A stretch of DNA of 37,664 nt, from NCBI GenBank assembly GCA_027460585.1, contig JAPZAP010000129.1, positions 1-37,664 of the forward strand, read 5' to 3'. This document shows positions 1 to 37,664 of this stretch, in pieces. The stretch comes from Candidatus Methanoperedens sp. GTDB lineage: Archaea > Halobacteriota > Methanosarcinia > Methanosarcinales > Methanoperedenaceae. Both the position numbers and the translations under genes were made by a program. Position 1 is the first letter of the stretch. Every line of letters starts with the position of its first letter. The notes beneath the pieces were generated by a model. It was not told where the DNA came from. It saw only the letters and a program-made list of their open reading frames with translations, and ran no database searches.

Positions 1-658
1 AAGATTATATTCAAATTATGATGTATCATTGGCAATTCTCAACCTACATCTATTGATTATGAAAGAGAAAGGAGTAAAGAAAATTAATTCATGCGGAGAT
101 GGAACAGGATATTCGTTATCCATAAAAAAGCATTACGCTTCAGAAACACAAATAAGAAAAGATAAGGCAAAAGAGTATTCAGGAACTAAGGCTTTCGTAT
201 ATTCTTTTAAATTGATGGATCTTGATTCCAAAATGTATGTGGCGTTTGGAATGAGCTTGAAAAGTGAGAAGGAAACTTTTGATAAAGCGATGGAAATGCT
301 AAAACATATTGATATAGAAATCGAGAGTGTTAGGCTTGATAAATATTATAGCTCATCGTCTTATGTTGATAGATTCGGGAAGGCAAAGGTCTATGTCATT
401 CCGAAAAAAAATGCAACATTGAATGGTTCAATGGAAATGGAAAGATACAATGGAAGATTTTGTGAATGATACAATGACATATCTTCGACAATATTATTTG
501 CAAAACAATTCTGAATCTGGATTTTCGGCTGACAAAAGGTGGTTTGGATGGAAACTGGGACAAAAAAGAGATGATCGTATTGATACAGCGTTAACATGTA
601 CGGGTGTCTGGCATAATTTGATGAACCTGTACCCCGGTTAATTTTGTCCCACAGCCCA
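1..658 (+). mobile_element. Insertion sequence fragment, left copy (3' part)
   Basis: This is the distal part of an insertion sequence whose other end lies beyond the window. Its inner boundary can be placed at 658, because similarity to the inverted copy at 37009-37664 stops there. The terminal sequence reads TGGGCTGTGGGACAAAATTA when read inward from the element end. The transposase stop codon lies about 17 bases from that end. No target-site duplication can be judged because the far end is missing. Confidence 0.8.
2..641 (+). pseudogene. DDE transposase, C-terminal part, frameshifted
   Basis: The reading frame is open to the left edge, so the N-terminus is outside the window. The first segment carries 'SCGDGTGYS' with a likely catalytic Asp, then 'LDKYYSSSSYVDRFG' and 'VIPKKNATLNGS'. 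An extra A near 430 (TTCAATGG, where the right-hand copy has TTCATGG) shifts the frame. The protein then continues in another frame as 'WKWKDTMEDFV...SGFSADKRWFGW', which ends with a likely catalytic Glu region. The type resembles DDE transposases common in Methanosarcina genomes; the exact IS family is not certain. With this lesion the copy should be inactive. Confidence 0.8.
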
Positions 659-664
659 TTTTTG

Positions 665-756
665 ACTGAAAACCTCGGCGCGCATCGAATCGATGAATCC
701 CGCGTCACAGACGTAACCCAGGGGCGGCTATGAGGACATGGGGATGGCGCCGCTTG
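665..756 (+). repeat. GC-rich dispersed repeat, copy R1
   Basis: First of four related copies, all in the same direction. It carries the shared blocks CTCGGCGCGCATCGAATCGA, GACGTAACCCAGGGGCGGCT and ATGAGGACATGGGGA. It starts with GGCGCGCATC and ends with GATGGCGCC, so the ends can pair imperfectly. It abuts the inner end of the insertion sequence, and its upstream part (the T-run present in R2 and R4) is cut short there. Confidence 0.75.
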
Positions 757-855
757 TTTCTGAATCAAAAGGTGTGAGCAATACCCCATTGCTTTAAAGC
801 CTAAACATGTTTCAAATAAACATACAAAACTATAATAGATTTGAATCCAACTATT

Positions 856-1092
856 ATGAATATGAAGGAAAGAATTGTAGTAAATCCTAAAATAATGGTT
901 GGAAAACCTATTATTAGAGGTACCAGGATTCCTGTAGATGCCATACTTAATAGACTGGCGGATGGGATGAGCATAAGCGATATCCTGGAAGAATATCCGA
1001 ATATTACAGAAGAAGATGTCAGAGCAGCACTGATTTATGTTTCACATGTCATAGCCGGAGAACAAATTATACCGATGGTGGAAGCGGCTTGA
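856..1092 (+). CDS. DUF433 family antitoxin-like protein
   Basis: A small DUF433 protein of about 78 residues. It has the family hallmark 'NPKIMVGKPIIRGTRIPV' followed by 'ILEEYPNITEEDVRAALIY'. DUF433 proteins are commonly the antitoxin partner of DUF5615 PIN-like proteins, and exactly such a gene follows with a four-base overlap. The ATG at 856 is preferred over an upstream TTG at 841. A TATA-like ACTATAATA at about 826-834 sits some 25 bases before it, which suits a leaderless transcript; an ATG at 862 is also possible. It probably binds its partner and represses its own promoter, which is inference from the family. Confidence 0.88.
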   Translation: MNMKERIVVNPKIMVGKPIIRGTRIPVDAILNRLADGMSISDILEEYPNITEEDVRAALIYVSHVIAGEQIIPMVEAA

Positions 1093-1439
1093 AAGTTAAA
1101 TTTCTGGTAGATGAATGCACAGGCAAGAGACTTTCAAATCTATTGAATGTTGCAGGATATGATACTATCTTTGTTGGTGATTGGAAACCATCTGCATCTG
1201 ATGATGAAGTTCTGGACAAAGCAAACAAAGAAGGAAGAGTTTTAATAACCGACGATAAGGATTTTGGTGAACTTGTTTTCAGATTGGAAAAACCAACAAG
1301 CGGCGTAATATTGATCCGGACTTCCACCACAAATAGTGCCATAAAGATGCATTTGCTTGAAAATTTGTTGAAATCGACCGAAGTCTATAAAAAATTTATT
1401 GTTTTGAAAGATAAGGTTTTTAAGATAAGAGACACCTGA
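1089..1439 (+). CDS. DUF5615 PIN-like toxin
   Basis: 116 residues. 'VKFLVDECTGKRLSNLLNVAG' near the N-terminus and 'LITDDKDFGELVF' in the middle are the acidic signatures of the DUF5615 PIN-like nuclease fold, with Asp residues expected to hold metal. The start is TTG, overlapping the stop of the DUF433 gene (TTGA), so the pair is translationally coupled. Family members are proposed RNases of type II toxin-antitoxin pairs. No lesion is visible and the pair looks intact. Actual toxicity is not shown by sequence. Confidence 0.85.
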   Translation: MKVKFLVDECTGKRLSNLLNVAGYDTIFVGDWKPSASDDEVLDKANKEGRVLITDDKDFGELVFRLEKPTSGVILIRTSTTNSAIKMHLLENLLKSTEVYKKFIVLKDKVFKIRDT

Positions 1440-1479
1440 AAGTACATGCCTTTCCCGGAAATCTATGGATTCAAATTGC

Positions 1480-1598
1480 TAAGGCTCTTTTTTTGCAGAA
1501 ACTTCGGCGCGCTCCGACTCGATTGATTCCCGGCGAGAACAATGCATCGGACGTAACCCAGGGCCGCTATGAGGGGCATGGAGAGCGCGCCTCCTTGG
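1480..1598 (+). repeat. GC-rich dispersed repeat, copy R2
   Basis: Second copy, lying directly after the DUF433/DUF5615 pair. It includes the upstream extension GCTAAGGCTCTTTTTTTGCA shared with R4, then TTCGGCGCGCTCC, TCGATTGATTCCCGGCG, GGACGTAACCCAGGG, CCGCTATGAGGGGCATGG and AGCGCGCC. Its ends form an eight-base perfect pairing, GGCGCGCT with AGCGCGCC. Confidence 0.78.
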
Positions 1599-1703
1599 TT
1601 TAGTGAATACCTGTTTTATCCTGACGATTATATTAGATAAAGAGACAGAGGTAAAAAAGATAAGTTATATAGAAAACAAGCAGTATAGAATAAAGATTGA
1701 AAT

Positions 1704-1979
1704 ATGAACATCCGTTATTATGAAGATCCAGAAACCGGCCAGCCCCATATATACAACCATCATATATCTAAGAAAGAAGTGATGGCCGTTTTAATAAAGC
1801 CAGGAGAAGATCGATCCGGGAAAGAAGGTTCCAGGGTCGCCATTGGGCAAACGGACACAGGGCGTTACCTGAAAGTGATCTACGTTTTTGACCTTGAACC
1901 AAAAAGTATTTTTGTCATAACGGCTTTTGATTTAGTAGGTAAACCATTAATGGCACATAAGCGCAGGATGAAAAAATGA
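1704..1979 (+). CDS. BrnT-like toxin candidate
   Basis: 91 residues, with no transmembrane segment. The pattern 'GRYLKVIYVFDLEP...FVITAFDLVGKPLMAHKRRMKK' is typical of small RelE/BrnT/DUF4258-like proteins that occur as toxins beside a small acidic partner. It overlaps the next gene by four bases (ATGA), as expected for such pairs. A TATA-like AGTTATATA near 1663-1671 precedes it. The family call comes from recognising the C-terminal pattern, so the exact family name is uncertain. The pair organisation is firmer. Confidence 0.65.
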   Translation: MNIRYYEDPETGQPHIYNHHISKKEVMAVLIKPGEDRSGKEGSRVAIGQTDTGRYLKVIYVFDLEPKSIFVITAFDLVGKPLMAHKRRMKK

Positions 1980-2206
1980 AAAGCAGATATCCAAAAGGCT
2001 GGGATGAGAAGAGAGTACGGCTGGTTCTTTCTCATTATGAAGACCAAACTGAAGAAGAAGCAGCCGCAGAAGACGATGCTGCTTTTAAGGATAGAACTCA
2101 AACAGCAATGGAAGTTCCAATTCAGCTTGTTTCAACGGTGAGGGAACTTATCGCAAAACATCAATCAACCAAACAGATAGAGACAGCTGCAGATCATGTA
2201 TGTTAA
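1976..2206 (+). CDS. Antitoxin-like partner of the BrnT-like protein
   Basis: 76 residues with a basic N-terminus ('KSRYPKGWDEKRVRLVLSHY'), a run of acidic residues ('TEEEAAAEDDAAF') and a C-terminal helix ('PIQLVSTVRELIAKH'). This small charged architecture and the ATGA overlap with the preceding toxin-like gene mark it as the likely antitoxin. I do not recognise a DNA-binding fold with certainty. The last ~12 residues (after 'IAKH') look like run-on and may not be conserved. Confidence 0.6.
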   Translation: MKSRYPKGWDEKRVRLVLSHYEDQTEEEAAAEDDAAFKDRTQTAMEVPIQLVSTVRELIAKHQSTKQIETAADHVC

Positions 2207-2208
2207 GA

Positions 2209-2373
2209 ATGGATTTGATGATCGGGAGTAATATTCTTTCTAAATGGCAGATTGAGTTAAGAAGGGTTGAACTATCTAAAAGAGTAAAAGAAGCATTGAA
2301 GGCTTACAAAGATGGAAATGTAAAGAGCGGGAATCTTGAAGAACTTTGGAAAGACCAGAACGCGTCATTCTAA
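2209..2373 (+). CDS. Small orphan ORF, toxin-antitoxin-like fragment
   Basis: A 54-residue reading frame starting two bases after the preceding stop. It encodes 'ELSKRVKEALKAYKDGNVKS' followed by 'GNLEELWKDQ', a pattern seen in small antitoxin-like or addiction-module proteins. It could be the N-terminus or remnant of a larger module, because no partner gene follows; repeat R3 begins within a few bases of its stop. The spacing and helical, charged composition favour a translated gene, but evidence is limited. Confidence 0.45.
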   Translation: MDLMIGSNILSKWQIELRRVELSKRVKEALKAYKDGNVKSGNLEELWKDQNASF

Positions 2374-2377
2374 TGGA

Positions 2378-2467
2378 AGCATCGGTGCGCATCGAATCGA
2401 TTGATTTCCGGCGCGTAACAGCGGAAGTAACCCAATGGCGGCTATGGGGGATTGAGATGCGCCGCCC
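2378..2467 (+). repeat. GC-rich dispersed repeat, copy R3
   Basis: Third copy, immediately after the small orphan ORF. Shared blocks are ATCGAATCGATTGATTTCCG, GCGCGTAACAGCGG, AAGTAACCCAATGGCGGCT and ATGCGCCGCCC. Its ends pair as GCGCATC with GATGCGC. The outer pairing sequence differs from R2 while pairing is kept. Confidence 0.75.
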
Positions 2468-2550
2468 TTAGAATTCCACGAATGCTGCTTCGGGAACATG
2501 TCTGCGCGCCCGAAAAATATATTAAAATGTTAATAAATGTTCCGCGCTTT

Positions 2551-2660
2551 TCACTGCAAAGTTCGCAAAGAACGCAAAGCATGGACGCTTATTACGATAT
2601 GTATTTGCGCCGGAATGTCGGTTTAAATCTGCGTGCATCTGCGTTTATCTGCGGTTTCAA
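2551..2660. repeat. Degenerate short-motif repeats (AAAGAACGCAAAG and ATCTGCG types)
   Basis: Two simple intergenic motif families occur together here. GCAAAGTTCGCAAAGAACGC lies at about 2558-2577. A run of ATCTGCG units (ATCTGCGTGCATCTGCGTTT ending in ATCTGCGG) lies at 2628-2654. Related units recur elsewhere in the window, at 18219-18246 for the first type and at 27381-27412 and 27656-27700 for the second. No coding function is evident. Confidence 0.6.
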
Positions 2661-2661
2661 G

Positions 2662-2779
2662 TTGCCAAGACTCTTTTTTTCGCTGAGACCTCGGCGCCCA
2701 TCGGCTCGCTTGATTCCCGGCGCGTAACAGCAGACATAACCACAGGGCGGCTATGAGGACACGGGGAGCGCACCGCCTG
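2662..2779 (+). repeat. GC-rich dispersed repeat, copy R4
   Basis: Fourth copy, with the upstream extension GCCAAGACTCTTTTTTTCGC, then CCTCGGCGCCCATCGGCTCG, TTGATTCCCGGCGCGTAACA, GCAGACATAACCACAGGGCG and GCTATGAGGACACGGGGAGC. The interval between R3 and R4 holds no convincing gene, only short motif repeats. The stretch from 2780 to 2936 shows nothing beyond the likely promoter of the next gene. Confidence 0.75.
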
Positions 2780-2936
2780 GGGATTTTCATGAAGGATATG
2801 GTTCGAATCCGGTCGAAATAAAATCTTGCTCAGGCTTTGGTTCGATTCAAACTAACTAACCTCTATCCCCAATTTAAAAGCCCGCTACGATACAATTAAT
2901 AGATAACACGACTAATTATCAAGGGGGCTATGATAT

Positions 2937-3233
2937 ATGAAAGACGAGATTGACTCTTTACCGCAAGAACCCGATGCCTGCGAGATAAAAACTCCGAAAG
3001 ACCACAGAATAATGTTCAAAGCACTTGAGAATCCGATGAGGAGAAAGATAGTGAAATCCATCGGAGTTTTCGGGAAAACCCGGAAGGAGATCCTAAAGGA
3101 CCTAGGCATCTCCGAATCACAGTTGAAATTCCAGCTTGACTTTCTCGTAAAGGAATGCTATGCAGAATTAGATGGGGAGAAGTGCAGGCTCAATGCAAAG
3201 GGATTGCAGGAGTTGCTTGCGAATATTAAATAA
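2937..3233 (+). CDS. Winged helix-turn-helix (ArsR-like) regulator
   Basis: 98 residues. An acidic N-terminal tail is followed by 'ALENPMRRKIVKSIGVFG', 'KTRKEILKDLGISESQLKFQ' and 'LDFLVKECYAELDGEKCRL'. This is the helix, recognition-helix and wing layout of archaeal ArsR-type winged helix proteins. It lacks a clustered Cys or His metal site, so its ligand is unknown. The ATG is preceded by GGGGG about ten bases upstream. It is followed on the same strand by a gene of unknown function with its own TATA box. The regulated target cannot be told from the sequence. Confidence 0.75.
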   Translation: MKDEIDSLPQEPDACEIKTPKDHRIMFKALENPMRRKIVKSIGVFGKTRKEILKDLGISESQLKFQLDFLVKECYAELDGEKCRLNAKGLQELLANIK

Positions 3234-3243
3234 TCTTTGCGAA

Positions 3244-3258
3244 AACAAATATTTATAT
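3244..3258 (+). promoter_or_regulatory. Archaeal TATA box for the 3282 gene
   Basis: The A-rich stretch AAACAAATATTTATAT lies about 25-30 bases before the ATG at 3282. This is the spacing of archaeal TATA boxes driving leaderless or short-leader transcripts. It supports ATG 3282 over the in-frame GTG at 3273. Confidence 0.55.
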
Positions 3259-3281
3259 TCATTCGATCATAAGTGAAACCT

Positions 3282-3944
3282 ATGGCAGAGCTTGGAAAAA
3301 TAGAAAAACCACAAGTATCGACCTTTACATCAAAGCGCAAACTCTACGTAGTTCCCACTCTTCCTTTTGAAGAAATGGCTTCACAGTATAATATTGATGC
3401 CGCAAAAGTGGAGAGGTTCTGGGGAGAAGTCAGGGAAAAGATCAATTATTTCATATCTATATATGGAAAAATCAGTACTGTTTATATGGAAGGAATATTT
3501 GATACTGAAAAAGTAAATCTTGAATATTTCGAAAAATATGGCAAAGATAGTAATCACTACAAATTCATAAAAAGCCTTGTGGATAACGAAGCCACCATAA
3601 AAGAAATCGATAGGAAAGAACAACTTGAAGAAGGAAAAATCCTTTTTGATGAATATTCCATGAGTTTTCTCCCGGCGATAGAAAGGCTTCACCGAAGCTT
3701 CTATGGGAAAGACATTGATTTTGAAGGATGGAGAAATCATCTTATCAAAAATATCCAGGAAAAGCAAGAAGAAATGGGTAAAGATGTTACCCGGATTATA
3801 GGTGAAATGCCCATGGATTCAAATGGGATACTTATAATCACAGACGGAAGGCCGATAGATTTCCCCGAAGGAATTGAAATATTCCAGATCAGGCCGCCTG
3901 CGTTTGATGAGTTAGAAAGGAATCTCCGGGATAAGGTAAAATGA
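3282..3944 (+). CDS. Conserved-looking soluble protein of unknown function
   Basis: 220 residues from ATG 3282. I do not recognise the family. The sequence is hydrophilic with no signal peptide or membrane segment. It is predicted by eye to be mostly helical in the first 170 residues, many of them charged. The C-terminal segment 'GILIITDGRPIDFPEGIEIF' looks like beta strands of a small alpha/beta unit. It follows a winged-helix regulator but has its own TATA box and no overlap, so a functional link is not shown. Codon use and composition match the neighbours. Confidence 0.7.
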   Translation: MAELGKIEKPQVSTFTSKRKLYVVPTLPFEEMASQYNIDAAKVERFWGEVREKINYFISIYGKISTVYMEGIFDTEKVNLEYFEKYGKDSNHYKFIKSLVDNEATIKEIDRKEQLEEGKILFDEYSMSFLPAIERLHRSFYGKDIDFEGWRNHLIKNIQEKQEEMGKDVTRIIGEMPMDSNGILIITDGRPIDFPEGIEIFQIRPPAFDELERNLRDKVK

Positions 3945-4168
3945 AAGAAGCTTAAGATTTAAAATCATATTTATCAAGCTATAAACGCCAGCTACTAACC
4001 AAAAACCAATACCATATTTAAATATATCTTTCATTTTATTATCCCCTGTTAAAGTTATATGATTATCTTATATTACATCGAACCCGTCTATGAATAACGA
4101 ATTGTGAAGATACATATCATAATTATTAATAATATTATGGAGTTATTAAACGTTTGCGTTCTGCGGCT

Positions 4169-4227
4169 TTGCACCTAAACTCTATTCTGCACCTTAAAGT
4201 GACGAAAAATCGGGACATTAGGTGCAA
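4169..4227. promoter_or_regulatory. Inverted repeat TTGCACCTAA / TTAGGTGCAA
   Basis: A perfect ten-base inverted repeat, TTGCACCTAA at 4169-4178 and TTAGGTGCAA at 4218-4227, with 39 bases between the arms. A third half-like unit, TGCACCTTAA, lies at 4188-4197. It could be a second regulator site or a looping pair upstream of the copper promoter. It could also be an RNA hairpin. The role is inference. Confidence 0.45.
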
Positions 4228-4252
4228 GCTCACCATCTCCGCAAAGTATATA

Positions 4253-4293
4253 TTTACATCTGGTGTAAAGCAAATATTTACATTTCGTGTAAA
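4253..4293. promoter_or_regulatory. Two tandem operators TTTACA-N5-TGTAAA
   Basis: Two six-five-six palindromes with identical arms lie at 4253-4269 (spacer TCTGG) and 4277-4293 (spacer TTTCG). They are 24 bases centre to centre, just upstream of the TATA box of the copper chaperone gene. Identical arms with different spacers indicate selection on the arms. Location implies a copper-responsive transcription factor; its identity is not in the window. Confidence 0.7.
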
Positions 4294-4310
4294 GTACATA
4301 AGTACAATAC

Positions 4311-4320
4311 ATAAAATATA
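4311..4320 (+). promoter_or_regulatory. TATA box of the copper cluster
   Basis: ATAAAATATA lies 20-29 bases before the ATG at 4340, a spacing that predicts a leaderless or near-leaderless transcript. The two operators end 17 bases upstream, so a bound factor could help or hinder transcription-factor assembly here. Confidence 0.55.
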
Positions 4321-4339
4321 AACTCACAAAAACAAATTA

Positions 4340-4552
4340 ATGATTATTATGACTGAAATAAAAATAAAGATAGAAGGAATGATGTGCGGGCATTGCCAGG
4401 CATCAGTTACAAAAGCGATCGCATCAGTGAAAGGTGTATCAGCAACCACCGTGAACCTTGCGGGTAAAGAGGCAACTGTAACCTATGACCCTAAAATAAC
4501 AAATGTGGATGCAATAAAGGCAGCAATTGTTGAAGCCGGATATAAAGCATAG
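4340..4552 (+). CDS. copZ: Copper chaperone, HMA domain (CopZ-like)
   Basis: 70 residues consisting of a single heavy-metal-associated domain. The metal site is 'GMMCGHCQASV', with the Cys-x-x-Cys pair at about residues 15 and 18. The rest follows the usual pattern ('KAIASVKGVSATTVNLAGKE', 'VTYDP', 'AIVEAGY'). Such proteins carry Cu(I) to P-type ATPases. The gene lies 75 bases upstream of a copper ATPase and behind the paired operators, so it is the likely first gene of a copper-induced operon. An ATG at 4349 is an alternative start. The specific metal is inferred from context. Confidence 0.9.
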   Translation: MIIMTEIKIKIEGMMCGHCQASVTKAIASVKGVSATTVNLAGKEATVTYDPKITNVDAIKAAIVEAGYKA

Positions 4553-4627
4553 GCAGATCATGGGCTAACGGCCAGGAAATAAAAGGTAAAGCCAGGCCAG
4601 AATAAAAAGAGCAATACGGGAAGTAAC

Positions 4628-7429
4628 ATGGTTATGAAAGAAACAATCAGCGTTTGTGGGATGACATGCATGCATTGTCATAAGAGGGTGACGGATGCCA
4701 TTTCTAAAGTAAAGGGCGTCAAATCTGTGGATGTCAGCCTTGAAAATAACAGCGCAACTGTAGAATTCGATGAAGGTGCTACAAATCTTGACACAATAAA
4801 AAAGGCTGTCATCGATGCCGGATATGAAGTTGGTGAAAAGACAATCCCGAAACCAGAGTCAAAAGTTGCGCCAAGTGACCAGATTTGCCCCGTGGTTATT
4901 GAAGATAAAAAAGATACAGTTCAAAAACCTGCCGCAAAGCCCAAATCAGGTTCTTCCGCCACCATCTCACTTAAAATATCAGGCATGACATGCGCCGCTT
5001 GCGCCGCCAATATCGAAAAAGTTACAAGAAAGCTTGAAGGAGTCGTCTCATCCACAGTCAATGTTTCTATTGAAAAAGCATCCATAACATACGATCCCTT
5101 ACTTGTAAACCAGAAACAAATTGAAGATTCCATAAAATCGATCGGGTACGGTGTTGTTAAGGATAAAATAACATTCGATATCGGGGGCATGACATGCGCT
5201 GCATGCGCCCAGAATATTGAAAAAGTTTTGAAAAAACTCAATGGCGTTGAATCCGTGGCTGTCAATTTCTCCCTTGCAAAAGCCCATGTTGAATATGACC
5301 CGGCGCTTGTGTCTGTTGCGGACATGAAATCAGCCATCGAGGGCATAGGATACACAGCAGCCAGCAAAATCGATAAGAAAGAATCGCAGGACAGGGAACA
5401 AAGAGCAAGGGAAGATGAGATCAAAAAACAGCGTAACAACCTGATAATCGCAGTTGCACTTGGAATTCCCATCTCCTTAGGGGATATGAGCAATGCATTT
5501 CCAAACTTACTCGGATTCGTTCCTTCTTTCCTGGCCAATGACAAAGTGCTTTTCATCCTGACCACTATCGTAATGCTCTTCCCTGGAAGGCAGTTCTTTG
5601 CCGGAACCTACAAAGGATTAAAACACGGAGTCACCGACATGAACCTGCTCATCGCGACAGGAACAGGTTCAGCATATGCAGTAAGCGTCGCTGCGACATT
5701 CCTAACATTGGGGCCTGGTTATGAAATGACATACTATGACACTGCGGCGCTGCTTATCACTTTTATCGTACTTGGCAGGTATCTTGAAGCCACGACCAAA
5801 GGCAAAACCTCGGAAGCCATAAGAAAACTCATCGGACTTGCTGCAAAGACCGCCCGCATTATCGTGGACGGCGTGGAAAAAGATGTGCCGGTCGAAGACG
5901 TAAAAGTGGGCGATATCGTTGTGATGCGCCCTGGTGAGAAACTGCCCGTTGACGGCGTCGTTACTGAAGGTATGTCTGCTGTTGATGAAGCTATGATCAC
6001 AGGGGAAAGCATTCCTGTTGAGAAAAATCCCGGAGATACCGTAATAGGTTCTACAATCAATAAATCGGGCTCATTCAGGTTCAGGGCAACAAAAGTGGGT
6101 TCTGATACCGCCCTTGCCCAGATAATCGAACTTGTGGAAAACGCCCAGACATCCAAGGCGCCAATACAGAAGATAGCCGATGTGGTGGCAGGACATTTCA
6201 TTCTTGCAGTGCATGTGATAGCGCTTCTTGCATTTTTCTTCTGGTTCTTTATAGGCTTTGAGGCTTTCGGTGTCGCAGGATCTGCGGCATTTGCAGGAGT
6301 CAGTCCGTTCCTGTTCTCCCTGCTGATCTCAATAACAGTACTTGTCATCTCATGCCCCTGCGCAGTCGGCCTTGCAACACCTGCCGCCACCATGGTGGGT
6401 ACAGGCAAAGGCGCAGAGAATGGTATCCTGATAAAGGGCGGTGAGCCCCTTGAGATGGCGCATAAACTGAACACGATCGTGTTTGATAAAACTGGTACAC
6501 TGACACGGGGCGAACCTGTGCTCACAGATGTCATCCGGGCAGCGAAACACTCTGAAGAAGAGGTTTTGCGCATGGCTGCAATAGCTGAAAAAGGCTCTGA
6601 ACACCCGCTTGGAGAAGCCATCGTAAAAGGCGCCGCAGCACGCAACATCAATGTGCCGGATGCCGACTTCTTTAAAGCAATAGCAGGTCGCGGAGTTGAA
6701 GCAGGATTCGGCGGCAAGCGGATACTGCTGGGCACACGTAAACTCATGACTGATAACGGGATAGATGTGACCCACCTGAATGCTTCGATGGAAAAATTGG
6801 AAAACGATGGCAAGACAGCTATGCTAATTGGAGTGGATAAGGAAGCCATAGGAATTGTGGCAGTCGCCGATACCCTCAAAGAAAATTCCAAGGAAGCCGT
6901 TGGCAGGCTGCACAAGATGGGTATTGAAGTTGTTATGATCACAGGCGACAATGCACGAACAGCCTCCGCAATAGCAAAACAGGTTGGTATCGACCGTGTG
7001 CTTGCAGAAGTGCTGCCGCAGGATAAGGCAAATGAGATAAAGAAACTGCAGGCTGAAGGCAAGATCGTGGCAATGGTTGGTGACGGCATCAACGATGCGC
7101 CTGCACTGACACAATCCGATGTTGGAATTGCCATGGGAGCAGGAACCGATGTAGCTATGGAATCAGCAGGAATTGTCCTTATAAAGAACGATCTTCTTGA
7201 TGTGGTTGCATCCATCCGCCTGAGTAAGATGACTATGGGCAAGATCAAACAGAACCTGTTCTGGGCATTCGGATACAACACTATCGGTATACCCCTTGCA
7301 GCGGGAATATTGTATCCTTTTTACCATGAGATCATAATAACACCTGCACTTGCAGCGGCATTCATGGCAATGAGCTCTGTTTCTGTAACGACTAATTCAC
7401 TACTCATGAAAAGGAGCAGGATAAAATGA
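4628..7429 (+). CDS. copA: Copper-translocating P1B-type ATPase with three HMA domains
   Basis: 933 residues. Three N-terminal HMA domains carry CxxC pairs at about residues 14/17 ('GMTCMHC'), 122/125 and 190/193 (both 'GMTCAAC'). A linker and membrane helices follow. The transmembrane metal motif 'SCPCAVG' is at about 576-578, the phosphorylation motif 'DKTGTLT' at about 620, 'HPLG' near 660 and the hinge 'GDGINDAP' near 818. The CPC motif and HMA type mark Cu(I)/Ag(I) export across the cytoplasmic membrane. Three HMA domains are more than the one or two usual in prokaryotes. The first is separated from the others by a ~45-residue linker. It overlaps the next gene by four bases (ATGA). Confidence 0.95.
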   Translation: MVMKETISVCGMTCMHCHKRVTDAISKVKGVKSVDVSLENNSATVEFDEGATNLDTIKKAVIDAGYEVGEKTIPKPESKVAPSDQICPVVIEDKKDTVQKPAAKPKSGSSATISLKISGMTCAACAANIEKVTRKLEGVVSSTVNVSIEKASITYDPLLVNQKQIEDSIKSIGYGVVKDKITFDIGGMTCAACAQNIEKVLKKLNGVESVAVNFSLAKAHVEYDPALVSVADMKSAIEGIGYTAASKIDKKESQDREQRAREDEIKKQRNNLIIAVALGIPISLGDMSNAFPNLLGFVPSFLANDKVLFILTTIVMLFPGRQFFAGTYKGLKHGVTDMNLLIATGTGSAYAVSVAATFLTLGPGYEMTYYDTAALLITFIVLGRYLEATTKGKTSEAIRKLIGLAAKTARIIVDGVEKDVPVEDVKVGDIVVMRPGEKLPVDGVVTEGMSAVDEAMITGESIPVEKNPGDTVIGSTINKSGSFRFRATKVGSDTALAQIIELVENAQTSKAPIQKIADVVAGHFILAVHVIALLAFFFWFFIGFEAFGVAGSAAFAGVSPFLFSLLISITVLVISCPCAVGLATPAATMVGTGKGAENGILIKGGEPLEMAHKLNTIVFDKTGTLTRGEPVLTDVIRAAKHSEEEVLRMAAIAEKGSEHPLGEAIVKGAAARNINVPDADFFKAIAGRGVEAGFGGKRILLGTRKLMTDNGIDVTHLNASMEKLENDGKTAMLIGVDKEAIGIVAVADTLKENSKEAVGRLHKMGIEVVMITGDNARTASAIAKQVGIDRVLAEVLPQDKANEIKKLQAEGKIVAMVGDGINDAPALTQSDVGIAMGAGTDVAMESAGIVLIKNDLLDVVASIRLSKMTMGKIKQNLFWAFGYNTIGIPLAAGILYPFYHEIIITPALAAAFMAMSSVSVTTNSLLMKRSRIK

Positions 7430-7647
7430 AAGGCAAAACCGGCATGTACAGCATTATAGCAAGCATTGTATCATCAATTATTTTAGTTGTAGTATTCCTC
7501 GCACTGGCGCTGTTGAAAAACAGCGGCAGGGCAATCCCATTGTACACTAATGTGGATATTATGGCTGGGATGATATTCGTGTTCATCCTGAGCATGATCG
7601 TATCGGCATCTATCTGGCCTGGTATTATAGAAAAACGCATGAAATGA
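7426..7647 (+). CDS. Small two-helix membrane protein in the copper cluster
   Basis: 73 residues with two predicted membrane helices, one at about 8-28 (rich in Ile, Val, Leu) and one at about 46-65. A short loop, 'KNSGRAIPLYTNVDI', connects them. No Cys or Met-rich metal motif is visible. Four-base overlaps with both the ATPase gene upstream and the HMA-SafE gene downstream show strict translational coupling. It is therefore probably an accessory of the copper export machinery. The family is not recognised. Confidence 0.75.
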   Translation: MKGKTGMYSIIASIVSSIILVVVFLALALLKNSGRAIPLYTNVDIMAGMIFVFILSMIVSASIWPGIIEKRMK

Positions 7648-9062
7648 AGAAAAATGATTCCAATATGTCAAAATTAAAAAAGAAATCAAAAGCAAAAGGC
7701 GATATCGGCGCAGGTAATCCGGGAACCACACAAGTGGCAGATGTAACAAAGAAATTTAAGGCAAAAGGAATGACCTGCAAAAATTGCGAGAAGATTATTG
7801 AAAAGCAGGTTAATTCGATTGCAGGCGTAAAAAGGATCGATGTTGATTACGCAACAGAAGAAGTAAAGATAACATACGACCCCAATAAAACAAATTTTGA
7901 CAGTATAAAAAAAGCGATTGACTCGCGAGGTTACATTTGTGAAGAATATCCGGGAACTAAAAACATGCCGACGTCAGGCTGGATACTGAGCGTTATCGGA
8001 ATCGTCGTAATCGCATATTTTGCTTTTCAATCCCTTGAAACAATAGAATTGCCACAGATAACCCAGAATATGAGCTATGGCTTGCTTTTCATAGTCGGAT
8101 TACTAACCGGTCTTCATTGTGTAAGTATGTGTGGCGGATTTGTCGTATCCTATTCCACAAAAGGTATAAATGAAGGAAAAAAACCACACGAATTACACCT
8201 CGCTTATGGTCTTGGCAAGACATTATCATACACCATTATCGGCGCCATCTTCGGTCTTCTGGGAAGTATAATCGCCTTTACTCCATTGATGCGAGGCATT
8301 GCAGGGATCCTTGCAGGACTGTTCCTGCTGCTGTTCGGCCTGAAAATGCTCAATATTTTCCCGGTCTTAAGAAAGATCCAGTTCAAGACCCCGCAATTCA
8401 TCTCGAAATTCACTTACAGGCAAAATAAAAGCAATTCCGATCCTATGACTATCGGCCTGCTTAATGGCCTCATGATAGCCTGCGGCCCATTGCAGGCAAT
8501 ATACATCATGGCGGCAGGCACAGGAAGCATGATCGAAGGGGCAAAGCTTCTATTCGTATTCGCATTAGGTACACTACCAGTAATGCTGTCTTTTGGCTAT
8601 ATAACAAGCTTTATCGGATCAAAGGCAACCCATAAAATACTAAAATTTTCAGGGGCAGTAGTGATCATACTTGGAATATTTATGATAAACAACGGTCTGG
8701 CATTGACAGGCGCAGGTTTTGATATCGGGACAACGGCAAACAATGCAAAAACAACGATAGACCCAGCCCCATCATCACAAACCTTAGATGTGAATAATGG
8801 ATCTCAGGAAATAAGGATGGAAGTCAATCGTTACGGCTTTGTTCCAAGTACTTTCACATTGAAAAAAGGAGTGCCGGTAAAATGGATAATAAATGGGAAA
8901 GAATTGACTGGCTGTAACAGTGCGATCCAGGTGCCAGCTTATGGCCTGGCATTTGACGTCAAAAAAGGCGAACAGACCATCGAATTCACACCAACGGAAG
9001 CAGGCACGATAAGATGGAGCTGCTGGATGGGTATGATCCAGGGTAGATTCATTGTGGAATGA
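7644..9062 (+). CDS. HMA - SafE/UreH-like transporter - cupredoxin fusion
   Basis: 472 residues with three parts. A soluble N-terminus carries an HMA domain with 'GMTCKNCEK' (Cys 45 and 48). A polytopic membrane core of the TauE/SafE/UreH type begins near residue 105 and includes 'GLLTGLHCVSMCGGFVVSYS', a Cys-containing signature of this group. The C-terminal ~85 residues form a cupredoxin-like beta domain, with 'LTGCNSAIQVPAYG' and 'IRWSCWMGMIQGRFIVE' holding probable copper ligands Cys and Met. The topology suggests cytosolic HMA, membrane passage and extracellular cupredoxin, so copper handling on both sides of the membrane. It is coupled to the copA operon by a four-base overlap. Confidence 0.88.
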   Translation: MKKNDSNMSKLKKKSKAKGDIGAGNPGTTQVADVTKKFKAKGMTCKNCEKIIEKQVNSIAGVKRIDVDYATEEVKITYDPNKTNFDSIKKAIDSRGYICEEYPGTKNMPTSGWILSVIGIVVIAYFAFQSLETIELPQITQNMSYGLLFIVGLLTGLHCVSMCGGFVVSYSTKGINEGKKPHELHLAYGLGKTLSYTIIGAIFGLLGSIIAFTPLMRGIAGILAGLFLLLFGLKMLNIFPVLRKIQFKTPQFISKFTYRQNKSNSDPMTIGLLNGLMIACGPLQAIYIMAAGTGSMIEGAKLLFVFALGTLPVMLSFGYITSFIGSKATHKILKFSGAVVIILGIFMINNGLALTGAGFDIGTTANNAKTTIDPAPSSQTLDVNNGSQEIRMEVNRYGFVPSTFTLKKGVPVKWIINGKELTGCNSAIQVPAYGLAFDVKKGEQTIEFTPTEAGTIRWSCWMGMIQGRFIVE

Positions 9063-9122
9063 TCTTTGTTTTTATATCATATCCTGGAAAATCCTTTCTG
9101 TCGCATGACCGTATTTTACATC

Positions 9123-9208
9123 TCCAGCCACCCTTTCCACAATCCCCGCGCCCCTTTCTTTGGGCTGCTTCCAGCGCCGGCATAAACGGATGGAGGCGCG
9201 GGCTGGGA
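9123..9208. other. GC-rich inverted repeat, possible structured RNA or terminator
   Basis: CCCGCGCC at 9145-9152 is the perfect reverse complement of GGCGCGGG at 9195-9202. Additional loop structure is possible from GGGCTG / CAGCGCCGG. The block is far more GC-rich than its AT-rich surroundings. It sits after the copper cluster and before a small antitoxin-like gene. It differs in sequence from the R1-R4 repeats. Its role is unknown. Confidence 0.5.
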
Positions 9209-9284
9209 TAGATGAAGGAATGTGCCGCTTTTAAAGTATTAATTACGATAAGTTTAATTATCATAAATCTTAAAGATATATTCA

Positions 9285-9584
9285 ATGCAAAGCGAAGATA
9301 CAATATCAGAAATAAGCGCTGACCTCAGCCATGTAATAGGATTATCTCAAGACAAAGTCATCCATCTTGGTTTAATATCCTTTATGGAAAAAGAAATAAG
9401 GTTGGCAGAGGATGACATAGATGATTTTTTGGAAAGGTATAATGTCCCATCAAAAGAGGATTTATATGAAGCGATAAAATCCAGAAAGATACCCAGCCAT
9501 CCTGCATGGGAGGATTATATCACCTGGAAAAATAAGGAAAAATATATCACAGACCTGAAAATGCGCCTTGGTAAGGTGCTGTGA
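9285..9584 (+). CDS. Antitoxin-like small protein
   Basis: 99 residues, helical and charged, with 'MEKEIRLAEDDIDDFLERYN', 'VPSKEDLYEAIKSRKIPSHP' and 'AWEDYITWKNKEKYI'. Archaeal proteins of this kind usually precede a small toxin-like partner. Here the following frame starts one base after the stop codon and is only 34 residues long. It therefore looks like an antitoxin left beside a decayed partner. A family name is not certain, and no DNA-binding motif is obvious. Confidence 0.6.
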   Translation: MQSEDTISEISADLSHVIGLSQDKVIHLGLISFMEKEIRLAEDDIDDFLERYNVPSKEDLYEAIKSRKIPSHPAWEDYITWKNKEKYITDLKMRLGKVL

Positions 9585-9689
9585 ATGCTGTTAACATGTA
9601 AAAACCTTGAGAAGATTGCCCGGTCAGACTTCCCAGAAATCGTAAAAGATACTGCGCTCATTGGTGGTAGGTCTTCAAAGGCCAAATAA
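9585..9689 (+). pseudogene. Truncated partner of the 9285 gene (toxin N-terminus)
   Basis: A 34-residue frame begins directly after the 9285 stop: 'LEKIARSDFPEIVKDTALIG' followed by 'GRSSKAK' and a stop. The first ~27 residues resemble the beginning of DUF6516-type small proteins found beside such antitoxins, as recalled from the pattern and not verified. The remainder of the expected ~100 residues is missing, and no other frame continues it. It is probably a decayed toxin gene. Confidence 0.45.
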
Positions 9690-9754
9690 GTTGAGAGTAT
9701 TGTGAACTGAATATTTTTTTGACGATGAAAAAGAAAGAGTGTCTTAATTAATTA

Positions 9755-9777
9755 TTTAAACATTAGAGATGTTTAAA
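9755..9777. promoter_or_regulatory. Perfect palindrome TTTAAACAT-N5-ATGTTTAAA
   Basis: Nine-base arms at 9755-9763 and 9769-9777 flank a five-base spacer (TAGAG), 31 bases before the start of a TerC-like membrane protein gene. The five-base spacer and the ACA/TGT core recall the operators before the copper cluster, although the arms differ. It could be an operator or overlap the TATA element (TTTAAA). Confidence 0.55.
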
Positions 9778-9807
9778 ACCTCTCGTAAATCTTGAAATCG
9801 TGATCTT

Positions 9808-10716
9808 ATGGAAATCTTCTCAATGATCCTTATTGTTATCGGTCTTATACTGTTTGAGACGATAAGCAGCATTGACAACGCTGTAATTAATGCAGAAGTC
9901 CTTTCAACGATGTCGCAGCGTGCAAGAAAATGGTTCCTGTTATATGGATTGCTTTTTGCTGTTTTTGTGGTAAGAGGGATGCTGCCCTGGCTTATTGTAT
10001 GGGCAACAAATCCGACCCTTGGACCTGTTGGTGCATTTACGGCAACATTTAGCGAGAATCCTGAAATAAAAAAGGTGATCGAAGACTCATCACCATTCTT
10101 GCTCGTGGGGGGAGGCGTTTTCCTCATATTCCTGTTTTTCCATTGGCTTTTTATAGAAGCAAAAAATTACGGTCTTCGCGGCGAGCGATTCTTCCATAAA
10201 CATGGAGTATGGTTCTTTGCGATCGTTTCCATTATTCTTACGATCATTGTCTGGCTCGCGATAAAAAAGAATCCCTTTATGGCTTTAGGAGCAGTTGTCG
10301 GGTCAACGGCGTTTTTTATAACCCACGGGTTTAAACAGAATGCAGAGCAGCATGAACAGGATTTAATCGGCGGGGGGAACATGAGCGACTGGAGCAAGGT
10401 CCTGTACCTTGAAGTGATAGATGCTACATTCTCGATCGACGGCGTTGTTGGCGCTTTTGCATTCACGCTTTCGGTTCCGCTTATCCTCATCGGTAACGGG
10501 ATAGGAGCTTTTGTTGTCCGTGAGCTGACTGTAAGGAATATTGAAAATGTAAAACGTTACATCTATCTAAAAAATGGTGCGATGTATTCGATATTTTTCC
10601 TAGGGATAATAATGATTCTTGACAGCTTTGGATATGAGATAAAACAATGGGTCTCGCCAGTTATAACGATATTCGTGGTAGGTTATTTCTTCTATAAATC
10701 CAGAAAGTGCTTATAA
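9808..10716 (+). CDS. DUF475 / TerC-superfamily integral membrane protein
   Basis: 302 residues and about eight predicted membrane helices. Two related acidic motifs in membrane segments, 'SSIDNAVINAE' near residues 20-30 and 'FSIDGVVGAFAF' near 205-215, are the paired signature of the TerC/DUF475 group. Family members are linked to metal-ion (often manganese) efflux or to tellurium resistance clusters. Substrate here is unknown. The palindrome 31 bases upstream suggests control by a regulator. The gene starts with ATG 9808 and ends 27 bases before larC on the same strand, so the two may be co-transcribed. Confidence 0.8.
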   Translation: MEIFSMILIVIGLILFETISSIDNAVINAEVLSTMSQRARKWFLLYGLLFAVFVVRGMLPWLIVWATNPTLGPVGAFTATFSENPEIKKVIEDSSPFLLVGGGVFLIFLFFHWLFIEAKNYGLRGERFFHKHGVWFFAIVSIILTIIVWLAIKKNPFMALGAVVGSTAFFITHGFKQNAEQHEQDLIGGGNMSDWSKVLYLEVIDATFSIDGVVGAFAFTLSVPLILIGNGIGAFVVRELTVRNIENVKRYIYLKNGAMYSIFFLGIIMILDSFGYEIKQWVSPVITIFVVGYFFYKSRKCL

Positions 10717-10743
10717 ATCATAATACAAATATAAGTAGATAAG

Positions 10744-11991
10744 ATGAAAGCTATCCTTTTTGATCCTTTCTGCGGCGCTTCAGGCGATATGACCATAGGT
10801 GCGCTTATCGATCTTGGAGCAGATGCCAGGAAGATAAAGGATGCAATGGAACTTGCAGCAAGTGTTGATGTTGAGATTTCAAGAACGAACCGAAAGGGAA
10901 TATCTGCATGTTGCGTCGATGTTTCAACGAAAAAAGAGGGAAGCATGACTCTTAATGGGATCGTTGATCGGATCAGTTCCATCGACCTTCCGCCTGCTGT
11001 TATTTCAGATGCAATTTCAGTCTTTAATATCCTCGCAAATGCAGAGGCAAAGATACACGGGACAACTATTGAAAAACTGCATTTTCATGAACTGGGCCAG
11101 GAAGATGCGATCGCAGATATTATTGGGGCATGTACTGCGTTCCATGACCTGGGATTGAAAGACCACAGGATATTCTGTTCGCCCATATCTGTTGGGATGG
11201 GATTTATTGAGTTCTCTCATGGAAAATTCCCGGTGCCTGCACCAGCCGCACTTGAGATATTAAAGGAATATTCTCTTCCATGGCAAATGGGACCGGTTGA
11301 AGGTGAACTGCTCACTCCCACCGGAGCTGCGCTACTTGCTTATTTTGTTAATGAGACGGGAGGGAGCCCCGCAATTAAAACAGAAGCAATAGGCTATGGC
11401 GCAGGAAGCAGGGATTTTCATGTCCCGAATGTGCTGAGAATTATTAAAGGTGAGGTGGATGACTCGCTCATTTCAGACATGATCGAAATGCTTGAGACCA
11501 ATGTGGATGATGTGACAGGACAGGTGTTGAGTAACCTGATAGAAGTGTTGATGGATGCAGGAGCAAGAGATGTCTCGATTATTCCGGCAACCATGAAAAA
11601 AGGGCGAAGCGGTCATATTATCCAGGTTATCGCAAAACCACAAGACTCAAGCAGGCTTGCCAGGAAGATTATCGAGGAAACAGGGTCGCTTGGAGTCAGG
11701 ATAATACCAATAAAACACAGGTTGATCGCCCGGCGCGAAATGGATAAAGTTTCAATTTCATTGAACGGCAAAGAATTTCAAATATCAGTAAAGGTAGCAA
11801 GGGATCTAAGGGGGGCTTTGCTGAATATTTCAGCAGAATTCGATGAATGTAAGAAAGTATCCCAGGAATCCGGTATTCCTGTAAGGGATGTGATCCGGGT
11901 CACTGAAGAAGAGGCGCGCAAGAACTTTTCATCGGTTAAAGCTCAAATATTTAGACGAGATGCAACCAAAAATCCGTGTGAATCGGTGTAA
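10744..11991 (+). CDS. larC: LarC, nickel-pincer cofactor synthesis protein
   Basis: 415 residues. The N-terminal 'FDPFCGASGDMTIGALIDLG' and internal 'LHFHELGQEDAIADI', 'GPVEGELLTPTGAALL' and 'LETNVDDVTGQVLSNLIEVL' are diagnostic of LarC. LarC is the CTP-dependent cyclometallase that inserts nickel into the pyridinium pincer nucleotide used by lactate racemase-type enzymes. The other genes of the pathway (larB, larE, larA) are not in the window. The last ~12 codons ('RRDATKNPCESV') run into the inverted repeat at 11971-12044, so the natural C-terminus may have been altered by the repeat. Confidence 0.92.
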   Translation: MKAILFDPFCGASGDMTIGALIDLGADARKIKDAMELAASVDVEISRTNRKGISACCVDVSTKKEGSMTLNGIVDRISSIDLPPAVISDAISVFNILANAEAKIHGTTIEKLHFHELGQEDAIADIIGACTAFHDLGLKDHRIFCSPISVGMGFIEFSHGKFPVPAPAALEILKEYSLPWQMGPVEGELLTPTGAALLAYFVNETGGSPAIKTEAIGYGAGSRDFHVPNVLRIIKGEVDDSLISDMIEMLETNVDDVTGQVLSNLIEVLMDAGARDVSIIPATMKKGRSGHIIQVIAKPQDSSRLARKIIEETGSLGVRIIPIKHRLIARREMDKVSISLNGKEFQISVKVARDLRGALLNISAEFDECKKVSQESGIPVRDVIRVTEEEARKNFSSVKAQIFRRDATKNPCESV

Positions 11992-12044
11992 ATCTGTGTC
12001 TGAAAAACATTCTCAAGACACGGATTACACAGATTTCACGGATT
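11971..12044. terminator. Imperfect long hairpin between convergent genes
   Basis: The arm at 11971-12001 (AATCCGTGTGAATCGGTGTA continuing AATCTGTGTCT) is nearly the reverse complement of the arm at 12016-12044, with a 14-base loop. It lies where larC (+) and the lipoate-ligase-like gene (-) converge, so it probably ends both transcripts. It also belongs to the AATCCGTG/ATCTGTG motif family. Both flanking coding regions end inside it. Confidence 0.6.
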
Positions 12045-12833
12045 ACAACATGATGAACTTTTCCGCATGGCTTTTTTAATATCCATCTTATGTGTCCATT
12101 CGTGATCATGGTACTTCTCCAATAAGCGATCTGCCATCTGGATCTCATCTTTTGTGAGCGCACCTTCTCCTGTGGTTATTCCAAGCGCCGATTCAAAGCC
12201 ATGCTTTAGCGTTTTTTTCACAAATTCAATATCCATCACCCCAAGTTCTTTGAGGGTTATCATCCCTTCCCGCGCGCAATTTACCGGAGAAAGGTTTTTC
12301 GTCGGGTTCTTAAGTACCTTGTCCATTAATCCAAAATCAAAATCCAAAAGTAAGCTCCCGTTTATCAATACTGCGCCATCAATACGCCCCTGGGCATTTC
12401 CTGATATTTTCCTGCCCTTTGTATAAACAGCATTTCGCGCTGGTTCTATTTCACCCAGAGTGCCAATTTTTGAGAGCGCGATCACAACGCCGCCAAGCAC
12501 TTTTTTATATGCCTCCTGGATATCGGTTGGTATTATATCTCCTTCTTTGCCGATCACAGAGAAAAGTATCTGATTCTCATCACAAAATCCACATCCTCCT
12601 CCCAGGATTCTTCGTATAATACCGATGTTGCGGTCATTGCAATAATCTTCATTTATCTCATCCGCAACGCATTGGTGATATCCAAGATACAAAACAGGCG
12701 ACTTTACGCGCCAGAAAAGGATGGTTTCAGGAGAAAGGTTCGCTCCAACATGTTTAGCTATGGATTCAAATAGAGCTGCACTGTAGAAGCCGTCAATTTT
12801 GTCAAGGTCGATAAAACGCCAATTATCGCTCAA
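12036..12833 (-). CDS. Lipoate-protein ligase A-like protein
   Basis: 265 residues of the biotin/lipoate ligase A/B fold. 'RVKSPVLYLGYHQ', 'IIRRILGGGCGFCDENQILF' and 'RKISGNAQGRIDGAVLINGS' mark the family. The Lys of the 'KISGNAQ' motif aligns with the ligand-binding lysine. In many LplA proteins the GGG motif is followed by Ala-Val-Tyr-His; here it is Cys-Gly-Phe-Cys, an unusual variant. The role would be attachment of lipoate or octanoate to carrier proteins, but the changed motif leaves substrate open. It overlaps the methyltransferase gene by 11 bases, so they form a coupled pair. Confidence 0.8.
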   Translation of the reverse strand: MSDNWRFIDLDKIDGFYSAALFESIAKHVGANLSPETILFWRVKSPVLYLGYHQCVADEINEDYCNDRNIGIIRRILGGGCGFCDENQILFSVIGKEGDIIPTDIQEAYKKVLGGVVIALSKIGTLGEIEPARNAVYTKGRKISGNAQGRIDGAVLINGSLLLDFDFGLMDKVLKNPTKNLSPVNCAREGMITLKELGVMDIEFVKKTLKHGFESALGITTGEGALTKDEIQMADRLLEKYHDHEWTHKMDIKKAMRKSSSCCNP

Positions 12834-13629
12834 TTTTCCTTCCTGAAATTATGAAAAAACCGTTCCTGCTTTTTAGCCATTTTAATTGTGTCAGGAAAGA
12901 TCGCAATATCCCGATATCGGAATTTGGATATAATCCCGTATATGTAATATCGTTTTTCTCAAACCAATCAATTACTTCATTGATAGTATGATAACTCTCG
13001 TAAGGATTGGCGTATTTGTCAGCAGCATAAGCCTGCTCATGCGTATTTTTGAATTTTCCCCTGTATATGGATTTTTCAACAAAGGACATTCGCTTTTCAA
13101 TATCTTCGCCTGCATTCAATTGTATCCATGCCCGTTTTGCCCTGTGCAGAAAGCGCCCGTACCTGTTATATAGCCCGATAGTTATTGTCCCTCCAGGTTT
13201 GCACATATCCGAAAGCACTCGAAAGCGCCCGTAAGGGTTATTTGTATGATGCAGCACACCAAGGCAAAATATGTGATCAAACTTTTTTTGTGTCTTAAAA
13301 TCCATGATGTCACATCTATTAAAATCCACTTTTAAACCGAATGTTTCGGCAAGCTTTTTTCCCTTTGCAAGAGAAGAACAACTCAGGTCGATCGCTGTCA
13401 CTTGTGCGCCATAATAGGCAAAATAGCAGGATTTTTCTCCTGTGCCGCAACCTGCATCCAGGATTTCTTTGCCGGATAAAGAGCTTTGATCCAATCCCGC
13501 AGTGGTAAGTATTTTTGACATGATATTGGCATGGAGTTTATGTGCGAGGTCATTTTCATTGCGAATAGGAAGGGAAGGATAAGGGTAGCGTTCGTATAAT
13601 GAATTTACGGAGCATGCAATTTTGTCCAT
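12823..13629 (-). CDS. Class I SAM-dependent methyltransferase
   Basis: 268 residues. SAM-binding motif I is 'ILDAGCGTGEKSCYFAYYGA' near residues 56-75. It is followed by 'VTAIDLS', 'FDHIFCLGVLHHTNNPYGRF' and 'CKPGGTITIGLYNRYGR'. The N-terminal 'YERYPYPSLP' is a feature of one subgroup of these enzymes. The substrate cannot be inferred. It lies upstream of and overlaps the lipoate-ligase-like gene on the minus strand, suggesting shared regulation, though a biochemical link is not known. Confidence 0.85.
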   Translation of the reverse strand: MDKIACSVNSLYERYPYPSLPIRNENDLAHKLHANIMSKILTTAGLDQSSLSGKEILDAGCGTGEKSCYFAYYGAQVTAIDLSCSSLAKGKKLAETFGLKVDFNRCDIMDFKTQKKFDHIFCLGVLHHTNNPYGRFRVLSDMCKPGGTITIGLYNRYGRFLHRAKRAWIQLNAGEDIEKRMSFVEKSIYRGKFKNTHEQAYAADKYANPYESYHTINEVIDWFEKNDITYTGLYPNSDIGILRSFLTQLKWLKSRNGFFIISGRKIER

Positions 13630-13696
13630 TAGCCCAATGTGGAAATGAGAGGATTTATAATTTTGGCTTATTTTCTTTTATTCACTCAATTCTTTT

Positions 13697-13762
13697 GACA
13701 GGATTTACTGGAGGAACAGGATATTCAATTGGCTCATATCCTGTCGATCCTGTTATCCTGTC
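13697..13762. repeat. ACAGGAT inverted-repeat element
   Basis: GACAGGAT (13697-13704) pairs with ATCCTGTC (13755-13762), and inside them AACAGGATAT (13715-13724) pairs with ATATCCTGTC (13736-13745) with one mismatch. The unit ACAGGAT also repeats directly. It lies between divergently transcribed genes, upstream of both, so it is not a simple terminator. It belongs to a widespread class of short intergenic repeats. Confidence 0.6.
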
Positions 13763-13848
13763 TTAAATTTCCATTTTCTTGAGACTTTTTGATATATTTC
13801 CCAAAACATATCGTAAACCTAATATCAATTCCAGATGTATAAACTACC

Positions 13849-14535
13849 ATGAAATATCCACCAACGAACCTGATACAGGCATTCGGTCTTGCTGATGCAT
13901 GGGGGCAGGCCGTGAATTTTGTCATGAAAAACGGCATGGAGATAAAGACTGAATATGGTCCGATGTCAAAGGATATATGTTCGGTGATCGAAATACGCGA
14001 ACCTTTCGCAGAGCCAATGCTTCATCCGCAGTTCCCCACGAAGGAATTGCATGTGAAAGAATACGTGCGGCAGTGGGAGAGGGATTACGACTGGAAAAAA
14101 CAGGGTTTTGAGTATAACTACATGGACAGGCTGATAAATTATCCCTCGCGCGGGAAGGATGTTGACCAGCTAAAAGCGATCAGGGAATTATTGCCGCAGG
14201 GTGTTTCCAGGAGGCGCCAGGCAATTACGTGGATACCTGAGCGAGACCTCTTTGTGAAAGAAGACCAACCCTGTCTCCAGAGGCTCTGGGTTCGTGATAT
14301 CGGGAATGGGAATGCTGAAATGCACTGTATGTGGAGGTCGCGAGACCTTTTTGCGGCGTGGAACAGCAATATGGTCGGGCTTCTGACAATGATGAAAAGG
14401 GAAGTGCTTGAACCCAATAACCTGAAGCTTATAAAGGTCGTGGATTTTTGCAACTCCCTGCATATCTATGAGGCTGATTGGGAAGCTGCAGCATTGGTCA
14501 AGCCTCTGCCAAAGAACCCGCAGATGATGAGATAA
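13849..14535 (+). CDS. thyA: Thymidylate synthase, methanogen type
   Basis: 228 residues, shorter than bacterial ThyA (~264), as in the archaeal methanogen-type family. 'EDQPCLQRLWVRDI' holds the catalytic Cys at about 142. 'RSRDLFAAWNSNMVG' at about 163-177 matches the dUMP-binding Arg-Ser-x-Asp and Asn region. The enzyme methylates dUMP to dTMP; archaeal members may use tetrahydromethanopterin derivatives, which is family knowledge. The following lyase gene starts 14 bases after this stop, so the two are probably co-transcribed. Confidence 0.88.
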   Translation: MKYPPTNLIQAFGLADAWGQAVNFVMKNGMEIKTEYGPMSKDICSVIEIREPFAEPMLHPQFPTKELHVKEYVRQWERDYDWKKQGFEYNYMDRLINYPSRGKDVDQLKAIRELLPQGVSRRRQAITWIPERDLFVKEDQPCLQRLWVRDIGNGNAEMHCMWRSRDLFAAWNSNMVGLLTMMKREVLEPNNLKLIKVVDFCNSLHIYEADWEAAALVKPLPKNPQMMR

Positions 14536-14549
14536 TTGGGGATCAAAGA

Positions 14550-15983
14550 ATGACACGTATCGAGAAGGATAGTTTAGGAGAAATAGAAGTCCCCGATAAT
14601 GTTTATTATGGCGCTTTTACAACACGCGCATCAAAGAATTTCAGGATCAGTGGGATCAAAGCCAATCCCGATTTCATAAAATCACTTGCCATCATAAAAA
14701 AAGCATGCGCAAAAGCCAACATCAAGCTCAATTTGCTTGATGGGATAAAAGGTAATGCGATAATCCAGGCTGCTGATGAGATCATTAGCGGAAAATACAG
14801 GGACCAGTTCATTCTTGACGTATTCCAGGCCGGGGCAGGCACTCCTTTTAACATGAACATGAATGAAGTGATCGCCAATATTGCGATATTAAAATTTGGC
14901 GGGAATGTGGGTGATTACTCAATAGTTCATCCAAATAACCACGTAAATATGGCGCAATCCTCAAACGATGTTATCCCAACTACTATACGGTTGAGCATAC
15001 TGCTTACACTTAAATCTCTAAAAAAGGAAATCGAAGGATTGATCGGCGCATTTCATTCAAAGGCCAGGGAATACGACCATGTGATCAAGGTCGGCAGGAC
15101 TCATCTTGAGGATGCTGTTCCTGTAAGGTATGGCCAGGTTTTCAATGGATATGCTGCCGCCCTTGAAAAATGCCTGGAGCGGCTGATCGCATCCGAAAAA
15201 AGTATGCTGGAGCTGGGTATTGGGGGCACAGCGATCGGGACTGGTATCAATACTCATCCTGATTTCAAGAACATGGTTATTTCGGAATTGAATAAGCTTA
15301 CGGGATTCAAATTCAAGGCTGGTAACAGCATCATGCTTTCATGGAATATGACCGGTTTTGTGGATGTTTCAAATGCCTTGAGGATGCTTGCCATTGAACT
15401 CAATAAGATATCAAATGACCTTCGCCTTCTTAATTCAGGACCAAGGACAGGTATTTCTGAAATTGTTCTTCCCGAAGTTGAACCGGGCTCTTCCATAATG
15501 CCAGGAAAAATAAATCCATCCATAGCAGAAGCGGTCAACATGGTATGTTTCCAGGTGGCAGGCAACGACCATGCTGTTGCAATGGCAGCAGAAGCTGGTC
15601 AGCTTGAGCTTAATGTAATGACACCGCTTATCGCTTTTGACCTGTTATGGAATATTGAGCTTTTGACAAATACTATCAGGATGTTTCGCGAGGATTGTAT
15701 TTCCGGATTGGTCGTGGATGAAAAAAGGTGCAATGAGCTACTTGAAAACAGCCAGGCTCTTGCAACAGTGTTGAATCCATATATTGGTTATGATATGGTG
15801 GCAAAGCTTGTGAAAACAGCCCTTGCCGAGAACAAATCCCTGAAGCAGGTGCTTATTGAGAACGATATCATCCCCCGGAAATATTTAAATGATATTCTCG
15901 ATGCACGAAAAATGACAGAGCCAGGGGTTATTGATAAGAAAGTCATCGATGACATTATCTCTTACATGAAAAGGGATAGATAA
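14550..15983 (+). CDS. aspA: Aspartate ammonia-lyase / class II fumarase family lyase
   Basis: 477 residues from ATG 14550; an upstream in-frame start inside thyA adds residues unlike the family. The start 'IEKDSLGEIEVPDNVYYG' and motifs 'FQAGAGTPFNMNMNEVIAN', 'GRTHLEDAVPVRYGQ', 'GSSIMPGKINPSIAEAVNMV' and 'EAGQLELNVMTPLI' place it in the aspartase/fumarase superfamily. The 'QAGAGT', 'FQVAGND' and 'GQLELNVM' segments favour aspartase, while 'PGKINP' is also seen in fumarases. It would convert aspartate to fumarate and ammonia. Fumarase activity is the alternative. Confidence 0.85.
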   Translation: MTRIEKDSLGEIEVPDNVYYGAFTTRASKNFRISGIKANPDFIKSLAIIKKACAKANIKLNLLDGIKGNAIIQAADEIISGKYRDQFILDVFQAGAGTPFNMNMNEVIANIAILKFGGNVGDYSIVHPNNHVNMAQSSNDVIPTTIRLSILLTLKSLKKEIEGLIGAFHSKAREYDHVIKVGRTHLEDAVPVRYGQVFNGYAAALEKCLERLIASEKSMLELGIGGTAIGTGINTHPDFKNMVISELNKLTGFKFKAGNSIMLSWNMTGFVDVSNALRMLAIELNKISNDLRLLNSGPRTGISEIVLPEVEPGSSIMPGKINPSIAEAVNMVCFQVAGNDHAVAMAAEAGQLELNVMTPLIAFDLLWNIELLTNTIRMFREDCISGLVVDEKRCNELLENSQALATVLNPYIGYDMVAKLVKTALAENKSLKQVLIENDIIPRKYLNDILDARKMTEPGVIDKKVIDDIISYMKRDR

Positions 15984-16069
15984 TCCAATAAGTATCATTA
16001 TAATTATTATTGATTATCAAATAGCTTTAAATATTTTCAATTAGAATATCTTTATTGGAGGCTGAACGA

Positions 16070-16243
16070 ATGGATATATTCGATGTATTAACCGCTATTT
16101 CAAAAAGGAAAAATAAATTAGTGAATCGCGGTTTAAACGAAAATAAAGCCCTGATCAAAGCAGAGAGAGTAGTTTCAAAAGAATATCATATACCAATGCC
16201 CGACATACAGAAAATCGTCGGGGGCAATTACCGGAATTCATAG
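16070..16243 (+). CDS. Small basic protein of unknown function
   Basis: 57 residues, starting at ATG 16070 behind a good ribosome-binding site (GGAGG at 16057-16061). A TATA-like TTTAAATATTTT lies near 16026. The sequence is mostly helical and basic ('ISKRKNKLVNRGLNENKALI'), with no Cys cluster or membrane segment. I do not recognise the family. The strong ribosome-binding site and independent promoter make a real gene likely. Confidence 0.6.
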   Translation: MDIFDVLTAISKRKNKLVNRGLNENKALIKAERVVSKEYHIPMPDIQKIVGGNYRNS

Positions 16244-16328
16244 GTTTTTGGTTTCTTTTTTTGTATAACTGATTCGGGGGAGAAACAATCGGATTTGAAT
16301 CATCTCAATGAGAGGATTCTATTAAAAC

Positions 16329-16781
16329 CTAATTTATCTTCTTCACAAGAGGTATCTCATCACACTCAGGGAACTTGGGGCACTTAATGCACATGCTCCA
16401 TATTTTATGTGGCAGCGTGCTCTTTTTCACTTTTACGAACCCATGCGCTTCAAAAAACTCAGGCACGTATGTCAGCGTGATTAGTTTATTCAATCCGAGC
16501 ATCTTTGCTTCGCTTTCGCATGCTTCAAGCAGCTGCGAACCTATCCTCTGCCTGAACTTTTCAGGGTCAACTGCCAGGGACAGTATCTCTCCATAATCTT
16601 CCCATGCTATATGGAGGGCGCCGCAGCCTACAAGCTTATCATCCTCAATGACAACATAAAAATCTCTCAGGTTCTCATACAATTCGCTCAATGAGCGTGG
16701 AAGCATAATGCGTTTATCTGCATAACTATTTACGAGTTTCCATATCTTTTCCACGTCTTTGATGGTTGCTTTTCTTAACAA
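16329..16781 (-). CDS. GNAT acetyltransferase, N-acetylglutamate synthase-like
   Basis: 150 residues of the GNAT fold. The acetyl-CoA loop is 'EKFRQRIGSQLLEACESEA', following the strand 'YGEILSLAVDP'. The C-terminal 'IWSMCIKCPKFPECDEIPLV' is the Cys-containing tail typical of short ArgA-like N-acetylglutamate synthases. It would acetylate glutamate, the first step of arginine synthesis. No other arginine gene is adjacent. It is followed on the same strand by no gene, and preceded by purB 27 bases away, which may share its transcript. Confidence 0.78.
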   Translation of the reverse strand: MLRKATIKDVEKIWKLVNSYADKRIMLPRSLSELYENLRDFYVVIEDDKLVGCGALHIAWEDYGEILSLAVDPEKFRQRIGSQLLEACESEAKMLGLNKLITLTYVPEFFEAHGFVKVKKSTLPHKIWSMCIKCPKFPECDEIPLVKKIN

Positions 16782-16808
16782 ATATTTATCCTCATTAATT
16801 TATAGTTA

Positions 16809-18146
16809 TTATTTTCGTTTTTTCAATTGAGACGCAAGAGATTCAACCTGTTCAACTGCTGTCCCTATATAATTATCCGGGTCCATTAGCTGGATTATCT
16901 CCCCTTCAGTAAGGTATTTTGACACGGTTTCATTCATGATCAGCGCATCTTTCATGTGTATACCTGATTCACGCGCCGACATCGCGCACTGGCGCACGAT
17001 CTCATGGGCTTCCTGCCTTCCAACTCCTTTCCTGCTCAGGTCGATCATTATCGCCTCACCCATGTTCAAACCGTTGAGCAGATTCATGTTTTTCCTTATA
17101 TTCTCAGGGTAAAAACGAAGGTTCTGCAAAATTATCGAAGTTAAGCGGATAACGTGGTCAGTGAGCACACATGATTCCGGGAATACGATACGTTCGCATG
17201 ATGAGTTTGTCAGGTCGCGTTCATCCCATAGGGTATTATTTCGAAGCTCAGGTTCGACCATTGCGCGAACTATCCTTGCAAGTCCGCAGACCTGCTCTGA
17301 CTTTATGGGATTTCGCTTATGAGGCATCGTCGATGAGCCTACCTGTTTCTTGCCAAAGCTTTCCTCAACTTCTGCGATCTCACTCCTGGCAAGACTTCGT
17401 ATCTCAATACATATTTTATCCAGAGTTGTGACAGTATTTGCCATCCACATCACAAATTCCGCATGCCTGTCCCGCTGGATTATCTGGTTTGAAACATCCG
17501 CAGCCTCTATACCCAGAATATCCATGGTCTTTTTCTGTATCTCGATGCCTTTTTTCCCGAAAGCAGCCTGCGTTCCCACTGCGCCGCTCATTTTACCAAC
17601 CGTGGCGCGCGAGGTAAGCTGGTCAAGCCTTTCGATGTGCCTGTCAATCTCTGATGCCCATATCGCAAAGCGTAAGCCGTATGTAGTGGGAACTCCGATC
17701 TGCCCGTGGGTGCGTCCCGCACATACCGTATTCTTATGCTGGATCGCCTTTTCTATAAGGACTGAGCGCAATTTTGCGGTCTCTGTTCTCAGGATCAATA
17801 TTGAATCTTTAATCTGGAGAGCCGTTGCCGTGTCCAGAATATCATTGGAAGTTGCGCCGAAATGTATCCATTTTCCCGCATCATCGGATTGCTCGGCAAG
17901 TGCAAGTACGACTGCCATTACGTCATGATGAATCTCATCTTCTATTGTTTTTACCCGGTCAAGCTTGACATTCTTTGCACCTTTTGTTATTTTCTCATCC
18001 GCCCCTTTCGGGATATAACTAAGATTTGCCTGGGCTTTTGCAAGAGCCACTTCAACTGAAAGCATTTTGGAAAGCCGCGTCTCTTCATTCCATACAGACT
18101 TCATTTCCGCATGCCCGTAGCGGTATTCAATAGGGTGTATTGCCAT
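16809..18146 (-). CDS. purB: Adenylosuccinate lyase
   Basis: 445 residues, a full-length member. Signature 'GSSTMPHKRNPIKSEQVCGL' is followed by the expected helical domain; 'WIHFGATSNDILDT' and 'CAGRTHGQIGVPTTYGLRFA' are the other conserved regions with catalytic His residues. The enzyme acts twice in purine synthesis, releasing fumarate from SAICAR and from adenylosuccinate. It reads toward the GNAT gene on the minus strand. No other purine genes are in the window. Confidence 0.95.
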   Translation of the reverse strand: MAIHPIEYRYGHAEMKSVWNEETRLSKMLSVEVALAKAQANLSYIPKGADEKITKGAKNVKLDRVKTIEDEIHHDVMAVVLALAEQSDDAGKWIHFGATSNDILDTATALQIKDSILILRTETAKLRSVLIEKAIQHKNTVCAGRTHGQIGVPTTYGLRFAIWASEIDRHIERLDQLTSRATVGKMSGAVGTQAAFGKKGIEIQKKTMDILGIEAADVSNQIIQRDRHAEFVMWMANTVTTLDKICIEIRSLARSEIAEVEESFGKKQVGSSTMPHKRNPIKSEQVCGLARIVRAMVEPELRNNTLWDERDLTNSSCERIVFPESCVLTDHVIRLTSIILQNLRFYPENIRKNMNLLNGLNMGEAIMIDLSRKGVGRQEAHEIVRQCAMSARESGIHMKDALIMNETVSKYLTEGEIIQLMDPDNYIGTAVEQVESLASQLKKRK

Positions 18147-18256
18147 TGGGATACTTATTAGTCCCGTGGTTAAAAGAAACTATCGCTAACCTCAATTTTC
18201 CATGGTAAAATCAATTCACTGAAAAGTTCGCAAAAAACCCAAAGCATAGATGTATT

Positions 18257-18275
18257 AATTGTTGTAATAACAATT
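18257..18275 (-). terminator. Hairpin downstream of the ArsR-type gene
   Basis: AATTGTT at 18257-18263 and AACAATT at 18269-18275 form a seven-base perfect stem with a five-base loop, directly after the stop of the minus-strand regulator (18280). It probably ends that transcript before purB. The palindrome could also act as an operator for purB. Confidence 0.45.
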
Positions 18276-18279
18276 GTTA

Positions 18280-18633
18280 CTAAAATATCTTGAGGCCTTT
18301 TAATACACAGACTGCATTTTCATTTATTTTGTAATACTTCCATTTTGATTTCATATAGGAGTCCGCTATGCCACTTTTCTTTAATATAGTTAAATGATGA
18401 GATACCAGATTTTGTTTCTTTTTAGTCAGGTTAACAATCTCACAAACACATTGGTCGTTTTTCATTAAAAGAAGTGCTATTTTTAGGCGTAAGGGGTGCG
18501 AAAGACCGTAAAAAATTTTACTGTTTTTCTCTAAACTCTCTTCATCTGGTGTTTCTTCCAGTCGTTTCTTTAGTTCTTCTTCTAATTCTACCTTTATCAG
18601 CGTATCAGTAGCGCAACATCTTTGAGTTTTCAT
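18280..18633 (-). CDS. ArsR-family metalloregulator-like repressor
   Basis: 117 residues. The winged-helix core has 'LSHPLRLKIALLLMKNDQ', 'CVCEIVNLT', 'KKKQNLVSHHLTILKKSGIA' and the wing 'SKWKYYKINENA'. The 'CVCE' motif (Cys 62 and 64) in the first helix of the DNA-binding region is the classic As(III)/Sb(III) site of ArsR, with a further Cys pair ('RCCAT') at residues 6-7 that could add a ligand. No arsenite exporter gene lies nearby. It is divergently transcribed from a small-protein/ferredoxin pair and may control that or a distant target. Confidence 0.85.
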   Translation of the reverse strand: MKTQRCCATDTLIKVELEEELKKRLEETPDEESLEKNSKIFYGLSHPLRLKIALLLMKNDQCVCEIVNLTKKKQNLVSHHLTILKKSGIADSYMKSKWKYYKINENAVCVLKGLKIF

Positions 18634-18675
18634 AAATTTAGATTAGATATCAACGTTCTTTGAATTCAAACTTTA

Positions 18676-18692
18676 TTCCTTATATACTTTAG
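18676..18692. promoter_or_regulatory. Shared TATA region of divergent promoters
   Basis: TTATATACTTTAGTAAAAG and its complement give TATA-like boxes in both directions, one serving the ArsR-type gene (start 18633) and one the gene at 18721. The overlap means one bound factor could control both directions. Confidence 0.45.
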
Positions 18693-18720
18693 TAAAAGAT
18701 TATTCTTTGACGAGGGATAA

Positions 18721-19011
18721 ATGTTCGTAGAACGTATAGAAGCGGTGCTTCCCTGCTTTGCTGATCCATGGAAAATTCGTATGATAGCGCATTTAGATAG
18801 CCCGCCAAATCTTAAAGAACTTGCAGAAACTGTGGACGCACGTTACTCCGAAAGCCTCGGAGTTGTGATAGTTCGTCTTGGGAGGCGGGAAGTGAATTTT
18901 TTCGCGAGTGGAAAAGTAACTATCAGAATGGTAAATGATATTGAAGAGGGAAGGAAACTTGTTAATTCCATACTTGCTATGGCAGCACAAAAACAGTTAC
19001 TTAAAGAATAA
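18721..19011 (+). CDS. Small protein of unknown function paired with a ferredoxin
   Basis: 96 residues. The second half, 'GVVIVRLGRREVNFFASGKV' followed by 'TIRMVNDIEEGRKLVNSILA', has a strand-rich pattern. It is reminiscent of TATA-binding-protein-like half domains, though the match is only by eye. The N-terminal third has one Cys ('LPCFADPWKI'). It is followed 12 bases later by a small ferredoxin gene on the same strand, so the two probably work together. I do not assign a function. Confidence 0.65.
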   Translation: MFVERIEAVLPCFADPWKIRMIAHLDSPPNLKELAETVDARYSESLGVVIVRLGRREVNFFASGKVTIRMVNDIEEGRKLVNSILAMAAQKQLLKE

Positions 19012-19023
19012 GTTCTTGAAAAA

Positions 19024-19203
19024 ATGAAATATATCACAGTGATCGGATGCAAAAAATGCCGCAGATGCGATAGCGTATGTCCCACCAAGGCGATAGAACA
19101 TATCGATGGAACCGCAAGGGTAAAGATAATTCATGAAATGTGCAATTTATGTATGATATGTGTAAAAATGTGCCCTAACAAAGCTCTCAAGATTCTCGAA
19201 TGA
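19024..19203 (+). CDS. Small 2[4Fe-4S] ferredoxin
   Basis: 59 residues with two complete cluster motifs: Cys 9, 12, 15, 19 ('CKKCRRCDSVCP') and Cys 40, 43, 46, 50 ('CNLCMICVKMCP'). It is a bacterial-type dicluster ferredoxin, likely a low-potential electron carrier in the cytoplasm. It lies 12 bases after the small unknown protein, so they form an operon. The stop codon overlaps an upstream extension of the dinB frame, but dinB has its own promoter and later start. Confidence 0.88.
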   Translation: MKYITVIGCKKCRRCDSVCPTKAIEHIDGTARVKIIHEMCNLCMICVKMCPNKALKILE

Positions 19204-19261
19204 TATATCCCAAACATGCCTCCAATAGCACTTATCTGCAGAAAAATTTGTATCCCCCAAC

Positions 19262-19271
19262 CACTTTATAT
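19262..19271 (+). promoter_or_regulatory. TATA box of dinB
   Basis: CACTTTATAT lies 25-34 bases before the ATG at 19296, the spacing expected for a leaderless archaeal transcript. It supports the 19296 start rather than the far-upstream in-frame ATG at 19200. Confidence 0.55.
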
Positions 19272-19295
19272 TCTCAAAACGTCATTATTTTCATA

Positions 19296-20378
19296 ATGCA
19301 AAGCCCAAGAATAATAATTCACATGGATATGGACTATTTCTTTGCCCAGTGTGAGGAGAAAGAACATCCTGAAATCAAGGGCAAACCTGTGGTCATATGC
19401 GTCTATTCAGGCAGAAGCAAGGATAGCGGCGCTGTAAGCACAAGCAATTATGAGGCGCGAAAATTCGGGATAAAAGCCGGAATACCCATAAGCCAGGCAA
19501 AAAAATTGAAACCTGATGCCATATTCCTGCCTGTCAACATGAAGCTTTACAAAAGCGTGTCTCTTGAAGTCATGGGAATTTTGAGAGGTTATTGTGATGC
19601 TTTCGAACAGAAGAGCATTGATGAGGCTTTCTGCGACATTACGGGGCAAGTTATTGATTTTGATGACGCAAGGATGTATGGCATCATGATAAAAAAGGAA
19701 ATCCTGGAGAAAGTCGGGTTGACATGCTCCATCGGTGTGGCACCCAGCAAGCTTCTTGCCAAGATAGCGTCTGATTTCCAGAAACCTGATGGGTTGACAG
19801 TGGTGAAGCCCGGTGACGTCATGGATTTCCTGGCGCCGCTTAAAATAACAAACCTTGTGGGTGTGGGAAAAAAGACTGAGCAGAGACTGAATGAGATGAA
19901 TGTCAGGACTATAGGTGACATGTCAGGATTGTCCATGGATGTACTTATCAGGGAATTCGGGAAAGCAAAAGGAGAATGGTTGAAACAGGCATCACAAGGG
20001 ATTGATGATTCCCCTCTTGAGGAACATGAAGGAACCGGGCAGATCGGACGGATAGCAACATTAAAAGAAGACACGGATGACCTTTCAATTATTAATGAAG
20101 TGATCAACAGCCTTTCAGAGGATATTCACAGGAAACTGGGGGAACGAAAAGTGGGTTTTAAGTCTATTGCGTTTATTGCCATAGCCACTGATTTTAAAAC
20201 ACGGGCAAAAAGCCATACACTGGCTGTTCCTGCAAAAGACCTGGATACAATAAAGAGCAATGCACATGAGCTTGCAAAAGAATTCCTTGCCGAAAACCCG
20301 GTAATTCTTAGAAGGGTTGGAGTGAGAGTGGCGAATTTGACGGAAGAGAAGGGGCAGATGACGCTGGGGGAGTTTTAG
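19296..20378 (+). CDS. dinB: DNA polymerase IV (Y family)
   Basis: 360 residues. The polymerase core is marked by 'IIIHMDMDYFFAQCEE' (catalytic Asp residues), 'CVYSGRSKDSGAVSTSNYEA', 'SIDEAFCDIT' and the helix-hairpin-helix 'ITNLVGVGKKTEQRLNEM'. The extreme C-terminus, 'QMTLGEF', is a PCNA-interacting peptide (Gln-x-x-Leu-x-x-Phe), tying it to the archaeal sliding clamp. The enzyme copies past DNA lesions. The start at 19296 matches the family N-terminus and the TATA spacing. Confidence 0.93.
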   Translation: MQSPRIIIHMDMDYFFAQCEEKEHPEIKGKPVVICVYSGRSKDSGAVSTSNYEARKFGIKAGIPISQAKKLKPDAIFLPVNMKLYKSVSLEVMGILRGYCDAFEQKSIDEAFCDITGQVIDFDDARMYGIMIKKEILEKVGLTCSIGVAPSKLLAKIASDFQKPDGLTVVKPGDVMDFLAPLKITNLVGVGKKTEQRLNEMNVRTIGDMSGLSMDVLIREFGKAKGEWLKQASQGIDDSPLEEHEGTGQIGRIATLKEDTDDLSIINEVINSLSEDIHRKLGERKVGFKSIAFIAIATDFKTRAKSHTLAVPAKDLDTIKSNAHELAKEFLAENPVILRRVGVRVANLTEEKGQMTLGEF

Positions 20379-20413
20379 AAAGTATATAACCAATTAAACC
20401 TCTTAGAGGGATT

Positions 20414-20563
20414 ATGGGACTTGAGAATTTAATACTAAATGGGCGTCCTCAACATGGCAAAAAATGCCTTCGTGACCTGGCTGGAACATTGACTCATGAA
20501 GAAGCAAAAGAAATGCAGACTATTATCGATGAGGAATTTGAAAAAATTGAAGGTGAATGGTAA
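20414..20563 (+). CDS. VapB-like antitoxin
   Basis: 49 residues: a short N-terminal segment, 'LAGTLTHEEAKEMQTIIDEE', and an acidic end 'FEKIEGEW'. Small proteins of this shape commonly precede PIN-domain toxins. The GTG start of the following PIN gene lies inside its last codons, so the two are translationally coupled. Because the toxin is frameshifted, the antitoxin may now be an orphan. RBS-like AGAGGGAT precedes the ATG. Confidence 0.7.
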   Translation: MGLENLILNGRPQHGKKCLRDLAGTLTHEEAKEMQTIIDEEFEKIEGEW

Positions 20564-20953
20564 GCTTGCTGTTGACGCAATGCTGTAATCGCTTATAGGG
20601 AAGCAGTTTTTGGTGTCTGCACTTTAATAGACGGTACTGATTTGCTATTTCTTACGGCTATCGTGCTTGGTGAACTTTTATATGGAGCGATAAATAGCAC
20701 AAAACCAGAAAAAAATGAATATGACATTACCATATTTGCCAATAATTCTATTCTCATGCCAGTTGATGAAGCAGTAGCAATATACTATGCTAAAGTACGT
20801 CATGAACTTAAGAAAAAAGGGACCCCTATTCCTGAAAATGACATATGGATAGCTGCATTATGTTTGGAACAGGATGTTCCGCTACTGAGTAATGATGGTC
20901 ATTTCAAAAATGTCCAGGGATTGGAAGTTGTTGGCTGGCAAAAAAATATTTGA
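20553..20953 (+). pseudogene. VapC-type PIN ribonuclease, one-base frameshift
   Basis: From GTG 20553 the frame reads 'NGKLAVDA' and then is lost. Shifting by one base near 20577-20580 restores 'NAVIAYREAVFGVCTLIDGT' and the rest of the PIN domain. The acidic residues of the active site are present: Asp in 'AVD', Glu in 'VLGELLYG', Asp in 'ENDIWIAAL' and Asp in 'SNDGHF'. A single missing base right after the first catalytic Asp breaks it, so the gene looks inactive unless this is a sequencing or assembly error. Confidence 0.8.
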
Positions 20954-21018
20954 TGAATATTTAAAAGATTCCAATTGATTCGATATCTCTTTATACTTTT
21001 CAACAGTATGATTGGAAC

Positions 21019-21468
21019 ATGAACAGGAGTTTATTAATCGTAGTTTTGTTTTTTGTAGTTTCAGTAGCATTATCGGGATGCATGGGTGACAAAAAACCTG
21101 ATAAAAACACAATTACGGGCATCAATGAATCCGTGAAAAATACATACACGAACGTCAATGTCCAACAAGCGAAAGAAATGATCGACAAGGGTGAGGTCTT
21201 TATTCTCGATGTCAGGACTCCTGGGGAATACGCTTCGGGACACATTAAAAATTCAACATTGCTGGCAGTCCAGGCTATCCCGGCAAATGAACTCGATTTA
21301 AAGCTTAAGGAATTACCAAAGAATGGATCGATCATTGTATATTGCACCACAGGAATCCGAAGCGCCGCTGCCAGTAAGATTCTTGTGGACAGCGGCTTTT
21401 CGAAAGTTTATAATATGCAGGGCGGAATTACCGAATGGATAAATGCCGGATATGAAACCGTAAAATAA
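21019..21468 (+). CDS. Rhodanese-domain lipoprotein
   Basis: 149 residues. The N-terminal signal with lipobox 'ALSGC' (Cys 21) predicts a membrane-anchored extracellular lipoprotein. The single rhodanese domain (about 45-147) includes 'VFILDVRTPGEYASGHI' and the active loop 'VYCTTGIRSA' with the persulfide-carrying Cys at about 109. The reaction would be sulfane-sulfur transfer outside the membrane. TATA-like TTTATACTT lies about 25 bases upstream. It opens a same-strand run of sulfur-related genes up to 25895. Confidence 0.88.
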   Translation: MNRSLLIVVLFFVVSVALSGCMGDKKPDKNTITGINESVKNTYTNVNVQQAKEMIDKGEVFILDVRTPGEYASGHIKNSTLLAVQAIPANELDLKLKELPKNGSIIVYCTTGIRSAAASKILVDSGFSKVYNMQGGITEWINAGYETVK

Positions 21469-21504
21469 AAAAACTGAAAAAGCATTCAGGATGCAGGATT
21501 CAAA

Positions 21505-22755
21505 TTGAAATGGATTGACAAAATCTTTGGGAATAAGGAAAACCGCCGGGAAACTATAAGCCTTGAACAACTTCCGCAGTGGCTTGATTCAAAGTCCCGG
21601 AAAATATCGCAAGAAACAAGCGGGGAAGTAGCTTCCATCTTTCCCGGAATCGAAAAAACACTACTTAAAATAAAGAATAGCACTGCAGAACTTGAGAAAA
21701 CGAAGCCTGAGGGACGATTTCATCTTAAAATGGTTAAGATCGCAACAAGCAACAGGGATAATATGGCAAAACAGGTCAAAATGCTGATGGAGAACATAAT
21801 TATCCCGGAAGATAAAGATGTCAAAACAATAATTGCCTTTCATGAAAGCGGTATGCAGACACTCGGAGTTTGTCTTGAGAACATGATGAAGAGCTACCAG
21901 TATACAAAACTTGTGTATTTTGAGGAATCAAAGAATGTCATAGCAGATGTCAATTCCCTGGGGCGGCTCCTTAACCAGCTCATAGAACCCATAAATTCGA
22001 AGAAGCATTTACTTGATGCCCTGGATAAATCGCAGGAACTCGTTTTAACCATCAGGAACATCAGTGTGGATATTGATTCAATAGAAAGATCAATAAAAGA
22101 AAATGATATAAAGAGCATTTCATTAAAAAAAGAAATCGATGAAAAACAAAAATCCCTGAATATCCTGCTCCAGAGTGAACCCTGGAAACAATATACTTCC
22201 TCGAAAGACCATCTTGTTTTACTTGAAGCCGATGCTGAAAAAAAAACATCTGAAATAAAGGGAATCATTTCACCACTTGCCAAAGCAATTAACAGGCTGA
22301 AGCAATTAAGCGATAGTGGAAGACATACCTTGAAGCCGGAAGATCGTGAAGCATTGAATTTATGCCTGTCATGTCCGGTCGATGTTCCCCCGGAATTCTT
22401 TGTTACATTCCGGAAAATCGTTGAGAGCGGGGATTTGAACCTCCCGAAGACAGATAAACTTCTTCCTCAAATACAGCTTGCTGAATCGACTCTTGGTGAA
22501 AAGAGAAGGGAATATTACTCGATCCGCCAGGATATTGAAAGGAAAAATGATGAAATATCAAATTTGAAGGTAATTGGCGAAGAAAAAGACCTGAGGTATG
22601 CTTTATCCAATTTGCAGGATAAGCTCATGATAACTGAAAAAGAACTTGACGCTTCAAGAAAACAACTTGAGTTACTTAAACAGGATATTGGATCAAAGAA
22701 AAATGAATTGCAGCAGAATATAACTGTGATTGACAGCAATTTAAGATTATCGTAA
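21505..22755 (+). CDS. Long coiled-coil protein of unknown function
   Basis: 416 residues, start TTG 21505 ('MKWIDKIFGN'); no in-frame ATG exists for some 70 residues and the TTG start keeps a sensible N-terminus. Heptad-rich coiled coils cover much of 145-230 and 320-410 ('IERKNDEISNLK', 'LQDKLMITEKELDASRKQLE'). A central segment, 'LNLCLSCPVDVPPEFFVTF', carries two Cys residues. No ATPase motif is present, so it is not an SMC protein. It may tether or scaffold, which is a guess. It sits between a rhodanese lipoprotein and a DsrE-family gene. Confidence 0.72.
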   Translation: MKWIDKIFGNKENRRETISLEQLPQWLDSKSRKISQETSGEVASIFPGIEKTLLKIKNSTAELEKTKPEGRFHLKMVKIATSNRDNMAKQVKMLMENIIIPEDKDVKTIIAFHESGMQTLGVCLENMMKSYQYTKLVYFEESKNVIADVNSLGRLLNQLIEPINSKKHLLDALDKSQELVLTIRNISVDIDSIERSIKENDIKSISLKKEIDEKQKSLNILLQSEPWKQYTSSKDHLVLLEADAEKKTSEIKGIISPLAKAINRLKQLSDSGRHTLKPEDREALNLCLSCPVDVPPEFFVTFRKIVESGDLNLPKTDKLLPQIQLAESTLGEKRREYYSIRQDIERKNDEISNLKVIGEEKDLRYALSNLQDKLMITEKELDASRKQLELLKQDIGSKKNELQQNITVIDSNLRLS

Positions 22756-22805
22756 AATGCAAAGTTGTATCTATTATTAATCATATTATAAGATTGGGAG
22801 ATAAA

Positions 22806-23165
22806 ATGACAAACCTTCTATATGTCCAGACAAGCGGAATCGATAGACCTGAACGCCTTTATTCGCCTTTCATCCTTGCCCAGACCGCAAAAGCGATGGA
22901 CATCGATGCAATAATCTATTTCCTCGGAATGGGAGTCACGGTAGTTAAAAAAGGAAATGCGGAAAAAATAAAGATGGGAGCTTTCCCTTCTCTAAAAGAA
23001 GTGATGGACCAGACAATAAAAGCAGGTGTTAAGCTCATGGTTTGTGAACAGAGCTGCCAGCTCATAAACCTTAAAACCGGAGATTTTATTCCACCAGCAG
23101 AGGTAGTTGGAGCCGCTACGCTTAACGATCTTGTGCTTGAAGCTGATGGTACGATGTGGTTTTAG
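22806..23165 (+). CDS. DsrE-family sulfur-handling protein
   Basis: 119 residues from ATG 22806, which follows GGGAG by five bases; an in-frame TTG 12 bases upstream is less likely. The fold pattern 'YSPFILAQTAKAMDIDAIIY', 'GVTVVKKG', 'GVKLMVCEQSCQL' and 'VVGAATLNDLVLEADGTMWF' matches the DsrE/DsrF-like family. The Cys pair in 'CEQSC' is the probable site of persulfide. Such proteins relay sulfur between partners in the cytoplasm. The next gene starts seven bases after its stop. Confidence 0.82.
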   Translation: MTNLLYVQTSGIDRPERLYSPFILAQTAKAMDIDAIIYFLGMGVTVVKKGNAEKIKMGAFPSLKEVMDQTIKAGVKLMVCEQSCQLINLKTGDFIPPAEVVGAATLNDLVLEADGTMWF

Positions 23166-23172
23166 GAGAAAT

Positions 23173-23337
23173 ATGAAAATACAGTGGAAGTGTTCAATGT
23201 GCGGCTACCAGTTCGAAGGCAAAGCCTCACCGCCGCAAAGGTGTCCGGGCTGCAATGAAGCATGCGCTTTTATTGATGCCACATGTTACATACCGGAATG
23301 CGAAGGTCCTGAAGGCAGGGACAGGCGTATTAAATAA
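23173..23337 (+). CDS. Rubredoxin-like metal-binding small protein
   Basis: 54 residues from ATG 23173 (RBS AGGAGA). It contains 'WKCSMCGYQFEG' and 'PQRCPGCNEAC', four Cys arranged like rubredoxin or a zinc ribbon. Three more Cys lie at about 31, 38 and 43 ('DATCYIPECEG'), so one additional metal or redox Cys is possible. It is likely an electron carrier or zinc protein and stands directly after the DsrE-type gene and before the Fe-S assembly genes. Fe versus Zn cannot be told. Confidence 0.8.
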   Translation: MKIQWKCSMCGYQFEGKASPPQRCPGCNEACAFIDATCYIPECEGPEGRDRRIK

Positions 23338-23395
23338 GACATATAACTTTAAGAAGAGTATACAATATTAATACGAGCATATAACAAAGGACAAT

Positions 23396-24559
23396 ATGAG
23401 ACAGGTTTACATGGATTACGGATCGGCTTCGCCCGTAGATAAACGGGTGCTTGAAGCCATGATACCGTTTTTTGATGTCGATGTGGGGAATGCCTCCTCA
23501 CTTCATTCGGCAGGGCGAAAAGCCAAACGTGAGCTTGAGAACGCTCGCACAAGTGTTGCAAAGCTGATAGGCGCGCAAAATACGAAAAGCATTATTTTCA
23601 CTTCATGCGCCACTGAGTCCAATAATCTTGCGCTTCGAGGCGCTGCGATGCGATATAAAGATAAGGGGAATCATATCATCACAACTTCGGTAGAACACAT
23701 GTCGGTGATGAATACTTTAAAAGACCTGCAAAGAAATGGATTTGAGGTAACATTCCTGCCTGTGGATAAGGATGGACTTGTGTCTCCAGAACAGGTAAAG
23801 AATGCCATAACCGATAAGACCATCATTATTTCAGTCATGTACGCCAATGGCGAAATAGGAACGATCCAGCCGATCAGGGAAATAGGTGAGATCGCATCAG
23901 ACAGGAAAATAATATTCCATGTGGACGGGACAGCGGCATGCGGTAAAGTTCCGGTGGATGTTGAAAAAGAACATATAGACCTTTTGACCCTTTCTTCCAA
24001 TGATTTAGGCGGCGCCAAAGGCACAGGAGCGCTATATATGAAACAGGGGATCAGGGTAATTCCTTTCATGCTCGGAGGGGGACAGGAATTCGGGATGAGG
24101 AGCGGCTCCGAGAATATTCCTGGAATTGTGGGCATGGGGAAAGCAGCAGAGATAGCGCAAAAAGAAATGCTTGATGAAAGCGCAAGGCTTGTCAAATTGA
24201 GGGACAGGCTTATTGATAATATACTTAAAACCGAATATTCATATCTTACTGGTCACAGGACAAAAAGGCTTCCCAATAATGCAAGTTTCAGGTTCAGTTT
24301 CATTGAAGGTGAAAGCATTATACTTCAGCTTAACGACCTGGGAATAACAGCAAGCACAGGCTCAGCGTGCTCTTCGAAAACGCTTGAACCTTCACATGTC
24401 CTGATAGCAATGGGATTAAGGCATGAAGAAGCGCATGGATCTCTCCTGTTGACGCTTGGCCGCGCAAATACGCAAGAAGATGTCGATCATGTTATTGAAT
24501 CCGTGCCAAAAATAGTTTCAAGATTAAGAGAATTATCACCGCTTTACCCGAGGAAATAA
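23396..24559 (+). CDS. iscS: IscS/NifS-like cysteine desulfurase lacking the PLP lysine
   Basis: 387 residues. The fold is clear from 'MYANGEIGTIQPIREIGEIA', 'GGGQEFGMRSGSENIPGIVG' and 'ASTGSACSSKTLEPSHVL'. The mobile-loop catalytic Cys is present at 325 and the PLP-stacking His at 101 ('EHMSV'). The usual Schiff-base motif Ser-Gly-His-Lys-x-x-Gly-Pro-Lys is replaced by 'SSNDLGGAKG', with Asp at 203 where lysine should be. 'HVDGTAACGK' also replaces the normal PLP-binding Asp-x-x-Gln. Archaeoglobus fulgidus IscS shows the same lysine-to-Asp change. It may therefore act as a scaffold or sulfide-using partner rather than a desulfurase. It lies one base before the IscU-fusion gene. Confidence 0.9.
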   Translation: MRQVYMDYGSASPVDKRVLEAMIPFFDVDVGNASSLHSAGRKAKRELENARTSVAKLIGAQNTKSIIFTSCATESNNLALRGAAMRYKDKGNHIITTSVEHMSVMNTLKDLQRNGFEVTFLPVDKDGLVSPEQVKNAITDKTIIISVMYANGEIGTIQPIREIGEIASDRKIIFHVDGTAACGKVPVDVEKEHIDLLTLSSNDLGGAKGTGALYMKQGIRVIPFMLGGGQEFGMRSGSENIPGIVGMGKAAEIAQKEMLDESARLVKLRDRLIDNILKTEYSYLTGHRTKRLPNNASFRFSFIEGESIILQLNDLGITASTGSACSSKTLEPSHVLIAMGLRHEEAHGSLLLTLGRANTQEDVDHVIESVPKIVSRLRELSPLYPRK

Positions 24560-24560
24560 T

Positions 24561-25895
24561 ATGGAAGAACAATTCGAATATTCAGAAAAGGTAATGGATC
24601 ATTTCAGGAATCCGAGAAATGTCGGTCAGATAAAGGATGCCGACGGCACAGGGAGGGTGGGAAATCCAGTATGTGGCGACTTGATGGAGATCCAGATCAA
24701 AGTCGAGAACAATATATTAAAAGATGTTAAATTCAAAACCTTCGGCTGCGGGTCAGCTATTGCCACAAGCAGCATGATAACTGAAATGGCTATTGGAAAA
24801 ACACTTGAAGAAGCACTCAAGATCACCCGGGGCGAGGTAGCAGAGGAACTTGGCGGTCTTCCTGCGATCAAAATGCATTGTTCAAACCTGGCAGCTGACG
24901 CGCTGCATGCCGCAATTAAGGATTATATGACCCATAAAGAAGAGAAGGCAAAACTTGAAGCGGAAAAATATGATTTTGATGTGATCATCGTGGGCGGAGG
25001 TCCGGGAGGTCTTACAACCGGAATACTTTGCGCATATCGCGGGCTTAAAACTGCAATTTTTGAGGGTTCTGCCTGGGGCGGAATATTGTCATGGCTGTGT
25101 CCAGGAAAGATGATCGAGAATTTTCCGGGATTATGTGAAAAAACAACATGTTCTGACCTTGTTGAATCATGGATAAATGAGGCAAAGAAACTGAAAGTTG
25201 ACCTTAAGAAAGAGCGTGTTAACGAAATCACGGCAGACAGGAAGGTCGTTACGGACAGCGGTGAATACAGGGGCAAGATAATCGTTCTGGCAACGGGAAG
25301 CTCCCCTAAATTAGCCGGTTTAAAGGGCGAAGAAAAATTCGGTAAAAATGACCGCGGTGTCTATTATTATGTACGAAATCCCCAGAATTTCATGGGAAAG
25401 CGCGTCCTGGTAGTAGGCTGTGGGAATTCCGCAGTTGATTCGGCGCTAAGCCTTTCAGAGACTGCTGATCTAATCACAATAGCCTGCGGGAAAGATGAAT
25501 TAAGGACTGTGCCGCAAAAGATAGAACGCTTAAAAGCGATCGATAAGGTCAAGGTTCTCTATAATACCGAGATGGTGGAGATCACTGGCACTGATAAAGT
25601 TGAAAAAGTGATAATGAAAGACCTCAAGGAAGATGAAAACATCCAGCAGGTTGTAGATTCAGTGGTGCTGGCTGTGGGCCTGACTCCGAATACGGAGATA
25701 TTCAAGAAGCTTGGGCTTGAAATGGATGAAAAGGGATACATTAAGACCGATAAGACCCAGAAGACTAATATAGATGGAATATATGCGGTCGGAGATATCG
25801 CTTCAGATCTGCAGCTTGTTGTGGTTGCTGTGGCAAATGGTGCTACTGTTGCGCATAATGCGTATATTGAATTGAGGAAACCTTATTGGAGATAG
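24561..25895 (+). CDS. IscU scaffold fused to an FAD/NAD(P)H oxidoreductase
   Basis: 444 residues in two domains. Residues 1-~128 are a complete IscU: 'GNPVCGD' (Cys 38, Asp 40), 'FKTFGCGSAIATSSM' (Cys 63) and 'IKMHCSNLAADAL' (Cys 107). Residues ~138-444 are a thioredoxin-reductase-like flavoprotein with 'DVIIVGGGPGGL', 'IVLATGSSPKL', 'RVLVVGCGNSAVDSALSL' and 'GIYAVGDIASD'. The CxxC redox site of thioredoxin reductase is absent. 'RGVYYYVRNPQNFMGKRVL' resembles ferredoxin/flavodoxin-NADP reductases of the YumC type. The fusion suggests that NAD(P)H electrons are delivered directly to the Fe-S scaffold. It is coupled to the IscS gene. Confidence 0.9.
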   Translation: MEEQFEYSEKVMDHFRNPRNVGQIKDADGTGRVGNPVCGDLMEIQIKVENNILKDVKFKTFGCGSAIATSSMITEMAIGKTLEEALKITRGEVAEELGGLPAIKMHCSNLAADALHAAIKDYMTHKEEKAKLEAEKYDFDVIIVGGGPGGLTTGILCAYRGLKTAIFEGSAWGGILSWLCPGKMIENFPGLCEKTTCSDLVESWINEAKKLKVDLKKERVNEITADRKVVTDSGEYRGKIIVLATGSSPKLAGLKGEEKFGKNDRGVYYYVRNPQNFMGKRVLVVGCGNSAVDSALSLSETADLITIACGKDELRTVPQKIERLKAIDKVKVLYNTEMVEITGTDKVEKVIMKDLKEDENIQQVVDSVVLAVGLTPNTEIFKKLGLEMDEKGYIKTDKTQKTNIDGIYAVGDIASDLQLVVVAVANGATVAHNAYIELRKPYWR

Positions 25896-26002
25896 ATGAA
25901 TAGCCAGATATTATTTGAAAATGAAACAAATCGCAGACCATAATTAACAATTCTCCCTGAAATTCTTGATTATGATCGATGATTTTAAGTTTTCTGTAAT
26001 AT

Positions 26003-27268
26003 TTACCCTGCTATTTCAACTTTTTCAACAAACAGGTTTGTATCCCCCAATAATGGAAAATATTTGTCATTTTTCAAACTGATATTAAAGGTATGATTCC
26101 CTGCTGAAATCATCGTCTTATTAAGCGTTCTTGCCATCAGGGATTCGCTGTCTATCATTTCCTCACCCATCTTTATTCCATCAATTTCTATACTTGCGTT
26201 AGGCCACCATACCCCGATAAATGGCACCTGGAAATTTGTCGCATATCCCGAAAAAGAAATCGTATATTCCAAATCCTGATTCGTTGAAAATTCCCCGCCC
26301 AGCATTTCATCCTCATAGAAGAGCCATCTGTTGAACTCTATAATTATTGGTTCCGGCGTTATTGTCAAATGAGCCGAACCCGGATTTAGACCCGGTGATG
26401 TTGCAGTGATCAAAGACGTTCCGACAATATCTGAACTGATGGATGCCGTTCCCTTTCCTTTAATGGTGGTCAGGTTCAACGCCGAAAGAGTTCCAAGCGA
26501 AGCTGACAGGTTTATGATCACCCCGTCCCTGGGGGCATCCCGTCCCTTCTTGTCCTTTAACTTGACCAGGATATCCGCATTTGTAACCCCATCTGCAGGA
26601 ATGGAGGCGGGATTTAATGTGATCCAGATGTTGTTTGGAAGTATCGTGGGATCATAAGGATTTATGAAAGCGTCCAGATCATCTGTATAATGAACAAGTG
26701 TGTATTTTTCTTTTGAGATCGGGTCATAGACCAGTTCGAATGTTAATTCATACTTTCCTTTTCCAGTGATGACTGTGCCATATTGTTTGTCCTCAAAATT
26801 ATTGATGATCCATCTCCCATTATCAAGCAGTCCTTCGCGAAGTTCAACGGTTCCATCAATCGGGATACGTTTCTTTCCACCTTTCCCGGAACTGTAAAAA
26901 ATAACATTTCCACCTTCGGTAAGCAAATCCAGCGGCGTATTCGTCAGGTTATGGTCATTATCAGGATCGGGGTCTGCCCCAAAAGCAAGATAATCCACAT
27001 CTTCCGGGATCGTAATTTTAAAGGTGCGAATATTTCCCGCAGGGGAATCAGAATCGATCAAATTACGTGCGCTGCCGCTTTGCATTGCGCTTAATGAAAC
27101 TTTTATTTCTCCGATCTGCTTTTCCATGGAATCGGCGGTGATACCCGGCCATATTTGTGATAATCCGATAGCTGTAATGGCTATTATTGCCCCTGTCAGG
27201 ATCACATATACTACAAGTCTTATGGGGAGCTCGATTGAAGCTCTTTCGTCACGGGTAAAAGAAGGCAT
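26003..27268 (-). CDS. Membrane-anchored surface protein with Ig-like domain
   Basis: 421 residues from ATG 27268; the longer frame adds an unlikely N-terminus. An N-terminal segment 'SFTRDERASIELPIRLVVYV' precedes one membrane helix (about 17-38), as in archaeal type IV pilin-like precursors. Residues about 215-310 form an invasin/Big1-type Ig domain ('PADGVTNADILVKLKDKKGR', 'LSASLGTLSALNLTTIKGKG'). The C-terminus is strand-rich and carries several Asn-x-Ser/Thr sites. It is likely displayed outside the cell. It stands alone, away from the main pilin cluster, and reads divergently from uvrB. Confidence 0.72.
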   Translation of the reverse strand: MPSFTRDERASIELPIRLVVYVILTGAIIAITAIGLSQIWPGITADSMEKQIGEIKVSLSAMQSGSARNLIDSDSPAGNIRTFKITIPEDVDYLAFGADPDPDNDHNLTNTPLDLLTEGGNVIFYSSGKGGKKRIPIDGTVELREGLLDNGRWIINNFEDKQYGTVITGKGKYELTFELVYDPISKEKYTLVHYTDDLDAFINPYDPTILPNNIWITLNPASIPADGVTNADILVKLKDKKGRDAPRDGVIINLSASLGTLSALNLTTIKGKGTASISSDIVGTSLITATSPGLNPGSAHLTITPEPIIIEFNRWLFYEDEMLGGEFSTNQDLEYTISFSGYATNFQVPFIGVWWPNASIEIDGIKMGEEMIDSESLMARTLNKTMISAGNHTFNISLKNDKYFPLLGDTNLFVEKVEIAG

Positions 27269-27380
27269 TTTTTTGTTGTAAGATTGTAAAGCGTATAAAG
27301 TAATTTGTGGCAAGTGTGGCAAGAGGAGGGTGTAAAATCTTTTGGTGTTAATATTATAAAACGTAAATACGCTATCATAA

Positions 27381-27412
27381 ATCTGCGTTCATCCGCGTTT
27401 ATCTGCGGTTTT
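27381..27412. repeat. ATCTGCG/ATCCGCG motif run
   Basis: AATCTGCGTTCATCCGCGTT followed by TATCTGCGG is built of degenerate ATCTGCG units, the same family as 2628-2654 and related to the run at 27656-27700. It sits upstream of the minus-strand surface-protein gene. Confidence 0.6.
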
Positions 27413-27824
27413 TTATTTCCAAATATTTTATGATAGCCCCCAACACCAAACGTTTTGACAATCCCGGCAAGAGACAATTATATTAAGAATGATTCCTTTT
27501 CTAAATCACAACTTTAGATTCCTGACAAAGAATAGAGGCATCGTATGAAGCGCAGCAGAGTGCGGGGAGGAGTCACTTCGTGTTCAATCAAAAAGGAGAA
27601 ACCAACAAAGTGACAATTACGAAGGACAAGAAGGAAATATCTGAATCAGAAACCCCAAATCCGTGCGTATCCGCGTCATCCGCGCAATCCGTGTTCCTTT
27701 AGTTTTGATGAATACTATTCATAAGCCCAAACACTCATTAACGCTGATTTAATGTTTGGGATAAAAAAAAAATTCCCCCCGAAAGGATGTAATCCTTTTA
27801 TTACCGATAAACAGAATGTAATCT

Positions 27825-27829
27825 GGAGG
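27825..27829 (+). promoter_or_regulatory. Ribosome-binding site deciding the uvrB start
   Basis: GGAGG ends seven bases before the CTG at 27837, ideal spacing for initiation there. No GGAGG-like sequence precedes the first in-frame ATG at 27924. A stop codon at 27819 closes the frame upstream. Confidence 0.7.
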
Positions 27830-27836
27830 CAAAAAC

Positions 27837-29762
27837 CTGTCATTTAAACTCATATCACTATTTGAACCAAAAGGCGACCAGGTAAAAGCCATCGAGAAAC
27901 TGACCCTGGGTCTTGATCAGGGAATGAAGCACCAGACCCTTCTCGGTGTGACCGGTTCTGGAAAAACATTCACAGTCGCCAATGTCATCCAGAAAATCCA
28001 GCGTCCAACACTTGTTATTTCACATAATAAGACCCTTGCAGCACAGCTTTACTCGGAATTCAAGGCATTTTTCCCTGAAAATGCAGTTGAATACTTTGTA
28101 AGTTATTACGATTACTACCAGCCTGAAGCATATATCCCGCAGACAGATACCTATATTGAAAAAGATGCCTCCATAAACGAAGAAATAAACAGGATGCGCC
28201 TTTCAGCAACAAGGTCGCTTTTTGAGCGCAGGGATGTTATCGTTGTAGCAAGCGTGTCCTGCATTTACGGCATCGGATCGCCGCAGGAATGGCGCGATAT
28301 GGCAATTCTTCTTCGAAAAGGTGAAGAGATAACCCGAAAGGAAATTCTTAGAAGGTTTGTGGATATGCAGTATGAGCGAAATGACCTTGATTTTAGCACG
28401 GGAAAATTCAGGGCGCGCGGTGATACGATCGAAGTCTTCCCGTCGTATGCATCAACAGGGGTCAGGATCGAACTTTTCGGGGATGAGATAGACCGCATTT
28501 CGGAATTTGATCCCCTGACAGGGAAGACACTGAGGGAAAATGATACACTTGTCATCTATCCGGCAAAGCATTTCGTTATGCCGCAGGAAAAAATAGACCT
28601 GGCCATAGAATCGATAGAGGCAGAACTTAAAACAAGATTACAGGAATTAAAGCGAACAGGGAAAGTCCTGGAAGCTGCGCGCCTTCTGCAACGCACAAGA
28701 TTCGATATTGAGATGATGCATGAGATCGGGTACTGCCAGGGGATCGAGAATTACAGCCGCCATATGGACGGGCGCCGCGAGGGCGAAGCGGCCTTCTCGC
28801 TTATAGATTATTTTCCGAAAGATTTCCTGATAGTGATAGATGAATCCCATGTTACCATCCCGCAGATCCGGGGCATGCACGCAGGAGACCATGCGCGAAA
28901 GGAATCTCTTGTGGATTACGGCTTCAGGCTGCCATCTGCGTACGATAATCGCCCGCTCACTTTTGATGAATTCAGCGCCAGGGTAAACCAGGTCATGTAT
29001 GTTTCGGCAACTCCTGCTGATTATGAGGTCAATATGAGCGCACAGGTAGTGGAGCAGATCATCCGCCCCACAGGGCTTGTTGACCCTGCTATCGGGGTGA
29101 AACCCATAACAGGACAAATAGATGACCTCATCGGGGAAATCAATGCAAAAACTGCTAAAAAATTCAGGGTTCTTGTCACAACGCTTACAAAACGAATGGC
29201 TGAAGACCTGACCGAATATCTTCTTGGTGTCGGGATCAAGGCAAGATACATGCATTCAGAGATAGAGACACTTGAGCGTATCGAGATAATAAGAGACCTG
29301 CGTCTTGGTGAATTCGATGTGCTTGTGGGGATCAACCTTTTGCGAGAGGGGCTTGACCTTCCTGAAGTGGCACTTGTTGCCATTCTTGATGCTGATAAGG
29401 AAGGTTTCCTGCGCTCTGACCGCTCGCTTTTACAGACAATAGGCAGGACTTCGAGGAATGTCGAGGGAAGAGTTGTAATGTATGCAGACCGGATGACGGG
29501 TTCGATGCAAAGGGCGATAGAGGAGACAAACAGGAGGCGAACGATGCAGATCGAATATAATAAAGAGCATAATATCACGCCGCAATCCATACGAAAGGCT
29601 GTTGAGCCGCGCCCGGTTACCAAAGAGGAGCTGGAAAAAGAGGATATTTTCAATGATATTGTGGATATGGAAGCGGAAATGCATCGGGCTGCGAAAGACC
29701 TTGATTTTGAGAAGGCTGTGAAGTTAAGGGACAGGATAGCGAAGTTGAGGGCAGAGATGTGA
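27837..29762 (+). CDS. uvrB: UvrB, excision nuclease subunit B
   Basis: 641 residues if started at CTG 27837. The family N-terminus '[20 protein letters not shown]' lies upstream of the first ATG (27924) and aligns with the start of bacterial UvrB. No ATG, GTG or TTG lies between the upstream stop (27819) and it. The rest is complete: Walker A '[10 protein letters not shown]', the beta-hairpin '[20 protein letters not shown]', 'DESHVTIPQ', '[10 protein letters not shown]', '[20 protein letters not shown]' and a C-terminal UVR motif. It verifies damage in nucleotide excision repair with UvrA and UvrC, which are not in the window. Confidence 0.93.
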
Positions 29763-29831
29763 GTCTGCATCGACGTTTTATTATTTTTGATTACAAAAAT
29801 TTAAATAGTATGTTCTTTAAATAATGCTTTG

Positions 29832-31157
29832 ATGGTAAAAGCGTCTCTTAAGAAGGTTTTTATTAAGAATTTCAAAAGCCTTCATGATTGTGAAATCGAT
29901 ATTGGAAAGATGAATGTAGTCGTGGGGGCGAACGCTTCGGGGAAATCGAATTTGATTGAGGCATTCAGGCTTTTAAAGAAGATTTACGCAGATAAAGATA
30001 GTTTTCCTTTTTTAGAATGGTGGGGGTATGACAATGTAGTTTGGCAGAGAAAAGAAGAGCTGCCCATAATTATTGGCCTTCTTTTTGATATTGAAGGTTA
30101 TGATATCTATTTTGAGACAAATTTTACTGGAACCGGGGGAAAATTTCAGATTTTGCGAGAAGTATTGGATATTAGAGGTTATTTGAAATTAGAGAAAAAA
30201 GGGGAATGGATATCGGCAAAACACGATATGAAATTTATAGATAATGTTATTGAAAAACCTCAAGAATACAATCTAGGCTCTGAAGGAAAAATGATAATTT
30301 ATAAGGAAAAGGAAAATCTTATAAAAGAGGCAAGAATTGGTTTTGATTTTAATGAAAGACGACTTTTAGATATAATTCATGATATTGAGGAGCTTGGGAT
30401 TGTTAATGAATTTTCTGATTCTGCTAAACTATCGTATCAACTATTTGAGGTTTTGAATTTGAAAATTCTAACTCCCTTTGTCCAATCCAAAATATACAAT
30501 TCAGAAAATGTTTATAATGTTGCATCAGAAATTATACTTTTTACCCTCAATAAACTATTGATTCTCTACCCCCTCAATATTCGCTTGATGAAAAATCCTC
30601 AACCTCTTAGAAGAGAAGAAACTCTAAAAGAAGATGGAACCAATATCGCAAGTGCATTTCATACAATTTATCTCAAAGAAGGTAAAATTCCAGAAGAAAT
30701 TTACAATCCCCTTACAATGGTTTTTCCAAAAATAGATGTGCGACCACATATTACCGAGGACGGCAGGGTCATGATAAAATTCTTTGAAGAAGGATTTGAA
30801 CTTTTACCCCCAAATACTTCCGACGGAATATATAAAATTTTGACTGTACTCATAGCGATTTTCCTGAAACCACCCCTGTTAATAATTGATGAAATTGAGA
30901 ACTCCCTGCATCCTGAAACCTTAGAACTTATTCTTGATACAATAAAAGCAACCGATGTCCAGGCGATAATAACGACGCACTCGCCAGTTGTAGTTGATAT
31001 GACCGAGCCTGATGATATGGTTCTTGTAGAGAAAGAACAGGGAGAATCCAGATTCAAGAGAATTAAAGATCCAGATAAATTAAGAGATTTCTTAAAGGAA
31101 AAAGGTATAACGTTTAGTACAGGCTGGCTTTATGGAGATATATCTCACATCGAATAA
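29832..31157 (+). CDS. AAA/ABC-type ATPase (AAA_21, OLD/RecF-like)
   Basis: 441 residues from ATG 29832, about 25 bases after the TATA-like ATTTAAATAG. Walker A is 'VVGANASGKSN' near residues 31-41. Walker B and its Glu are 'PPLLIIDEIENSLHPETLE'. The switch His is 'ITTHSPVVVD'. The middle region replaces a long coiled coil, so this is the compact AAA_21/AAA_15 type and not SMC. It is followed five bases later by a TOPRIM-like gene. Such pairs occur in anti-phage systems (for example the two-gene PARIS type), though function here is inference. It is slightly more AT-rich than its neighbours. Confidence 0.82.
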   Translation: MVKASLKKVFIKNFKSLHDCEIDIGKMNVVVGANASGKSNLIEAFRLLKKIYADKDSFPFLEWWGYDNVVWQRKEELPIIIGLLFDIEGYDIYFETNFTGTGGKFQILREVLDIRGYLKLEKKGEWISAKHDMKFIDNVIEKPQEYNLGSEGKMIIYKEKENLIKEARIGFDFNERRLLDIIHDIEELGIVNEFSDSAKLSYQLFEVLNLKILTPFVQSKIYNSENVYNVASEIILFTLNKLLILYPLNIRLMKNPQPLRREETLKEDGTNIASAFHTIYLKEGKIPEEIYNPLTMVFPKIDVRPHITEDGRVMIKFFEEGFELLPPNTSDGIYKILTVLIAIFLKPPLLIIDEIENSLHPETLELILDTIKATDVQAIITTHSPVVVDMTEPDDMVLVEKEQGESRFKRIKDPDKLRDFLKEKGITFSTGWLYGDISHIE

Positions 31158-31162
31158 AAAAC

Positions 31163-31657
31163 ATGAAAATAACACTAATTGTCGAAGATTCCTGGGGCGT
31201 TCCTTTTTTTCCAATTGTAATTGAAAGACTTAAAGCGGTGAACCTGGTAAATAAAAACTTAATAATTTCAAAACCAAAACATTTACCGGCTGATTGTAAT
31301 GGAAAACTAGATGAAATTTTGAAAATGGTTGATAACAAATTTGATCGGATCATAATAATTCTTGATGCTGATGGTCCTCAAAATTATAAGACCAGATATG
31401 AAAGGGCACAAAGCCATATACCGAATAATATGGCAACACCTGTTAAAATCATACTTGCAGAATATGAGATTGAAGAATGGATATGTATCAGCAAAGGTTT
31501 AAAATGGAAGCATCAGAAACCTTCAGATGAGCTAAAAACCAAATACTCTTATGAAAAATGGAAACTTCCACAGTTTGCCGCTGAATTGGATTTTGATAAA
31601 CTTGGGAAAAACTGCAAATCCTTTAAGGATTTTCTTGATGCTTTGACACCAAAATGA
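31163..31657 (+). CDS. TOPRIM-like (DUF4276-type) partner protein
   Basis: 164 residues. The acidic motifs are 'LIVEDSWGVPFFPIVIERLK' at the N-terminus (the Glu of TOPRIM-like folds), 'FDRIIIILDADGPQNY' in the middle and 'ILAEYEIEEWICIS'. These are the landmarks of DUF4276/DUF4435-type proteins that accompany AAA_21 ATPases. The spacing of five bases and the shared strand point to one operon. The predicted role is a nuclease or effector switched by the ATPase, which is inference from the family. The exact family name should be confirmed. Confidence 0.7.
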   Translation: MKITLIVEDSWGVPFFPIVIERLKAVNLVNKNLIISKPKHLPADCNGKLDEILKMVDNKFDRIIIILDADGPQNYKTRYERAQSHIPNNMATPVKIILAEYEIEEWICISKGLKWKHQKPSDELKTKYSYEKWKLPQFAAELDFDKLGKNCKSFKDFLDALTPK

Positions 31658-31683
31658 AATTTGTTTAAATTTTCATGGGAGTG

Positions 31684-32121
31684 TCAAAACGTCACCCTCT
31701 CTGCTTGCGCCTCTCTCATATTTGTCTCCATTGTCCAGAAATGAGCTTCTCCTGTGTATATCTTAAAGACCGCGAACAGCGGGTCGTCTGGCTTTCCCGT
31801 GCCGATCGCCTTCAAGAAAGGTCTTTCTTCGAGTAATCTTGCTTTGAGCTTGAGGTCATCAAGGAATTTTACTTTTCCTGCCAGTCTCATCATTTTCATC
31901 TTCGAAGGATCCTGGGAAGGAGCAATGAAGCATACTTCCAGCTTTGGGTTCTTCTTCAATTGCTTACATACATTTTTTGGGGTTCCCGTATGAAAATAGA
32001 ACCCGCTTTCATCGGCAAACCACATCAAAAAACCCCTAACTCTTGGCTGGTCGCCATCAGTGGTCGCAACATAGCATGCAGGATTTTTATTTGCAAATTC
32101 AATATAATCTTTTAACTCCAT
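31684..32121 (-). CDS. Pyridoxamine 5'-phosphate oxidase-family flavin protein
   Basis: 145 residues with the split-barrel FMN-binding pattern: 'ACYVATTDGDQPRVRGFLMW', 'GFYFHTGTPKNVCKQLKKNP' and 'MKMMRLAGKVKFLDD'. Such small proteins are flavin or F420-type oxidoreductases or non-enzymatic cofactor binders; the substrate cannot be inferred. TATA-like GATATAAAC on the minus strand near 32153-32161 and a purine-rich stretch (AAGGGAAAA) before the ATG support the start. It reads toward the ATPase/TOPRIM pair, convergent with it. Confidence 0.85.
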   Translation of the reverse strand: MELKDYIEFANKNPACYVATTDGDQPRVRGFLMWFADESGFYFHTGTPKNVCKQLKKNPKLEVCFIAPSQDPSKMKMMRLAGKVKFLDDLKLKARLLEERPFLKAIGTGKPDDPLFAVFKIYTGEAHFWTMETNMREAQAERVTF

Positions 32122-32240
32122 AATTTTCCCTTATCCTGTATTTGCTCCAATTGTTTATATCTTTTTTGGCCGATAAATAATGATCCACGCATAGATTTCG
32201 ATGAAAAGCAAATCCATTTAGATTTAATAATCTGCAATTT

Positions 32241-33677
32241 TCAGTTTATGCTCACATCTGCGATATTATTTGAGATGTGAAGGAAAGTAATGTCTCCTGT
32301 GGCATTATAATTGACAATCATTGAAGATTGGCTCGGGTCGGGGTTTTGATTACCTCCCGGCGAACACTGGTTAAAGAAGAAAGTTCCGGTTTGTGACATT
32401 TCCCAGAAGTAGTGCTCTGTTATGTTGTAAAGGGTCTGCGTCCTATTCACATTGGACACATTTATGTATGGGCTGCTGCCCCATGAAAGAGCTGGATTGT
32501 CGATTCCTGTGATCTTTTCGCCGGATGTCTTGCAAACGTTGGCATTGGTTGAACCAACAATATTTTGAATATATGTTAAGCTGGTACTCTTGTTGAGCAA
32601 ATCCACATAGATATAATAATCCGGCTGTATAGTGTAAATATCAGATCCTAACCAAGTCTCACCATTGCTTGGAGAACTTTTATCAATATAGCCTATTGAA
32701 AGGTCAACGTTATTGCCAACGTCCCAATTTTCTGACTTAAAATAGAATATCAAAGTCTTGTTTCCGGAAGTTCCACGAATATCCCAATTTAATTTATTAT
32801 CACAATGTACATGTCCGTGTTCAGTTGAACACGATGGAATTATCTTAAAGCTAAAATTGTCAAGAGGGGTGGTGTCGCTGGGATCAATCCCCGGGAAGTT
32901 AATTGGATTGGTTATAACATTGGTTCCCCCAAAAGTAGAAGGAACAACCGTGAGTTCTATGTTTGCTGTATGTTTTGTCGAATTCGTTTTGACACTCGTA
33001 TAGGAAAGACTTCTGGCATAATCCGCCCACGCATCGTAGAAGTCGCTCGTAATGTTCACGTAAACCTTTCCGGTGTTGCTGAAGTTGAGCGGGTTTTGCT
33101 TATTTGGATCAGTAGTAGGAAATAATACCGAAGTTGATTTATTCTTGAAGATAACTTCTGCCGTTCCCTTTCCTCCGACTGTGGTATTTCCGTTCACCGT
33201 GAGCACTGCAAACGTCAGCGTCTTCCCGTCAAAATGAAATTCCGGCGGGGAGAGCATGACCGAGCCCCCCGAGGGATATTTTGACCAGACGCCTCCACCT
33301 TCGTATCCTAAAATCCTTTCTCCATAACTGTATTTTACTTTTCCCATGGATATATTGATATTAAACGTCCCATTTGCGCTCTTTATAGTCACATAACTCT
33401 CCTTGCCTGTCATGTTGGGCTCTAATGTCACAGTGCCCCCTCCAAGGTTGATTTTATCCACACGCATCGGCGCATCCCCAAGCAAAGTACCGCTTGCCCT
33501 GAAACTCGACATGGTGAATGCTTGCTCAGCATCTTTAATATTTGTCATATCCTGCAACTGGTAAATTGAAGGTACACCGACCAATACTATCATGCCTACA
33601 CCTGTAACCGTTAAGGCTAATATGAGGGCATAGCCTACAACCTCTGAAACTGCATTTTCTGATCCCAGGAACCTCAT
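32241..33677 (-). CDS. Pilin-like secreted protein, large C-terminal domain
   Basis: 478 residues. The N-terminus 'GSENAVSEVVGYALILALTV' is a class III (prepilin-type) signal and hydrophobic helix, as in archaeal pilins. The rest is an extracellular strand-rich domain with many Asn-x-Ser/Thr sites. The start overlaps the stop of the preceding pilin-like gene by four bases (ATGA), so they are coupled. The two share motifs such as 'GYEGGGVWSKYP' versus 'AYEGTGVWVKYPNG', so they are paralogues. It is the last gene of the minus-strand cluster. Confidence 0.78.
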   Translation of the reverse strand: MRFLGSENAVSEVVGYALILALTVTGVGMIVLVGVPSIYQLQDMTNIKDAEQAFTMSSFRASGTLLGDAPMRVDKINLGGGTVTLEPNMTGKESYVTIKSANGTFNINISMGKVKYSYGERILGYEGGGVWSKYPSGGSVMLSPPEFHFDGKTLTFAVLTVNGNTTVGGKGTAEVIFKNKSTSVLFPTTDPNKQNPLNFSNTGKVYVNITSDFYDAWADYARSLSYTSVKTNSTKHTANIELTVVPSTFGGTNVITNPINFPGIDPSDTTPLDNFSFKIIPSCSTEHGHVHCDNKLNWDIRGTSGNKTLIFYFKSENWDVGNNVDLSIGYIDKSSPSNGETWLGSDIYTIQPDYYIYVDLLNKSTSLTYIQNIVGSTNANVCKTSGEKITGIDNPALSWGSSPYINVSNVNRTQTLYNITEHYFWEMSQTGTFFFNQCSPGGNQNPDPSQSSMIVNYNATGDITFLHISNNIADVSIN

Positions 33678-34477
33678 ATGATCTCCGTGTAAATCTGTGA
33701 TTTCAGTATGTAAACATCCGGATTCGTAGTAGTGTTCAACCTGAACGTCCCGTCGGCAATTTTACTCCATTTCATAGTGTTAATGAAGTAATCCTGCCAC
33801 CCTGAAGTGTAATCTCCAGTGATTATTATTGTAACACTGGTCACACTGCTCACACTCCTATTGTGAATAAGTTCTGGCATCCCGCATCCCCCTTCTTGCG
33901 AGGGTATCTGCTGCTGGCAAACTGTTATTTTGCTCATTCCGGTGCCGGATGTAGACGGATAACCGCTGATGTATGTTACAGGTATGATTAGCATATCGCT
34001 TCGGTTGGTAATAAGCGGCTTATAAACATTCAAAACGTAACCGTTCGGGTATTTTACCCATACTCCAGTTCCCTCATAGGCAACCACCGTGTCGCCTATG
34101 GAATTTTCGATACTGCGCATGGGTCCGCCCTCCAGTTTTTTTTCATTACCGCTGGAATCGGTCACATTGATCTGGATTGTGCTGTTTCCGGTAACGCTCA
34201 GTCTCCCACCATACATCTTAATAACTCCTCCATGTGATGGCGCCTGCCCGGAGGCTACTTTATTGAAATTATCTGCCAGCACAATAAAGGTCTGTTTAGT
34301 ATTTTCTATATACCTTGCCTCCTGGGCACTCCTTAATGCAGGGTAGCCCACAAGCCCTATTATACTAAAACAGATCAAAAGAATTCCAACTATTGTGATA
34401 AAGTCCAGTACTTCAGCTACTGCGTCCTGAGACTTCAGGAAATATCGCGTACCTAAAGAATTCTTAGTTGGAATCAT
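33674..34477 (-). CDS. Pilin-like secreted protein, paralogue of the next gene
   Basis: 267 residues from ATG 34477. A longer frame to 34543 is less likely, because an ATATTTAAATA TATA-like box lies 28-38 bases before 34477. The N-terminal helix is 'SQDAVAEVLDFITIVGILLI'. The C-terminal domain shares 'YEGTGVWVKYPNGY' and 'GDYTSGWQDYFINTM' with the 32241-33677 protein. Such proteins are seen in haloarchaeal and methanogen pilin-like clusters (DUF72xx families; the exact number is not certain). It is probably part of a surface filament or secreted complex. Confidence 0.75.
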   Translation of the reverse strand: MIPTKNSLGTRYFLKSQDAVAEVLDFITIVGILLICFSIIGLVGYPALRSAQEARYIENTKQTFIVLADNFNKVASGQAPSHGGVIKMYGGRLSVTGNSTIQINVTDSSGNEKKLEGGPMRSIENSIGDTVVAYEGTGVWVKYPNGYVLNVYKPLITNRSDMLIIPVTYISGYPSTSGTGMSKITVCQQQIPSQEGGCGMPELIHNRSVSSVTSVTIIITGDYTSGWQDYFINTMKWSKIADGTFRLNTTTNPDVYILKSQIYTEII

Positions 34478-34548
34478 CTTACTAAAATGAATGTGCGACT
34501 TAGTATTTAAATATTTCATACTAATTATGATAATAATATCCAAGACCT

Positions 34549-35025
34549 TTATTGTTCCACCAAATTAAGACTGCTGCCGGATTTATTGTATGAAATCTTG
34601 TAATTCTCTGCCCCGCTGTATATCTGTATTGGAGTAAAATTGGTAGAAATATTGAAAGAAGAGGTGGTCATTGCGCCGTTGTCCGATTGCAGGATTATCT
34701 GGTAAGGGGAATTTGTTATATTAACCGTATAGCTTCTATCAGCTACAGATGCAGACATTGGGAACTCGTATTCAAGAGAGTTCACAGTTCCGCCATAGGA
34801 ATTTGTTATATTGACCATGGTATCCACCGTAGTTATCTTATTTGAAAGCCCTGCCCCGATGAGTCTAAAGGTTGCAGTCATGGCTGCCTTTTCATTGGAA
34901 TTTGTAAGGCTATAGAAGGAGATGATGGTTACTGAAATAACAATCACTGTAATTGCAAACATGAGTATATACCCGATAGAGATGGAAACAGCATTGTCAT
35001 CTTTTATAAGGTTCCTGGAATTCAT
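34549..35025 (-). CDS. Pilin-like protein with class III signal
   Basis: 158 residues. 'IKDDNAVSISIGYILMFAIT' is a hydrophobic prepilin-type N-terminal helix. The mature part is rich in Ser, Thr and Asn with several glycosylation sites. It is four bases from the upstream gene and continues the same operon. No catalytic motif is present. Close relatives are expected in other Methanosarcinales and in haloarchaeal pilin-like clusters, by pattern only. Confidence 0.75.
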   Translation of the reverse strand: MNSRNLIKDDNAVSISIGYILMFAITVIVISVTIISFYSLTNSNEKAAMTATFRLIGAGLSNKITTVDTMVNITNSYGGTVNSLEYEFPMSASVADRSYTVNITNSPYQIILQSDNGAMTTSSFNISTNFTPIQIYSGAENYKISYNKSGSSLNLVEQ

Positions 35026-35029
35026 AACA

Positions 35030-35791
35030 TCACCACGGTACTGAAATAGGAATCGTGATATCCGCTCTCACCCTGCTGGTTGAGTAGGAAACGTTGGCAT
35101 ACAGGATATAATCGCGAGCGCGGGTGAAGTTCCTGCCAAAGGCATATCCTGTTATATTGAATCTACCAGTTGCATTAGTGCCGTTTATAAACGAAACAGT
35201 GAACGGCTGGCTTATATTTTTATTGATCTGGCTATTATTGATTGTGAGATTTTGCGGATTTGGATTTGTAAAGTTAATTCGCCAAAAATTTGTTGAATTC
35301 GTTATGTTAATATAAAACCCCCCTGTACTTACATTCACAGTAATATTGCTATTGTTCACATTCTGGATTACAGTCCAGTTCGGCGAGCCGCCCACCGTCC
35401 CATTATCTGTGAAATAAGCATAGCTACCATTGTTCCAGTTAGTAACATTCCAACTCACATTAACACCCTCCCCGTTCAACGCATAAATCGTTGACAGGTT
35501 GTCCCTGAAATTACGTGTCGTGTTATTGAAATTACTTATCATCGGGACTCTATTTCCTCCGGGAGCCGATACATTTCTATACGCTGCCCTGGATTCATCT
35601 TTTGTAATCTGCATCAGGTTAACTATCTCGGTTTTCGAAGATTGTGTTCCTGCCCCAATCGCCATATTTCCCTCGAATATGACGCTGTTAAGAATGACAG
35701 TTGTTATCACAAGCCCGATGGCAATGATGAAACCTCCAAGAAGCATGAACTGTGCATCACGGTTTTCAATTAATCCCATCAGTTCCTCCAT
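35030..35791 (-). CDS. Secreted protein with extreme N-glycosylation site density
   Basis: 253 residues. A short cytosolic N-terminus is followed by one membrane helix ('FMLLGGFIIAIGLVITTVIL'). More than 20 Asn-x-Ser/Thr sites lie in the ~180 extracellular residues that follow, for example 'NVSWNVTNWNNGSY' and 'NVNNSNITVNVSTGGFYINI'. It overlaps the 35779 gene by 13 bases and the downstream gene follows within a few bases. It is probably a heavily glycosylated pilin-like component. Confidence 0.75.
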   Translation of the reverse strand: MEELMGLIENRDAQFMLLGGFIIAIGLVITTVILNSVIFEGNMAIGAGTQSSKTEIVNLMQITKDESRAAYRNVSAPGGNRVPMISNFNNTTRNFRDNLSTIYALNGEGVNVSWNVTNWNNGSYAYFTDNGTVGGSPNWTVIQNVNNSNITVNVSTGGFYINITNSTNFWRINFTNPNPQNLTINNSQINKNISQPFTVSFINGTNATGRFNITGYAFGRNFTRARDYILYANVSYSTSRVRADITIPISVPW

Positions 35792-36348
35792 AAAACGAGT
35801 TTAACCTCGACAATATTAAACAGGCTGGTTGAAGGATCAATATCCTTTATGTTAAAGTTGGAAGGGGAATCAGTATCTTGCAGCACGATTTTTCTGGAAA
35901 CCACTACAGCACTATAAGAAGGATCGCCGTTGTATATTAGGTTCATGCTGCTAGGCGTAAGCGTGACGTCATCAAGATAAATAATCTCTACATTATGGGC
36001 AATACCCTGCCGGATTAAAGTGGCATTTAACATTGCTGACAGGTTATTGGATAGGGTGCCTGAACCACCTACGTAGCTAGAACCGTTCCAGATATATTCA
36101 GAGCCATCCCAAGTTATTATGTCGTTCTTAAGGTTCGAGTTGTATCCTGGCTCAGCATAATCCATCATGTTCAAGATATCCTGCCCCAGCGCCTGAAGCT
36201 CGGATTCAACATGCACATTTGATGTTGATGAGGTCAGGGGCGTCATGGATGTCGCATCGATAGCATAAACTATGACCAGAAGCATGAGCATTGCCGCAGC
36301 CACGCCTTCCAGTGTATACAACTGCGCTTTTTCATCGAACATTACCAC
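35779..36348 (-). CDS. Pilin-like protein with 'QLYTLEGVAAAM' signal
   Basis: 189 residues. 'EKAQLYTLEGVAAAMLMLLV' resembles a prepilin-type signal with a Glu at position 5 after a presumed cleavage. The remainder is extracellular, with 'ELQALGQDILNMMDYAEPGY' a pattern seen in haloarchaeal DUF7288-like proteins (recalled, unverified). It overlaps the 36342 gene by seven bases and the 35030 gene by 13 bases, so translation is coupled. Confidence 0.75.
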   Translation of the reverse strand: MVMFDEKAQLYTLEGVAAAMLMLLVIVYAIDATSMTPLTSSTSNVHVESELQALGQDILNMMDYAEPGYNSNLKNDIITWDGSEYIWNGSSYVGGSGTLSNNLSAMLNATLIRQGIAHNVEIIYLDDVTLTPSSMNLIYNGDPSYSAVVVSRKIVLQDTDSPSNFNIKDIDPSTSLFNIVEVKLVLWRN

Positions 36349-36959
36349 ACCCTCACAGAAAGTATTGCAGTCTCATTATAACCTGTAGAGGAATTTACTA
36401 TCAATACCAGACGCCTGATCTGACTGATATCTGTATTTTCAGGAAGCGGTGGGCCGCCTGGATTCGTTAAACCGGTTTGGTTCATGAGGGTGCCGTTTTT
36501 ATATGCAACCGATACGTTGATATCAAAAATAGAAGTAGCATCCGGACTGAAAAGTCCAAGCTCGCTGAGATTACTGTTATAGGCGGTCTGGTTTGAATGG
36601 TTTAGCTTAATATTATTAAAATAATATAATTTCCCCTGGTCTATTACACTCATAGCTCCTGCATTATCAGCAACTAGTAGGCGTTCTACCAGTATTGTAC
36701 TTGCTCTATCGGCAGCCAGTGTAATTTCATCAGAGCCTGGCTGGAATGGAGTAAATATACCGTACATGAATTGGAATACAAAAGCAACCGCCATGAGAAA
36801 TATGCTCATACCTGCAACGTAGTCAATGCTCATCTGGGCCTTATCATCTTTCTCAGTGACAATTTTGTTTTCATTTTTTTTATTATTAATGAACAACAAT
36901 TGCCGCACATAGCATGGAACCAAACCAGAGTACATAAATGAAATATAATTTTTCATCAC
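36342..36959 (-). CDS. Pilin-like protein, first gene of the minus-strand cluster
   Basis: 205 residues in the longest frame. The true start is uncertain: the family segment 'DDKAQMSIDYVAGMSIFLMA' begins near residue 38, so the first ~35 residues ('NYISFMYSGLVPCYVRQLLF') may not be translated, and GTG 36908 or a TTG nearby are alternatives. The prepilin-type helix 'MSIDYVAGMSIFLMAVAFVF' is clear. The C-terminal part, 'RRLVLIVNSSTGYNETAILS', resembles haloarchaeal DUF7287-type proteins. It heads the operon that runs to 34549, and probably on. Confidence 0.68.
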   Translation of the reverse strand: MMKNYISFMYSGLVPCYVRQLLFINNKKNENKIVTEKDDKAQMSIDYVAGMSIFLMAVAFVFQFMYGIFTPFQPGSDEITLAADRASTILVERLLVADNAGAMSVIDQGKLYYFNNIKLNHSNQTAYNSNLSELGLFSPDATSIFDINVSVAYKNGTLMNQTGLTNPGGPPLPENTDISQIRRLVLIVNSSTGYNETAILSVRVW

Positions 36960-37008
36960 TATTATTACTATAATAATAGATTACTATTACAAAAACCTTC
37001 TGGCATTC

Positions 37009-37664
37009 TGGGCTGTGGGACAAAATTAACCGGGGTACAGGTTCATCAAATTATGCCAGACACCCGTACACGTTAACGCTGTGTCAATGCGTTCCTCCCT
37101 TTTTTGTCCCACTTTCCATCCAAACCATCTTTTGTCAGCCGAAAATCCAGATTCGGAATTGTTACGCAAATAATATTGTCGAAGATGTCATTGTATCATT
37201 TACAAATTCTTCCATTGTTATCCTTCCATTTCCATGAACCATTTAAAGTTGCATTTTTTTTCGGAATGCCGTAGACTTTTGATTTCCCGAATCTATCTAC
37301 GCACGACGATGAGCTCTAATATTTATCAAGCCTAAAGCTCTCGATTTCGATATCAAAGTGTTTTAGCATTTCCATTGCTTTATCAAAAGCTTCCTTTTCA
37401 CTTATTAAGCTCATTCCCATTGCTACATACATTTTGGAGTCAAGATCCATCAACTTAAAGGAATAGGCGAAAGCCTTGGTTCCAGAATACTCTTTTGCCT
37501 TATCTTTTCGTATTTGTGTTTCCGAAGCGTAATGCTTTTTTATGGATAACGAATATCCTGTTCCATCTCCGCATGAATTAATTTTCTTTACTCCTTTCTC
37601 TTTCATAATCAATAGATGTAGGTTGAGAATTGCCAATGATACATCATAATTTGAATATAATCTT
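37009..37664 (-). mobile_element. Insertion sequence fragment, right inverted copy
   Basis: An inverted counterpart of 1-658. The inner end starts at 37009 with TGGGCTGTGGGACAAAATTA, and the element reads outward to the right edge, where it is cut. The outermost 141 bases are the exact reverse complement of 1-141; beyond that the copies differ at many positions, so this is an older, diverged copy. Confidence 0.8.
37026..37663 (-). pseudogene. DDE transposase, right copy, multiple lesions
   Basis: The frame enters from the right edge and reads the same 'SCGDGTGYS' and 'LDKY' segments, then meets an in-frame TAG at 37316-37318, where the left copy has a Tyr codon. Further on it has an extra A in the segment after 'SWKWKD' and a two-base deletion near 'MTYLRQ'. 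It also has a stop in the conserved region. Its lesions differ from those of the left copy, so the two decayed independently. Confidence 0.8.

Follow-up and report, generated by a model that had tools for sequence, protein, structure and literature searches.

Which regulator would act on the paired palindromes at the head of a copper operon in Candidatus Methanoperedens, and to which signal would it answer? The window, by which we mean the whole stretch of 37,664 nucleotides that was analysed, carries two exact palindromes with identical arms and different spacers, their starts 24 bp apart, just as the sequence-only reading had described them. The features around them are as follows.

4240-4254, forward strand: copZ-copA promoter elements, BRE (CGCAAAG) and TATA box (TATATATT), running into O1
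4253-4269, no strand: putative operator O1, TTTACA-TCTGG-TGTAAA, an exact palindrome (TTTACATCTGGTGTAAA) whose position is kept in three other promoters
4277-4293, no strand: putative operator O2, TTTACA-TTTCG-TGTAAA, an exact palindrome (TTTACATTTCGTGTAAA); the spacing of 24-25 bp recurs elsewhere
4301-4317, no strand: third operator, probably vestigial (AGTACA-ATACA-TAAAAT), 24 bp beyond O2 and in register
4349-4552, forward strand: copZ-like copper chaperone with an HMA domain (Pfam HMA, 7e-19), start codon ATG at 4349
4628-7429, forward strand: copA-like copper P1B-ATPase with N-terminal HMA domains (NCBIfam ATPase-IB1_Cu, 603 bits, cut-off 397)
7426-7647, forward strand: open reading frame for a small membrane protein, overlapping the end of copA, with no Pfam family above cut-off
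7644-9062, forward strand: membrane protein with HMA, DsbD_2 and cupredoxin-like domains (Pfam DsbD_2 4e-46, HMA 8e-14, Cupredoxin_1 3e-6), presumed to close the operon

The palindromes had been thought to precede the TATA box. Since the box overlaps O1, that order has to be reversed: the best-conserved BRE/TATA element lies upstream of O1 and runs into it, a layout kept in three other promoters, and a later TATA candidate (ATAAAATATAAA) is not conserved and overlaps the vestigial third operator. The copZ-copA promoters of the window and of the loci L009 (Methanoperedens 'Ig 1'), L010 and L012 align through the BRE/TATA element, O1, the 24-bp step and O2, including a CACAAAGTATATAT block at the BRE/TATA element that has the counterpart CACAAATTATATATA in L256. 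Throughout this alignment the operator arms are kept while the spacers have diverged, O1 being degenerate in L012. A third operator is present in two of the four promoters, and the vestigial one of the window aligns with TTTACATCGAATGTAAT (L009) and TTTACATCAAGTATAAT (L010). The position of the operators 3' of the conserved TATA box suggests repression. An inverted repeat (TTGCACCTAA ... TTAGGTGCAA, 4171-4230, about 45 bp apart) lies just upstream of the promoter. Near-identical open reading frames lie inverted to each other at either end of the window (29-469, forward; 37316-37636, reverse), which suggests that the contig was broken by a repeat.

By base composition, 0.007 exact sites would be expected in the window and 0.49 across the genome; a scan of the whole genome, as had been proposed, returned four, two of them the O1/O2 pair, and none for the reversed-pattern control. 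With up to two mismatches the window count becomes ordinary (4 found, 2.75 expected), so that exact matches and conservation carry the significance of the motif. One-mismatch sites in the same genome (20, against 13 for the control) were read as mostly noise and left uncounted, except for the site of the regulator gene described below. The motif is conserved in relatives and commoner there than chance would have it: in 34 Methanoperedenaceae genomes, all with a BlaI-family gene, exact sites number 193 against 21 in controls, a roughly nine-fold excess, and in 23 genomes of the same order without such a gene they number 8 against 9. These genomes are mostly drafts, and that of the window is 84% complete; the family name is taken from the named contigs of L009 and L012, the closest copper loci. 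The enrichment thus tracks the presence of the BlaI-family gene, and the copZ-copA loci that bear the motif come from genomes encoding it; Methanosarcinaceae homologues of copZ-copA lack the operator array, a few isolated one-mismatch matches aside. Where two sites lie close together, their spacing is almost exclusively 24/25, 28/29 or 53/54 bp. The paired palindromes are kept in relatives with the same operon and very probably serve as the operator through which a transcription factor controls the copper operon, as the sequence-only reading had surmised.

A 119-amino-acid protein of the BlaI/MecI/CopY family (PF03965) is encoded in all 34 of these genomes. In the genome of the window its gene lies at 18007-18363 of contig C19, not on the contig of the copper operon, and the product matches PF03965 (Penicillinase_R) at 39.9 bits for a cut-off of 22.6. 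Each of 38 BlaI-family genes, drawn from Methanoperedenaceae and the neighbouring family f2 with second copies included, is preceded by a site of the motif type, starting at -19 to -21, ending 2-4 bp from the ATG and differing from TTTACA-N5-TGTAAA at zero to two positions; in the window's genome this site reads TTTACGTCAATTGTAAA. One genome (G005) has no exact TTTACA site and eight of the form TTTACR-N5-YGTAAA, in keeping with the operator of its own repressor gene, TTTACGCCAATCGTAAA. The site follows a TATA-like element and stands before the start codon, which fits autorepression, and the gene is predicted to be autoregulated through this inverted repeat. The claim that the regulator is not encoded next to the operon holds for the window's genome and fails for two relatives: L009 has blaI2-ccdA, the operators and copZ-copA in this order, with the regulator gene divergent, and in L011 (ANME-2 B4-08) blaI is likewise divergent from copZ-copA. 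The candidate was also supposed to be undescribed or poorly described. Its family is a known one, and the archaeal group appears uncharacterised in the literature searched: within a partial coverage of papers on archaeal BlaI/M56 or CopY systems, no account of the BlaI-like/protease pair turned up.

The partner in this pair is a putative membrane metalloprotease of about 225 amino acids, whose gene overlaps the regulator gene by 4 bp in 30 loci. It matches Peptidase_M48 (38.8 bits, cut-off 20.3) and, weakly and below cut-off, M56/BlaR1 (19.1 bits, cut-off 31). Across the 30 loci C10, C14, M67, C69, M72 and HEXWH are invariant. Three helices are predicted, and hydropathy with the positive-inside rule, which gives an estimate of the topology, places HEXWH on the cytoplasmic side and the three cysteines and two methionines outside. 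The tandem arrangement of a repressor gene and a membrane HEXXH protease gene is that of the BlaI-BlaR1 and PetR-PetP pairs. In some Methanosarcinaceae a related pair shares this operator and has a MacB-like ABC operon diverging from it, the site lying at about -20 of the regulator gene, often with more sites towards the divergent operon; further off in the phylum related pairs also occur, with an operator match that is weaker or absent. In three Methanosarcinaceae loci (L276, L277, L279) the match to the protease gene contains one in-frame stop, TAG or TGA, which may be a natural stop or a decayed end.

Among 152 distinct TTTACR-N5-YGTAAA sites in the fetched loci, 133 fall within -40 to +200 bp of a gene start, a proportion that describes these loci and is no unbiased test, since most were chosen for holding the motif or the regulators. 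Clustering of the targets, based on mechanically called open reading frames and therefore approximate in its counts, recovered an Lrp/AsnC-type regulator with a TRASH domain (24 genomes), the BlaI-like regulator (17 genomes, too low a figure, as the calls set its start codons too far upstream), an ABC ATPase with paired sites (10), copZ-copA, a thioredoxin/PCYCGC operon (9), a Fer4_5 membrane protein (9), CcmE (7) and CcdA (6). On contig C99 of the window's genome, the operon behind a site encodes thioredoxin, PCYCGC, CcdA, Fer4_5, thioredoxin and a CcmF-like protein. The idea of a copper regulator is too narrow: beside copper export, the predicted regulon takes in cytochrome c maturation, a MacB-like ABC exporter and the Lrp-TRASH regulator. 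Elsewhere in the same genome, palindromes resembling TTTACR-N5-YGTAAA stand beside a TATA-like stretch and TTCGTATATATAC, at 1979, 2129 and 2404 of a locus on contig C137 (L246) and at 2071 of one on C77 (L247); they seem to belong to a different promoter element or regulator.

From the sites, their conservation, the regulon, the gene pair and the conserved residues, all legible in the sequences, we infer binding, repression, proteolysis and a signal. With a probability of about 0.7, O1 and O2 would be operators for the BlaI/MecI/CopY-family repressor encoded on C19, which its membrane partner would cleave to derepress the regulon. A repressor dimer would bind TTTACR-N5-YGTAAA downstream of the TATA box and ahead of the transcription start, and two dimers 24 bp apart would block initiation at copZ-copA. 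The repressor would also hold down its own operon, including the second gene, that of the membrane zinc metalloprotease. The outer Cys/Met cluster of the protease would sense an excess of copper or thiol-redox stress; once activated, the protease would cleave or degrade the repressor, and its loss would release the genes for copper export and cytochrome c maturation together with related ones. Copper is a plausible signal, against which count the absence of any cysteine from the repressor of the window's genome and the presence of cytochrome c maturation in the regulon; against the explanation also count the visible target in Methanosarcinaceae, an ABC exporter and not copper genes, and the N5 spacing, where known CopY boxes have N2 (PMC7253601).

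The main alternative on the signal is a variant that overlaps this explanation: a BlaI-type repressor would bind, the cue would be thiol-redox, haem or cytochrome c maturation stress, and copper export would be one output among others. We regard it as a genuine, if lesser, possibility. The regulon, with CcmE, a CcmF-like protein, CcdA, thioredoxins, PCYCGC, Fer4_5 and a MacB-like ABC exporter, speaks for it, and the conserved CxxxC of the protease could serve as a disulfide sensor; yet copZ-copA and the Lrp-TRASH gene recur among the targets, and a copper-activated BlaR-type protease, PetP, offers a precedent in what the cited texts relate of it (PMC12292863, PMC13421787). A different protein might instead occupy the operators, namely the Lrp/AsnC-TRASH regulator, autoregulated by the same motif in the manner of Pyrococcus CopR. 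Its gene product scores above cut-off for PF24273 and PF08394 and has a plausible copper domain, and in 24 genomes the gene is preceded by the motif, at about 7 bp from its start; the half-site TTNNCA in the motif of P. furiosus CopR (TTNNCAWWWTGNNAA) is compatible with these sites (PMC7830388). However, the CopR spacing is 3 and that of these sites 5, and the sites persist where the gene does not: it was not found in the window's genome at its 84% completeness, in which a TRASH-domain search gave nothing above cut-off, nor in three near-complete Methanoperedens genomes (G014, G016, G026; 96-97%) or two f2 genomes (G038, G046), and the Methanosarcinaceae genomes tested yielded only weak HTH-domain matches. 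The BlaI-like gene is present wherever sites are enriched, so that the BlaI-like regulator is preferred, the Lrp-TRASH protein becomes an unlikely binder, and its gene is read as a member of the regulon.

Two further explanations carry far less weight. A winged-helix protein of the window (2937-3233) has a paralogue beside the C99 site (L002, 444-824), both being small and with almost no Pfam match, and the nearness of these paralogues to two groups of sites might point to them as the binders; the clustering nevertheless places such a gene beside a site in only two genomes, against a site before every BlaI gene, which makes this very improbable. That the palindromes are functionless products of chance would agree with their ordinary count at two mismatches, and is contradicted by the excess of exact matches, the fixed position before regulator genes, the preservation of the layout while spacers changed and the few spacings in which pairs occur, so that its probability is negligible. 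Nothing ties an ArsR-like gene of the window (18280-18633) to the sites, and it was rejected as the regulator.

The preferred pair, a BlaI-like repressor with its protease, resembles several known systems and coincides with none of them. In Synechocystis, copper activates PetP, which degrades the BlaI/CopY-family factor PetR, according to review descriptions (PMC12292863, PMC7896320, PMC13421787); the two-gene, copper-linked design of repressor and membrane protease is common to both, but PetR/PetP controls the plastocyanin/cytochrome c6 switch, which the archaeal regulon does not match, the latter being predicted to be larger and to comprise copper export and cytochrome c maturation. With BlaI/BlaR1 and MecI/MecR1 of the beta-lactam response the pair shares the tandem of repressor and membrane zinc protease as well as autoregulation, whereas its partner of about 225 residues is too short to house a penicillin-binding sensor domain, has a Cys/Met cluster, and is nearer to M48/HtpX than to M56 in Pfam. 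CopY of Enterococcus and Streptococcus belongs to the same family, has the half-site TACA/TGTA and often two operators before the cop operon, with a cop box KACANNTGTA of N2 spacing and a Cys-X-Cys metal site (PMC7253601). The archaeal protein is not a CopY, since both the N2 spacing, N5 here, and the C-terminal Cys-X-Cys are lacking; its score for TIGR02698 (CopY_TcrY) is 22.1 bits against a cut-off of 121.95. BlaI_0696 of Clostridium thermocellum recognises inverted repeats 5 nt apart, with palindromes paired at its targets (PMC8457756), but its half-site is GTCTAT and its context the cell wall. Pyrococcus CopR controls copA, and homologous genes occur in the present regulon; it differs in protein family, in spacing and in its absence from the window's genome as sequenced.

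Methanoperedens is noted for its many multihaem cytochromes and is not known to be available in pure culture. The tentative picture, which we put at a little under even odds, is that of a previously undescribed archaeal copper/redox system, in which a cysteine-free BlaI-family repressor and a short metalloprotease with an extracytoplasmic CxxxC...MxCxxM sensor would put copper export under common control with cytochrome c maturation in anaerobic methane oxidisers, related pairs being spread across the methanogens. It would provide concrete candidates for the regulator, the operator and the regulon of copper and cytochrome c biogenesis in these organisms, and would carry protease-based copper signalling of the PetR/PetP type into the archaea, with specific candidate sensor residues already named.
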